Assembly (NCBI RefSeq): GCF_000497045.1
Contig: NW_015961988.1
Span: 186,001-250,000, forward strand
Direction of reading: 5' to 3'
Origin: Kalmanozyma brasiliensis GHG001
Lineage: Eukaryota > Basidiomycota > Ustilaginomycetes > Ustilaginales
Length of the DNA: 64,000 nt
Shown: piece by piece, positions 1-64,000 of the stretch
How positions within the stretch are numbered: the stretch's first letter is position 1
Layout: every line of letters starts with the position of its first letter
The notes under the pieces: model-generated
Told to the model about the DNA's origin: nothing
Databases searched by the model: none
Seen by the model: the letters and a program-made list of their open reading frames with translations, nothing else
Translations under genes and position numbers: made by a program

Positions 1-2338
1 AAGGAGAGACAGGAAAACAGAGCTCAAAAGCTGCAGTCGTTCCCACAGCCACGCCAAACGCCTAAATTGCGCTCTTTGCCCAAAGGGCGAGCCAGAGTCG
101 GCAGAGCGTTCAAAGGGCACGGACACGGTCAGGGCCCAGTCACGCAGGCGAGCGAGCGAGCGAAAATCACACACACGCACACAAGTCAGAAAAAAAGGCT
201 TGCAGACTGGCAATTCTCGAAGCGAGGGAAAGGGCTCACAAACAGCAAGCAAGCCACGAGCCTCAGCAGCAGACGCAGCAGCAGCAAGCAAGCCGCGTCG
301 GAGCTGGAAACCTGAATCTTGACCCTTGAAAAGCGTGCCGCTTCAAGTCACCTGCCCAAAATCATCAATCTGGCCACGCAGCAGTTCAATCCAAACAAGA
401 AGAGGACGCTCAGATTCACCGTGAACGGGCTCGTCACCCGTACCGTCCCGTTCCCTCGTTGAAAGCTGGAGCCTGATACAGTCATGAGCAGCTGTCTCGT
501 CTTCCCCAAATCGAGCGTCGAGGGCGGCCATTCGCTGAAAGGTCGAAGGACGGGAACAGACTGTCGAAGACTCGGTGACCTGGAGCTCAAGTGATCGCCG
601 TTCTTGCTTGAAGGGATGTCTTCAAACAAGAAGTCGGCAGCACACAGATTGCCCTTTGATTCAACTGAACGGTCTTCAAGCCCAACAAGCTTTTCATCTC
701 GTTTCAGACGATGCATAGGCGAGCAGGGTCCCCTGGCTCAGAGCATGACTACCAATTCGCCAATCAATCTGGCACCTGGACCCTGGGATTGGCGTGCCCT
801 TTCTGTCGATCGACTGAATCGCGGCACTTTGCCAGTCAACGCTCAAAATACAGGCAAAGGAACAAAGGAAATGGGCCTACCATTTCACAGCTGCTTGCTT
901 GATAACGAAAATTTTGCTTCCAGGCCGCACAAAAGTTTGGCGCGGCTGTTGGTGTCCATGAGTGCAACATGGCATGCGTGTGTGCTGCAAGCCACAGCGT
1001 GACGCAGATCTGGCAGGCGAAATGGACGGAGCAGCTTCTGCCGGTCAAACACTTCGCAGGGCGTGACTTTAGGACGCCGTAGCCCGCTCCTTTCTCTTGC
1101 TGTCTTCCAGATGATGGTCTAGACAAGCTTTGCCGAGCGCAACAATAGATTCGAGAGCTCGCGCAGAGACCTTCGAGTCATGAGAGACCTCATCTTCAGC
1201 CCCTCCCCTCCGATCCGCAAGATGAATCACACGCGCAGCTGCAAGCCACACGAGGCTTACCTCGTCAATGCAGAGCTCTAAATTCTTGCCGCGAGGTGTC
1301 ACGCATGCCTTTCAGGTGATCGAATCAAAAGCCGCTTTCTTTTCGATTGACTGAGCAGGGAGGCACCAACTTTTTTGTTTCCTTTTTTTACAAGATTTGG
1401 GCGTTCATTTTCTCAGCCATTTTCTCACCATGCGGAAGCTAGTAAGTTATGACTTCCAGCGACGCCAAACAAGGCAGCTCAAAGTGGTGATCGAGCAATG
1501 CTTCGTGCATGCCGCCCTCAGACCAGATCAGACTCGACGCGCTCAGAGACGAAAGGACACAATGAGGTGTCAAGGGCTGAAGCGGCGCCAGTGAGCGCGA
1601 AGGGCTAGGCAGCATCCATCCGCGGTTCGAAGGGGTCCGCCCTTCTCGCATAGCGGGCTCGTGAAGGAATCGCTCTGCGTCGGAGGCTTATCGGACCTCA
1701 GACGACTACTCCCGCTATCGAGCGGCCGATGAAGGAGTCTGGCGCCATCAGGAGGTCCAAGCAGTCTCATACCTGATCACTCGCGGACTTCGCTGCGGGT
1801 CGTCTGCCAAAGTGTCTCACGCATCGTTTACGCCGACTGCTTCATTCACGTCGCATACGTTGCCAGCCCACCGAATCAAGTCCGTACAGCATGACAGTGG
1901 CTGAACGATCCCTTGTCGCTGTGTTCTCGAGGCTCGACCGCACCTCATCATTCATTTCTTCGCACGTACAAGGTGCCTTGGCCACTTGACAGAATTAGCA
2001 CCTCAACTGCGGTCTGAGTCCTGTCTATTCGGCTTCGGCCGTCGCCCACCCTTGGCGGCCCTGTTGGCGGGGATGGATCTCGTCCGCGGCCGGCTCTTCA
2101 CAACATTTCATATATTCGCAGCCGCCAATTTGTGGCACTGCAGACAATTTGACGTTCGAGGTCCCACCTCTCACGCCTGCTTGGCAACGCCAGCCCACAA
2201 AGACGATGACAAGTATAAAACGAGGACGCCGCATCTCTCGAAGGGATCCATGGTCCCTCACCTACAGTCTTTACTCGGACTCTCGTCTTTGCTTTCGAAC
2301 AAGGTCCCGGAGGTAGCGCATCGCTACCAAACGTCACG
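1..2338. other. Gene-free left flank
   Basis: No reading frame here looks coding: the open frames are short, lack recognisable domains and overlap on several strands. A CA-rich run lies near 168-184 and a T-rich tract near 1370-1391. The right end holds the promoter of the membrane-protein gene that starts at 2339. No tRNA or other RNA gene was recognised. Confidence 0.6.
2214..2220 (+). promoter_or_regulatory. TATA box upstream of membrane-protein gene
   Basis: TATAAAA lies 125 bp before the ATG at 2339 in otherwise non-coding DNA. This is a suitable distance for a Pol II promoter with a leader of about 90 nt. It is a motif match only. Confidence 0.45.
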
Positions 2339-3679
2339 ATGGCACACTTCCGATCTTTGCTGCGAAGCGGATGCGTGGCGATGCAGCTGGCTCTCTGTCT
2401 CGTCATGGGGCTTCGTCTCGTATCCGCCTCAGTCATTGGATCAGATTGCCTTCGATCGGCGAACCTTCCAGCATCTCATCCCGCCAGCCCCTGGTTGCTC
2501 AACACGACAGCCAGAACCTCAAAGAAACATTCAGCCGGAACGTCTGGCGGCTCAGAAGCGGCTACAGAGCACCAAATCAACAAGGAAACAAGATCATCAG
2601 AGTATTCCACGGCTGAAGGTAGAAGACCTTCGTCGCAATTCGGTTCTACTGAACCACACAAGATCCGTGAAGAACCAGGACGCATTGGGCTCGACCAGAT
2701 CGTAAGCGACCATTTCGGTGAAGCGATTCCGTCCGGCAAGACGCTGCGGACGAGACAAGCAATCTCGGTTGTCGATCCATCGCCGGACCCGTCGAGCTCT
2801 TGGTCGCCAGGCTCTGCTTATCAACCTCTCCCCTCCGACAGCTCGCCAGGTGGCCAAGAAAACGCCAGCGAATATACTGAAGCTGGGAGCTACAGTCCAT
2901 CCACGACGTCGTCTTCTGACGATAGCAGCAACTTCGGCTCGTTCTCCTCGTCCTCCTCATCGACTTCGTCCACCTATCAGCAACTACCATCTGCGGTTCC
3001 TTCAAGCTTGCCCAACATCGATGACGGCGGACCGAACGATGCTAGCTCGTCATTACCACCCTCAAGCGCCAATACTACCATCGCAACGACGCCGCAACAG
3101 CCTCACCAGACTTCGAGCTCAAGACTTACCACAGCCCTCGCTGTAGGAGTCACTGTGCCTGTTCTGCTAATCGGACTGGGATTGATGGCGCTAGCGTGGC
3201 TGTACAAGCGACGGCAGCGGGAAAGCGCGTGGCGACAAGATCACGAAACCGAGGGCAAGCCGGATGAGGAGACGGCCCGCGTTACGCCCTGGAAAAGGAC
3301 TTCTCATACTGTGCCCGCACAGCACTCGCCAGCAAAAGATGTTTCTGGGCACATTCCACCGAATCCTGATCGGCAACCTCGACCGAAAGCCGACAAGACC
3401 GCACCAGACGCAGGGCAGGACCCTTTCCCGGGACCCCAAGACGAAAGACCAGATACCTCTCGTTCTACAGGGGCCTCATCCCAAGTGACATCTGTCGTGA
3501 CCTTCGAATTGCCCCTGCTAGTACCTCGAACTAGCGACGCACCCTCTGACTCGTCTCAGAGCGTCGGCGTCACCAGCGAAGCTACCGATGCCACGGCGAC
3601 GACTATGAACAGGACGCCGACGTGCGCGAGATCCAGATCGTTGAAGCGCAAGCCTGTACCGCCGCTGATTGACAATTGA
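2339..3679 (+). CDS. Single-pass membrane protein with Ser-rich ectodomain
   Basis: A 446-aa protein of unknown function. The N-terminus (about residues 1-30) is a hydrophobic signal peptide. It is followed by a low-complexity Ser/Thr/Pro-rich segment with long serine runs (about 150-255) and a Lys-Thr-Leu-Arg-Thr-Arg stretch near residue 135 that could be a Kex2-like cleavage site. One strong transmembrane helix lies at about 263-289, followed by a basic stop-transfer (KRRQR) and a Pro-rich cytosolic tail of about 155 residues. This layout resembles fungal cell-wall stress sensors of the WSC/MID2 type, but no WSC cysteine motif is present, so that is only an analogy. The ATG at 2339 is chosen because the signal peptide begins there. 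The open reading frame that overlaps its 5' end in another frame is not coding. Confidence 0.7.
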   Translation: MAHFRSLLRSGCVAMQLALCLVMGLRLVSASVIGSDCLRSANLPASHPASPWLLNTTARTSKKHSAGTSGGSEAATEHQINKETRSSEYSTAEGRRPSSQFGSTEPHKIREEPGRIGLDQIVSDHFGEAIPSGKTLRTRQAISVVDPSPDPSSSWSPGSAYQPLPSDSSPGGQENASEYTEAGSYSPSTTSSSDDSSNFGSFSSSSSSTSSTYQQLPSAVPSSLPNIDDGGPNDASSSLPPSSANTTIATTPQQPHQTSSSRLTTALAVGVTVPVLLIGLGLMALAWLYKRRQRESAWRQDHETEGKPDEETARVTPWKRTSHTVPAQHSPAKDVSGHIPPNPDRQPRPKADKTAPDAGQDPFPGPQDERPDTSRSTGASSQVTSVVTFELPLLVPRTSDAPSDSSQSVGVTSEATDATATTMNRTPTCARSRSLKRKPVPPLIDN

Positions 3680-4185
3680 AGCAGAATGCATCCTTGTCTG
3701 TGATCACAAAAGCAGCTCTCCATTCCCAAACGTGCGAATGACTACCTGTGATCGAGTGAGGTAGTCTGTCATGAACGATGTAAAAGGCGGCAGCTCCGAC
3801 GTCGCGTGAGCGGACAATAGCGGAGCGGCCTTCCAAAATGGCGGGCCGCGGGCAGCGATGCAGGGTCCAGTTGCGTTTGAAAATTTGGACGAGGCACAAA
3901 TCCAGTCTTGATGAGTTGGGTGCGCAGTCATCAGAACAGGCCGTGCCGGAGGCTGGCATCAACGGCCATAAGCCTATCTTCTTCACACCAGCTCCATTGC
4001 TCTCGACGATCTCGGCCTGATCGACTGAGTGTGCGACGCTTCAAGCTGGACGATGACTTGAGGCCCTCTCCTCCCTCTGCACTGTCGGGCACGGCTCTGT
4101 CTCGAGTCGCACAACAGCAAGGCTTTTTCATCTGGCACCTCACACCGCGGCATACACCACCCTCCTTCTGTATTCGTCGGCCACA
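3680..4185. other. Intergenic, promoter of Yippee gene
   Basis: Non-coding spacer between the membrane-protein stop and the Yippee start. The stretch before 4186 is C/T-rich, as is usual just upstream of smut start codons. No RNA gene or repeat was seen. Confidence 0.55.
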
Positions 4186-4752
4186 ATGTCCTCCTCGTCG
4201 CCCTCCCAGCATTCGCAAGCCTCCACGTCGTCAGACGCTCAAGCGGCACCGCCGATGCTCGACTGGCTGCCCGACGATACGCCTCGCTACGTGTGCGCCG
4301 AGTGCGGTGCACATCTTGCGCTGCAGGTAAGCCCTCATCCTCTAACCGATGTCTCTTCTGAATCATCGCTCACACCTTCTCCCATCGCTACCTGTACCCT
4401 GTCGGCCCCTTCTCGACACTCGCACTTGCACTCACACTCTTCTCCTCGCAACGCCGCGCTCTCGCATCCGAAACCCACTTCGCTCGTTCTATAGGACGAG
4501 ATCATCTCCAAAGCCTTCTCCGGTCGAGACGGCAAGGCGTACCTCTTCTCCTCCACGCTCAACACCTCCCTCGGCGCCTCGGAGGACCGGCATCTGCTCA
4601 CGGGCATCCACACTGTCTGCGACCTGTCCTGCAAGGGATGCGGCAAGACGCTCGGCTGGTTCTACCTCAAAGCGTGGGAGCACAGCCAGAAGTACAAAGA
4701 AGGCAAAAGCATCATGGAGAAGGTCGCGCTCGAGAAGGTGAATGCTTGGTAG
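4186..4752 (+). CDS. Yippee-family zinc-binding protein
   Basis: Two exons, 4186-4326 and 4495-4752, are joined across a 168-bp GT-AG intron (GTAAGC donor, TAG acceptor) in phase 0, giving 132 aa. The product carries the Yippee/Mis18-like fold signature: a CAEC pair near residue 37 and a second pair, CKGC, about 55 residues later, followed by the family hallmark GKTLGWFYLKAWE and a Y-K-E-G-K-x-I-x-E stretch near the end. Yippee proteins are small conserved eukaryotic Zn proteins, related in fold to cereblon and Mis18. Their exact role in fungi is unsettled. Length and ends fit the family (about 110-130 aa) with a short Ser-rich N-terminal extension. Confidence 0.9.
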
Positions 4753-4893
4753 CACAACTCCCCATCGTTCGACCTTTCGTCCGAGGTCGGGGCGTTGTTC
4801 AGTCTCAGTCTCGGTTCCTGTTCGTCTGCAATCGCATCTTCGTTCACGTCTCGCACACTCCTTGAAAGCTTTGTGGGAGAGTGACATGGCGGT

Positions 4894-6405
4894 TCAAACC
4901 GTCGTCTCGCTGACACCAATGCTGCTACCCCTGAAAACAGTAATACACTTATCCTTGCCACCCGCCACCACCTCCTGTCCATCCCGACTCCATCCCAATG
5001 CCAGTGTTCCCTTCTCCCCCTTTTGCACCCCACCATCCAGCGTGAAGAGCGCCTTCTTACAACTCCTCACATCCCACACCTTCGCCCCGCCTTCTAGGCC
5101 ACTACCGCTCGCAAACAGGTTTCCGTCGATCGGGTGGGCGGCGACCACGTCGACGGGGCCGCGGTGTGCGTTTGCGATGTGCACTCCGAGCGTGTTGGAC
5201 GACGAGCGGATGTCGAAGAGGTGGACGGCGCGGTCTGTGGTGCCTACCACGAGGGAGCCGCTTGCCAGTTGAGCGAGGGAGAGCATGGGTCGCGCTTCCG
5301 AAGTGGAGGAAGGGAGGGACAGGGAGGTGTGTGTAACACCGCCACTGGAGAGGTCCCAACCTTTGAGTTGACCGTTGTACCCCGTTGACCAGGCGCGGTT
5401 GGCGTCTTTACCAGAGGGAGAACGTTCGAATAGCAAGGACGAAACGCGCGAGGTGGGGGTGAAAACGTTCTTGGCGCCAGTCACGGCGTGGGCGGTGGGC
5501 TGCGCGTGGTAGAGCACCATCGTGGGTTCGATACTGCCCGCCTTCGAGCCGGTGGTCTTGGTAGATTTCGACCCGTTGACGGTCTTGCGTCGCTTGTTCG
5601 CCCCATCCTCCTCCTCCTCATCGCTCTCCACCTCCACCGACGAAACAAGGTCATCCCACACAGCAACCACACCATCCCACCCACCACTAATAACACTCGT
5701 CACGTCCGTCCCCTGTGCGCAATCCACCGCGCCCACCGGCCCATTATGCGCCTCACCAACCCACTTCCTCCCGCTCCTCCACCCTTCTTCTTCGCTCAAA
5801 CTCCACAGCTGGACACGTCCATCCATACCGCCCGTTACCACCGCTTCGCAATCCACCGTCCATCTCGCGCATGTCAATCCGCCACTTCGACCACTTTGCA
5901 GCGTGCTCTTGTGCACCGTGCTAAACGTGTGTGCTGCCTCGGTGGGGTTGGATGGGCTGAAGATGCGGATGCTGCCATCGAAGCTGCTCGTCATGTAGGC
6001 TCGACTCTTTGCGTAGGTGCAGTCGACGGAGGAGACCCAGTCGTCGTGCTCGAACGCGGCCAGTCGTGTGGGCGGTAGCGTCGAACGGACGTATTCGATG
6101 TTGAGCGTCGATTCGGACGTCAACCCGCTCGACTCGAGGAACTCGCCGAGAGTGGTTCGAAGCAGCGAAGAATCGATGATGAAGTCGAATGGGACCGCAC
6201 CGGTGGACTCGGAGGTGGAGGAGACGAGCTTGTTGACGAGCGTAGAGAGGTGCGTGCGGCGCCATGAGATGGGCACCATGTAGGGACCCGAGGGGATGGC
6301 ATATTGGGACAGCGAGGTGGTGAGGTGGATGGGCACGATTTGTTCGGCCGTCGAAGTGGATGATGTGGCCAGCGAGGGCCCGTCGTAGTCGTTGATCGCG
6401 CTCAT
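4894..6405 (-). CDS. YTM1: Ribosome biogenesis protein YTM1 (WDR12)
   Basis: Single exon, 503 aa. An N-terminal NLE ubiquitin-like domain (about residues 15-95) precedes seven WD40 repeats. These include segments ending DGSIRIF, DGRVQLW, DGVVAVW, NGQLKGW, DRAVHLF, GAKVWDV and DKCITVF. This is the architecture of Ytm1/WDR12, which joins Nop7 (PES1) and Erb1 (BOP1) in the PeBoW complex. The NLE domain recruits the AAA ATPase Rea1/Mdn1 to release the complex from pre-60S particles in the nucleolus and nucleoplasm. An acidic/basic insert (EEEEDGANKRRK) lies between repeats 3 and 4. The frame stays open up to an ATG at 6510, which would add 35 residues. I prefer 6405 because the NLE domain follows directly and the upstream stretch is C/T-rich like a leader. 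Confidence 0.92.
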   Translation of the reverse strand: MSAINDYDGPSLATSSTSTAEQIVPIHLTTSLSQYAIPSGPYMVPISWRRTHLSTLVNKLVSSTSESTGAVPFDFIIDSSLLRTTLGEFLESSGLTSESTLNIEYVRSTLPPTRLAAFEHDDWVSSVDCTYAKSRAYMTSSFDGSIRIFSPSNPTEAAHTFSTVHKSTLQSGRSGGLTCARWTVDCEAVVTGGMDGRVQLWSLSEEEGWRSGRKWVGEAHNGPVGAVDCAQGTDVTSVISGGWDGVVAVWDDLVSSVEVESDEEEEDGANKRRKTVNGSKSTKTTGSKAGSIEPTMVLYHAQPTAHAVTGAKNVFTPTSRVSSLLFERSPSGKDANRAWSTGYNGQLKGWDLSSGGVTHTSLSLPSSTSEARPMLSLAQLASGSLVVGTTDRAVHLFDIRSSSNTLGVHIANAHRGPVDVVAAHPIDGNLFASGSGLEGGAKVWDVRSCKKALFTLDGGVQKGEKGTLALGWSRDGQEVVAGGKDKCITVFRGSSIGVSETTV

Positions 6406-6813
6406 GCTTGCGGATCGTTGCGAGTCGAGCTGAAGAAAGAGTGATGATGGGTGATGAGGAGGGAGAAAGTCGACCTTTTTGGGCAGGGTCGCCATTTTCT
6501 GCTTTCTCAAAATTTCTTCTTAGCGGAGGCGAAAAATGGGAGGCCGAATTCCGAGAACTTTGTCTCAAGCCTGCCGGTCTTCATACACAGACCCAACGAT
6601 ATCGCTGTTCACGATGGTGTCGACCATGACATGACATGGCACAGATGCAGCTTGACTCGGAATCAGACACTGCAGCTAGAGCGAAGACGCAGCGGGGACG
6701 CGTATATCCACAATGACCGGTCTGTAGCGTCAAGCAAAGCAAAGGAGAAATCTGTCAGCCTCTCTCTTCGTACCTCGTCCCAGCTACTAGCATCGACATC
6801 CTTGGGTCGATAC
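6406..6813. other. Spacer between YTM1 and phosphoesterase
   Basis: Holds the YTM1 promoter and leader and the 3' flank of the phosphoesterase gene. The YTM1 frame remains open to 6510. Nothing else was recognised. Confidence 0.5.
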
Positions 6814-7873
6814 TCACTGGCAGACGACCGTATACGAGACTGTTCCCATCCCCATCGCAGCGATGCAACAAAGATCAGACTTGTCAGCAGCACTCCTGGA
6901 GTTCCTCGCACTGTGCATGCGGCACTTACATTTGCGCTCCTTCTCCCAAAGACCCTGATCGTACTCGACCAACGCCGCATTGACCAGCACCATCTCCTCC
7001 CCATCCCGCCCCAGCACACTCACGCCCCTCGCCTCATGTATATGTCCAAACACATGCAGTCTCGGCCTCAACGCCTCCCTATCCTCCTTCTTGGCCGTGA
7101 GCCGTCTTGTCAGCTCTTCGCACCCGACACTCGTCCCGTTATGTATCCGATCTAGCCCGCCGAGTCCGAAGGGAGGGGTGTGGGTGATAATCACATCCAC
7201 ATCGCGAGGTATCCCCGCGTGGATGGTCCTCGCCTCGGGCCCGCGCGCGTAGTTCCACGCCCAACGCTCGAATTCGGGCGACCACGGTGAGCCCCAGAGC
7301 TTCCACGTTCGATGCTGCACACCTTTGCGCGGAACGGTGAACTCGAACGACTCGTTCTCGAGGTAGCGCAGCTTAGGCCCGAGGTTGGTGGGGTCAAGGA
7401 TGGAGCGAGCGGAGGAAACGTCGTCGGGCGAACCGGGGATGTGGTATTTGGCATTGAGCTCCCGACCGCGGGTCTCGTAGAAGTTCTTAGCCGTGCACGC
7501 CGAGAAGTCGTGATTCCCGCATGTAAACACCTTGACACTGTGCGGAAGGGACCTGTTCCAATCCCATGACGATTCATCATCGGATCCCAAACGAGATTTG
7601 GATGTCAGTCAGAGCCCCAGCAAGTCAACAACGGGGCGATGGGACTCACTTCAACCACTCCACCTGGGCTCGCAGGTCCTCGGGCTGGCCCAAGGTGGTC
7701 AGATCACCCGCGTGCAGCAGCACATCGCCATCAGGGATGAGCGTCGTTTGCGAATGCGTGTCCGAGATCAGCACGAACCGCACCCAGTCCTCGCCGGGAC
7801 GAGGGGGCGGGGAAGAGACGGGGTAGGTCTGATAGACGCGCGTGTCGCGGGTTGCGTGTGCCACTGCCGACAT
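6814..7873 (-). CDS. Calcineurin-like metallophosphoesterase (MPPED-type)
   Basis: Exons 7873-7650, 7552-6930 and (less sure) 6839-6814 give about 290 aa. Intron 1 (7649-7553, GTGAGT to CAG) is required to join the metal-binding motifs. Intron 2 (6929-6840, GTAAGT to CAG) is 90 nt and stop-free. The protein shows the metallophosphatase motifs in order: LISDTHSQ (D-x-H), HAGDLT (GD-x-x), CGNHD (GNHD), ITHTPP (TH) and FGHIHEARG (GHxH). This matches the UPF0046/MPPED1-MPPED2 group of small class-III phosphodiesterases. The physiological substrate in fungi is unknown. Alternative: intron 2 may be retained, which keeps the same stop codon and adds 30 residues. Confidence 0.85.
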
Positions 7874-8245
7874 GACGTGGCTTTGCTTGCTTAGATGAAA
7901 GGCTTCTCGGTCAGCTCGATAGGGGAGGCGACGCGGAGGAGGTTGGGCGGAGCGATGGTAGGAGGGTTGGGAGTGAAGGAGGAGTCACCGCCGGCTTGGA
8001 CAGGCTCGTGCGCGACGTTGGACCCTGAACCTGCATCCTGCGCGTCATCCGGCGGAACCATTGCTCCATCGTTCGGATGCCGCCCTCGCTTCCCCGCTCA
8101 CACATGCCATGGCAACAGACATTCCTCAAGCGGATCTCTTCAAAATGCAAAACGGGCCACGATTGACCGGACAAAAGACAGACAAATGACGAAAAGTACA
8201 TGCGGTGCAAAAGAAAACAATGCGATGCTGCGAAACAAAACTGAA
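7874..8245. other. Spacer between phosphoesterase and RMD5
   Basis: Promoter and leader of the minus-strand phosphoesterase and the 3' end of RMD5. The long plus-strand open frame here has no domain and is antisense overlap. Confidence 0.5.
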
Positions 8246-9667
8246 CTAAAAGTAAACCCGAATTGCCTGGTGCAGATAGCTCTCCGTAGGGCAATAGGGG
8301 CACTTGAACCTGCCATTCCCCTTGGCCAACCTGTTCAACGTTTCCAAACACAACACGTGTCCGCACGCCAGCATCATGGGCGGGTTCTGCTCGGTGCCCT
8401 GCTCCTTGCTGACCGGACAGGCAAAGATCGAGTGGAAGCGCAGCTTGGTCGGCAGCGGAATCTCGATGGGTAGTTCGTCGGCTTGGGACCACTCGTTCCC
8501 GCGTTCCTTCATGACCGCTTTTACTTTGATGATCTTGTTGAGAGCGCCACCGGCGCCGACCTCGACGCCGATCGAGAGCGGCGCGTCTTTGGGAATGCGA
8601 TTGCGCGCGCAGAACTCGAGCTTGAACAGCGGCTCGAGGAGAGGTGCATGGACGAGGTTGGCGTCCAGAAGCGGGCGATAGATGGGGAGGACAGTGGGCA
8701 GGAGGTGCTCGACGGGAACCGAGTCAAGGCCTTCCGGTCCGTAAGCGGGCGCAGGGATGAAGTCGGGTAGGAAAGTGAGCAGCGTATAAAGACGCGCGAT
8801 TTCGGGGAGGTGGCTGGCACAGAACGGCTTAAAGTGCTCCCTGCCGTAGGCAAGCGCTCTCTCTTTGTTGGTTTGTGGTGGGGCAAGCGCTGATCCGGCT
8901 GCAGCGACGGCTGTGTTTGTCATGGTCGATGCGGGATGGAGCTGATCGATGGAAGCACTCATCATCTCGACATTCTCTCCATCCGGATCTCGGTTCGTCA
9001 AAGCATCGTCGCTGTCCGGCAGGATAGCTCCCGCTGCGATGCGGATGAACTGACTTCGGTGCAGTGCGAACTCCAACCCACTCTTTCTCGACTGCAACCA
9101 GGCTCTCTCTGTTTCGGCCCATGCTATCGCGGGCCGTAGGTCACCTCTCGCCATGGCAGCTACCACATTGTGCAGCTGCACGTACAGCGCTTCCGTCTCT
9201 GGCGAGAGTGGTAGCTTGGCCTCTGCTGCAAACTTGTAGCTCGTCGACCAGTCGCCGTTTCTCTGCAGGTGATTGAAGATGACCCTCTCGAGCGCAGTCT
9301 GCGCTTCTGGCGATGAAAAGAGCGCAGGGTCCGCGACGCCATCGATGGGGATGGGGAACTTCTTGTCGAGCGCCTTTGTGGATTTTGAGAGCGCAGCGTG
9401 GAACTCCTTCTGACGGTCGAGGATGGACTTTTGTGCTGATTCCACCGAAGACTTGAGCTCTGCTACAAGCACAGCTGGATTGGGTGCTGATGAGGATGAT
9501 GATGCGGAGAGCGCGGCTTTGGCTGCTTCGACTTGTGCGATGAGCCGGTCGATCGAGTCATGGACGGAAGGGGTGGTGGCTGCTGCTTTCGCGGATGCCG
9601 AGTTGGAGTGCAAGCCCGGAGCCCGCTTTGCGACTTGCTCGAGCGACTTTTGTACTGCCTCCATCAT
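8246..9667 (-). CDS. RMD5: GID/CTLH E3 ubiquitin ligase subunit RMD5
   Basis: Single exon, 473 aa. The N-terminal third is helical (MEAVQKSLEQ..., IDRLIAQVEAAKAAL). A LisH-CTLH-CRA-like region occupies the middle (VIFNHLQRNGDWSTSYKFA; LRPAIAWAETERAWLQ). The C-terminus is a degenerate RING: FACPVSKEQ, NPPMMLACGHVLC, and the final pair C456-P-Y-C459. The missing cysteine of the first pair is typical of the Rmd5/RMND5 gid-RING, which works with the Gid9/MAEA RING. The complex ubiquitinates gluconeogenic enzymes in yeast. The frame is open upstream without any ATG. The first ATG pair is at 9667, and the Met-Glu-Ala start fits fungal homologues, so I start there rather than assume a hidden 5' exon. 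Confidence 0.9.
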   Translation of the reverse strand: MMEAVQKSLEQVAKRAPGLHSNSASAKAAATTPSVHDSIDRLIAQVEAAKAALSASSSSSAPNPAVLVAELKSSVESAQKSILDRQKEFHAALSKSTKALDKKFPIPIDGVADPALFSSPEAQTALERVIFNHLQRNGDWSTSYKFAAEAKLPLSPETEALYVQLHNVVAAMARGDLRPAIAWAETERAWLQSRKSGLEFALHRSQFIRIAAGAILPDSDDALTNRDPDGENVEMMSASIDQLHPASTMTNTAVAAAGSALAPPQTNKERALAYGREHFKPFCASHLPEIARLYTLLTFLPDFIPAPAYGPEGLDSVPVEHLLPTVLPIYRPLLDANLVHAPLLEPLFKLEFCARNRIPKDAPLSIGVEVGAGGALNKIIKVKAVMKERGNEWSQADELPIEIPLPTKLRFHSIFACPVSKEQGTEQNPPMMLACGHVLCLETLNRLAKGNGRFKCPYCPTESYLHQAIRVYF

Positions 9668-10394
9668 GGGAAATTTGGCCCGATCAGAGCCGTACGGAGT
9701 CAAGACGTGTGGTCGTGCGAAAAGCTCAGAGATTGCTTGAATACGCCGAGGTATGTGGTGAGCGTACCAGTCGCTCAGGCTGTCCAGATCAGGGATAGGT
9801 GTATGGCGAGGTTCAACTCGGGCGGCCAATCGACAGAATCGTGGATGTCTGCGATGCGGAGCACCGTCAGTCGTCGCTCAATATTGTGGACGATGCGGGT
9901 GTCGGCTCGTTGCTTAGGAAGTTTATTGAAGTCGACGGAGATGGTGATGGGGTGGTGACTATGGCGTGAGCGATTGCGACGGTGGAAGTGGTGACAATGG
10001 TGGTGTTGATGGTGACGGCGATGATGTGGCGATGATCAAGCAGGCTCTGATGCTGCTGTTGAAGGTCGTTGGTGGTGATGGTGACAGTGCAAGCCTCGCA
10101 AGACCCAGGTCAAGGCGTTGTTCCCCCGAAGACAGGCGCTGCAGCCGCTCTTTTTTTCCGGCGAGCGTAAATCTGCAGGCGTGCAGTTCATCCGTCGACA
10201 CTGCGATTGTGCCCTGCTCAGCGCGGCCCGGCATGTGGAGAGATAGCACGTCCAGGACCCTGATCTGCTCGTCACTGCTGGCACCGACATTCACCTTGTC
10301 CATGAGCTCAAGCATCAATACACCGAAGACTTTGCATCCAGAGATGGGATTTCACAATGTCATTCCTCCAGGCAGATGAACATGGACTACCCTC
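9668..10394. other. Spacer between RMD5 and SEC16 with coding-like minus-strand frames
   Basis: Holds the RMD5 promoter and leader and the SEC16 3' flank. On the minus strand an ATG at 10315 opens a frame of about 118 codons to 9959. A second frame, without ATG, runs to a stop at 9777-9775. Both have GC-rich third positions, but no convincing splice donor joins them and no domain is recognisable. The centre is a CAC/CCA-type trinucleotide-rich stretch. I do not call a gene. Confidence 0.4.
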
Positions 10395-13300
10395 TCAATC
10401 CACCACGACATATCGGTTCTTAATGGGCCTCTTCTTAACCGTTCCCGTCCTATTCCCTCCAGGCGGAGGGGCAGGTAGATCGCCCATCCCAATCGGCGTA
10501 CTCGTCCCGGACGCCTTCGCCGGTTGAGCAGCGGGGGGCATCGACTTGTCCGCCAAATTGCTCCTCGCCCTTGTCAACCCACCCGACCCCGGTGGGCCGC
10601 GATTCGGTGCCAGACCCGAACTGCCCTCCTCGCTCCCCTCGCTGATGGGCGGCGTAGCTCTGCCGACGGTAAAGCTCGCCGAGGGACCACGCATCGGTGG
10701 GGCGCTAGCCGCGCCAGCGCTGCGATCCGGTTGCATCGCCGGGCTCGCCGACTGCGTCCTTGCCGGTGGCGGCGGCGGTGGCGTGCTCGCAGCGCTCCCC
10801 GTATCACCCACCTTCTTGTTCACCCACCGCTTGAGGTCTTTGTCGTACACAAAGCTCGTTTCTTCGCCAAGGTGGGCCTTTTTCGCCTTGGCCTGCGCCG
10901 CTTGAGCCGCACTGTCCGTGCTCGGACTGCGACCCCACAGACGACCGAACCACGAGGCCGAGGTCTTGAGCTCCTGCCTCTTCTCATCGGTGCCACTGGC
11001 GTTGCTCGTGGAGTCGTCGGCTTCGCTCTGCTTGGTCGTGTTGGCGAACGAGGTGCTGGCAACGCTGTCGTCGGCCGCATTGTCGTCGGCGGGTTCGTCC
11101 TTGGGCTTTCGGCGCATGCTTGAGTTGCCAAAGCCCAGGTCGTCGTCCACCTCGTCTTCCTCCTCTCGGTCCTCGTTGCGGCCGTGCGAAGGCGCATACT
11201 GATTGGCTTGCGACTGTGGCTGAGGCGTGCGGCTGTTGGAGGAAAAGGCGTCGAAAGGCGAGACGAAGCCGCCTTCGTCTGCACCCTCCAGAGCGTCGGC
11301 GCCATCGATATTGCTGACAAACTGCGGCTTTTGAGCGCCATGCGGTTGGTAGCCGTAGAAGGGAGCCTGTCCTGGAGTAGAGAGATGGCTGACGTCGCCT
11401 GCTTCTTCTTCATCGCCGGCCTCGTCTGCTCGAGATTCGGCGCCATATCCGCCGGCGTAGCCTCCATAGCTGCTGCCGCCATAGCCTCCGTAGTCACCGT
11501 ATCCGCCGTAGCCCGCTTCGGAGCCACCGTTGGCGGCCGTGCCATCGGCACTGGGTCGGCGAGAGCTGTTCGAAGTAGGTGCACCCAGACCAGCGCTGCC
11601 TGGCCAGGGAGCACCATCCGAAGCGAAGCTTGTTTCCGCTTGGTCATCGTAGGTTGACGACGCTGCAGAGAATTCAGACACTTCACCGCCGCGACCGTGA
11701 CCGTAGCCGTAGCTTGAGCCGGCTTGAAGGGTGGCGCCATAGCCAGGGTTGTTCCTCGGCATGTCGGAGCTCGACCTGATGCTCTCACGGTCGTAGTTGC
11801 TGGCACCTTCGCTGCTCGTGCCGTTGCCCGACGGTCTTGGCTGCGGCCAGTCGCTGTATGGATCCGAGTTCAAGGGTCGCATCGACAGCGCGGTGGAGGC
11901 ACGGTGTTTGGGCGAAGCGGCACGCTTGGTAGCGTTGCGGAAGTCCATAGCCGAACCGGATCGTGACGCCGGTCCGTTGGGCGAGCCGGTGCGCATGTCG
12001 TTGAACGACGGCTGCCTCGTCATGCCTCCGGATGCCGCGTCTGGCGTGATGGCGCTGTAGTGAGAGAAGGGACCGACGCTCGACGACACGGAGCCCTTGC
12101 TGTTCTTGCCAGTCGGATCGACTTCCGTCGCTCCCTCCTCGCCGGCGATGAACTTGGTAAAGCGACCTTCGAGCGCGCCCCATACGCCGTCTAGAGTGGG
12201 TCGCTGCATCTTGCGCGTCACCCAGTTGCCGCCGGGACCTGCGTGCGGTGCGCCGACCAGGCGATCCGAGAGCTGCTTCGACTGCGAAAGCAGCGTCGAG
12301 TGCAGGTACGGCGAATGCTTGCACTGCTTTAAGCACTGAGCGATCGCCTCGCAGTACCGTTGCGCCTTGGCGACCTCCCCCAAGTCGGCCAGCTGCTGTG
12401 CGTGGACAAGCTTGTACGCTTGCAGGTGCGGGATGCCCGGGAAAGGCTCCTGACCTTTGATGGCAGGGACAAGGCCCTGTGCGAACTCGAGCACCTCAGT
12501 CATCAGGATCGCGTCCAGGTCCTGCGCAAACGTGGAAGACGCTTTGGGACTCGAGACGCCGAGCAGCGTGAGTCGGGCACCGTTCGTGTCCGCACCGCCG
12601 ATCGGCGAAGTCTGGGGCGAGAGGAGGTAGCAGAAATGAGCAGCTTCGAGCAAGCCTCTCGTGCAGAGACCATCACCGATGGCGGTCAGAGCAGCAGAAT
12701 CGCTGGCACTGCGATTGCTTGCGACAATGACAGCCGACTCTTTCCAGCTTGGAAGGGCGGACGACGCCGCCACGGTTGCGTCCGCATTTGCAGGCTGCAG
12801 CCCGCCCATCTGACCCAGCTGCGTCTTGGTGCGGAACAGATCGAAGATCGACACAGGATCCTGGCCTGAAAAGACGTTGTAGGCGACCTTGAGTCCCTGC
12901 AGGTCCCCCTGACCCTGACCGACAAGCGAAGCCTCGCCAGCGCCGACCTCTTGCTCGATGAAGTCGCTCACCACCTGCTTCCAGCAGTCCTTGTCGAGGC
13001 AGCTGGCGATGGTCATGGCGTGCGCCCACATTTTTGTAGACACAGCGTAGTCGACAGCTTCGCGTCGCTCGCCACGCAAGAGCATGACTTGCAGCTTTTG
13101 CAGGAAGCCGGTGCGCAGCTCGTGAGATGTGATGACGCTGCCCTCGGCACCATTGTCTTGCGGTGTCGGCGTCACTGACATGGCAAAGATCCCGGCGGAC
13201 GTCGCATCTTGCGTCTCCGGGGCAACGATCAGCGTTCGCACACCTTGTTCGAAAGCCGTAGAGCTCGTCTGGCCGTCGTTCTCGACGAGGAGCTTGAGCA

Positions 13301-16300
13301 ATCGAAGCAGCAGAATCTTGTCTTCCGTCCTGCGCGCTTCGAGTTCTCCGTCTGACTCGAGACCTGCCTGACTGCCACGATGCGAGCCCGCAGACGAGCC
13401 CGAGAAGGACGCTTTTCGGCGCAAGTAGCCGACGCCAGCAGACAGGCCTTGGACGCGCTCGTCAAGGTGCTTGATCAAGGCCGCCTTCTTGCCCTTGTTG
13501 GCAGACGCAGCCCCAGTGGCTCGCGAGAGCGCATTGGTCCCGGCCGCCCCTTCAAAGACAGGGCCAGGGAAGGTCAAGGGGTCGAAAGCGGTGGCGTACG
13601 CCGACGACGGTACCAGCGACGAGAGCGCCTGGATCCTGACCTGCGTCGGGTGGCTCGAAGAGTTGTACGAGTACGAGCCGTAGACATTACCAGCGTTGTC
13701 CGCGCCGTCAGCCCCGTCACCTCCAGCGGGACTGCGCGACGTCGGGAAGTAGCTGACGAGCTTGCCTCCAATGCCAAAGCTGACCACAGGGACGGTGGCG
13801 CCACGTCGTGTCTGAAGCATGTCTGCACTTGACTCTGATGCGGCTTGCGAGCGCGCCTCGCTAGTGGCACTGTGAGGTCCTGGTCCCGGCGCGCCGTACG
13901 CGTACTGGTCGTGCGGCTCGTAGGGTGAAGGGGGCATGTCGTGCGCGTTGCCTTGGCCATAGTGCTGAGGCGATCCGGCGCGTTTGGTGAGTTCAAAGTA
14001 GTTGCCTTCCCCGGCCTCTCCGCGGGGCTGACTGGGTTCTGCATACGCATCGTCCACGCTGGACCCAAGCTCTCGTTGCGCTTGTGCTTGACCGTCGTGC
14101 GCCGCATATGGATCGTTGGTGTGATGAGTGGCTGAGGGCGGACCATACGGATCATAGCTGCTCCGCGATACAGCAGCACTCCCTTGCAACGGCGCGAACG
14201 CACTGCCTGTATCCGCTGCAGGGCTGTACGGATCTTGCGCAGGATAACCTGATGTGGACTCGCCGAGCCAGCCACCTTTTTCTCGTTGAGCGGCCAGAGG
14301 CGTTCTGGCTTCGAAATCGTCTTCGCCGAACGCATCGGATGCCTGATAGGCTTGACTCGTCTGTTCCTGCCCGTAGCCGAACGCATGCTCTGGATCTTGC
14401 GGTGCGGATCCTTCTTCCGAGTAGCCGTATTCGTCATCCGCCTTCGCGTTGTCCTCCAGATTGATACGGTCAAACGCACTAGTGGCGTCTTCGACTGGAT
14501 CTCCCGAGCCAGTCTCAGGATCGTATTCATCGATCTGGCGCACCTCCGTGTCGGACTGATCACCAGCGTGCAGACCCTGATCGAATCCGTGGTCGGACTC
14601 GTCTGTGACCGTCAACGTCGGGAGCGAATCGTCGCCAGCGATGAAGGTAGGAGGCGTAGCCGCCGCCTGCTCGAGTGAGTCGACCCAAGCGGAAGAGGGA
14701 TGCTTGTAGGTGGTCGGAGGCGTGTCGGTCGCCCCTGGCAGGTGTTGATGTCGCTTCTGGGGCGTCGTGGCGCCGTTCGACCATGCAGGCCGCTGCGATT
14801 CCTGCGGAGCTTCCTGTTCCTCCTCGAGCGAGATGGCTGCTGAGTTGCCCCTCGGGCGAGAGGATGTCTCCGAAGCGGCATGAGACGAAATGGACGCGCT
14901 GGCACTGTTGGCGTTTCGTGAGGCGGATCGAGATGAGCCTCTGGGCGGTCCGCGCGGTGGTCCCTGTGGCGGACCCTTGGGAGGCGGTGGCGGGAGACTG
15001 GCAGCTTGTGTGCTAGCAGCGGGGGGAGCCGCATACTCGGTTTGCGTTTCTTGGGCGAAAGTGGCTGCAGGCGGGTCGTATGGGCTAGCTGCGCGTGCCA
15101 CGGACCGACCGTTTGCGTTGGTGTCTGTGCCTGGAGTGGCTCCGTACGCACCTGCGTCGTAGCCAAGTGAGCTCGATTGCGCGGCCTCGGCGCCGTATCC
15201 GTAGTTCTGATCCGACCATCCTGGTTGCTGCTGCTGCTGCTCTGGTTGGGACTGTTGAGGCGGAGCGTAGGGGTCGTAAGATGGACTCTGCTGTTGTGCG
15301 TAGGGATCCGATGCTGCTGGCTGCTGTTGCGAGGCCTCGTCAGGGGCGGTATAGTCGGTGCTGCCGTAAGCAGAGTAGGAGGCGTCCTGCGCGTAGGAGC
15401 CGGCGCCGTACATGTCCTGCGCGTTCTGACCTTGAGCTGCATCGTACGATTGACCGGGTGGCGGTGCATCGTAGCTGTAGCCATGCCCTTGATCATAGCT
15501 TGCATAATCGTTCGAGACATGCTGGGCGGAGCCTTGGTACGCGGACTGGGCAGCAGCCGGAGCGTATGGATCGGCGGCAGCAGACTCGTTGTAGTTCAGC
15601 TCGCCGTAGCTAGACTGATCGTAGCTGTACTGCTGAGCGTCGGGCTGCCCGTACGCTTGTGTCTGCTGCTGCTGCTGCTGCTCGTAGCCTTGCTGCGAGT
15701 AGTCCTGCTGGGCATAGCCTTGCTGAGCATAGCCTTGCTGAGCATAGCCTTGCTGATCATAGCTTTGCTGCTCATAGCCTTGCTGACCGTAGCCCTGCTG
15801 GTCATAGTTCTGCTGTCCATAGCCTTGCTGATCGTAGCTTTGTTGGCCGTGCTCTGGCTGCTGTTGGTAGTCATAGCCTCCTTGCTGATAGCCATAATCT
15901 TGCTGCTGTTGATCATAGCTCTGCTGCTGGTCATACCCTGCTTGTTGATTTGTATACTCGTAGCCCTGCTGCTGGCTCGGATCGTAGCCATATTCTTGCT
16001 GCTGGTCACCCTGGTCGTAGCCATACCCTTGCTGCTGCTGATCATAGCTCTCCTGTTCGTATCCGACGATCTCGGCGCCGTCGGCTCCGATAGGTCTTCC
16101 GTAGGCGTCGTAGTGCGTCTCGCCAGCAGCGGAAGCGTCTCCCTGATTGAGCCAGTCTAGCGAGCCTTGACCGCCCTCCGTTGCACCGAACGGATCCGCC
16201 CCTTGTGCCGTCGCTGCTTCTGCAGTTGGCTGACCCGCTTGGTCGGTTCCGGAGCCAAGCCAATCGTCTTGGTAGTTGGAGTCCCCAAAGAGACCGCCGG

Positions 16301-16802
16301 GCGAAGCAGGATCGGAACCAGGAGTTGTCGCCTTTGCATCTGATGTCGGCACGGTCAGGCCCCCTGCTGGTGCTGAATCGGCCTGTGCTGCCTGTGAGGT
16401 GGCAGGTTCGACTCCGAAAAGGGCAGCAGCAGCGCCCGAAGCCGCTGCAGCCGCATCGGTTGGGTTGCTCTGGTCGCGACTATGAGACGCTCCGATCGAG
16501 GCAAATGGGTCCGACTCTTCCTCCTCCTCGGCGAGCTGTCCAAGGGAAGATGAGCCATTGGAGGCGGCGATGCTCGAGAAGGGGTCGTCGTCACCTGCTG
16601 ATCCGAAGAGCGACGCGGCGATTCCCACACTCGGTTTGGGAGCATGCCCCTTTTTGAACGGCGACGTTGATGAAGGAACCTGCAGGGATGATGATGGAGC
16701 AGCAGCTGCAGCCTCTTTCTGAGCAGCAGCAGTAGGCGTGTCGGTGTGAGACGGCTCGGATACCTGTGCCGCCGCATCAGGTGCAGCTGATGAGCTGCTC
16801 AT
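10395..16802 (-). CDS. SEC16: COPII coat assembly protein SEC16
   Basis: Single exon, 2,135 aa, a large peripheral scaffold of ER exit sites. The first 1,000 residues are disordered, with a Q/Y/G repeat block at about 250-390 and a Pro-rich [14 protein letters not shown] patch. The conserved core (about 1,000-1,550) starts with [15 protein letters not shown] and continues with the helical ACE1-like domain that binds Sec13 ([80 protein letters not shown]). The C-terminal 580 residues are again low-complexity but include the conserved SWFGRLWGR and KRWVNKK stretches that in Sec16 precede the Sec23-binding tail. Size and order match fungal Sec16 (yeast about 2,200 aa). It is divergent from RAD14, with 527 bp between their start codons. 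Confidence 0.93.
15655..16055 (-). repeat. Tandem Y-G-Q-Q coding repeats inside SEC16
   Basis: About 400 bp of degenerate 15- to 24-bp tandem units. On the minus strand they read GGC-TAT-GCT-CAG-CAA-like and code for GYAQQ, GYGQQ and SYDQQ pentads. At 15715-15760 the unit repeats almost perfectly. The encoded segment is a Q/Y/G prion-like tract, and the plus strand gives a spurious Leu-rich open frame. Confidence 0.85.
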
Positions 16803-17329
16803 GATGTGCAGACGATGAGAAGCCTAGCGAATGCCGCGCCAAGGTTGTCGAGCCCGATCGCAAGTGAAAACGTCCAAGTGGTTCCCCTTAGATACTCATG
16901 AAGTGAAGGTCCGAGCTAACGATGGCTTGCGTCGGGTTGCCTAGATCGTGATGGTGCGGGTTCTGATGCGTGTGCCGTTCGTCCTTCCTTGTCGGCACGA
17001 TTGCTCGGGTTGATGGTGGTGAAGCAGCCAAGAAGGGTCTGAGCTATGAGCATCGTCGTTCCGCTTGCCGCGTTGGTTTCAGATGTGCGGAGGACGGGGC
17101 CAAAGACTGACGAAACGACACTCTCAGCTCTTTCGCCTTGACTAACAAGCTCGGGCCACGTCAAAAGGGCTCAAATTCTGCCGAATCTTCGTCATTTCCA
17201 ACCCTTTTGACGAGCTAACACCTTTGAACCCCAAAAAATCCACAACTCAGCCTCCACTTTCTAAACCTCTCTGCGCCCTCGCCATCAACCTTCACCCTCA
17301 TCCTCAACCTTCCAGTGCACCGTAACATC
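16803..17329. promoter_or_regulatory. Bidirectional promoter region SEC16 / RAD14
   Basis: The 527 bp between the two divergent start codons hold no coding frame with a recognisable domain. The C-rich, A-rich tract at 17200-17320 looks like the RAD14 leader. No TATA box is obvious. Confidence 0.5.
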
Positions 17330-18346
17330 ATGGCGGCGATGGCATCGACCTCTCGCACGACGCTCGATATGGACCCGGCCGATCAAGCGTGGGCCATCAC
17401 CGAGAATCGCTTCCGTGCTCGGGCGCGGCTACGTCTTCAAGCGCGTTCCCGCCGACCTCGAACCCAACCCCCAGCTGTCCCCTCCATCGGTCCCAATGCG
17501 AATCTCTCCACTGTCCCCTCTACGTCTCGCAATGCGCAGCTCGATCCTTCTTCACTCAGCGTCGTCGGCTCCAAGGGCAACGTCGCGCGTACTCGCAAGG
17601 TGGACGAAAACGAACTTCCGTTGCAACGAGACAAATCCCTGGGCGACTATATCGAATTCGACCTCTCCAAGCTGCACAACTCCAAAGGTGGATTCCTCAT
17701 CGATGATGAAGACCCGTCCGCATCCACCAAAAAGCTCGACGACTTACGAAAAGAGAAAGAGCGAGAAAAGCAACGCATGCGGGATTACGCCGAACCGGGT
17801 ATCTCGTTGGATCTGGCCACCAGACCGACATGCGAGAACTGCGGCAGCCCCGAGATCGTCGACCATCCCTTCAAACGTGTGTTTGGCATCATCGTCTGCA
17901 AAAAGTGCGAGCGGGAGAAACCCGAGCTATATTCACTCCTCACAAAGACCGAGGTCAAGGAGGACTATCTCTTGACAGACGCAGAGTTGAAGGATGAAGA
18001 ACTCATGCCCCATCTCCTCAAGGCAAATCCGCACAAGGCGACGTATAGCAACATGATGTTGTTCTGCAGAAAGCAGGTCGAGGAGTTTGCCTTTGGACCG
18101 GGCAAGTGGGGGTCCGAGGCGGGGTTGGATGCCGAATTTGAGCGGAGGGAGGAGGAGAAGGCCAGGAAGAGGGGGAAGAAGTTCCAACAGGGTCTGGCGG
18201 ATTTGCGGAAAAGAACGAGGGACAACGTCTGGCAGAGGAGGAAGGATGAGGAGCATGTGCATGAGTGGGAGGAGGCGGAGGAGAGGGGCAAGGCGGTGCA
18301 GAGGTGTACGCAGTGTGGGTACGCCGTCGAGGTCGAAGTGTTCTGA
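17330..18346 (+). CDS. RAD14: DNA damage-recognition protein RAD14 (XPA)
   Basis: Single exon, 338 aa. The C4 zinc finger is C168-x2-C171 (CENCGSPEIVD), then C190-KK-C193, followed by the XPA C-terminal DNA-binding domain (SLLTKTEVKEDYLLTDAEL; PHLLKANPHKATYSNMMLFCRKQVEEFAFGPGKWGSEAGLD). XPA/Rad14 verifies damage and positions the pre-incision complex in nucleotide excision repair, binding RPA, TFIIH and Rad1-Rad10 in the nucleus. The start is the ATG at 17330; an in-frame GTG at 17315 is not used as a start in fungi. Oddity: an additional C326-x2-C329 pair (CTQCGYAVEVEVF) at the extreme C-terminus, within a basic/acidic helix, could bind another metal. Confidence 0.94.
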   Translation: MAAMASTSRTTLDMDPADQAWAITENRFRARARLRLQARSRRPRTQPPAVPSIGPNANLSTVPSTSRNAQLDPSSLSVVGSKGNVARTRKVDENELPLQRDKSLGDYIEFDLSKLHNSKGGFLIDDEDPSASTKKLDDLRKEKEREKQRMRDYAEPGISLDLATRPTCENCGSPEIVDHPFKRVFGIIVCKKCEREKPELYSLLTKTEVKEDYLLTDAELKDEELMPHLLKANPHKATYSNMMLFCRKQVEEFAFGPGKWGSEAGLDAEFERREEEKARKRGKKFQQGLADLRKRTRDNVWQRRKDEEHVHEWEEAEERGKAVQRCTQCGYAVEVEVF

Positions 18347-18450
18347 AGGCGATCATTGATAGCGTTCTTGACATCTCGATGATGGAAAGCAAACAGTCAC
18401 TCTTCCTGTATGCATTGTTGGATTGCATGCTTCTTCACCCCAGCGTCGAA

Positions 18451-21057
18451 TCACGGGAAGATCTCGGCCATCATCAAGGCAACCGTGCTCGTCCATCCCG
18501 TGAACGGATACCCCCTCTGTCCCTTTCCATCCTTTGGATTGTACTGTTCGAAGACATATCCGGTCCTCTCGTACTCCTTGAACGTATTTGCCACCACATT
18601 CTCCCGCAACCTCTCGTAGATCTGCTGCGCCTGCTTCTGATGAGGACCCGACGTGGTCGCGTACTTGTTGCGCAACGCCCTCAAGCTGAGGTAGCTCATG
18701 TGCACCCACACGGGTCCTCGCCAGTAGTTGTCTCCCTTGCCAAAGTGCTCGTCCTTGAGGCTGAGCGATCGGATGCCGTACGGCGACCACAGCTGCTCTG
18801 GATCCGAGAGCAGATCCAGCACATGACCCAAGTGTGGCGAGTCGGGCGGGAGCAGCTCGAGCATGAACGGGAACAGAGAGACGTAGCCAGCGTGGCAGAC
18901 GTGGTACGACTGATCGTGCTCGTCGACGCTCGCATCGCAGTACATCTTGTTCTCCTCGCTCCAATGCAGATCTTCCAGATTGGCAACGATGTCCGAGTAG
19001 TGCCGGGAGAACTCTTCCACGTCGTCCTCCTTGCCCAGAACGCGGGCGATCTTGGTCATGGTGTCGGCGAAAGAGCCCATCCACGAGTGCAGGTCAACGT
19101 GAAGCTCGCCCGTGTGAGGCACAGGCGCACGCGGATAGTCATCCAATCCACTTGTCAAGACATGGTCCTTGGTGCGGCCGCGCCATCGATACGCCTCTAG
19201 CCTCGAAGTGGCCTCGCGGTCCCATTCGCGCACTTCGCCCCGTTGCGTGCGGCGGAACCAACGGTAGTGTCGACGCAGCTTGGGATAGATTTCGCGCAAG
19301 AAGGCTTGACCGAGCGCCGTCGAGACCAGCATCTTTTCCGAGATGGGCGCTTCCTCTAGCGATTGCGAGTCTACGAGAGCTTCCTGGTTGCCAAGAGAAG
19401 CGACGCTTAATCCTGACTTTTCGATTCGAGCGACAAGACGGTCAACGTAAGCGCTGACAGCCAGGATGAGGGTCGGCGGGTTGCCGTACTGCGGGTACTG
19501 GGTCTGGAAGCCATCAGGCACGCGTGACCTGGCCTCGTCGCCAAGGATCTGCTCGCGGGCCACCCAGCCGTCTCGATCGATCAAGCGAATCCAACTGCGC
19601 AGAATGTCGAGACTGAGGTCGTTGTCCCACGCACCAATGTGAGCCAGGTGGAAACCTTCATCCCAGTAGAAGCCGCGTGGGAAGATGTTCCGGCAGGGCG
19701 TGGCGGTGAAATGCTGTTCAGGTTCGGTGCGCTGTGGGTTGGGCTGACCATCCACCTCGGGATCGTAGACGCCCGAGCCGGCCTCAATGTCGTGTTCGTG
19801 CTTGAAGGTGCGGTCGACAATGGAGGAGCCGTGATAGAAGCCGATACCTCCTGTGATAGAAGAAGTGAGGTCACGGGCGTACTCGATTTGCTGTGCCGAG
19901 TAGTTTTTCTTGTTGAGGCGAAGAGCGCTTGTGAAGCGCTCATCGTAGGCTTGACGAGAAGCTCGGAGTGCTTGCGTCAGTCCAGCAGACGAAAGGAGCT
20001 CGCCCTTGGGTGTGGATGCGCTGTCGTAGAAGACGTCAAAGGTGAAGTTACCGGTGAAAGATTTCTGGACGGCAAAGATGGTGGAACCAGGCGCGATTTG
20101 GTCCGAGAGAGAGAGGGTGAGGGCAGGATCGGGCATGTTGTCCTTTCCGAACGTCTGTATTGCTTGCTGCAAACGGACCGCGATGTCGTTCTGAATGACG
20201 TCCTTACCCTTCCAGACCGTGTCGACGGGAATCCGCTTGCCAAAGACGTGAGACTTGCCAACGGTCTCGGCGTAGTCGTCGGCGGTAGCAGAACCGCTGT
20301 GCCTGGTGACGAATTGATTGCCATTGGTGTTCGAGTTGCCATGAGCCGCCTCTGGCTCTTCGACGCGCAGTACAAAGTCGCCAAGTCCTGGAACGGAGCC
20401 AGCAAGACGCACGGGCCGGTGACGCTCAATCCCTTGCCCTGGCTCCACCTCGGTTTCGAGACCGAGCGTGCCGCCCAGGGTCTCGATGGCGGTGTACCAG
20501 AAGGTGGTGAGGGATGCTGGCTTTGTGGGATCCAGGACAGTGCCCGAGATGCGAGCGCCCCAGCTGCCGCCGTTCTTGTTGGCGGTGTTGACTTTGAGGA
20601 AGCTGGTCTCGAGGCGGTAGTTGTTCTCGTTGTCGTTGATCTCTTGAACGCCAAATTCGCGCCCGTCGTGGTACTTCCATGTGAAGCCCTTCATACCATC
20701 TTGATCGCTGCACTGATGTCGAATGTGCTGATAGTTGGCGTAGTCCTGCAAGCCGAACCAGGCGAGACCGGTGAGGAGCGAGTCGGGAAGACGGGGACGA
20801 AGACCAAAGTAGATTTGTGGACGGTATGTACCCCAGAGCAAGGAAGCGTCGGCGAGCTCTTTGGCTTGTTGCGCTTCTGGTGGTATCGAGATCTGCGCGT
20901 CGTCGTCTGCATCTGCATCGTCATCGTCGAAGTCGTCTGCATCGTACGCGTGTGTTCGGAGAGGAGTCAGAACAAGCAGCAGCAAAAGAGATGCGGCCAC
21001 GATGGCCACAAAGGTTCGTAGACGTGCTCTTCGCCGCGACGCGCACTGATGCGTCAT
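18451..21057 (-). CDS. CWH41: Mannosyl-oligosaccharide glucosidase I (GH63)
   Basis: Single exon, 868 aa, type II ER membrane protein. It has a short basic cytosolic N-terminus, a signal anchor (about residues 14-36) and an acidic linker (DADDFDDDDADADDDA). The GH63 N-domain follows (LWGTYRPQIYFGLRPRLPDSLLTGLAWFG), then the (alpha/alpha)6 catalytic domain. Candidate catalytic acids are D466 in FYWDEGFH and E837 in YVFEQYNP, the positions equivalent to the two carboxylates of yeast Cwh41. Other family signatures are WRGPVWVHMSYL and the C-terminal GYPFTGWTSTVALMMAEIFP. It removes the outermost alpha-1,2-glucose of Glc3Man9GlcNAc2 during N-glycan processing in the ER. It converges with RAD14 (105 bp between stops). 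Confidence 0.95.
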   Translation of the reverse strand: MTHQCASRRRARLRTFVAIVAASLLLLLVLTPLRTHAYDADDFDDDDADADDDAQISIPPEAQQAKELADASLLWGTYRPQIYFGLRPRLPDSLLTGLAWFGLQDYANYQHIRHQCSDQDGMKGFTWKYHDGREFGVQEINDNENNYRLETSFLKVNTANKNGGSWGARISGTVLDPTKPASLTTFWYTAIETLGGTLGLETEVEPGQGIERHRPVRLAGSVPGLGDFVLRVEEPEAAHGNSNTNGNQFVTRHSGSATADDYAETVGKSHVFGKRIPVDTVWKGKDVIQNDIAVRLQQAIQTFGKDNMPDPALTLSLSDQIAPGSTIFAVQKSFTGNFTFDVFYDSASTPKGELLSSAGLTQALRASRQAYDERFTSALRLNKKNYSAQQIEYARDLTSSITGGIGFYHGSSIVDRTFKHEHDIEAGSGVYDPEVDGQPNPQRTEPEQHFTATPCRNIFPRGFYWDEGFHLAHIGAWDNDLSLDILRSWIRLIDRDGWVAREQILGDEARSRVPDGFQTQYPQYGNPPTLILAVSAYVDRLVARIEKSGLSVASLGNQEALVDSQSLEEAPISEKMLVSTALGQAFLREIYPKLRRHYRWFRRTQRGEVREWDREATSRLEAYRWRGRTKDHVLTSGLDDYPRAPVPHTGELHVDLHSWMGSFADTMTKIARVLGKEDDVEEFSRHYSDIVANLEDLHWSEENKMYCDASVDEHDQSYHVCHAGYVSLFPFMLELLPPDSPHLGHVLDLLSDPEQLWSPYGIRSLSLKDEHFGKGDNYWRGPVWVHMSYLSLRALRNKYATTSGPHQKQAQQIYERLRENVVANTFKEYERTGYVFEQYNPKDGKGQRGYPFTGWTSTVALMMAEIFP

Positions 21058-22689
21058 TTTGACCGGACAGTAGGCGCTGTACGAGGCGTCTTGCGGTTAG
21101 CGCCTGCGGTACGATGGAGTGATGTTGGCCGGAAAGGTTGAAGCCGAGACTGATCCAAGCTTGACGTGGAGGCTAAGTTAGCCGCCGTCTTGGATCTTCC
21201 AAAAGCAACAGCGCGGCGTGGCGTGGTCTGTGCTGCGAGAAGATCTGGAAAGGGCAATTATCAAATTTTGTTAGACTTGCGCTGCTGAAAGGCACAGAAA
21301 ATGGGCTCGGCGAGGCAAGAGCCGGCTGGCAGCTGTGGAGCGTCATGCCTTCGAGTAGCTTCCCTTGGAGCCTTGCCGGACACGAGATGCAAGCGTACAG
21401 CTTCGCGCCGAAGGGTCAGCTTAGAACTGTGCTTTGGAAACGACAGGGTCCAAGAACGATCTGCATCGTGGGTGTGCGGGGGTGGTCTCGGCGTTGCTGT
21501 CGAGTTGAGTACGAGACCGAGGCAAGAAGAGGTGCGAGAAAAAAGCCGATCTTGGCCCTCGAGCCCCTCACGGAACAAGGCAGCCGTACGAACTTGCAGG
21601 ACAATGGAGACGAGGTTTTGCCATCTCTGGCTGCGATCACCGCCCTGCTCCTTCGCCAAGACTCACTCGCGACGGACCTCCGCAAACACCCTTTGGCAAC
21701 CGCACCAATCAAAGTGCGCTGCAATAAGGGTTTTGCAATGCTGCGTCAGAGTATGATTGCGTTCTGTCCATGTCAGTCCGATGCCGCCAAACTGAGTCGG
21801 TCTAGACACTTGGACGCAGATTAGAGCTGCGTAGAAGCGTGTGTTGCCTTGACGGTGCAGCGGCACGATTCAATGCGCGCTCTCTCTCTCTGCTTGCTGT
21901 CCAGAAATAACCCTTTCTAAGCTGGCATTTTCCCTCTCGGAGAAATGACGCTCAGATCGCGCACGCATCAATCCACACTGCGACAGTCACGTAGACTGGC
22001 CTGCAACCACAAACACGCTACCAAAATTGTGATTTCCTGAAAATCGTCGTTGCAGAGCGTGTCTCGCCTGGCGCAACAGAGACCCTGACCAATGCGTCAC
22101 GGCAGCGAAGAGAGAGGCAAAGCCAGCCAGCGTTGCAAGCGTGTGAGTGTGTGAGTGTGTGTGTGTTTCTCTCTCTCGCTCTCTGCGCATGGCGCTCTCC
22201 ATCTCCCCTTCCTTTGTTTGCTGCTAAGCTGAGCCGGGTAGCGCTGCCATCATCGTCCTTCGTCCTCTTCCACCTACTCATCGAGGGTCAATTGTTCGAG
22301 CCACACCTCCATCCTCTTCCGCTCGTCAACAAACACATTCTACTTCTTCCTCGTGACGAGCCCGTCGACACCTCGAAGCCTCTTCTCGTCGCGCTCTTCT
22401 CGTCTCTTCCTTGCTCGCTCTCTTCCTCGGCCAACTCTGGCCAGCATCTGCGTCTCGAAGCTCCTCTTGCAGCGTCAGGCACTCGTCGCCATAGTCAGCG
22501 CAGGCACAACATCGCATCGAATCCGACAACGAGCACACCTGGAAACATCGAGGGCACATTGCCAGCAATCAATCTTGTACAGCGCATCAGAACTTCGAAA
22601 CAAGGCTTCATCGACGCTTTGCCAGATTTCGACCAGAACTACTCTGCCGTAGCATTCCTCCCCATCCTCGACACGACTGAGCCTCCTCT
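21058..22689. other. Large divergent intergenic region GLS1 / KNR4
   Basis: 1.6 kb without a supportable gene between two divergent starts. It holds a GT/CT microsatellite at 22141-22186 and, from about 22260 to 22689, a C/T-rich stretch that is probably a long KNR4 leader. Many short overlapping open frames occur, none with a domain. Confidence 0.6.
22141..22186. repeat. GT/CT dinucleotide microsatellite
   Basis: A run of GTGTGA/GTGTGT units followed directly by TCTCTC units, about 45 bp, upstream of the KNR4-like gene. Simple repeats of this kind are often length-variable between strains. Confidence 0.85.
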
Positions 22690-24951
22690 ATGATCGCTCA
22701 GCAGCGACCCACGCCGGCCATGTCAGGATCTTCGTTCTTTTCGCAGATCTCCTCCTTCTTTGGAGGAAACGCAGACCAACCCTCTCGATCCAGCTCCACC
22801 CGTCGCACCACCGCCTTTGGCTCCGGCTTCAGCTCCTCGCCTCGTCGCGGTCCTCCCCAGGCTCTCGACCCCAACGCGTGGTCCCTCCCTTACAGCAACA
22901 GCAATACCATCCCTGCCTCGCCCGCCTACACCACCGATGGCGTCGCTTCACCCAGAGACGGCGCATACCCTCCGGCCTCAGGCATCGCTCGCGCTTCTTC
23001 ACCCTACGGCAACGAGCACGTCTCGGCCGTCTCCACCAGCTCCGTAGCCGAGTTCAGCAACATGTACCCTGCAGCTTCCACCTCGACCCTGGTCCCCGGC
23101 AGCGCCAGCCGTTCCGTCAGCGTGTCCACCGGCGGCTCTGCCGCCACCACCGCATATCCGCCCGTCCGTCAAACCTGGGGTCGTATCCGCAAGTGGTGCC
23201 ACAAGAACTACCCCGAGATCTCGGACACGCTCAATTGGCCCTGCACCAACGACGCGCTCGACGAGCTCGAGATGACCATTGGCTACGCACTGCCCACGTG
23301 CGTGCGCGAATCGTACCTCACCTACGACGGACAGGAGCTCGAGTCCAACCAGTCGTGCCAGGACGGGCTCTTCTTCGGCGCCGCGCTGCTCAGCCTCGAA
23401 CAGGTGGCGCAGGAGTGGAAGTTCTGGCGTGCGGTGGATGAGGATCCGGAGACGGCGGCTAATCCGCAGGTGCGCAACCTCATGGCGAGTTGCCCGCACA
23501 AGTGGGTGCGCGCCGAGTACTCGTGCCGCGGCTGGATCCCTCTTATCACGGACCATGCGGGTAATTATATTGGGGTGGATCTCAGCCCGCATCCTGCAGG
23601 AGGCGGATCGGCGGGACAGGTGATTCTGTTTGGCAGAGACTTTGACACCAAGGTGGTGTGCTGGAAGGGCGAGGGTGCCGGTGGATGGGGAAGATTCCTC
23701 CAGACGTTTGCGGACGAGCTCGAGACGGGTGAGTTCTGGACGCTCGAGGAATTGGGAGCTGGCAGCGAAGATGAAGAGGACATGATCGGCTACGAGAGCT
23801 ACTTCAGTGGTGGTGCGGGTGCTGGACAGGGAGGGGGCGATCGTGGAGGCGAAGGTTCAGCGAGCTTCCGACTTGCTGGCGAATACAAGGGCTGGCCTGT
23901 TCTGGAAGCATGGGCGGACCGTTCGGTGCGGTTGTGGGAATCCGTCGGTCTCGCCCCCGGCAAGCCGGTCGGCAATCCGCATCAGCAACCGCAGCCTCAG
24001 CCGCAATCGGTCGTCGACGCACGGTCTCACCGACTATCGATGCTCGAGGGCGAAGCGGACATGCAACCGGCTTTGCGTACTGTCGACGAGAATGGCGAGG
24101 CGATCGACGCCGAGGGCAGCGGCGTCCATCGCGCCCCAATAGCCGTCGGCAAGGAAGAGGAGGGCGAAGTGTCGGTGGATGGACCCGCCCACCCTCTCGC
24201 GGACAGCTCGCTGGCTGGCGATACGAGCGAGGAGGTGCTCATTGCTGCTGCGGATGGTGACGCCTCGACCTCAACGGCAAACGGAAACGGCAGCGTCACC
24301 GATGTCAATCTCACTCCCACCAACAGCATGCGTCGCACATCGGGGATGCTCTCCCCGCCGCAACCCGAAACCAAGGCATCGATGCGCAAGCAAAAGCAAC
24401 GCGAAGAAGGATGGGGATCGCCCATGCTGGGATCGACATCGCCTGTAGTAGGTCAACAGCAGCAGCGTCGACCGACGCGACCCGCGCCCGCTCCCGCGCC
24501 CATGCTCGATCTGCCCACGCTCGAGGACGTGAAAGCGATCCAAGCCGCGGCGCTCGCCAACGACGGCAAGTCGCACAGCGTCCAATTCGACGCGCACGCC
24601 CAAGGTCGAAGCTCGTTCAGCAATCTCGGCTTCCGCGATCTCGCCGGCAAGCGGGCCGTCCCCAACGGAAACGGCATCATCGGCAGCCCCAACGGTCAAC
24701 CCGAACGGTCGGAGAGCGTCGAACTCGAAACGCGCGCTAGCGCGGAGAATCGCAGTGCGTACATTGTCGGTCAGCGCGGGAGAGCGCGCGGGCTGGGGCT
24801 GGACGAGGTGGACGTCACGGCTCAGGCGTTGGGCGGGATGAATGTGAGCGTGCCAGGCACGCCCAAGTTGATCGATGCCAATTCGGCACCTGGCTCGCCC
24901 GCGTTCAGGGGTAGGTTGGGCGAGGCTGAGGTTCCTGCGGCTATTGCGTGA
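22690..24951 (+). CDS. KNR4: KNR4/SMI1 family cell-wall and signalling regulator
   Basis: Single exon, 753 aa. The SMI1/KNR4 domain lies at about residues 155-380: VRQTWGRIRKWCHKNYPEI, NDALDELEMTIGYALP, VRESYLTYDGQE, DGLFFGAALLSLEQVAQEW, CPHKWVRAEYSCRGWIPLITDHAGNYIGVDL, GRDFDTKVVCWKGEGAGGWGRFL. In yeast, Knr4 links the cell-integrity MAP kinase Slt2 with calcineurin and controls beta-1,3-glucan and chitin synthesis. The flanks are disordered. The C-terminal 370 residues are longer than in yeast (total about 505 aa) and carry Ser/Thr/Gln-rich stretches plus short conserved-looking patches (LDLPTLEDVKAIQAAALAN; RARGLGLDEVDVTAQALGGM). Start at 22690; a second ATG at 22720 is equally possible. 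Confidence 0.9.
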   Translation: MIAQQRPTPAMSGSSFFSQISSFFGGNADQPSRSSSTRRTTAFGSGFSSSPRRGPPQALDPNAWSLPYSNSNTIPASPAYTTDGVASPRDGAYPPASGIARASSPYGNEHVSAVSTSSVAEFSNMYPAASTSTLVPGSASRSVSVSTGGSAATTAYPPVRQTWGRIRKWCHKNYPEISDTLNWPCTNDALDELEMTIGYALPTCVRESYLTYDGQELESNQSCQDGLFFGAALLSLEQVAQEWKFWRAVDEDPETAANPQVRNLMASCPHKWVRAEYSCRGWIPLITDHAGNYIGVDLSPHPAGGGSAGQVILFGRDFDTKVVCWKGEGAGGWGRFLQTFADELETGEFWTLEELGAGSEDEEDMIGYESYFSGGAGAGQGGGDRGGEGSASFRLAGEYKGWPVLEAWADRSVRLWESVGLAPGKPVGNPHQQPQPQPQSVVDARSHRLSMLEGEADMQPALRTVDENGEAIDAEGSGVHRAPIAVGKEEEGEVSVDGPAHPLADSSLAGDTSEEVLIAAADGDASTSTANGNGSVTDVNLTPTNSMRRTSGMLSPPQPETKASMRKQKQREEGWGSPMLGSTSPVVGQQQQRRPTRPAPAPAPMLDLPTLEDVKAIQAAALANDGKSHSVQFDAHAQGRSSFSNLGFRDLAGKRAVPNGNGIIGSPNGQPERSESVELETRASAENRSAYIVGQRGRARGLGLDEVDVTAQALGGMNVSVPGTPKLIDANSAPGSPAFRGRLGEAEVPAAIA

Positions 24952-25199
24952 GTTGTCTGTTAGCAATGGACTCTTTCTTTTCATCGAAGGCGAGCTAAAG
25001 TGTGTGTGGATGGCTGAGAGCGATTCAGTGTGCGAAACGGTTGTGTTGAGGGTCAAGCGTGGTGTGATCCAGTCGAGTCGAGTTGCTGTGCAAGAAGGTC
25101 GTCTTCAATGTCATCCGATGTGACACGCAATGGAGCTCGAACGAATGGTATTGAGATGCGTGCAAAGGTACGTGACAAATCGACCTGGCTGATCAAGCA

Positions 25200-25595
25200 T
25201 CACTTGCCGTGGTCGGGAAAGCACTCTGCAAGGGTCTGTTTCACATCCAACAACACAAATGTCAGCGCTCTCTTCTCCCTCATCCCTACGACCCTTCATC
25301 CGGGGGGGGATACGCACCTTGTTGTGTCGGTCAGCAGCATGCTGTATCAGCGCGGGCTCACGCACCGTCAGCAGAAAAGTCTGACGACAGGTCATGCACA
25401 TGACGTTCTTAGCGGCCTCGTTGACCTTTTTCTGCGACTTGGCCTCTCCGCCGGCCGCCTTGGCGTTGCGCTCCCGTTTCTGTTGCGCCCTGTAACAGGC
25501 AGGAAAGGAGAGATCGAGACAGATCCTGTCAGTAAGGGAGAGCTCGAGAAGGGTCACAAGGTGACCGGGAAGACTCACTTTGCTCCGTTACCCAT
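25200..25595 (-). CDS. Small C2H2-type zinc-finger protein (4F5/DUF1909-like)
   Basis: Three tiny exons: 25595-25579 (17 nt), 25489-25318 (172 nt) and 25235-25200 (36 nt). They are separated by introns of 89 bp (GTGAGT to CAG) and 82 bp (GTGCGT to CAG) and give 74 aa. The protein starts MGNGAKAQQKRERNAK, has a basic helix (AAGGEAKSQKKVNEAAKN), one C2H2 finger (CMTCRQTF then HAADRH) and ends TLAECFPDHGK. This is the conserved architecture of the eukaryotic At2g23090/SERF-like small zinc-finger family, whose function is poorly known. Only the spliced product reproduces both conserved ends, which supports the exon model. It is divergent from PIG-T (299 bp apart). Confidence 0.9.
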
Positions 25596-25894
25596 GCTTG
25601 CGATGTACGATCAGTGGGAGGGTTGAGAAGATGGTGGTGGAAGAGTGTGTCGTGTGTCTGAAAGTTTCCAAAAAGTCAAGGGAGAGATCCACGTTTTTGG
25701 CTAAAGACCCTGAACCCTTTAACGAATTCTGGCCGAGCTGAAGAACGTGAGATTGGCGACGTAACAGCTTTGTGCCAAAAACCGCGCACCAAGTGTTGGT
25801 CTCCCGACGCACAATCCACCCCTCTATCCGTCCACCTTGGCACCTGCTCTCGTCCTCCATCACAGCGGTGAGCTCCCAGCAGCTCGTAGACACG

Positions 25895-27901
25895 ATGGCA
25901 GAAGGCAGCACAATCCCATCATGGCGACCATCTCGTCGTCGAACCAAGCGACGCACGCTCGTCCTCCTCACCCTCTCCCTACTGGCAACCATCCTGGCAC
26001 CCACCTCCACCGCCTCCTCTTCTCCCGACGCAACACCCGTCGAAACCCTGCACGAATCGCTCCTCCTCAAACCGCTCCCCGACGGTCGACTCCTCTCGAC
26101 ATTCACCTTCGCCCTCCACACCACCTCTTCCTCCATCTCCTCCTTCCGCCTGTTGCCACGAGCGCTGTTGGCGCCGATCGCGCACTACGGCGCGTCCGAG
26201 GTCCATCTAGCGCTCAACTCGGGTCGGTGGAGGTACGATTCCTGGGGTTCGCCGCTCACCATCCTTTCTTCTCGTCGGACCTACCTCGATCCCCGTTCGC
26301 CCCTTCGGCTGGGGGAGGAGAGCGTCGGCGTGGGTGCGGAGCTCCGAGCTACATTCGACAATTCTACGTCTGGCTGGTCCGGATTAACTAGCGCACTAGC
26401 CGGGTTGTTCTGCACCTCGCTCGATGCGTTGGACGAAAAACATACGGTGGCACCCCACCACACGGGGCCGAGCACTCTGCATGCCATGTTGCCAGGGGAA
26501 AACGTGTGCACCGAAAACCTCACGCCCTTCCTCAAGCTGCTTCCGTGCAAGCAATCCGCCGGACTCGCAACGTTGCTCAACCCGACCAAACTCTTCGGCG
26601 CCGCATTCCACGGGTTGGCCGTTCATGTGGAGCAAAAGGACGGGTGGAAGGTGGAGTTGACCTTCAGTGCAGTGTTCCAACCGGCGGTGACGCGCGATGT
26701 GAGCAAACGCGATTGGAGCATGAGCTCAGTGTTCGGGCGGTCGTTGGAATCGACCTGTCCGTTGGCCGAGACAAGTATCGTGCGACTGCTCAAACCGGTC
26801 GATGGGGCGAGGTTCGATGTTGAGCCCCTGCCCGGCTTCTCGGTGTGCGCGAGACCCGGCGGCGAGTGCGCTGAAGCGAAGCTCTTTCCTGTGTTGGACG
26901 AGGTGGATGAGGTGACGGACGAGTTGGCCGCTTCGAGATTGCTGGCGTTTGAGACGGAGGCCGAGGGCGAGGCGTACGAGGCGAGACTCAGGGAGCGGTG
27001 GGCCCACCAGCTGCGGGTGGATGGCGAGTATCTCTACAACCTCCCCAGCGCGCTTGCCGAGGGGAGTTTGGATGTGGCGATGAGGTGGCCGCACGAAGTA
27101 CGTTTTATCTATCCGCGCAACATCACGTCCACCGCGCTAGGCGTGGAGCGGACACTCCTCGGCAGCGGGCAGGAACGAACGACATTGCAGGTGGTCTTTA
27201 CCAACAACGACGTGGTCCCTCAGCGAATACTGTGGTTCGAGACGCTGGGTTACTTTGTCAAGCCCTACCTGCACACCCTGTCTCCCACGGTGACCTTCCT
27301 CCCCGACCCCCCTTCGGGTCTCCTCCGCAGCGAGGCGGATGTGGGGGACCCGGTAGAGGAGGTGCTCTACCAGCCAACACGCGGGGCGAGAGTCTCGAGG
27401 AAGCCGTTTGTGCTGGAAACAACGTTGCGGTTGCCCGCGCGGAGTCGCGTCGTGGTGACGCTGGAGCTGAGGAAGGTGTTTGTCGAGTATAGTCGACATC
27501 CGCCGGATGCGCATCGGGGGTTTGATCTGAATGGGGCGGTGGTGGTGCCGTTGGCGCCGGTGGATCCGAGGGAGGAGGTGGTAGCCAAGGAGAGGGCGAA
27601 GCAGCGCCGACGCACGGGGACGAATCGCATCGCGCCCGCAACGCGAATGGGCTGGAAGGAGCAACTGCTGCACTTCCTCCAACAGCAACGACAGCAGCAG
27701 GAAGAGGTACCAGAGGAACGAAGGTGGGTAGTAAGCAAGAGTCAGTCGAGAATCTACACCCTGCCCAGGCTGGTCGAGTTGGCCACCCCCGACTTCTCGT
27801 TCGTCTACACCAACATCATCTTCACCAGCACGGTCATCGCGTTGTTCTTCGGCAGCACGTTGAACACCCTCCTGCGGACGTTTACGGATTTTGTACTTTA
27901 G
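25895..27901 (+). CDS. GPI16: GPI transamidase subunit PIG-T (GPI16)
   Basis: Single exon, 668 aa. An N-terminal signal peptide follows a basic stretch (RRRTKRR, then LVLLTLSLLATILAP). The large luminal domain opens with ETLHESLLLKPLPDGRLLSTFTF, a Gpi16 signature, then HLALNSGRWRYDSWG, the LTSALAGLFCTSLD segment with its conserved cysteine, and ENLTPFLKLLPCK. A single transmembrane helix lies near the C-terminus (FVYTNIIFTSTVIALFFGSTL), followed by a very short tail. PIG-T stabilises the GPI transamidase complex in the ER membrane and is disulfide-linked to the catalytic subunit Gpi8/PIG-K. The ATG at 25895 directly precedes the signal peptide; the frame is open upstream only through non-ATG codons. 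Confidence 0.93.
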   Translation: MAEGSTIPSWRPSRRRTKRRTLVLLTLSLLATILAPTSTASSSPDATPVETLHESLLLKPLPDGRLLSTFTFALHTTSSSISSFRLLPRALLAPIAHYGASEVHLALNSGRWRYDSWGSPLTILSSRRTYLDPRSPLRLGEESVGVGAELRATFDNSTSGWSGLTSALAGLFCTSLDALDEKHTVAPHHTGPSTLHAMLPGENVCTENLTPFLKLLPCKQSAGLATLLNPTKLFGAAFHGLAVHVEQKDGWKVELTFSAVFQPAVTRDVSKRDWSMSSVFGRSLESTCPLAETSIVRLLKPVDGARFDVEPLPGFSVCARPGGECAEAKLFPVLDEVDEVTDELAASRLLAFETEAEGEAYEARLRERWAHQLRVDGEYLYNLPSALAEGSLDVAMRWPHEVRFIYPRNITSTALGVERTLLGSGQERTTLQVVFTNNDVVPQRILWFETLGYFVKPYLHTLSPTVTFLPDPPSGLLRSEADVGDPVEEVLYQPTRGARVSRKPFVLETTLRLPARSRVVVTLELRKVFVEYSRHPPDAHRGFDLNGAVVVPLAPVDPREEVVAKERAKQRRRTGTNRIAPATRMGWKEQLLHFLQQQRQQQEEVPEERRWVVSKSQSRIYTLPRLVELATPDFSFVYTNIIFTSTVIALFFGSTLNTLLRTFTDFVL

Positions 27902-28246
27902 GCAAGCGGTTGGACGCCATCGAGCAGACTCAGACTGCAGTGTAAGGTGCGAAGGCCCATGGAGCTCCTGCGATCGACCCGGGACCGCGATGCTCCTCGA
28001 GAAACATGAGCAATGTCTTCTGCCGACGCTCGGCAGCGCACGGAGATTCGACGCGAGTCAGCGACTCACAGGCAGAACAGAGAAGGATGGGAGATGCAAG
28101 TGGGAGCTGGCCATCAGCCGAGGCAGAGCCTCCAGCGGGACGTGAGATGTGCAGCTGATGCCAAACCACTCAGCAGCACACACCGAGAATGTGAGATGTC
28201 CATATAATATGTTTGAGTTGCAATACTACAGATCCATGACACGAGT
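27902..28246. other. Convergent 3' spacer PIG-T / ferric reductase
   Basis: 345 bp between two stop codons. It should contain both 3' UTRs. No coding frame or RNA gene was recognised. Confidence 0.55.
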
Positions 28247-31200
28247 CTATCCTCCCCACTCGAAGCATTCGCTGACCACATTCACAATGCCCCTCGTGTC
28301 GCCCTTGCGCACCTTGGTCGGGTCGATCTGCTTGCTGACGATGCTCCTGAGCACCACGTCCAACGACTTGGGACCGCATCCAGCCACGAGGGTGCGGCCT
28401 TGGCTTCGATCGACTTCCTGTCGGATGATGCGGTCGAGCTTGGGATGGCCCGGTTGTGCGAGCTCGGCGACGACGCGCAGGTCGAGGTCCTCTTCGGCGT
28501 CGAGGTCGATCGGTGCATCGTCCATAGGTGACTTTGGCGACGGCGCTGGGGCAACGGCCGTGTTGAGCAGGTTGAGCGTCGACGAGCCCGCCTTCTGCCG
28601 CGAAATGGTGTCGGTCTCGTCGGCGTCGAGGAAGCTGTTGCGGAGAGGATACTCGCTGCCGTACGGTGTGCCGAGCGGGGATGGTGACATGCGCGGCGTG
28701 CTGGCCCTTGAAGCGGATCCGAACGGCGGTGGTGGAACCAGGTCGTTGTTCGCCGACCCGGGACGAGATGGGCTCGGCGAGGCGAAAGCGGACAGTGGCC
28801 CGAGACCCGATCCCGGTGGGCTGTGGGGCATCGCCAGGCCAGCCGAGTTCGGGGGCGATAGATGCCTCCTGTCGCCAGCAGCACCTTGCCCTTGGTGCCG
28901 GTAGGGATCTCGTTGCTCCGGGCTCCAGGCGTGCCCTCCGAATCCATCTCCCCCATACATCCTCCCGCCGCCTTCTCTGGAATCGGCGAGATCCTGCTCC
29001 GCCGCGTATTGCGGTCGCGAATAGTTGGGCGCGCCGAGGTGGCTCCGTGCCCTGCTGGACAGCGAAGGACCGTCCGATGGTCTTTGCTCCGGCTCGTACG
29101 GCTGTTGTGGCTTGCGAAGGCCGTGACGCTCCTCGTACATGGCTCGCTGCGCTTCCATGGCCTGCTCATCCCGATTCAACTCGACATTGGCCTGCTTGGC
29201 GCCTCGCCCACCTTTGCGTTTGACCGTGTTGCGTCGTGTTTTCGCACGTCGCAGCTTGCCCTCGTTTCGGATGCGCTTGTTCATCTCTTCCTCCACGGCT
29301 GTGGGTGCGCTCTGGTCTTCACCGTCGAAGTGGGTCAGATCGTAGGCCGTAATGTCGTATTCCTCCTGCTCGGGCCCTTCCGTGAATCGGGCAGCGTTGC
29401 TGTACACGTCAGCGCTTGACGTCGTACCACTGATGGACCCTGGAGCGCCGTGGTGGCTGTATTCGTTCACATCGGATTTGTAGGTGCTGAACGTGTGGCT
29501 GCGTCCTCCGGCGGATCCGCTTCTCGGCCCTTGCGGCAGGGCTGAATGGTGGTTGAAGTGCGTCACGTAGAGATCGACCTGAAGCTGCTCTGGCGGCACC
29601 ATCTCGATGCATCTCCTCAACGCGGCCGCCACCCATTGCAGATGCGAAAACTCGCGCACAATCCACACGAAGCGCACCCTCTGCGTCAAGAACTTCTTGC
29701 CTCCCTTGCCACCCTTGCCGAGCGTCACGGCGCCCACCATGCACGCGCACAGGTGCTCGAGGACAGACATGCCGAAGCTGACCCCCGATCCACCGCAGAT
29801 GATGACGATGCTCGAGTGGATGCCCCAGTGCGTTCGGTCCGACGAGCCGTAGGGACCATCGACGATGGCGCGGATGTGCACGCCTGTTGTGTCTTTGCCG
29901 AGCGTAGGCACCATCGCCGTGCCAGGCATGCCGTACATGCTCGCACCTTGGTGGGCATCCGCAGCCGCTTGGATCTGCATCTGTCGCTTCTTGGCCACAA
30001 AGTTCCACAGCTGACGAGTGAAACCGTGTCGACATCGCACGAGCAAGACCATAGTGCGCTCTTCCCCCTTGGCCTTTTGCGCGTGGGCGAGACCCTTCTC
30101 GGTGTCTGCATCGACGAATTGAGTGGCGACGGGAAAGTCGGCGTCGTGGGCAGATGCGATGGTGAAAGGATGCGATTCCCAGAAGCGCACGTTGGGCATG
30201 TTGAGGTAGACCCACTGCCCTGGTTTCCACGACATCTTGTTGGGTGTACGTAACGTCAGTCGCAGCGTTTTGCCCGGCAGCAGCTGAACAAAGGCAAAGC
30301 CGGGGCGGATGACAGCAGCCACATCCGCCGACATGGCAGGGCGCGGTCTGAGCTGGCGCGGCATCGAGCCGGACATGACGCTGAACATGGTCGATGGGCG
30401 GGCCGCGAGCGCTGCAGAGGAATCGTTGCGCGATCGACCGCTCAAGGGCGGGTAGGTCGAGCCTGGCACCGACAAGGGTTGCTGTTGTGCAGAGTCGAAC
30501 GAGTCTTGCAGCGAGTACTTGACGTCAGCACCTGAGTGCCTCGCGTACTGTTGTGGCAGTGGAGGCAGGGCCTCTATGGGTGGTGGCGGATAGAAGTCGG
30601 CATTGGATGGCTGCGAGGAAGGAATGTAGTCCTCGAGCAAGTCGTTGACTGGGTCGTATCGAGCACTGAGACGAGTGACCCTCCTTTCCAGAGGCATTGA
30701 TTTGCGCTCGGGACTGGACTCGCTAGGCTCCTCGAGGGGATGTGCTGCACCTATTGTCGTGAACTGCTTTCCGAAACTGTCGTCGTGCATGGGAGGACTC
30801 GATCTCTTGCGGCTTTCGTTGTCTGCGAGGGAGCCTATGAGCGTATGCTCGTTCTCGGAACTACGGCTCGATTGGGGTGGATATTTGAAAGACGAAGCCG
30901 AGCTCACATCGGTTCGGTCCCCTCGCGTGGATCCGTCCAAGGTAGTCGGCGGGCGGTCGGCGGGGTGATAGAAGCCGTCGCCTCGATCTTGCCCCATTTG
31001 CTGATGCTGTGAGCCGTTTTGATGAGGACGTGAGATAAAGTGCTGCTGCTGCGGTACAAATTGCTGATGCTGATGCTGTTGCTGATGCTGCGGTCCGAAA
31101 GACTCGCTGTAGTACGCGGGCCGTTGCTGAAGATGCTGCTGCTGTTGCTGATGGTGCGGCGGCGGCGGTGTCGGTCGTTGCATGTAGCGCTGAGATCCCT

Positions 31201-32443
31201 CGGACCAATTTCCAGATTGAGAATGTGACATCTGTGGCTTGGATGTGACGGCGAATTGAGGCTTGCGACCGGCAAAGCCGAGACCGTTGATCCATGCCAC
31301 CTTGAGAGCCCTGGTGAGACGCTCTGCGACCCACCAGGCGAGCGGAATGTACATCCACTGTGCGAGCGGAGGGTGATGGAGCATGGCGGTGATGATGAAG
31401 CCGGCAACGGTGACGACATGCGCAATGTAGAACCACTCGTAGAAGCGATTTCGAATGGGACCGATGGAGAGGACGATCATAGCCGTGAGGAAGCCGTACG
31501 AGACCCATCCCCAGCGGAACTTGGTCCACATAAAGACAAAAGTCCAGACTGGCTCGCCGATGCGCGTGTCGACATTGAGCTGAATGCACCAGGTGACGAG
31601 ATGGGCGGTGCCGAAAAGCCAGATGATCCTGCCGCCCCACTTGTGCAAGAAGGAAAGTCGATCGAAGCCGTAGCCGCCAAAGAAGCGCGTCGAGAGCAGC
31701 GCAAAGGGCACCTGCTTGAGCGCCATGATGAGGACGATGGGCACGAGACCCATGGTGATGTCGCCGGTACGGTCGCCCGAAGTCCACCAAGTGCGATAGG
31801 GCAAGGTGCGGTAGGGCGGATAGGTCGAGACGGAAGGGTACGAGCCCTGGCCCCATTGGACTCGCTTGTGCAGCGTCTGGATCGCGCGGCGAGAGAGGCC
31901 GACCATGTTGGTGGTCTGCGGTGGCCAGCTTTCGGCAAAGTTGAAGACGCCGACGCTGGGACTGATAAAGTCGGCGCCGACCAGCGTCAAGACGATGGGT
32001 ACGGCCAGCATAAAGAAAAGCAGCACGACTCGGCCAAAGCTGGGAAAGGTGAAGATCTGTCGATGTGCTAGGGGTGCATAGGCGCGAACGAAGCCCTTGC
32101 TGTCCTTGGTGATGGGATTGCCGTGGATGTCAACGCGCTTGCCCACCTTGTAGACACGGTTCTTGGTGGCCCATCGTTTCCAGAGGGCGCCAATGTAGGT
32201 TCTTTCGCCGACACCGAGCATGTGGAACGACCCGAGGACGAGGCAGACGGCGATGGTGATGAACCACAAGAGGTAGACGTATCGATAGGAGGTGGCGGGT
32301 AGCATGTGGGCGGTGAAGTAGCCCTGGAGGTATTGGTACTTGAGTTGGTCGGGATCGAAGCAGGAGCCGGAGCAGCCACGGTCCGAGCCCGAGCCTGAGC
32401 CCGGAGTGACGCCGGGCGAATAGCCAGGCGAGTAGGACGACAT
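28247..32443 (-). CDS. Ferric-reductase-like flavocytochrome (FRE family), very large
   Basis: Single exon, 1,398 aa, about twice the usual FRE length. N-terminal transmembrane helices lead into the ferric-reductase domain (about 230-365). Its two helices carry heme-ligand histidine pairs at the canonical 14-residue spacing: H267/H281 (LHKWGG... GTAHLVTW) and H342/H356 (AHVV... AMLHH). A Q/H/S-rich insert of about 330 residues precedes the FAD-binding domain (LRTPNKMSWKPGQWVYLNMP; HPFT near 757). The NADPH domain has IVIICGGSGVSFGMSVLEHL near 883 and VAGCGP near 1351, but is split by another disordered insert (about 970-1310). The predicted reaction is NADPH-dependent reduction of Fe(III) or another metal chelate across a membrane. 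There is no EF-hand, so it is not a Nox5-like oxidase. The true substrate is unknown. Confidence 0.87.
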   Translation of the reverse strand: MSSYSPGYSPGVTPGSGSGSDRGCSGSCFDPDQLKYQYLQGYFTAHMLPATSYRYVYLLWFITIAVCLVLGSFHMLGVGERTYIGALWKRWATKNRVYKVGKRVDIHGNPITKDSKGFVRAYAPLAHRQIFTFPSFGRVVLLFFMLAVPIVLTLVGADFISPSVGVFNFAESWPPQTTNMVGLSRRAIQTLHKRVQWGQGSYPSVSTYPPYRTLPYRTWWTSGDRTGDITMGLVPIVLIMALKQVPFALLSTRFFGGYGFDRLSFLHKWGGRIIWLFGTAHLVTWCIQLNVDTRIGEPVWTFVFMWTKFRWGWVSYGFLTAMIVLSIGPIRNRFYEWFYIAHVVTVAGFIITAMLHHPPLAQWMYIPLAWWVAERLTRALKVAWINGLGFAGRKPQFAVTSKPQMSHSQSGNWSEGSQRYMQRPTPPPPHHQQQQQHLQQRPAYYSESFGPQHQQQHQHQQFVPQQQHFISRPHQNGSQHQQMGQDRGDGFYHPADRPPTTLDGSTRGDRTDVSSASSFKYPPQSSRSSENEHTLIGSLADNESRKRSSPPMHDDSFGKQFTTIGAAHPLEEPSESSPERKSMPLERRVTRLSARYDPVNDLLEDYIPSSQPSNADFYPPPPIEALPPLPQQYARHSGADVKYSLQDSFDSAQQQPLSVPGSTYPPLSGRSRNDSSAALAARPSTMFSVMSGSMPRQLRPRPAMSADVAAVIRPGFAFVQLLPGKTLRLTLRTPNKMSWKPGQWVYLNMPNVRFWESHPFTIASAHDADFPVATQFVDADTEKGLAHAQKAKGEERTMVLLVRCRHGFTRQLWNFVAKKRQMQIQAAADAHQGASMYGMPGTAMVPTLGKDTTGVHIRAIVDGPYGSSDRTHWGIHSSIVIICGGSGVSFGMSVLEHLCACMVGAVTLGKGGKGGKKFLTQRVRFVWIVREFSHLQWVAAALRRCIEMVPPEQLQVDLYVTHFNHHSALPQGPRSGSAGGRSHTFSTYKSDVNEYSHHGAPGSISGTTSSADVYSNAARFTEGPEQEEYDITAYDLTHFDGEDQSAPTAVEEEMNKRIRNEGKLRRAKTRRNTVKRKGGRGAKQANVELNRDEQAMEAQRAMYEERHGLRKPQQPYEPEQRPSDGPSLSSRARSHLGAPNYSRPQYAAEQDLADSREGGGRMYGGDGFGGHAWSPEQRDPYRHQGQGAAGDRRHLSPPNSAGLAMPHSPPGSGLGPLSAFASPSPSRPGSANNDLVPPPPFGSASRASTPRMSPSPLGTPYGSEYPLRNSFLDADETDTISRQKAGSSTLNLLNTAVAPAPSPKSPMDDAPIDLDAEEDLDLRVVAELAQPGHPKLDRIIRQEVDRSQGRTLVAGCGPKSLDVVLRSIVSKQIDPTKVRKGDTRGIVNVVSECFEWGG

Positions 32444-33861
32444 GGTGACCAGCGGCGTGAGGTGGAAGGGTGAAGACGCAAGCCTGCTGTAAGGTCGATT
32501 ACGGATCCGATGTGAGATACATTGAGGAGAAGTGGAGTTCCGAATGAGAGCGAAGACGAGTTGTAGATCAAAGCGTGTCCATGGGAGTCAGGCCAGCTTG
32601 GCTGTTGAGAGAGGCTCGACTGTTGTCTGGGCGGTCAGAGGGGCGACAATGAGTGAGTGAGAGGGACACGGCAAGCTGCGCGCGTTGGTGCGAAAGAGCG
32701 TGCTGATGCGTGAGCTGCGGGCCGGAAGTAGAAAGCAGCGTGTGCGCAGGTGCGTGGTGAAGCAGTTCGTGTTGGTCGCAGATGGCGGTCGTACCGAATG
32801 ACAAGGTGATGATGATGGAAAGAGAGGAGGCCGGGCGTAGCGGTGGAGGAGTATCACTCGAGTCTGCGTGTAGATTGCCGCAAAACGGCGACTAAGTCGA
32901 CGAGTCGGAAGAGCAGCGAGTCGGCGTGGCCAGCTTAGTCAGGGCAGACGCAAGCTGTTCGATTCAAGCTGTGATTGTTCTCGAGAGAGTGTGTGTGTGC
33001 GTGACAATGGGAAGGAAGCATGTCAAAGTCGGAAGCAGCCCGAGCCGTAGCCAAGAGAATCGCGAAAGAGGCTCATCAGCGTGGTCGGCTCCATGCCGAG
33101 CTCGTCCCAAAAAGTTGACTGTGGCCGAGGCGCTTGGCACTGTGACTTCGGACTGGGCTCTGATGCGCTGTCGAGAGGTGACGCGCCAAAAATTTCCCTT
33201 TAGAAACCCCTGCCAAGCCCACGGCGAGCCAGACGCGCTCTGCTCTCAACGTGCAGATGAGTTCATATTGTTCAGCCCAAGTCACAGTTCATGTGTCTGA
33301 CGGTCGCGGGCGCTTGCTGTGGGCTGCTGCGAACGGCGAAGTCCGTCCGTCACGCAGCACCGACGTTCGGGATCCTCTTCGAAGCCGTGCTGCTCCGTGG
33401 ACGTCCTGCTGCTCTGCTCGAACTGTCTTCTCTGCGGATAGCGCACTGAATAGCCACGGCCGGGTCATCTTGAGATCGCACGGAAGGATATGCACCTCTG
33501 CAGATTTGTGCTTTTGCGAGCACAAGGTCAAGCTCGACCGGCGCCAGTTCTGCCACATGACTCCGAGCAAGATGCTGCATTGCATTGCCGCAGCGGTCCG
33601 TGATTCCGCGAGGCCTCTCAAGCTCGTCAGCAGCTGTGCTCTGACTGCTGCGAGACAGGCGCCGACGCATCGGCGAATTTTTCAGGTGGCTCAAAAGAGA
33701 GGTACGCGAGCAGCAAGCCGGCAGATCCTCTTCTGGATCCCGTCACGCGTCTCGCCGGGTTCTTTTGGCCGCCTCGGAAATCACGCTTTACTACAGTCGT
33801 CGGCTCTGCATGTATCGAGCTTCATTGCCATAGTTGGTGATTCGATCTACGATAGGACAGC
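32444..33861. other. Intergenic, ferric-reductase promoter and SPP 3' flank
   Basis: 1.4 kb without a supportable gene. A GT microsatellite sits near 32988-33001. A 277-codon plus-strand frame starting near 33251 runs into the SPP gene as antisense and has no domain. No clear GATA-factor site cluster was noticed by eye. Confidence 0.55.
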
Positions 33862-35100
33862 TCACTCATTCTTGACCGCCGATCGACGGTTGGATCTTCT
33901 GGCGGTCTTCACATCCTTTCCGTTCTGGCCATCCTCCTTCTTAGCCTGTTCCTTCTTATTCTCGTCCTTGTCCTCTTCCTCGCCGTCGGTCCAGTTCCAC
34001 ACCTGCTTGAACTCGCCGCGAAGAGCAGCAGTCAAGAAGACAGCACCCGTACAAGCTGGGCTGAGATACAGCAGCGCGGGTTGAGCAGCCTTGAAGAAGT
34101 GCATCACGCCCATCGTCGTAGCCAGGCCTGCCACGTACGCCACCAGCGTAGCCGTAAAGTATGGCTTGCTCCAGCGCGTGTACGACTTGGTGAAGCTCAC
34201 CGACGGCTTGGCCTCGCTTGCGACCAGCTGATCGTACCGCAGTGCCAGCGCGACAAAGATGCCAGGGATCACAATGTCGCCCAGACCCAGCATGGTAAAT
34301 TGCAGCTTGGGCAGCGCCTCTCGAGCTTGAAGCGCGACGACCGCCTCGATGATGTTTTTGGGCCAAACAATCTTGATGGGCGCATCGAAGTTGCGCGCCA
34401 CCGACACCATGACGGGTGTAGCAAACACCCAAAAGATATCGTACACGAACAAGCCTCCGAGCATGATGGCGCCCGTGCGGAACGAGTCGAGCGACATGAG
34501 CGCGATGGCGTTGAGCGAAAGCGACAGAGCGAGCAGGTTGCTGATGATCCAGTTCTTGGTCACGAGGTACACTCCAACCAGCAGAGCGGACACGGCAACC
34601 AGAGCCACGTCGACCGTGGTGAACGAGAGCTTGAAGATGCGCCCTTGCCCGCGTTGGTCGAGAGAGAGTCGGAAGTTGGGCAGCTTCTTCCACAGCTCGC
34701 GACCGACTACACCGCGAGTGAAGGACACCAGCGCCTGACTGAGAGCGAGACAGCCGACAAAGCCAAAGTAGAAGCTGAGCAGGAAGTTGACGTACTTCTT
34801 GTTGAGGTACTTGAAGATGAGGAAGAGGCCGAAAAGGACAGCCGAACCCATGATCGGAAACCACATGGCATCCGACGAGGTCACCTTCTCTATCACATCG
34901 TCGTCCTCCGAGTCCGAGTCCGAGTCGCTGTCAGAGTCGTCCGAATCGTCGCCATACCTGCGCTTCTGCTTGGCAGCTTTGAGGAGGTCTCGTGTCGTCT
35001 TGGGAGTCTTGAGAGACGAATACGAGCCAAAGTAGATGGGAGCAACGGCACCAGCCATGAGCACTCCGTAGGCGATGAAGAGATCGCGATCGTTCGACAT
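33862..35100 (-). CDS. Signal peptide peptidase (intramembrane aspartyl protease)
   Basis: Single exon, 412 aa, nine predicted membrane helices. The catalytic motifs are Y220-D221 (LFVYDIFWVF) and LGLGD275 (MLGLGDIVIPGI), with the PAL motif at 341-343 (AQPALLYLSP). This is the SPP/H13 arrangement. SPP cleaves signal peptides and membrane stubs within the ER membrane and takes part in ER-associated degradation. A strongly acidic Ser-Asp tract (about residues 51-68) sits in the loop between the first two membrane segments. The C-terminal tail is charged (EEEDKDENKKEQAKKED...) and lacks a KKxx retrieval signal. The ATG at 35100 is the first in frame, and the residues that follow start the first helix. 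Confidence 0.94.
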   Translation of the reverse strand: MSNDRDLFIAYGVLMAGAVAPIYFGSYSSLKTPKTTRDLLKAAKQKRRYGDDSDDSDSDSDSDSEDDDVIEKVTSSDAMWFPIMGSAVLFGLFLIFKYLNKKYVNFLLSFYFGFVGCLALSQALVSFTRGVVGRELWKKLPNFRLSLDQRGQGRIFKLSFTTVDVALVAVSALLVGVYLVTKNWIISNLLALSLSLNAIALMSLDSFRTGAIMLGGLFVYDIFWVFATPVMVSVARNFDAPIKIVWPKNIIEAVVALQAREALPKLQFTMLGLGDIVIPGIFVALALRYDQLVASEAKPSVSFTKSYTRWSKPYFTATLVAYVAGLATTMGVMHFFKAAQPALLYLSPACTGAVFLTAALRGEFKQVWNWTDGEEEDKDENKKEQAKKEDGQNGKDVKTARRSNRRSAVKNE

Positions 35101-35864
35101 ACTTGCGAGTCGAATCGAGTAGGTGTGTAAGGATGATGATGTACGCAAGAGTCGCCAGGGTCGGAGGAGGCGTTGTGTGTAGGTCGCCTGGGTCAGAGCG
35201 TGGGAACGCTACGTGTTAAATGAAGCCGAACCGTGGGAATAATCTCGTCGATTCAATCTGCGACGGGGCCGAGTCTTCGATAGAGCAGTAGGGAGTCGTA
35301 GTGATATGGGATCGATACGAGCAGCCTTGACGCTCGATGCCGCTGTCAAGAGTCAGGTGAAAGTACGACGCTAAAGAGAAAGTGTTGGACTCCTGACAGG
35401 GTCTTGAGCACCGAGGCCTCTTCAGAAGAAAGTGACACGTCGAGGCTGCATTTGGCGCGTAGAACGCCGAGATTCGAAATCGCAGTCTAACACTTGAGCT
35501 TCGAATATTTGGAATCGGGAATCGGGTTCCATGAAGCGCGAAATCTCAGGCTTGCGAAGCGTGAGAAACAAAGAAAGCGCTGGAAAGGCGCCCTCAAGCG
35601 AGATGGAAGCCTTTGGAAGGTTGATTCACTCAAGCTCAGCACATCTAATATCCGGCGCCCAACGCGGTGCAACCTTGAGCTCAGCTTCGTCACCAGGGCG
35701 GTGGGCTCGAGCTTAGAGGCGACTGTTGATGGGCACACCTCATGTCAACGCTGGCATCATCGATAGTCCTGACAGGTTAAGTGTCTTCGAAGAGAGCTCT
35801 CTGCTGGACACTCAGCGCGGTGACTTGCGTGGCGGGAAACTTTTTTTCTTTTTTTTAGATTTTA

Positions 35865-35872
35865 TTCAGGAA
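35865..35872 (+). promoter_or_regulatory. Heat-shock element, two units
   Basis: TTCagGAA, two inverted HSF half-sites with the canonical 2-nt spacer, about 400 bp before the J-protein ATG. Weak alone, but it lies 70 bp from a three-unit element. Confidence 0.45.
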
Positions 35873-35942
35873 TTTGTTTGGTGGCCGCCTTGAGAAGTTC
35901 TTGGTGGGAGCGGTATCTGTGCGTGTGTGTGTTCCTTCAGCG

Positions 35943-35955
35943 TTCTGGAAATTTC
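35943..35955 (+). promoter_or_regulatory. Heat-shock element, three perfect units
   Basis: TTCtgGAAatTTC is a perfect TTCnnGAAnnTTC trimer, the minimal binding site for an HSF trimer. It lies 320 bp upstream of the YDJ1-type gene at 36276, where a heat-inducible co-chaperone would be expected to carry it. Confidence 0.65.
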
Positions 35956-36275
35956 AGGCAGCTGCTGCGCTTCCGCGCTTGGTGTGTGATTTCGTGAGAG
36001 TGTCGCTCGACAACGCATTTCAAGATTGTTGCTCTTCCTCCCTTTCTTCATCCCTCAACTCACCACCACTCACCTAGCGGACGTTCTCATTGCGGCTCAT
36101 CGCATACGTTCAGGCTCATCACTGTCAAAGCAAAGCTCCACTTTTGGACACTTGCACCTTCGTCACGGTCCTCGATTCGGCTTCCGATCTCGACGCTCAT
36201 CGTCCGCCGCTCCCGCACCCTCTCAACGCAGGAACAATCGCAAGCACAGTTCCGCCCGCATAACAAACATCCATC

Positions 36276-37502
36276 ATGGTCAAGGAGACCAAGTTCTACG
36301 ACCTCCTCGAGGTCACGCCCGGCGCGTCCGAGGCCGAGCTCAAGAAGGCCTACCGCAAAAAGGCGCTCAAGGAGCACCCAGACAAGGGTGGTGATCCCGA
36401 AAAGTTCAAGGCCATCACCGCAGCATACGAGGTCCTGTCCGATTCGGACAAGCGCGACCTCTACGACCGCTTCGGCGAGCAGGGTCTCGAAGGCGGCGGA
36501 ATGGGCGGCGGCATGGACCCGCAAGACCTCTTCTCGCAGCTGTTCGGTGGAGGTGGCGGCGGCTTCTTTGGCGGTGGAGGTGGACGCCCGCGCGGTCCTC
36601 GCAAGGGCAAAGACCTCGTCCACCGCGTCAAGGTCTCGCTGGAAGAGCTCTACGTGGGCAAGGTCACCAAGCTCGCGCTGCAGAAGCACGTGCTGTGCAA
36701 AAAGTGCGACGGTCGCGGCGGCAAGGAGGGCGCGGTCAAGACCTGCGGTGGTTGCAACGGTCAAGGTATTAAGGTCGTCCTCCGCCAATTGGGTCCCATG
36801 GTGCAGCAGATGCAGCAGACCTGCCCAGAGTGTCAAGGCCAGGGCGAGATCATCAACGCCAAGGACCGCTGCAAGGAGTGCAACGGCAAAAAGATCAACC
36901 AGGAGCGCAAGGTGCTCGAGGTGCGCATCGACAAGGGTATGGAGGATGGTCAGCAGATCACTTTCAAGGAAGAAGCGGATCAGGCGCCCAACACGATCCC
37001 AGGCGATGTGGTCATCGTTGTCGACGAGAAGCCGCACCCTCGTTTCAAGCGCAGGAAGAACGACCTGTTCATCGATGTCGAGGTGGATCTGCTGACCGCG
37101 CTCGGTGGTGGCAAGATCCTGATCGAGCATCTGGACGACAAGGCGCTCTCGGTCGAGATCCCTGCGGGCGAAGTGGTCAAGCCGGGCGACATCAAGGTCC
37201 TCCGTGGTCAGGGCATGCCCAGCTACCGTCACCACGAGATGGGCGACCTCTACGTCAACCTCAGCGTCGTCTTCCCCGAAAGCATCGACGTGGAGCACAT
37301 CCCGCTGCTCGAAAAGGCGCTGCCACCACGCAAGGCGCTGCCAAAAACAAAGAAGGAGGTGGACGTCGAGGATGTGCAGATGGACGAGCTGGACGAGCGC
37401 GAGGCGCGCAACGTCAAGCCCAACGGCGCTGGTGGCCACCCCGGTATGGATGACGACGACGAGGAGGGCGGCGCTCAGGGCGTCAGCTGTGCTCAGCAGT
37501 AG
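36276..37502 (+). CDS. YDJ1: Type I J-protein co-chaperone (YDJ1/MAS5)
   Basis: Single exon, 408 aa. J domain at 1-70 with H34-P-D; Gly/Phe-rich linker (about 70-108: [17 protein letters not shown]). A zinc-binding region follows with four CxxCxGxG-type repeats ([32 protein letters not shown]). The two C-terminal substrate-binding beta domains come next. The protein ends in CAQQ, a CaaX box predicting farnesylation as in yeast Ydj1 (CASQ), which would place part of the protein on the cytosolic face of the ER. It stimulates Hsp70 ATPase and delivers clients, including mitochondrial and ER precursors. Upstream HSEs suggest heat induction. Confidence 0.96.
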
Positions 37503-37617
37503 ACAGCTTCCCCCATTTTCCCATCGCAGTGTGTACATAAGATTCGCGCAGTCGCAATGACCCCCTAGTTTACATCCGTTTCAGGTTGAATGGGTGAAAT
37601 GAGCGCATCGATGGCGG

Positions 37618-39804
37618 TTATCTAACAATCCACAACCCGCCGCAGTACAAACACTCTGCCGCAGCCTCGAGCAGTTCCTTCTGCCAAGCGCCCTCCGACC
37701 CTTCCGGAAGTCGCGCCTTGGCCCAGCAGCCCGAGCAGACGCGCACCTCGCGGTCCGAGATGGTGGCCAAGCTCACCGAGCAGCGAGGCCACACGTGGCC
37801 TCTGGAACACTTTGTCCAGCCGAGGTCTTGCCTCTGGTCGTCCCAGGAGAGTGTAAGCGGGGACTGGCACGCTGCGCACGTCTCGTCTGTTGGTGTTACT
37901 CCGGTAGTGTGCTGTGCTGCGTCCGGCAGCAAATTGAAGGCGGCGGTGAGGCGGGAGAGCAATCGTTGATTCTCGTCATCTGTGCTTGACCGCTGCGAGA
38001 GATCGGAGCGCCATCGATGGATCCATGATCTCAAGACGGAGGCTCGATACTGCTTTTTCAGGGTCTCCATTTGTGGCGCCTTATCCGAAAGCAGGTCGTC
38101 CAGACGGCACACCAGCAGGTACAGAAGCCGTTGCTGAGCTCCGTTGCTCGGATCGACGTGCGCACTAATCAATGTCCTCCAGCGCTCCTTCACTGCGGAC
38201 AGAAGTTGATCGCGGAAGGCCGCCGGCTGCTGCGATGTGTGCAGGAGAGCCAGGATTATGCGCACCAGAAGATATGGCACGGTGCCCGCAGAGGCTCTCT
38301 GCAGCGCCTCGTCTAGCACCGCCGCCGGAGCGATCCTACCCGACTTGGCGATTTCAAGCTGGTATGAGATGGTGTCCGAGACGTCGTAGCCAAGAAAAGC
38401 GACTCGGTCATTCGTGCGGACTGCGCCCACAATAGAAGCAGCAGAGAGGCTGGAGCCAGACTCGGTCTCGTAGCCCAAGAAGGCTTGGTAGAGGTCGTGC
38501 TTGCGTTGTAAAGCCTCGGTTAGCGGTGGGTATCCTGTGAGCTTGGTCGGGTATATAGGAAGCACGTCCGTGCCTGCTGATTGCAAGGATATGTGGTACT
38601 CGCGAAGGTCTTGAAGGACGACCTTGACGCTCCTGCTGCTGTTGGAGATGTCGCAGATGCTGATGACTGGTGAATAAGGATCGAGTTTGCTGTCTGCCTC
38701 CGTATGCAGTGAGAGAGTCGCTGTCTGTCCGGTGCGTGCGTCGTGGGCGTGCACTCGCCCGATTGTTGCGTAGACAAAGAGATGACCATGCCAGTGCGCC
38801 GCCGTGATCTGACAATGATGGGACTGGACCGGCGTTGCCGTCGACAACAAGACCGAGACCTCCTCCCCTGTGACCTGAAGATCACACATTCGCACGCTGG
38901 ACCCATCTTGGAATGCAATTCGTGCTCGTGCTTCGGCGCCCGTTGCCCGAACGTCCGTGGTCGCCGAGAGCTTCTCGATGCCCGTGTCGCTGACCGGTGT
39001 AGCAGAGATGAACTTGCAGAGGCCTGACACGGGAGCGCATTCCCAGATGACGATGTGGCCAGACCTGGTTCCAGCCACGATAAGGGGCGAGGCATGTTGG
39101 GTTTCCCCGTCACCGTTCTGAGCAGAAGCGTCCAAGTCGATGAACGTCGCAGACAGCACCTCTTTCGCCAATTGCTTCCTCCTTAGCAGCGCGCGTGGTT
39201 GAGAAAAGACCTGCTTTCCTGCACAGTCATTCTGGGCAGATTGTGGAACATCGAGCTGCGTCAAGTCGGCGGCCGGCCCAAGATCGAGAGCGTGGAACAG
39301 CTTCCAGTCGCCTGTCCAAGTATTGAGGGGTGCACCGAGAACGAAGAGGTCCAACTCGGAGGTGGTGGCCAGTATCAGGCAGCTTCCGTGCGGCCCCATG
39401 CCTGGGTTGGACCAGCTCGCCGAAGCCCACCTGGCGCTCTGAAAGCGCGCATCGACAGCGGAATGGTCCGACTCGAGGATGACGCGACTTCGTTCGGAGT
39501 GCTCGTTGTCAAGCAACGTTTTGATGTTGATCTGGGCGACCGAGTGAGGGAAGCCATCCTTCCAGTCTGGATGATACTCGACATCTTGAACACGGGCTTG
39601 TTTGGCGAGATCGATATGCAGACCGGTCAACGGGGATAAGATGATGAGAGCATCGTCTGTGACCACCAGAGCCTGTCCGAGAGCTGACCATTGGAGGTTG
39701 CCGAGAAGCTGCGATCCTGAAGAGAGAGCGATGGAACACGCCCGAATTCGTTCGCGATCTTCCGATGGCGGTACGTTGCGAGATGGACGTGCCTCGACTG
39801 TCAT
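37618..39804 (-). CDS. TFIIIC subunit with C-terminal zinc finger
   Basis: Single exon, 728 aa. The N-terminal half is a WD40-like beta-propeller of the TFIIIC-delta type (GNLQWSALGQALVVTDDALIILSPLTGLHID). The end carries the zf-TFIIIC domain: CAACQSPL, then TKCSRGHVWPRCSVSLATI, CSGCWAK and CLYCGGLW. This pairing is diagnostic of the TFIIIC 90-kDa subunit family (human GTF3C4, S. pombe Sfc9-like). TFIIIC binds the A and B boxes of tRNA genes and recruits TFIIIB for Pol III. It is divergent from the TBC-UBA4 gene, with 417 bp between start codons. Confidence 0.85.
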   Translation of the reverse strand: MTVEARPSRNVPPSEDRERIRACSIALSSGSQLLGNLQWSALGQALVVTDDALIILSPLTGLHIDLAKQARVQDVEYHPDWKDGFPHSVAQINIKTLLDNEHSERSRVILESDHSAVDARFQSARWASASWSNPGMGPHGSCLILATTSELDLFVLGAPLNTWTGDWKLFHALDLGPAADLTQLDVPQSAQNDCAGKQVFSQPRALLRRKQLAKEVLSATFIDLDASAQNGDGETQHASPLIVAGTRSGHIVIWECAPVSGLCKFISATPVSDTGIEKLSATTDVRATGAEARARIAFQDGSSVRMCDLQVTGEEVSVLLSTATPVQSHHCQITAAHWHGHLFVYATIGRVHAHDARTGQTATLSLHTEADSKLDPYSPVISICDISNSSRSVKVVLQDLREYHISLQSAGTDVLPIYPTKLTGYPPLTEALQRKHDLYQAFLGYETESGSSLSAASIVGAVRTNDRVAFLGYDVSDTISYQLEIAKSGRIAPAAVLDEALQRASAGTVPYLLVRIILALLHTSQQPAAFRDQLLSAVKERWRTLISAHVDPSNGAQQRLLYLLVCRLDDLLSDKAPQMETLKKQYRASVLRSWIHRWRSDLSQRSSTDDENQRLLSRLTAAFNLLPDAAQHTTGVTPTDETCAACQSPLTLSWDDQRQDLGWTKCSRGHVWPRCSVSLATISDREVRVCSGCWAKARLPEGSEGAWQKELLEAAAECLYCGGLWIVR

Positions 39805-40221
39805 AGTTGCTACCTGTGCCGCAGCATGTCGAATGACTGAGCCTCTTCGACAAGTGTGATGGTGGTGCGGAAGAGGCGAAGCGTGGGAAGACTAGCCTCG
39901 GATGTCGGAAGGGTCAGCGTCGGCAACTAGCCGATGTGTTGGTCTGAGGGCGGAGACGCGCCGCGTGGGAGGCAAGAAATTACTCCACTCTCAGCCTCCT
40001 GACCAGACTAGCCGATTCCTCGAGCTGAGGTGTTGGACTCCTTCATCCCACTCCAGCTCTTCCCACCGCATTGACGTGACTCACAGCGTCACGATCAGCC
40101 ACGCAGACATCGGACGCTGCCGGCGAGAGGGATGCCGTCGTCTGAAACTGCAGCAGTCAGCGAATCACAATCCAGCTAGACTTCATCCTGGTGATCTCTC
40201 ACGGGCCTCGAGGTTGGCAGC
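39805..40221. promoter_or_regulatory. Bidirectional promoter TFIIIC subunit / TBC-UBA4
   Basis: 417 bp between two divergent ATGs. No recognisable coding frame or TATA box. It probably carries both promoters, which could co-express a tRNA transcription factor and a tRNA-modifying enzyme. Confidence 0.5.
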
Positions 40222-43200
40222 ATGAGTGATCCCCTGGCCGCCACTTTCTCGGCCCTCACAACTCGCAATGGACCCACTGAGGCCGCAACATCATCTCAAA
40301 TTGCGAGCAGTCCCTCCTTGGCCACACAATGGAACCATCTGCTGCGAGGTACCACCACTTCGCCCAAAGAGGCGCTCAAGCTGCGTGCGGTAGAAGGCAA
40401 GATAGCCCAAGACCAGAGCGCGTCGCTTCGCTGGATCCAATGGAAGTCCTTCCTCGCCGAGCACATCTCCAGCATCCCTTCGTCATGGTCCGCCACCTTG
40501 AACCAGGAAAGAGATGCATACAACGAGCTGCGTTGCCGCCTGTTGCGCGCACCGGACGGCAACTATCCACCCGAGGTGGGCTTCGACGGCACACACACAA
40601 CCCTCGACTCGGCCAGCGCTTCTTCCTCTTCGCGGCAGCATCCTGGCGCAGCCTCAATCAGACGGACCGTCGTCCATGATCTTTCGGTCAACAATCCGCT
40701 CAGTCTCGACGATTCCAACCCATGGACAGCTTACTACACCACCTTCGAAACGAGGAGAATCATCTTGCAAGATGTAGAAAGAACCTTTCCCGAACTCGAC
40801 CTCTTCCGTCAGACGCATGTTCAGCAGTCTTTGACCAACATTCTCTTTCTCTGGACTCTCGAAAACGAAGACGTTGGCTACAGACAGGGTATGCACGAGC
40901 TCGCCGCTGCTCTGTGGAAGGTCAGAAGCGATGGTGCCGTCGATGCGCGCGGCTTGTCCGGCAGCCGCTCGTCCGCATCGGCGCAGAACTCGGTGGAAGC
41001 GCCGTTTCAGCTGGCTTTGGCCGACGTCTTCATCGAGCACGACGTCAACGCGCTCTTCCGCTCCCTGATGCAAAGCGCAAAGAGCTGGTTCGTGTGGCGC
41101 GACTCTCCGAGCGCGCCAATCGCACCTGCAGCTTCGACTTCACCACCCTCCGCGTCCCTCCGACAGTCGCCGACGCAGCGAAGATCAGCAGAGGCCGCTC
41201 GTCCTCCGCTGCCGATTGTCGCCAAATGCGAGCACATCCTCGACCTTTTGCGGCACATTGATCCTGCCCTAGCGCAGCATCTCCAGAGTCTCGGCATCGA
41301 GCCTCAGATCTTCTGCCTCCGATGGATCCGCATGATCTTCACACGCGAATTTGCGCTCGACGATGCATTTGCCATTTGGGACGGCCTCTTTGCGACTGGA
41401 CTGGACCTCATCGACTATGTCTGCCTCGCAATGCTGCTTCGTATTCGAAATCAGCTGCTTGCCGGCGACCATACCTCGGCCTTACAGAGCTTGCTACGAT
41501 ACCCTGCAGAAGCACAGGCGCAGCCCAGCCTTTTGGTCAGACAAGCTATCTTCATGCGTGACAGTGCGCTTCAGCCGAGCACGGGAGTAGCGGTGGTGAT
41601 GCAGAACAGAGACTTGCTGGGCATCGCTGTACAAGCTGTCGACAGCCAAATCCAAGGCCAAGATGCTACCCGGCAAGCACCTGCATCACCTACACAGCGT
41701 TTCAACGCTCAAAAGTTTGCCACGGTCGGGAGGTCGCCGTCCGGTCCAGCGACACGAGCTTCTCCTTGGGCTCGAATGCAGGATGGCAACTCTTCTCCGC
41801 AGAATGGCAGGCAACCTGCTGCCAGACGCTGGCAAGCTTCCGGTGCCACAGCGGACCCTCTTGGAGCATCGCAAGGCTCCACCTCCCTTGACGCCAACGG
41901 TCAGCGAGCCTTTGGCATCAACCCGACTGCGTACCTGCCCGAAGGCATCAGCGACATGGCCAAAGGCTGGTATGAGCGATCCGAGCTGCCGCAAAGCCTC
42001 AACAGCGCCCTTGCCAATGTCCAGAGAACCGTTGCTGCCGCAGCCAATGCCTACGGGTCCGCCAAGGTCGAAAAGTCAGGCTTCCCGTCTGGCTTCGAGC
42101 AAGCCTTCTCGAGTCAGACTGGACTGCGGGCTGCTTCTTCGTCCAACCTCGACCGCGCGTCGCCAGCGCCGTCACCAAGGCCAGCAGAGCAACAGCTACC
42201 CATCGTGGAGCCGCAAGAGCCCGCATCCCCACCATCTCAACGTCACAGCGCGAATCTTGTTCAAGGTGTCTCCAAGACGACCACAGCCAACAAGGCGATC
42301 GGCTCAGCCCTGACAGCCTGCATCGAAGTCCTGGAGCAGAGCTGGCTCGATCGAAGCAGGATCAGCGGCAAACAGAGTCAGGAAGATCTCGATCAGAGCG
42401 ATTTGAACACGCTGATGAGTTTCACCGCTCTCAAGCACATCCGCGATGTTCTCGAGGGCACAGCTACCGAGTTTGACCCAGCGACGCTGCCGGCACCGAT
42501 CGTGAAGCCAACAGCTCCGTCATCAGAAGTCGCAAAAGTCGAACAAGTACCGCAGCAGAGCAGCATCCAACAGCCTCCGTCGTACAAGCCAGACGCTATC
42601 AGGGATGTGCCTCCAAAGAATGGCCCATCGCTACCCATGTCGCTCCCCGAATACGCCCGCTACGGTCGCCAGATGATCCTTCCCGACTTCGGTCTTCCCG
42701 GCCAACTGCGTCTGCGCGCTTCCAAAGTCCTCGTCGTCGGCGCGGGCGGTCTCGGCTGTCCCGCCATCCAATACCTCGCCGCCGCTGGCGTCGGTCAGAT
42801 CTCGATCTTGGACCACGACGTAGTCGAACCGTCCAACCTGGCACGTCAGATCCTGCACAGCGACGCTACCGTTGGGCAACCCAAAGCGAATTCCGCCGCC
42901 GACGCTGCCCGGCGCATCAATCCGTACATCACCGCCATCCCGCTCGTTGAGGCCATCAGCGCGCACAACGCCCGCCAGCACATGCGCGGTCAGGACCTCG
43001 TGCTCGACTGCACAGACAACCCGTTGACGCGCTACCTCATTTCGGACGCTGCGGTGCTCGAGGGTGTGCAAGTCGTCTCCGGTGCGGCGCAGGGGTACGA
43101 TGGCCAGCTGGTGGTGCTTCACAAACGGATCAAGGCGGAATTTGCAGCGCCCAAGGCGCGGGGGGATGGAGAGGCACGAGGACCATGCTACCGATGTCTG

Positions 43201-43920
43201 TTCCCGCAAGCGCCTCGACCGGATGAGGTGACGAACTGTGAAGACGGAGGCGTTCTCGGTGGCGTCACTGGGCTGGTGGGGACCATGCAGGCGTTGGAAG
43301 CGGTCAAGATCCTAGCTAGGATAGGGGAGGATACCCCGCCGATGCTGACACTGCTCAGCCCGCTGACGGGGATGCCCTTTCGGTGTGTCAAGATCCGTCC
43401 TCGTCGTGTCGCTTCTTGTCGCGCCTGCGGAGACCCCGCCCAAGTCGCCGAGCCCATGATTCGGGACTTGGAAAGCGAAGACTACGTGTCGTTCTGCGGC
43501 CTCACTCCCACCCCTGCGGAGAAGGAGGGTCCACGAACACAGGCCGCCGCCATGCAACCCGCGCTGATCGTAGATGTGAGGCCAGAGATCGAGTTCGGCA
43601 TCGCCAAGCTCGACGGCTCGATCAATGTGCCGATACAAACGCTGCTGCGCAACCCGGCACAGGCGTGGAAGAGGATTCACGAGGCGCAACCGGCGGCGGG
43701 GGTAAAAGAGGTGCTGGTGGTGTGCAAGAAGGGCAATGACTCGAGGGTCGCTGTTCGTGAGCTGCTGCGGGTTAAGGCGGAGGGTGAGGCTGCGCCGGTG
43801 GACCCATTGCAGGAGGCGAAGGGGGCAAGGGGAGAGGTGAGGCCGGTGAAAATATCTGATCTGGTTGGCGGTCTGCGTGCATACAGTCGGGAGAGGGATC
43901 CTGGCTTTCCGGTGTACTAG
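40222..43920 (+). CDS. TBC Rab-GAP fused to UBA4/MOCS3 E1-like sulfurtransferase
   Basis: One uninterrupted frame, 1,232 aa. The N-terminal part (about residues 60-430) is a TBC Rab-GAP of the TBC1D5 type with both catalytic fingers: R187 in ILQDVERTFPE and Q222 in GYRQGMHEL. A disordered linker and a TBC1D5-like helical stretch (SALTACIEVLEQSWLDRS...) follow. From about residue 805 a full UBA4/MOCS3 begins: EYARYGRQMILPDFG, nucleotide loop GAGGLGC (840-846), Zn cysteines C989/C992 and C1066/C1069, E1 catalytic C1006 (TNCEDGGVLGG). A rhodanese domain with active C1168 (VCKKGNDSR) ends the protein. UBA4 activates Urm1 for tRNA wobble-uridine thiolation and, in MOCS3, the molybdopterin-synthase small subunit. 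The two halves are normally separate proteins. No stop codon or strong splice site separates them. An internal ATG at MSLPEYARYG could give a stand-alone UBA4. Confidence 0.88.
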   Translation: MSDPLAATFSALTTRNGPTEAATSSQIASSPSLATQWNHLLRGTTTSPKEALKLRAVEGKIAQDQSASLRWIQWKSFLAEHISSIPSSWSATLNQERDAYNELRCRLLRAPDGNYPPEVGFDGTHTTLDSASASSSSRQHPGAASIRRTVVHDLSVNNPLSLDDSNPWTAYYTTFETRRIILQDVERTFPELDLFRQTHVQQSLTNILFLWTLENEDVGYRQGMHELAAALWKVRSDGAVDARGLSGSRSSASAQNSVEAPFQLALADVFIEHDVNALFRSLMQSAKSWFVWRDSPSAPIAPAASTSPPSASLRQSPTQRRSAEAARPPLPIVAKCEHILDLLRHIDPALAQHLQSLGIEPQIFCLRWIRMIFTREFALDDAFAIWDGLFATGLDLIDYVCLAMLLRIRNQLLAGDHTSALQSLLRYPAEAQAQPSLLVRQAIFMRDSALQPSTGVAVVMQNRDLLGIAVQAVDSQIQGQDATRQAPASPTQRFNAQKFATVGRSPSGPATRASPWARMQDGNSSPQNGRQPAARRWQASGATADPLGASQGSTSLDANGQRAFGINPTAYLPEGISDMAKGWYERSELPQSLNSALANVQRTVAAAANAYGSAKVEKSGFPSGFEQAFSSQTGLRAASSSNLDRASPAPSPRPAEQQLPIVEPQEPASPPSQRHSANLVQGVSKTTTANKAIGSALTACIEVLEQSWLDRSRISGKQSQEDLDQSDLNTLMSFTALKHIRDVLEGTATEFDPATLPAPIVKPTAPSSEVAKVEQVPQQSSIQQPPSYKPDAIRDVPPKNGPSLPMSLPEYARYGRQMILPDFGLPGQLRLRASKVLVVGAGGLGCPAIQYLAAAGVGQISILDHDVVEPSNLARQILHSDATVGQPKANSAADAARRINPYITAIPLVEAISAHNARQHMRGQDLVLDCTDNPLTRYLISDAAVLEGVQVVSGAAQGYDGQLVVLHKRIKAEFAAPKARGDGEARGPCYRCLFPQAPRPDEVTNCEDGGVLGGVTGLVGTMQALEAVKILARIGEDTPPMLTLLSPLTGMPFRCVKIRPRRVASCRACGDPAQVAEPMIRDLESEDYVSFCGLTPTPAEKEGPRTQAAAMQPALIVDVRPEIEFGIAKLDGSINVPIQTLLRNPAQAWKRIHEAQPAAGVKEVLVVCKKGNDSRVAVRELLRVKAEGEAAPVDPLQEAKGARGEVRPVKISDLVGGLRAYSRERDPGFPVY

Positions 43921-44073
43921 ACTCACACACAAGAGGGCAACGATCAAGAACCACAAGGGCATCGGCAGGTGTCGATTGAATGACAGTGGTATTTTGCATG
44001 TCGGTGATTTTCCAGGTGTGAGTGTCTCGTTGAAGCGAGTGTGTAACCCGATGACTGAGAGCCAGGGTGATGC

Positions 44074-46971
44074 TCAGATGGCCGACGGGGCCAGTCCAGC
44101 GTTCTGAGCCGCCGTCGTGTCATTCAGTCCGCCCCCGTCTCCCCGGAGGTCGTTGATCTGCCTGACGCCGCTCCTCGGGGTGCCTGTCAACCCCAGCCCT
44201 GAAACACCGTGGGGTCTCTGAGGCGTCCCACTCTGCTGCCCCCTCCTTGCCCCGTTGGGACTTGCGCTCCTCGCACCCGGACTCGCGGGGAAAGTCAGTC
44301 CCGGATTGGGACTGTTCCTGCCCAACCCCATTGCTGGGCTCCCCACTTGCTGCTGCTGCGTCGCACCCCTCCCCTGCATCTCATAAAAGTTGAAATCCTG
44401 CAAGAGGCTCGTCTTGGCCCCATACTCGGACATGATCCTCCACACCTCCCGCCCCGCTTCCGGCGTCAGCTCCTGCGTATCCCGACTCTGCGTGACCGGC
44501 TTGCACTCGGGCGTGTTGGTCAGCCGGATATGCCGCAGCTGCCCATTGGGCAAATCCTTCACGTAGATCCACCGCACTTTGAACGTTCCCTTCCACTTGC
44601 CATCCTGCGCCCACACGTTGGAGGACGTTGCGTAGTCAAGCGGGGTCAGCATCTGCGCCATCCCGCAAAAATGTCCAGAGGCGTTGACCGAGTAGAACAG
44701 GTAGATCGGTCCGGTGTGCGCGGTTTCCCGGAAGGCTTTGTCGAGTCGCTGGTTGCCCTTGTCGGTCGAGGCCCAGATTTCGTATTTGAGGGATTTGTGC
44801 ACGTCGTCTTCGGTGTAGGATTTGATTACGAAGAAGCGGGCGGTGGGGGGTGGGGGGCCGAAGGCGCCAGGTGGGGGGTTGTAGCCTTTTTGAAGGGCGA
44901 GGGATGTCGCGTCCACCGGCGTGGCTCCACCGGTCTCGAGGGTGGGTCCAGGTGCGGGTCCAGAGGGCGGCGATGCAGCGTGCATGCCCGGAGGCCGGAG
45001 GGAGGGCGTAGACTGCTGCATCGGGAATGGCTGACCTCGCGATGGGAGATTGCCGATTCCACCTATCGGCGGAGAGCTCGGCAGAGCACCTGCTCGCAGC
45101 TGCTGTCCGATCGACTGCATCGGACCATTGAGGTCTATCGGCTGCATGCCGAAGAATAGAGGATCAGGTGATCCGGCTGAGTGGTTGCTGCGCGCTCTGA
45201 GCTGCGCTTGCAGCACCGCGTTGCGCTTCTGTTCCTGCGCCAAAGCCATGCTGAGTGCCATGAGGTTGGGATCGATGTTCATGGTAGAGTGAGGTTGCTG
45301 CGGCCATGCTTGTCCGCCTAATGCTGCATCGCCGAATCGTCCCGCGATGCTGTCCTTGTCCTGCCAACCGCCCGTCGGTGCTGCTGTGAAGGGTCCGAAT
45401 CGATGAGACGGCTCGATGTCGAAGGTAGAAGCCTCGATCGCGAACAGGTCGTTGGACTGATGCCGAGTGTGCGCATGGCCAATCGGCGGCACGAAGGCGG
45501 CAGCTGACATGGGACCGGACGCGCCGTTGACACGCTGGCCACGCTGTAGGGCGTCGCGGCTGGTTACCAGCTGAGGAAGTCTTCTGCCGCCGAGAGCTTG
45601 TCCGTCAGCGCCGCCGCTGCTGCTGCTCTGCGCTGCGGAGTTGGGGAACAAAGAGTGCTTCGTCGGGGTGATCGAATCCTGATCGTCGCCCGCAACCAGC
45701 GCAGAAGAGCCCGAAATGTCGAGGTTGGACAGGTTCTGACTGATGTCGGCAAGGGAAGACGTGGGCCCGTCGAAACCAGAAGGCAATCTGTTGTGCGGGA
45801 CATCGTGGCTCTGCGACGGGAAGGAACCGGCGAAGCGAGATGGCGATCCGATGGGCTCTTGCGGTGGCTGGTTCCAAGGTGCTTTGGAGTAGCCTGACGG
45901 CATCACGGGACTATTCGTGGCGGAAAAGCTGGTGGTATGGCGTACGGGGCTGAATGCTGCGTCGCTTTGCAAAGGGTACGATGGCGTCGCTGAGTCGGCT
46001 GCATCGCCTGCGTAGCGGCTACGAAGATCACTCGAACGAGCTGCCAGACGATGACCTGCTGATCGTCCTGCGTGATGATTGAGGGACTGATGACGACGAA
46101 GGAAGCTCGCTGAGCCACCCAAAGCTTGCGTGTCACCAAACAGATCGACGCCGCTGACGCTACCGTCGAGATGAGCCGCCTCGGAAAAGGGGCCAGATCC
46201 GGTGATGGGCGATGTAGGATGCGACGACGAAGCGGGCGCACCGAGCTGGCCAGTGGAGAAGAGGGACGAGGACCAGGGCTGATCGGTGCGCACAGAGAGG
46301 CTGTTCAAAGCGTGAGGATCCTGATGATGCTCGTCGCCGAGCGCGTTGCTCGAGTGGATGAGCTTTTCCCAGTCGTGATCGTCGAGGTCAGAGCCTCCTG
46401 TGATGGCCGAGAGGCTGTTAAATTGGCTGGTGCGGCCTTGTGTGGCGCTGGACGGCAAGTTGGTGGTGGTGAGTTTGTTCGTGTGACGACTCGGCAGCGA
46501 AAGATTGCGGGAAACGCCTGATTTGGAATAGAGAGCCTGCAAGGGGGTCAGGGACGGAACGAACTCGGCCGCATTGCCTGCTGTGGCTGAGAAGGACGAA
46601 GAGTGGGCGAGAGAAGCTTCCCTGCTGGAGGATGGCGAGGCCTGAAGTCCGTAAAGCGGCTGATCGTCGTTGAACCTGGTGCTGTGCGGCGCCGAATGAC
46701 CCGATGCAGCCGCGTCTGGGGATCTTGGCGCAGATGCAGAGGAGTCTTCCGGCTGCTCGAAATGCTTCTCCAATCTTGGCTTGCCGTGTTGTCGGGCTCC
46801 ATGGATGGTATGATTGCGACGGACACCGGCGCCCGAGGAAGGAGCGGGTGGTGGACTGCGCATGCCACCCGTGACTGTGCCCCATTTAGCAGTAGCTGGA
46901 CCGGCGTTTGGGTCCACCTCGGACGATGACGGGTCGGTTGGACCGCCTTGCTGAGGCGGCGTGACAGACAT
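44074..46971 (-). CDS. YTH-domain RNA reader (YTHDF-like)
   Basis: Single exon, 965 aa. The first 700 residues are low-complexity, rich in Ser, Gly, Pro and Gln, as in cytoplasmic YTHDF proteins. The YTH domain (about 711-862) reads [25 protein letters not shown]...LDKAFRE, then [46 protein letters not shown]. The tryptophans of the m6A-binding cage are in YEIWAS, NVWAQ and GKWKG. Known family members bind N6-methyladenosine in mRNA; binding here is inferred from the intact cage. The ATG at 46971 is the first in frame (the open frame upstream has only TTG). It converges with the TBC-UBA4 gene (153 bp between stops). Confidence 0.92.
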
Positions 46972-48112
46972 CGGGTCTGTATCTGTGCCTCGAGAAGCGA
47001 TGACGACTCGTGTTGTGGAGAGCAAAGGGCGGCGAGAATGCTTGGCAGTAAGATGATCCGCTGATGAGAGGAAGCCTGTTTGGGAGAGCGGATCCTTCAG
47101 ACAGATTCGAGACGCTTCGGTGGCTGCGATGGTGGGCGAGAATGCGTATTGGCTTCCAGGCTGGAGAGGCTATGGTGCAGTGAGACAAATGAGACAATGC
47201 GAGTCCGGGATGGGAGATGCGGCGCCTTGGGAGGGAGAGAAAGCAGGCCCGAGTGCATGCATGCCGTTGCCTGAGATGAGATGATGGCGGTGGGGAGACA
47301 AGAACGTGGGAAAGCTGACACCAGAATCACAAGTTGCGAGTCTACCCTTTGTCAGGAACAATAGAGCCGAGAGCCGAAGAACAAGGAGCTTCGCGGCGGT
47401 CCGTTGTCAAGGAATGCTACTGTAAATGGAATGAGGCGTGGTGGGAGTCGGAACCAAGTAGCGCAAGCCGAGGCAGGTCGACTAGAGGGGTGCGGAGCGA
47501 TGCGACGAGGCCCGAATGAAGTCGTGACGACGTCCGTGGTGTCTTCGGATGGGTTCAGCTGTTAACTGTGTGTGCAGTGGAGCGTTGCCGTCCCAAGTAG
47601 CTTCGACGCCGAGCTGCGATGCGAAGAGGTCGACTGAGGCCGCCTTGCACTTCCTCTCAGGTTTGGGGGTTTTCGGTGGTCTCGAAGCCGAAAGAAGGGA
47701 CTCGAGCCCGTGCAGAGGTTGCGCTGGAGCGTCGAGGGAGGACGCAGATGATGATGGAGACCCGATGAGAGGCAGAGTTGATTAGCAAAGGGAAGAAGGA
47801 TGCGTCCAACCCTGAAACAAAGCGCAATCGCCGACAACGATGACTGACGGAGGCTCGCACAGCTCAGCGAGCAATTTTTGATTTGCCAAAAGGGAGGGTG
47901 CAAGGGTCCTCTTTTGAAATGTCACACTGAACCAGCCCCTCGGTCTCTCACGATTGCTCACGATTGCTCATCAATACCGGAGCTGTGTCATGATGCTGTC
48001 ACTGCGGAGCGGAATGTGCAGTTCGCCATGCTGGCGAAAGCAGTAAGTCTATTGCAAAAGTCGAGGATAAGAGAGAGGTGTGCGAGGTCGATCTGCCGAT
48101 TTGCGAGACAAC
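46972..48112. other. Intergenic, YTH-gene promoter and SIS 3' flank
   Basis: 1.1 kb with only short, mutually overlapping frames. It should contain the promoter and leader of the minus-strand YTH gene. Nothing else was recognised. Confidence 0.55.
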
Positions 48113-49471
48113 TTATGCAGCAATCGGGGTAGCTACCGCGCTCTCGGTGCCGGTGCCTTTCGGGTCGTACGTTTGCAATGGCACAGATTGGCCTTGCAAT
48201 CGGAAGTCAGCACCCAGCTTGCCGCCCGGGTGGTTGAAAGCAAACATGTCTCTGCCGAGGCCTTTGGCGCGAGTCACTGAGAAGGCGAGCGCGTCTCCCA
48301 TGGCCAATGCGACCGTGGTGCTGCTGCTCGGCGCAGGAACGTCGTCCCAGGCCTCGTCGGTGGTGGGTCGTGGGGCTTTGTTCCGTTTTCTCCTTGTGGA
48401 GCGTTGCTTGCGACTGTCGCACGCATCGCAGGATGGCATTGTGGCTCGACGGGCAGCGAGAATGGACCCGTTCTGAGGTGCAGAAGTAGAGGCAACCGGC
48501 TCGCTCGACCTACGCAGCTCTGGCAGACCGTCTGCGGAGCTGCTCTCTTCTGCATTGCCGTCCGAGTCTGAAGCTACGGCTTCTGACCATGCTTCTTCGT
48601 CCTCCTCTTCCTCGGAATCCGAGTCGTGGTCATCCTTGCCAGTAGCGCAGTCGATCCAGGCGTCGGATGCCCTGACAAGGGCACTGTCTCGCTTGCCGAC
48701 CAGGGCAATGATGGGACACCTACGAGCATTGAGATGCGGAACCAGAGCGAGGATCTCTGGCGACGATCCCGAGTGGGAGAGTGCAATCACTACGTCGCGG
48801 TGCGGCGTGAGCAATCCAAGGTCACCGTGCAGCGCTTCCGTGGGGTGCAAAAACATCGAGGGCGTGCCGAGCGAGAGGAAGGTGGCAGAGAGCTTCTTGG
48901 CGATGATGCCGCTCTTGCCCACGCCGGTGAGCACCACCTTTCCACCTCGATCGCCCGTAGTGGCGCGCATCACAAGACGGATGGCCTGTCGGAAGCCGTC
49001 TTGTTGCACCTGGTGCTTCGAGAGACGCTTGGCTGCCATGGCAAGGGCTCGCGCTTCTCGCTGGACGATTTGGGCGCCAAAGGCGAGCGCCGAATCGAGC
49101 TCCTCCTCGACCCTGCGGTTCTCTGCTTCGATGGCGGCTGCCTCGCTATCGTCGGCGCTACCTTCCGCCTCTTCGTCGATGTTGCTGCTATTGCTGGCCC
49201 TGTTGAGGGGACTTGCCTCTGCAGTGCGGCGCTCCTTTGCATGGGCGAGGGAGAGCTTGTCGGCCTCGGAGGAGAGATCGCTGACCGAAGTACACGCCGA
49301 GGTGGAAGGCGAGTTACGCTGCGAATTGAGAGCGAGAAGCGAGAGCTGCGACGCGCCTACCGAGCTCGATGTTGGGCTGAGCATGGCTGAGTTGGAGGGA
49401 CTGGCTCCTCCGCTCGAAGGACCGCTGAGCGGCGATTCCGAGCCAAAGTAATCGGTCTTGGCTTGAGTCAT
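48113..49471 (-). CDS. SIS-domain sugar-phosphate isomerase-like protein
   Basis: Single exon, 452 aa. After a disordered Ser-rich N-terminus (about 1-120) comes a SIS domain of the KpsF/GutQ (arabinose-5-phosphate isomerase) type: KVVLTGVGKSGIIAKKLSATFLSLG, MFLHPTEALHGDLGLL, VIALSHSGSSPEILAL, CPIIALVG. It finishes with TTVALAMGDALAFSV...FAFNHPGGKLG. The bacterial enzymes continue into two CBS domains, which are absent. An insert of about 100 residues (acidic Asp/Ser/Glu tract, then a basic KQRSTRRKRNK stretch) interrupts the SIS fold between two of its strands. Fungi make no Kdo lipopolysaccharide, so the substrate is unknown. A phosphosugar-binding role is inferred. Confidence 0.82.
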   Translation of the reverse strand: MTQAKTDYFGSESPLSGPSSGGASPSNSAMLSPTSSSVGASQLSLLALNSQRNSPSTSACTSVSDLSSEADKLSLAHAKERRTAEASPLNRASNSSNIDEEAEGSADDSEAAAIEAENRRVEEELDSALAFGAQIVQREARALAMAAKRLSKHQVQQDGFRQAIRLVMRATTGDRGGKVVLTGVGKSGIIAKKLSATFLSLGTPSMFLHPTEALHGDLGLLTPHRDVVIALSHSGSSPEILALVPHLNARRCPIIALVGKRDSALVRASDAWIDCATGKDDHDSDSEEEEDEEAWSEAVASDSDGNAEESSSADGLPELRRSSEPVASTSAPQNGSILAARRATMPSCDACDSRKQRSTRRKRNKAPRPTTDEAWDDVPAPSSSTTVALAMGDALAFSVTRAKGLGRDMFAFNHPGGKLGADFRLQGQSVPLQTYDPKGTGTESAVATPIAA

Positions 49472-52212
49472 GTTGGCGTGATTGGAATCGGAGCTTCCGG
49501 CTGTGGAGGGAGAGACTTGGCTGCTTTGTAGCTTGTAGAGGCTAGAGGCTGAGTGCGCTTGCTGTGATGATAAGAAGAGCTGTTTCGCACGCCTGTTGCG
49601 GAATGTCCGAGCTTTTGGAGCGTGTAAAGATAAAGTTGCGATTGGAGTAGATTGGGGGAGCGACCGCGATGAATGTGAGCAGCTGGTGTTGAGCTCGAAC
49701 GAGGATATATGCTTGCGATACGTAGGATCCGAGAAGAGACGTATTCCTTCGATGGCTCTTGAGCCTTCCGACCAGATGGCAGAATGCGATATATACAGTA
49801 GGCGAGGAGGTCCAACCTTGGACGAGATCTCGTCGTGGATGAGGAAAGCAGACAGAGGACCGGGGATGTGGTGGGTGATGAACGTGGAGATAGGAGAGCA
49901 GAGCAGAGCTCAGTCTGTTGATTACCTTGTCGGAAAGATCTCGGCCTCCACGGATATCTTCCAGCGAAGGCAGTCCTGGCGCACAGTGAGACTCCGGCTT
50001 CTGACGACGACGCATACAAGGACACGAAGCAAGCCTCGGCTCGACTAGGGCTCAGTTAAGCCCGGCTGTGCTCAGCTGCCGTCTGACGGAAGTGTTGCAG
50101 CCGATTTGCCTGGTCTTTTTGGACAGCCAATCTGGATCGACAGAGGCAATTCGGCTGGAAGCCTGGCGGACTGGCTTGAGCCCTTTTCTTGACAGATCTG
50201 AGCTCGATAAGAGAGAGGTCTTGATTTCTTCCGACAAAAAAAAGTGCACGGTTGCTCGCTCTTCTTGGCGCCTGCAGCCAAAACTCCGCAGCGCTGTCTA
50301 GCACACAAATTTTCCGCAAATTCTCCACTTAGGCACTTGGTCACAGCAGACGCGACCGAGCGTGGAACGCGGACCCTCTTACAAAAGCAATCACAACGCT
50401 GCCCTGGATAGCTGCCAGACCCTGGATTCTCAGCTAAGCTCTGTCGTCAGGCGCCTTAGCCAGGGAGCCAGCCATGTTCCATGTGGTTTGCCGTCCTGCA
50501 GCTTCCAGCCAGGCCAACGCTGCACTCCACGCGCTGCCTCGACGCACTTTCAATCCGCAATTCCGTAAGAATGATCCGGCTGTGCGACCGATTCGAGAGC
50601 GAAGGCAGACTCGCGCCCTTTCGTAGCTCGCGGGTGAACAATGGACCTCAAATGGAGATGGATGAGCTCGGCATTGAAACCCCACATTGAGCCCGAGGGT
50701 GGATCGCTGCCATCGCTGCAGCAATACAAGGAGCGACTGACAGGATGGTGAGTAGCCGGCGGCAACAGCCCTAGCCGTAAGTTTGTGAAGAGCTGCTTGA
50801 CCGACATCCCACTCTCTTTTCATTGGCATAGGGCTAAAGCGAGATGTTTCCGCGGATCTGAAGCTGGGCAACAACGGCCGTAGCACGCACTAGGGGGCAA
50901 GAGCAAGCAACTTGGCCTGGCGATGTCGCCATCGCTTTGCACACACGTGCCGAGCTGTCTTGTGCATCTAACGGCTTCTGCGAGTCGTCTTAGCTCTACG
51001 CAGTCTAAATCTTTCTGGCTGCTGCAGCAGCGAAAAATCAACGCGCTTCCGATCTGCACGTCTTGGCCTCCACTTGATCTCGTTAGGACGCGTCGACGCC
51101 AGCAGGATCGACAGGTGCTTGCATATCGCCTAATCTTGCGGATGCAGCCGCCCCGCATCTTATGTGACGCACCAGGATGCACGATCGGAATCATGACAAT
51201 GCGACCCGATAGTCGATGAGCCATCCAGACATCATCCCCTTTAATGGTTCATGTCAGCATCTAGGCCGTGCCGAACCGGACAGTGCCGAAACCACGCCGA
51301 CTCTAGGAAACATCCGCGGATTCCCCGCGCGTTCTATCTTTACTGTGCCTAAGTCGAGTTCTCCATCGACCTTTCCTCCTGATGCTGCCACCAAGCTGGT
51401 CGATCATACCTCTACTCCCTCACTGACATCGTGCCTATCGCCGATTCGAGTCTCGAGCTGTCAAGTAGCTTGACCAATGCGGCTGGTGGGCACCCAAGCC
51501 GAGATCTCATGGAACCTTCCGAAGCTACGGCGACTCGATGGTGAGCGAAAAGAGCGATGACGCAGGGTTTCGTAAAACACGAAATTCGTGCGCTCTTCTC
51601 CCCTTGAGCTTGAGCTGTCACACTGCACTGTTCGAGGCCGCCGCGCGCAGGAAGCATCTGCCCTTTGCGGCCGCTTCCTCCTTAAAGGGTTTCTCGCCGT
51701 CATTCACCAGACCCGTCTCTGCTTAACGCCGACAGACACTTGTTGCACATGACTCTACCGTCCCGTTACGATGATGAGCATGTCGCGCCTCTGCAGCGGC
51801 TATGCACTAAGATGCAGAGTCACTTTCGCTTCCAAATACTTTGTTCCTTGCCGCGTCTTCCAGACCGCATGGTCCACTCTGCCGCACGCCTTCCACCGGG
51901 TCTCAGCCGGCGTCATCACAGATCTCGTCATCTCACTGTTCGAACTGTTCTACTTGTATATCGTTTGAGTAATTCGCCGAGAGAAGCTTTTCCGTGCCGC
52001 TCGCTTAGGTACCCTTGGAAGCAGGGACGGTCCCTTCTGACGTAGCTCGAGGGTCCCTTGTGCCCTTCTTCGGCACGGATGACTCTTTCCCTTGTGTGCG
52101 GAACCTGTACCTTGATGACACGGAGACCATCTTGCCAACCCACCACCACCACCCATACCTGTCCACGTCCGTCGAAGAGGAGGTCCAGCTTCCAACAAAG
52201 AAGCTAGTCAAC
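49472..52212. other. Gene-empty 2.7-kb stretch
   Basis: No frame here has a convincing ATG, domain or splice structure. The left part (49472-50050) should be the promoter and leader of the SIS gene, the right part (about 51750-52212) that of the MFS transporter. The middle (50050-51740) shows nothing recognisable: no terminal repeats, tRNA or transposon remnant was seen. Confidence 0.5.
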
Positions 52213-54213
52213 ATGTCCAACAACCCACAGCTAGCAACGGTGGAGGCCAGCGGAGATCAAGCGTCTGCCCCACCTCGACGTGGCCTGCACGCTCCCAAGC
52301 ATGGCTGGATCCACGAAGCCAACAAGCGCGTCATGGGTCAAACGCCCAAAGGAACGCCCTCAGCAACACCTCGACCTTCCAACGTCGCTTCACAACAAAG
52401 ACCGGCTTCCGCAGAACTCGACCGCGAAGTCGAGACCATCTTCCGCAGGACAGCGAGATACGGAGGCGATGATCCTCGTGACCCTAAAGACCATGCCTAC
52501 GAGCCCGCACGCGAGCAAGACAGCCCCGATAGCGACAGCGCCACGCGTGTGCCTCCGTCTCCAACCAACCCCAAGTCGAAGCACGAACCCCGCCAGCACG
52601 ACGACAATGACTCGGATCAGGGTCGTCCTCGCGGCAACCCGGACGAGTCCAAGGACCCGAACCAGGTCGAATGGGAGGGCGAAGATGACCCGGAGAACCC
52701 ACAGAACTGGTCGCAAAAGAGAAAATGGATGCTCACCTTGCTCGCCTCGTTCCTCACCGTCAACGTCACGTTCGCATCCTCTGCTCCCTCCTCAGCGACA
52801 CAACAGCTGGCACAGGAATTCCAGATCGGTACCGTGACGGCGACGCTCATCACCTCGCTCTTTCTTGCCGGATATTGCCTTGGGCCGATTCTTTGGTCGA
52901 CCACGTCCGAGCTCGTCGGTCGAAAAGTGGTCATGATCGTCGCCATGTTCATGTACATGCTCTTCATCCTCGGACAGGCGCTCGCCAAGAACCCCGAGAC
53001 GCTCTTTGTCACTCGTTTCATCAGCGGTGTCTGTGCCGCTGCACCGCTGACCGTCGCTGGTGGTGTCATCGCCGACATGTGGGATCCCGTCGGACGCGGC
53101 TTTGCCATGAGCCTCTTCTCGTGCGCCGTCTTCATCGGTCCCGTCCTCGGTCCCATCATCGGCGGCTTTGTGACGCAATCCTACCTCGGCTGGCGATGGG
53201 TCTTCTGGGTCATGATGATCTTTGCGGCTCTCTGCTGGGTCATGATCCTCATGTTCATGCCCGAAACCTTTGCGCCGGTGCTGCTGATGCGCAAGGCCAA
53301 GCGACTGCGCAAGCTGGACCCGGAGGGCAACAAGGATCTCTACGCACCTCACGAGAAGAGCGACTGGTCCGTTGGTGGTATTGCTCACCGAACGCTGCTG
53401 CGACCCTTCCAGATCCTGATGAAGGAGCCCATCCTGGTGCTGGTCACCATCTACCTCTCGGTCGTCTACGGTATCCTATATGGTCTCTTCGAGGCGGTCC
53501 CGGTCATCTTTGAGATGACGCGCGGCTTCAACCTTGGCGAATCAGGGCTGATCTTCATCGCTGTCGGTCTCGGCACCACCATCGGTGGCATCATCAACGT
53601 CTTTGTGCAGCTTCGATACCGTCAGCTGACGCCCTTCTGGCACGGCATGCCTCCACCCGAAGAGCGACTGTGGGGCTCCATGATCGCCGGACCCATCCTT
53701 GTACTTGGTGCCTTCTGGCTCGGTTGGACCGGAAACTACGTCGCCGTGCCGTGGTACGTTCCTGCCCTGGCCCTCGTCCCGATCGGTATGAGCTTCACGC
53801 TCGTCTTTATTTCGCTGCTCTCCTACATCGTCGACTGCTACACCGTCTACGCGGCATCCGCTCTGGCCGCCAACACCATCATTCGTTCAGCTGTGGGAGC
53901 CGCATTTCCCCTATTCACCAGGCAAATGTTCACTGGACTGGGCATCAATTGGGCCTCTACGCTGCTTGGACTCGTAGCTCTGGTCCTGACGCCGTTCCCA
54001 TACATCTTCTACATCTACGGAAGCAAAATTCGCGGTTGGAGCAAGTTTGCGCCCGCCTTCGACCTCAAGGTGCGCAAAGAGCTCGAGGAGGAAGGCAAAC
54101 TGCCCAAGGATAGCCTCAACACCACCAGCCCCTTCGACCGCAACGGCCTCAAGCAGGCCAAGAAGGATGCGGCTGAAAAGAAAGATCCCGAGAAGAGGCA
54201 GTCGTCGTCGTAG
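52213..54213 (+). CDS. MFS multidrug/polyamine transporter (DHA1 family)
   Basis: Single exon, 666 aa, 12 membrane helices in two six-helix halves. The N-terminal tail of about 165 residues is hydrophilic, rich in Pro, Asp and Arg. DHA1 signatures: ENPQNWSQKRKWMLT before helix 1, the ITSLFLAGYCLGPILWSTTSELVGRKVV loop, FVTRFISGVCAAAPLTVAGGVIADMWDPVGRG, LGPIIGGFVTQSYLGWRWVFWVMM, and the PETFAPVLLMRKAKRLRK central loop. Homologues such as Flr1 and Tpo1 export drugs or polyamines by proton antiport at the plasma membrane; the substrate here is unknown. The ATG at 52213 is used because the upstream open frame lacks an ATG. The C-terminus is Lys/Glu-rich. Confidence 0.9.
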   Translation: MSNNPQLATVEASGDQASAPPRRGLHAPKHGWIHEANKRVMGQTPKGTPSATPRPSNVASQQRPASAELDREVETIFRRTARYGGDDPRDPKDHAYEPAREQDSPDSDSATRVPPSPTNPKSKHEPRQHDDNDSDQGRPRGNPDESKDPNQVEWEGEDDPENPQNWSQKRKWMLTLLASFLTVNVTFASSAPSSATQQLAQEFQIGTVTATLITSLFLAGYCLGPILWSTTSELVGRKVVMIVAMFMYMLFILGQALAKNPETLFVTRFISGVCAAAPLTVAGGVIADMWDPVGRGFAMSLFSCAVFIGPVLGPIIGGFVTQSYLGWRWVFWVMMIFAALCWVMILMFMPETFAPVLLMRKAKRLRKLDPEGNKDLYAPHEKSDWSVGGIAHRTLLRPFQILMKEPILVLVTIYLSVVYGILYGLFEAVPVIFEMTRGFNLGESGLIFIAVGLGTTIGGIINVFVQLRYRQLTPFWHGMPPPEERLWGSMIAGPILVLGAFWLGWTGNYVAVPWYVPALALVPIGMSFTLVFISLLSYIVDCYTVYAASALAANTIIRSAVGAAFPLFTRQMFTGLGINWASTLLGLVALVLTPFPYIFYIYGSKIRGWSKFAPAFDLKVRKELEEEGKLPKDSLNTTSPFDRNGLKQAKKDAAEKKDPEKRQSSS

Positions 54214-55752
54214 CTGGCTGTCCGGGAAAATGAAATTGCCATGCCGCATATGAAATGACTTCATTTCGTACCACACCTCTGAACCATGTTTCTGCATCAC
54301 CATCCACTCGACTCGCTGTACATTAGATAGACATCTTGCATCATACCACACATTCGAAAGGATCGCTGAGCTGTATGTCTGGACTGTGACTGCGGTGTAC
54401 GGGGTGCTGAACGAATGAGCGGAGACGCCCTTTTTGTTTAACAGAAATACCGCGGGTTGGAGTGGGAGCTCAGCTGTCAACCAGCGCCAGCGGCGCGAAA
54501 ATACGCCGAGTTCGTCATCGTGCGGCGGCTCTGTCAAGGCCTCAACAGGCATATCACAATGTACAGCCTTCCTCAAGTCTTGTCCACGTTGCGAGGACGT
54601 GCGTCGCAGGCGGCAACGTGTCACGTTATCCGATCAAGTCAGTCGGGAGTCGGGAAGGAGAGCTCGTCTGTGTTACGCGAGAACGAGCTAAAAGGGTAGG
54701 CCGCAGCTTATTCCTAGCCGAGGTGATGGAACCCTGGTTCGCTTGAGCGGCCGTGTTGCACGTTCTGCGTCTTGCTTGACCGCTCAGCACGTCGGGCGGG
54801 GCGCAGGATAATCATGCTCGGCGAGCGCATACGGCGACCAGCTGCATTTGACGTCCACATCGATCAGCAAGCACCAATGGACCCGTCTGCGAAGGGTGTC
54901 CTGTTCATCAAAGGGACCAGCATCCTGGGAGCTTTGCTTTGCGGAAAAAGATTTGCGAGCGGATGCAGATCCTCCGACTTCCAAAAGTGGCTTTGATAGT
55001 GTGAGCCGCGCTGTGACGCACAAGGCCCACGCCATTGTCAAACAACATTGAAAGGCCGACCTCGCCGCGGCGTAAGCGGCTCGGGATTGATACTTCCGCC
55101 ATCGCAACCGACGGCAACGGCGTCGCCCACTCCGACCACCGTAGCCCCCCTTCTTCCGCCTGCTTGGACCCGACTACACGTTGAGACGATGCTAGTCCAC
55201 GTTTGCGAGCCGCCTCAGAGGTCACACCGACAAGTCGGGTCACAGAGCTTGGTACTGGCTCTCCACTGCCGCCCTGTGAACGTGGATCTCGCTGCAACCG
55301 TATACAGCGTGGGGTAGCGAGACACACGAACAAGGTTTCGCCCCTCGCTTGCCTTCCGCAACAATGCCACATCCTCCTTCCGCCGTTGGTCAGCGTCGCG
55401 GTCGGCTGAACGAAAGAGTGCGCCTCGCTTGATCGCCAAACACTAGCGCATCCGTCTCCCGACGTTTCGGTGAACACCGATGAGAAGAAATGATGCCCAC
55501 AATAGCAACAGCGAGAGTGAGCTGGCATGGGTGCACAGACGATAGCAGAAGAAACAAGGACCCAATAGCGGACGTGCATGGAGCAACATTGCGGAGCGTG
55601 AGACTGAGAAGCATTTAGCAGAGATTCACAAAGCTTTGAGCGGATGACTACATCGAGACGAGAAACTATAAGTACGGACATTCTAGGACATCTGTCCCCT
55701 TCGTTCGACAGCAACAAAGTCTTCTCTCCCCACACACAATCAAGCACTCACG
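54214..55752. other. Intergenic, lysozyme promoter region
   Basis: 1.5 kb between the MFS stop and the lysozyme start. A 279-codon minus-strand frame (54908-55747) is present but has no ATG-led domain and overlaps the lysozyme promoter; I regard it as chance. A TATA-like element lies at 55667. Confidence 0.55.
55667..55673 (+). promoter_or_regulatory. TATA-like element of lysozyme gene
   Basis: TATAAGT, 86 bp before the ATG at 55753. The following 80 bp are A/C-rich with the start preceded by CACTCACG. Motif match only. Confidence 0.5.
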
Positions 55753-56676
55753 ATGAAGTTCTCCATCGCCACCCTCGTCGGCGCTGTCGCCGCCCTTGCC
55801 GCTTGCACCCAGGCCGCTCCTCTCGAGAAGCGCGTCTCTGGCGTCCCCGGTTTCGACATCTGTAGGTGACACACTCCCAAAGCAGCCCTTTATCCCTTCG
55901 CCCTCGTGCTGACCTTTCATCTCGCTGATTGCTCCTCCACAGCGCGCTACCAGTCCAACGTGGACTTCAACCAAGCCAAGGCAAACGGCGCTCGCTTCGT
56001 CATCATCAAGGCCACCGAAGGCACCACCGTCAAGTCGTCCGCCTTCTCCTCCCAGTATACCGGTGCAACCAACGCTGGTCTCATCCGCGGGGCCTATCAT
56101 TTTGCGGTTCGCATCCATAAAGACTGTAAATGACTTTCCAGGCTCTCATACTGACAGATGACTTTGCATTAACAGCGACCTGACTCCTCCGGCGGTGCCG
56201 CGCAGGCCAACTTCTTCCTGAACAACGGAGGTGGCTGGTCGTCCGATGGCCGCACTCTTCCTGGTATGCTCGACCTTGAGTCGTCCAGCGGTGTTGCTAC
56301 CTGCTACGGTCTTTCCCGCAGCCAGCTCGTCAGCTGGATCTCCGACTTCGGCGAGACCTACCGCTCGTCTACCGGACGCTACCCGATGGTGAGTCACTTA
56401 GTTCAGCTCGAGGTAGAAGATGAGTACCTGTACTGACATCGTGTGTATCGTTTGCAGATCTACACGAACTCCGGCTGGTGGAACCAGTGCGTTGCGTCGA
56501 GCGCCTTCGCCAGCAACTACCCCTTAGTCGTGGCGAGCTACTCCAGCAGCCCCAAGATCCCTACCGGCTTCAGCACGTACAGCTTCTGGCAGTACGCTGA
56601 CAGTGGTACCTACCCCGGCGACCAGGACACCTGGAACGGCAACCTGGACAACCTCCAGAAGTTCGCTAGCGGCTAA
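55753..56676 (+). CDS. Secreted GH25 lysozyme
   Basis: Four exons (55753-55861, 55943-56106, 56176-56388, 56458-56676) give 234 aa. Introns are 81, 69 and 69 bp. The pre-region is a signal peptide ending near residue 21, followed by a Kex2 site Leu-Glu-Lys-Arg (24-27), so the mature enzyme starts near Val28. The GH25 fold shows the catalytic acid cluster: D35 in GFDISRYQ, D124 and E126 in GMLDLES. Family stretches include FVIIKATEGTTV, GAYHFARPDSSGG and FWQYAD. GH25 enzymes cleave the beta-1,4 bond between MurNAc and GlcNAc in bacterial peptidoglycan. A GH25 protein of the related smut yeast Moesziomyces is known to antagonise the oomycete Albugo, so an inter-microbial role is plausible. Intron 2 has an unusual GTTCGC donor. 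Confidence 0.93.
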
Positions 56677-57041
56677 AGGCAATCACGTCCCCACTGGAAA
56701 CATTTCCAGCGGTGATGGTACTACTGTACTTCTCTTCGCGCGTTTCGACACAACAACTCGCTCGTCCGAGACTGCAATCACAGGCCGCTTTCTCTGACAT
56801 TGCCTCGTACTTCATGGCGGCGAGCCTGACGCAGAGTCTGCATCGTATGTGACCATTTGAGGACCTGATTGAAGTGAGGGACCGGTACGCGGGCCCGGAC
56901 GCGGTGACCAAACCGGCGTTTTTGGAAGGGCACGCGCTGCCAAATTATTTTGCCGCGGTTCAACGTGTGTGTGCGAAGATAAGACACGCATGAATCTCTG
57001 GCTGCCTTCTCACCACCATCGCCTTCGGTCATCATCTCAAA
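56677..57041. other. Spacer lysozyme / glutamine amidotransferase
   Basis: 365 bp holding the lysozyme 3' UTR and the promoter of the next gene. No further feature was seen. Confidence 0.55.
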
Positions 57042-58010
57042 ATGGCTCAGCAACAGAAGAAGAAGGTCGTTTCGATCGCCCTCCTCGTCGCCGATACTCC
57101 ACCTCCGCCTGTGGTGGCTGTTCGCGGAGACTACACCCAGATCTACCCGCGCTTCCTGCAAGAATCACTCAACACGATCAAGCGGCACTCGTGGCAGCCG
57201 CAGGTGGAGCTGCACGTCCGATGCTACGATGTCGTCAAGAAGATGGAGTACCCTGACGAGGGGCAGCTGGGCGATGGGCTGTGGGATGCGGTGATGATCA
57301 CTGGTAGCGCGTCTTCTGCGTATCTGGATCTGGAGTGGACCAGGAAGTTGGCAGCGTTCCTGCGGGCCACGGCGGAGAATCACCCGCTTGTCAGGCTCAT
57401 CGGTATCTGCTATGGCCACCAGATCCTGGCGAGAGCGTTCGATGGGCAAGTGGTCAGCAACCCTAAAGGGTGGGAGCTGGGGACTTTCTCGTGCACCCTC
57501 ACACCACACGGCAAGGAGCTGCTTGGCTACGACGAAAACGAAACCCAGATGGCCATCCAGCAAGTGCACAAGGACCACGTCCCCGAGCTTCCACCCGACT
57601 TCGCCGGAGAGAGCTTCGAGAACCTCGCCTCAACCGAGATCTCGCCCATCCAATCGCTCATCCTGCGCTATCCGACGGAAGCACCGCCCCTCGCATCCAC
57701 CGCCCAGGCATCCGCCTACATGGCGTTCGATATCGAGGACTCGGAGACGGCCTCGTCGGGTCCCAACCCGCTCCGATCGATGCATCTGCTGTCCTTTCAG
57801 GGCCATCCAGAATTCGATCGCGAAATCGTCGAGAACATCATCGAGGTGCGCACCGAGATGGGGATCGTCACGGGCGAGCTGCGGGAGAAGTCGTTGGTCA
57901 ACGCCAAGAAGCCGCATGACGGATTGAAGCTCGGCCGGGCCATCCTGGCGATGCTCGGTGTGGAGGAGGCCAGGACCGACACAGGAGACAGCATGGTCCA
58001 TCTTCAGTAA
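57042..58010 (+). CDS. Class I glutamine amidotransferase-like protein
   Basis: Single exon, 322 aa. A GATase1 fold with a complete triad: nucleophile C123 in GICYGHQ, and H255 with E257 in SFQGHPEF. Other stretches: WDAVMITGSASSAYLD (oxyanion region) and PKGWELG, then QVHKDHV. It resembles yeast YLR126C and other stand-alone GATase1 proteins, which hydrolyse glutamine or gamma-glutamyl compounds. No synthase domain is attached, so the acceptor is unknown. The length exceeds that of bacterial homologues (about 240 aa) because of an insert before the histidine. The ATG at 57042 is the first in frame and begins the conserved beta strand within ten residues. Confidence 0.9.
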   Translation: MAQQQKKKVVSIALLVADTPPPPVVAVRGDYTQIYPRFLQESLNTIKRHSWQPQVELHVRCYDVVKKMEYPDEGQLGDGLWDAVMITGSASSAYLDLEWTRKLAAFLRATAENHPLVRLIGICYGHQILARAFDGQVVSNPKGWELGTFSCTLTPHGKELLGYDENETQMAIQQVHKDHVPELPPDFAGESFENLASTEISPIQSLILRYPTEAPPLASTAQASAYMAFDIEDSETASSGPNPLRSMHLLSFQGHPEFDREIVENIIEVRTEMGIVTGELREKSLVNAKKPHDGLKLGRAILAMLGVEEARTDTGDSMVHLQ

Positions 58011-58107
58011 TCGCAATAATCAATCATCTCTATTGTACGTTCGAGCGCAGTGTGCAGATGGGCCGCGGATGGGCCAGGTATCGGTGAGACTAGGTATGTT
58101 TGCCGAC

Positions 58108-59568
58108 TCAAGTCGAGGCGGAAGCGGCCGCACCGGTGGTGGGTGTAGTCGCGCCGCCAAACTTCTTCGTGTCCTTCTTGCCCTTCTTCTTGTTCTTACC
58201 AGCGGCGTCTGCGACGAGCCTCTCCAACTCCCTTCGCTCGTCATCGCTCTCGTCCGGCTGGACCGACTTGTAGATCATGCCAAGGAACAGGATCGCCTGT
58301 GCGCGGTTGAATAGCACCTTATCTCCCACGCCCTTTTCGTGGAGCACCTTGTCGCAGACCTGCCTGAGGATGCCCGAGATCTCGAAGCGTGTACCCCTCC
58401 ACGTCGCGAGCAGCATCTTGCCGCTCATGTCCTGTTCGAGCGCGCGCAGCTCGTCTTCGGGGATCTCGCCCTTCTCCTGTCTCCGCGCTAGCTCGTCCAT
58501 GGACGCCTTGACGTTGAGCGCCGACCCGAGCATGCCCCACGTCTCCTTGACCACGGCACCGCGTTCCTTCATGCGGCCCATGAAGCCGCCAAACCCGAGC
58601 ATGCTGTGCTTCTTGGTCTTGATGAACGTGGTGGCCTTCATGACGTAAATGTTGCCAATGGCATGGAGCAACTCGACGCCGAACGATTCGAGCTTGAGGT
58701 CCTCTGCCTCCTCCTTCATCTTGCGCTCGAAGATTTGAGTCTGCGAGTCGTCCTTGTCGCCCGGCTTGCGGGCGTCGACAAAGGGTCGGATGCGCTCCTT
58801 GAGCTTCTCGGAGAGCTCTTCGACGCGCTTGCGCTCGTTTTCCTCTTTCTCCTTCTCGAGTGCTTCGAGCTGGGCCTTCTGTTCCGGTGTGAGCTTCTGC
58901 TTCTGCTTTGCGTCCTCCTTCTTTTTGACCTCGGCGACCTCTTCGGGTGATGCACCGGCCTCGGCGGCTTTTCGCGCAGCAGCATCGCCGGCGGTAGCAG
59001 CCTCTGCGGGCAGATCGGTGGTCTTGGTCGCATCGACCGCCGCGGGCCCCTCTGTGGGGTTGACCTTCTTGTGCTCGGCCTTCATCTGCGCCTCGAGCTC
59101 CTCCTTTTCCTCTTCGGTCATCATGATCTCGCTCGCCTTGCCAAAGTCCTTGATCAGGCTGATCTCGCCGATGAGGTCGACGAAGCGCTCGCCGCCAAAG
59201 AGACTGCCAAACATGTCGGTGGCCTCCTTGAGCCCCACTTCGTCGGTCGGCTTCTTCTTGCCGTACTTGTCGTAGTCGGCGCGCAGGTGGTTGTCGGAGA
59301 GGACGCGGTAGGCTTCGCCGATCATCTTGAAGGTTTCCTCGTCACCACCCTTGTCCGGGTGGTTCTTGATGGCCGCTTTGCGGTACGCCTTTTTGAGATC
59401 GAGATCGGAAGCGTCGCCACGGACACCAAGAAGATCGTAGTATTCCATGTCGGCGATCTTGGCGCCATCGCGGGAGATGTCGCGGGGGCCGGTGGGCTCT
59501 GTGGGTGCAGCAGCGCCGGCGGGCGGGGCCGCTGCGGCTGGCGTTGATGTGGATGCCGCGTCCGCCAT
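58108..59568 (-). CDS. J-protein with DnaJ-X domain (CAJ1/DJP1-type)
   Basis: Single exon, 486 aa. An Ala/Pro-rich N-terminus (1-38) precedes the J domain (about 41-108) with H70-P-D and the YDKYGKKK end. Then come [19 protein letters not shown], a Lys/Glu-rich coiled coil (about 155-265: [10 protein letters not shown]..., [30 protein letters not shown]) and a C-terminal DnaJ-X domain with a predicted helical bundle. The Gly/Phe and zinc regions of type I proteins are absent. Yeast relatives Caj1 and Djp1 act on membranes and in peroxisomal import; the client here is unknown. The C-terminus is basic ([15 protein letters not shown]). It converges with the amidotransferase gene (97 bp between stops). 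Confidence 0.93.
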
Positions 59569-60033
59569 CGTGGGTGTATCGATTGTCTATGTAGGTTCTG
59601 TTTGCGAGCTGAATGCCCTGTCTTGGAGGTTGGTGGCTCTGATGAAGGGGGTAGCAGGGCTTCTCGGAGATGACGAGCCAAGACTCCTTGGAGAGAGAGG
59701 TTATCGGAACGCCAAAATAAGAAACGCTTGTTGGTTGGCTGTGCTGCACCTTGGCAAGCCAAAAATTCCAGCTCAGCCAGCCGGCCCATTTCACACACGC
59801 GCTCGCAGGCTGTAGAGTGAGATCATATGCTGACCCTGACCGGAAGTCGGCAAGCCCCCCTTTTTCACGCTGACGACCTTTCAGACTCGAAAAGTCCGTC
59901 TCGCTGCACGCCTTTTCGTAGCCCAGCCTGCGCAGCGTGCGTGTTGCCTCGAGACAGGCTCTGCAAGCGCAGCGATCCACGGGCCCAGGAAGTATATATT
60001 CCTCAGGCGTTCCCGCATCCCACTTCTTCGCAA
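59569..60033. promoter_or_regulatory. Divergent promoter region J-protein / U2 snRNA
   Basis: 465 bp between the J-protein ATG and the inferred U2 transcription start. No coding frame with a domain. The right end carries the U2 TATA box at 59993. Confidence 0.5.
59993..60000 (+). promoter_or_regulatory. TATA box of the U2 snRNA gene
   Basis: TATATATT sits 34-41 bp before the inferred U2 5' end at 60034, the right spacing for a TATA-driven Pol II snRNA promoter. Confidence 0.65.
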
Positions 60034-60287
60034 ATTACTCTTCTGGCCTATTGTAAGTGTACCCCCAAGCACTCGCAACACACGCTTTCAGCTCGTCTCA
60101 GTTTGCTGACCGCATTCGCATTCTCTCCTCTCTGCGATCTTCACACCATACAGGGCTTAGATCATGTGTAGTATCTGTTCTAAATAGATTGACATCTATT
60201 TCTCCTCGCTCCGGCGAGGATTTTTTTGTCATACACTTTTTCCTAGCGGGAGATCACCGTTCAGGTGCTTGCACCTCGGGATCTCGA
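60034..60287 (+). ncRNA. U2 spliceosomal snRNA, interrupted by an intron
   Basis: Exon 1 is 60034-60052 and exon 2 starts at 60154; the mature RNA is about 153 nt. Joined, the 5' end reads through GGCCTATT|GGCTTAGATCA into the branch-site recognition sequence GTGTAGTA (60166-60173), followed by TCTGTTCT, all hallmarks of U2 and close to S. pombe U2. Stem IIa is AAATAGA/TCTATTT (60182-60201), stem IIb CCTCGC/GCGAGG (60204-60219), and the Sm site ATTTTTTTG (60220-60228). The 3' hairpin GAGATC...AGGTGC-TT-GCACCT...GATCTC (60250-60285) corresponds to stem-loop IV. U2 pairs with the intron branch site and with U6. The 3' end is estimated from the last stem. The 5' end is set by alignment and by the TATA spacing. 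Confidence 0.9.
60053..60153 (+). other. mRNA-type intron inside the U2 snRNA gene
   Basis: 101 bp beginning GTAAGT and ending CATACAG, with a CTGAC branch-site candidate at 60106-60110 and a pyrimidine-rich tract after it. Removing it restores the conserved U2 5' sequence, while the unspliced DNA breaks it just upstream of the U2/U6 pairing and branch-recognition region. Confidence 0.85.
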
Positions 60288-60972
60288 GGATGTCCTTGGC
60301 CCTACACTTCTGCCTTGAGACGTCCGCCGTCCTCTCTTTTTTCAATGATATGTATTACGTAATCGAGTGTCATGCGACCGAGCACCCAGCCAGCCGAGTG
60401 AGGTGTGGATTTTCGCTGAGTTCGCTGAGCCAAACAGAAGCAGAAGTGGAAATGATTTTAAAGAAAAGTGCAGTCTTCGGTCAAAAAAGGCCGAAGAAAA
60501 GGAGGATGCAAAAAGACGCGGCTGAGCAGTCCCACCAAGCCCCCGCTTTGACCGCCTGACGCAGTCTCCTGATCGATCCCACATACATGCTCGCGGCAGC
60601 GACATCATCCAGCATCGAGTGGCACTACCGCCTGCACACATACTCATCTTGGTATACGAGGAAGAAGGAGCCGACAAGCACATCACAGGCAAGGCGAAGC
60701 GGAAGACCTACACAACTAACATTCTTTCAATTGGCAGACCAACACTCAAGACGCGCTGTTGTGATTGTCGCGTCGAAAAAGTCACCGCGCAGCAGCAGCA
60801 AACAAAGTCACACTCCGCCAATCACCAGAGTAATCACACACGACCTCGCTAGCCAGGCAACTTAATTTCGCAGTCGAGCCCCGCAGCTCTACATTCTTTC
60901 CGCACCCCATCGACGTCCGCTCTTCTCCTCCACCATCTCAAGGCCACTTCTCGCCATACCCGCAATCGCACG
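60288..60972. other. Spacer U2 snRNA / PIF1
   Basis: About 680 bp. No further snRNA or tRNA signature was recognised. Two partial ACGCG motifs (60751, and CGCGT at 60769) lie upstream of PIF1 and resemble MluI-box cores, but neither is complete. The last 130 bp before 60973 are C-rich, as expected for a leader. Confidence 0.5.
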
Positions 60973-63177
60973 ATGTATGCTCGCAGCAATGCATCCAGCG
61001 ATGCGAGCGCGCCACCAGTCGTCCGCTCGGCGCTAGGCTCCCTCAAGCGAACATGGTCGGGCAACCAGCAGGATCTCGGCTCGTCAGCGGCAAGCACGAC
61101 CAGCAGCAAGTCGGCAGTCGCACCCCAATCCAGCCAGGAGATCTTCTATGAATGGTCTGACTCGCCCTCGCCACCGCAACGGCATGCAACGCTCAACAAG
61201 CAAAGCACCGACTCGGACAAGGAGAACGGCTCATCCGCTCCGCCCGGCAAGAAGTCCAAATCCGCAGTGGACGTGGCCGTAGCATCGATTCCAGCAAAAG
61301 CGGCTCAGCCACAGACGGGCTTCGTGCCAGCTTCGACCATCGCGCGATCATCCAACTACAACAGCAGCGGAAACTCAGCACCTTACAACGCAGGCTCAGC
61401 ACCCTACAACGGAAGCCGACCCAGCCAAGGATATGCGAATCGTCAGCAATACAATGCTCCGTCGTATCCTCGTCAGAACTCGCATCCATCGATGAGCACC
61501 GACCTTGCAACACAGTTCTCATACGACCGCAACCAAGCTCGCAACGGTTCCAGCGCCAACGCATCCGGATCAAGCAGACTCACCATCCCGCCTCCCAGCA
61601 GCGGTCCCTCGAATGCATACGCGCGCACCTCTTCCGCACCCTCCATGCCCTGGATGAAGACGGCGTCTCAACTCAAGAATGAACGACGCAACGACCCTGA
61701 CGCCTATCAAGCCAGCTCCCTGATCGCGTCCTCGTCAAGCCGAGCCTCTCCGAGCGCCATTCCCAGTGGCGCACAGAACGAAAAGAAGCAGGAAGTCAAC
61801 AAGATCTTCCTCTCGCAGGAGCAGCGCAAAGTGCTGCACATGGTCGTCGAGGAGGGCAAGAACGTCTTCTTCACTGGTTCGGCGGGTACTGGTAAATCCG
61901 TGCTGTTGAGAGAGATCATCAAGGAGCTGCGTCGGAAGCATGCCAAGCGGCCCGACTCGGTCGCCGTTACTGCATCTACGGGCATCGCCGCCTGCAACAT
62001 TGGCGGTGTTACCATCCACAGCTTTGCCGGCATCGGTCTTGGCAAGGAGCCCGTCCTCCAGCTGATGAGCAAGATCCGCAAGAACCGCAAGTCGTCCGCC
62101 CGATGGCAGCGCACCCAGGTGCTCATCATCGACGAGGTGTCCATGGTCGACCCCGCCCTTTTCGACAAGTTGGAAGAGGTCGCTAGGCTCATCCGAAAGA
62201 AGCCCGACAAGCCCTTCGGCGGTATCCAAGTCGTCATCACGGGCGATTTCTTCCAGCTGCCGCCCGTGAACCCTGGCGGCAGCGTCACCTTTGCCTTCGA
62301 CGCGCAGAGCTGGGACAAGGTAGTGCAGCACAAGGTCAACCTGACGCAGGTTTTCCGTCAAAAGGACGAGTCGTTTGTCACCATGCTCAACGAGATGCGA
62401 TTTGGCCAGCTGTCGACCAAGACCATCGAGGCTTTCAAGAAGCTAGAGCGGATCCCGAGATACGAAGACGGCATCGTCCCGACTGAGCTCTTTCCCCGAC
62501 GCGAGGATGTCGACCGAGCCAACATGGACCGTCTCTCCGCGCTGCAGAGCGAGAGTCAGACGTATCGAGCGCAGGACGGCGGCAGTCTCCCGGCCGAGGC
62601 ACGCGAACGGGTTCTTCAGCATTCGATCGCGCTGCCGGTGGTGCACCTCAAGAAGGGCGCCCAGGTGATGCTCATCAAGAACCTGGACGAGACGCTGGTC
62701 AACGGATCGGTCGGCAAAGTGATCGATTTCATGGACGAGACCGAGCACGAAAAGAAGCTGGGGATGCTCGACATGCCCGAGGGCGGCGAGAAGGAGGGTA
62801 CGGACAAAGGCCCACGCATCTCGACGCGCAAGTGGCCTCTGGTGCGCTTCGTGCTGCCCAACGGCCAGACGCGCGACTACCTGGCCAAGCCTGAGTCGTG
62901 GAAGACCGAGCTGCCGGATGGCGAGGTGCAGGCATCGAGACAGCAAGTGCCGCTCATCCTGGCATGGGCCATGTCGATCCACAAGTCGCAGGGCCAGACG
63001 CTACCTTGCTGCAAGATCAACCTCAATCGGGTGTTCGAGAAGGGTCAGGCGTACGTCGCGCTGTCGCGAGCTACGTCGTTGGAGGGGCTGCAGGTGCTCG
63101 GGTTCAAAGCGGACAAGGTGATGGCCCATCCGAGGGTCATTCAGTGGAGTCGGTCGTTGATCACGATGAGCGAGTGA
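60973..63177 (+). CDS. PIF1: PIF1-family DNA helicase
   Basis: Single exon, 734 aa. The N-terminal 280 residues are disordered and Ser-rich (with WSDSPSPP near 60), possibly carrying mitochondrial or nuclear targeting. The helicase core follows: Walker A G302-SAGTGKS (302-309), TASTGIAACNIGG (motif Ia), LIIDEVSMVD with D387-E388 (motif II), ITGDFFQLPPV (motif III), LTQVFRQKD (motif IV region), and the C-terminal IHKSQGQTLPCCKINLNRVFEKGQAYVALSRATSLEGLQV (motifs V-VI). Pif1 is a 5'-to-3' helicase that removes telomerase, unwinds G-quadruplexes, and maintains mitochondrial DNA and Okazaki-fragment processing. Length is close to fungal Pif1. The ATG at 60973 is the first in frame. Confidence 0.95.
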   Translation: MYARSNASSDASAPPVVRSALGSLKRTWSGNQQDLGSSAASTTSSKSAVAPQSSQEIFYEWSDSPSPPQRHATLNKQSTDSDKENGSSAPPGKKSKSAVDVAVASIPAKAAQPQTGFVPASTIARSSNYNSSGNSAPYNAGSAPYNGSRPSQGYANRQQYNAPSYPRQNSHPSMSTDLATQFSYDRNQARNGSSANASGSSRLTIPPPSSGPSNAYARTSSAPSMPWMKTASQLKNERRNDPDAYQASSLIASSSSRASPSAIPSGAQNEKKQEVNKIFLSQEQRKVLHMVVEEGKNVFFTGSAGTGKSVLLREIIKELRRKHAKRPDSVAVTASTGIAACNIGGVTIHSFAGIGLGKEPVLQLMSKIRKNRKSSARWQRTQVLIIDEVSMVDPALFDKLEEVARLIRKKPDKPFGGIQVVITGDFFQLPPVNPGGSVTFAFDAQSWDKVVQHKVNLTQVFRQKDESFVTMLNEMRFGQLSTKTIEAFKKLERIPRYEDGIVPTELFPRREDVDRANMDRLSALQSESQTYRAQDGGSLPAEARERVLQHSIALPVVHLKKGAQVMLIKNLDETLVNGSVGKVIDFMDETEHEKKLGMLDMPEGGEKEGTDKGPRISTRKWPLVRFVLPNGQTRDYLAKPESWKTELPDGEVQASRQQVPLILAWAMSIHKSQGQTLPCCKINLNRVFEKGQAYVALSRATSLEGLQVLGFKADKVMAHPRVIQWSRSLITMSE

Positions 63178-63664
63178 TTGCACGACCCACTCGGCGACGA
63201 CGACATTATCCACATCAGCATTCGACATTGTAAGATATCAGCATTCACATTGGCTATGGAGAGTAAACGTCGGAGCACGAAGGACGTGACCATCGCGCTA
63301 CGACTGCGCACACCGTAAACGACGACAGATCCGAGCCTGCAAAGACGCAAGTCTAGGAGAGTTGAGTCGATAAGCGCCAGCAACGAGCAGTGCCGTCTCG
63401 TCAAGAAGACGCCGCGAAATTGAGCGAGCGGGCGGTCAAAACGTGACTCGCTAGAAGAAATGCCTCTCCGAAAAATTGGGAAAAAGCAGCGCAGCAGGCG
63501 GCGCAATCCAAAAACAAGATGGCGAGCGATAGATAGCCGCCGGCGAGCTTTTCTTCCTCAGAGCCGGCTTCCCCCCCGCCCTCCCCTTCCTTTCCCACCA
63601 TCAACGATCACACCGTCGTCAGAACATCCTGCTCGGTGTATCGACACTACATCATCACCTCACA
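63178..63664. other. Spacer PIF1 / trans-sulfuration gene
   Basis: 487 bp with the PIF1 3' end and the promoter of the next gene. Only short antisense frames; a C-run at 63569-63578. Nothing else was seen. Confidence 0.55.
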
Positions 63665-64000
63665 ATGACAACCAACGGCGCCCCGACGGCGCTCCCCACG
63701 CCCTCCCTATCCACCCGCGCCCTGCACGCGGACCACCCGGACCACACGACGCACCCGAACTACCCTGTCGCCCCCGCCCTCAGCCTATCCACCACCTTCC
63801 GATCCCCCCACCCTCACTCCTCGGATGCAGCCCTGCTCGAATCAGCCATGCGTGGCGAGGCGTCGCTCGATATGCAGGACCCCTCCTTCCACATCTACTC
63901 GCGCTACTCCTCGTCGACCAACCTCCGCGCTGAGAAGGTGCTTTCGCAGATCATGGGCGCCCATGCGCTCACCTACAGCTCCGGGCTTAGTGCGAGCTAT
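63665..64000 (+). CDS. PLP-dependent trans-sulfuration enzyme, 5' part
   Basis: An ATG at 63665 opens a frame that stays open to the window edge (112 codons); the rest lies outside. The start is TRALHADHPDHTTHPNYPV followed by APALSLSTTFRSP, then FHIYSRYSSSTNLRAEKVLSQIMG and HALTYSSGLSASY. This matches the N-terminus of Cys/Met-metabolism enzymes, which use pyridoxal phosphate. The YSRYSSSTN stretch, with its Tyr and Arg, corresponds to the phosphate-binding region supplied by the neighbouring subunit. It is most like the yeast YHR112C group of uncharacterised cystathionine gamma-synthase/beta-lyase-like proteins, but the active-site lysine is beyond the window. The reaction cannot be fixed. 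Confidence 0.88.
   Translation, partial: MTTNGAPTALPTPSLSTRALHADHPDHTTHPNYPVAPALSLSTTFRSPHPHSSDAALLESAMRGEASLDMQDPSFHIYSRYSSSTNLRAEKVLSQIMGAHALTYSSGLSASY

Follow-up and report, generated by a model that had tools for sequence, protein, structure and literature searches.

Single detectable U2 gene of a smut genome very probably split by a U2-type spliceosomal intron

Introduction

In 1993, Takahashi and colleagues reportedly found that the U2 gene of the basidiomycete yeast Rhodotorula hasegawae, which we take to be the same organism as Erythrobasidium hasegawianum, carries an mRNA-type intron within a conserved part of its sequence. This intron is said to be 60 bp long and to lie immediately downstream of the branch-recognition sequence. 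An mRNA-type intron is also described near the catalytic nucleotides of the U6 gene of Schizosaccharomyces pombe in PMC10484740 and PMC8917221, and the former source further names RNA polymerase III as the enzyme that makes U6. PMC2586383 cites Takahashi et al. 1993 (Mol Cell Biol 13:5613) and mentions introns in noncoding RNA genes in passing. Among the matches listed from the open-licence literature, none described an intron in the U2 gene of a smut.

The present analysis concerns a U2 gene located in a window of 64 kb, which is the whole stretch of DNA that was analysed. Coordinates refer to this window unless stated otherwise, and all features described for the U2 gene lie on its + strand. 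An earlier note on this DNA had claimed that a spliceosomal intron interrupts the gene. Judging from its sequence, the single detectable U2 gene of this smut genome is very probably interrupted by a U2-type spliceosomal intron of 101 bp between positions 18 and 19, and the claim is supported by the register that puts position 19 at 60154, by the restored stem I, by a complement of U6 in the upstream exon, and by splice signals of the mRNA type.

Results

The U2 family RF00004 was the sole Rfam family to reach its gathering score in the 64-kb window, with a match at 60123–60332 (+) that scored 114.3 bits versus a gathering score of 46. From 60155 onward, the register of this uncut alignment corresponds to model position 20 onward. 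Model positions 1–18 are placed in sequence that we assign to the intron, with a 13-base insertion in the loop of stem I. If the sequence is cut at 60154, model positions 19–192 are aligned with 109.1 bits; the start at 60154 is imposed by the cut, and the register is identical to that of the uncut match. Exon 2 would therefore occupy 60154–60332 (model positions 19–192), with a 3' end that probably falls at 60325–60332. The gene end of 60287 given in the earlier note is too short, as the gene reaches about 60325–60332 and extends through stem IV. The sequences quoted in that note were verified at their positions by reading of the DNA, and it is here that GGCCTATT ends at 60052 and GGCTTAGATCA begins at 60154.

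Only one U2 gene was detected by the covariance model in the 17,269,742 bases and 26 contigs of the assembly, with 45 of the 96 first-look candidates scored. Its branch-recognition motif GTAGTA is contained in the conserved 16-mer GTGTAGTATCTGTTCT (60166–60181), which has exactly one occurrence in the genome, and none of the six places that differ from this 16-mer by two mismatches was a U2 gene by cmscan with E-values up to 1. The earlier note had left room for a second, intronless copy of U2, and none was detected in the assembly. Viral contigs gave no match to the U2 core. Eukaryotic U2 genes were also observed in bacterial MAG contigs, namely in four stretches (L012, L013, L014, and L015) on three contigs; L012 and L014 additionally carry U1, and L012 also has histone and 5S elements. 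The presence of eukaryotic U2 genes in bacterial MAGs is probably due to contamination.

Most of the elements of a U2 RNA can be located in exon 2. The helix I strand GCTTAGATCA, which is expected to pair with U6, is found at 60155–60164 by sequence match to RF00004, and its GCT presumably pairs with the AGC of U6 in helix I. The branch-recognition sequence GTGTAGTA follows at 60166–60173 in the RF00004 alignment. At 60165, just 5' of the branch-recognition sequence, U2 position 30 is T/U where the consensus has A (GATCATGTGTAGTA). Stem-loop IIa is placed at 60182–60201 by the RF00004 alignment, with pair limits drawn by eye, and is absent from the minimum-energy fold of the joined RNA, in which the same stretch pairs otherwise. 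Stem-loop IIb (60203–60220, pair limits likewise by eye), stem-loop III with GCTTGC (60248–60287), and stem-loop IV (60288–60325, past the interval of the earlier note) are found both in the RF00004 alignment and in the fold of the joined RNA. Two runs of T are candidates for the Sm site: one, ATTTTTTTG at 60220–60228, was recognized by reading of the sequence, and the other lies at about 60236–60243, near which the RF00004 model aligns the Sm site.

Exon 1 (60034–60052, model positions 1–18) would provide the 5' end of U2 with the 5' strand and loop of stem I, and its start base is estimated to within 1 base on either side. The 18 bases ending at 60052 match RF00004 consensus positions 1–18 at 10 of 18 positions with GGCC-TATT-GGC in register, and U2 spacing is unchanged when exon 1 is joined to 60154 onward. 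Exon 1 is short, and the mismatches are mostly located in its first 10 positions, which fit the consensus poorly. To express the chance rate, a background of 264 kb was used on both strands, consisting of the window and 200 kb from four contigs. With the true site included in each count, at least 10 of 18 matches were reached at 136 of 28,740 GT sites, and at 2 of 28,740 when a GTRAGT donor was required as well. A TATA-like element, TATATATT (59993–60000), is positioned 41 bases before the inferred U2 start and may function as such; the U4 gene (L004) of the same genome, read by eye, is without an element of this type.

A decoy was encountered at 59900–59918, in the upstream region of a DnaJ-type gene, where 18 bases followed by GT at 59918 give 11 of 18 consensus matches; a cruder score on the 13 printed consensus letters gives 8 for the decoy versus 6 for exon 1. 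The donor at 59918 was rejected because it reads GTAGCC, because the implied intron would include the TATA-like element, and because its longest complement to U6 is only 4 bases.

Two uninterrupted U6 candidates are present on the − strand of C12, at 31853–31962 (L002) and 60192–60301 (L003), and neither reaches the Rfam gathering score, although their E-values are 1.9e-7 and 7.2e-7. The 8 bases of CTCTTCTG in exon 1 (60038–60045) are perfectly complementary to CAGAAGAG in both U6 copies and are the candidate U2 strand of U2/U6 helix II, with a duplex energy of −15.1 kcal/mol that is the same for L002 and L003. Both copies read CTCAGAAGAGACG downstream of the internal stem-loop, and the pairing site corresponds to the location of U2/U6 helix II in other eukaryotes. 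When 19-mers taken every 7 bases were compared with a 37-nt region of L002, at least 8 complementary bases were reached by 486 of 75,322. Complementarity to the U6 of this very genome is not expected of a chance match to the consensus, and exon 1 is thereby supported. With regard to the U6 copies themselves, the internal stem-loops of L002 and L003 differ by one compensatory pair as judged by eye. The 5' end of U4 (L004) is complementary to both U6 copies, and U4 and U6 therefore appear to have diverged together.

The predicted intron (60053–60153) is located between U18 and G19, where the loop of stem I meets its 3' strand, and thus has the helix II strand on one side and the helix I strand on the other. 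Its 5' splice site GTAAGT (60053–60058) is a donor common to mRNA introns of this genome, its putative branch-site sequence GCTGAC (60105–60110) has its branch A at 60109, at a distance of 45 nt from the intron end, and its 3' splice site ATACAG (60148–60153) provides the first AG past the branch site. The GT-AG ends, the extended donor, the branch distance, and the use of the first AG are those of a U2-type intron. Introns with the full signals, consisting of GTAAGT, CTGAC, and the first YAG, number 13 in 264 kb, with lengths of 74–190 bp and the U2 intron included, versus 5 in a control with the donor reversed, 1 with the branch sequence reversed, and 6 with the donor GTTCGT. The intron signals alone thus have a noticeable chance rate and do not constitute proof. 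No similar copy of the U2 intron was found elsewhere in the genome with 60040–60167 as the query, and a repeated or recently copied intron was rejected on this ground.

Introns of protein genes in the same genome were surveyed in 264 kb for comparison, with the donor filtered as GTRNG and the branch site as CTRAY, and eight introns were obtained. CTGAC is present in all eight, at 22–53 nt before the intron end, under selection for CTRAY, and GTAAGT is the donor in four of the eight, under selection for GTRNG. The trend persists in weaker form if just one of the two motifs is required: CTRAC is found in 6 of 12 candidates under the donor filter only, and GTAAGT is the commonest donor, with 4 of 13, under the branch filter only. 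Seven of the eight introns join a recognisable protein when continuity is judged by eye. Pfam matches extend across the joins in five stretches covering six introns, which belong to cytochrome c (two introns), GH25 (two stretches), Cdc48, and a Sybindin-family gene. In the case of the first GH25 intron, the Pfam match begins only a few residues before the join. A survey based on coding signal only returned 27 candidates (CTRAY in 9 and GTAAGT in 2) that were mostly noise by eye, and the motif-guided survey was used instead for this reason. The glycosyl hydrolase family 25 gene is located at about 55750–56676 (+), and its two introns, 55862–55942 and 56389–56457, both contain CTGAC.

In the predicted fold of the joined RNA (60034–60052 plus 60154 onward), stem I is formed, with a z of −3.90. 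Stem I is absent from the predicted fold of the unspliced RNA, in which stems III and IV remain, with a z of −4.09. Since the unspliced RNA folds as well in comparison with shuffled sequences, the argument is drawn from stem I and not from global stability. The earlier note had also claimed that intron retention would destroy stem I and the U6-pairing region. This part of the claim stands insofar as stem I is broken and the helix II strand is separated, whereas the helix I and branch-pairing strands are left intact in exon 2.

Discussion

An alternative explanation is that the 5' end of this U2 is divergent, with transcription starting inside the apparent intron near 60123 and no splicing at all. 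In its favor, the covariance model aligns positions 1–18 to 60123–60153 with a pseudo-stem, and the uncut sequence scores 114.3 bits versus 109.1 for exon 2 alone. However, this arrangement requires 13 inserted bases in the loop of stem I, and without excision the contiguous ungapped sequence matches RF00004 positions 1–18 at 1 of 18 positions. Its longest complement to the 3' region of U6 is 5 contiguous bases, and the TATA-like element at 59993 would be situated about 130 bases upstream of the start. We therefore regard a start within the apparent intron as very improbable. With the gene split by an intron, Rfam-based annotation misplaces the U2 5' end at this locus, at 60123 instead of about 60034.

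It could also be argued that the locus is a dying or dead U2 gene with an intron-like insertion, and that a normal intronless U2 resides in unassembled sequence. The alteration of U2 position 30 would agree with decay, and U1 and U5 were not found either, so that gaps in the assembly or in the search are possible. Nevertheless, the alignment of stems IIa, IIb, III, and IV contains only two non-standard pairs despite divergence from the consensus, exon 1 complements the genome's own U6, and the 17.27 Mb in 26 contigs contain no second detectable U2; a dead locus is in our opinion extremely improbable. An intron that is real but optional, with spliced and unspliced U2 both functioning, appears quite unlikely to us. 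Exon 2 alone holds model positions 19–192, including the helix I and branch-pairing strands, and some yeasts can do without U2/U6 helix II. Against this, the predicted fold of the unspliced RNA is without stem I, and a 101-nt insert separates its two U6-pairing strands.

If the U2 gene is split by a spliceosomal intron, as we favor, transcription by RNA polymerase II would begin at about 60034 and yield a capped precursor. Spliceosomes already present, with their mature U2, would recognize the donor, pair with GCTGAC, and excise the intron. Only in the joined RNA would stem I form and the helix II strand have its normal spacing from the helix I strand. Because the spliceosomes that carry out this splicing contain mature U2, new U2 would depend on old U2. 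It is conceivable that unspliced or 5'-truncated U2 is weakly active, as exon 2 contains both the helix I strand and the branch-pairing strand, and weak activity of such U2, if true, would soften the bootstrap problem.

An intron in the sole detectable copy of an essential spliceosomal RNA would make the splicing machine dependent on what it produces itself, and would allow the idea that snRNAs limit their own supply to be tested in a fungus. The predicted intron lies one base before the GCU of U2 that is expected to pair with the AGC of U6, and its position is a data point for the proposed entry of snRNA introns through reverse splicing close to the catalytic centre. It is possible, although we consider it doubtful, that the intron represents an independent reverse splicing event into the U2 catalytic core and that splicing of U2 by U2 serves as a feedback that limits spliceosome number.

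Searches of the assembly for U1 and U5 with covariance models and conserved patterns found neither gene, an empty result that is not equivalent to absence. Two candidates, L038 and L016, were rejected on reading. The undetected U1 and U5 genes may be diverged or interrupted by introns. If U1 and U5 are also interrupted, the smut lineage would join the cases in which introns have invaded spliceosomal RNA genes.

Rhodotorula hasegawae, which the earlier note had invoked as a precedent, is one for the kind of intron and not for its position. As reported for R. hasegawae, a basidiomycete yeast, the predicted intron is of the mRNA type and falls in a conserved region of U2; however, the intron of R. 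hasegawae is said to be 60 bp and to follow the branch-recognition sequence, whereas the intron described here is 101 bp and lies between U18 and G19. R. hasegawae belongs to Pucciniomycotina, whereas the present genome is placed near Ustilaginaceae, in Ustilaginomycotina. The neighbouring DnaJ-type protein has 92% identity to a protein of Sporisorium reilianum and 90% identity to one of Ustilago loliicola, which puts the genome within Ustilaginaceae or next to it, as a relative of grass smuts. The U2 locus is flanked by this DnaJ-type gene and by a helicase-like gene.

The U6 gene of Schizosaccharomyces pombe resembles the smut U2 gene in that an mRNA-type intron is present in the gene of a spliceosomal RNA. 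The S. pombe intron is nonetheless found in U6, whereas both U6 copies of the present genome are uninterrupted. A resemblance in signals is also seen to the mRNA introns of the genome itself, which have GTAAGT as their commonest donor, a CTGAC branch sequence, a YAG acceptor, and a similar length, but which are hosted by protein-coding genes. We rate the smut U2 intron as a new case of a known, very rare kind, situated at a different position in U2.
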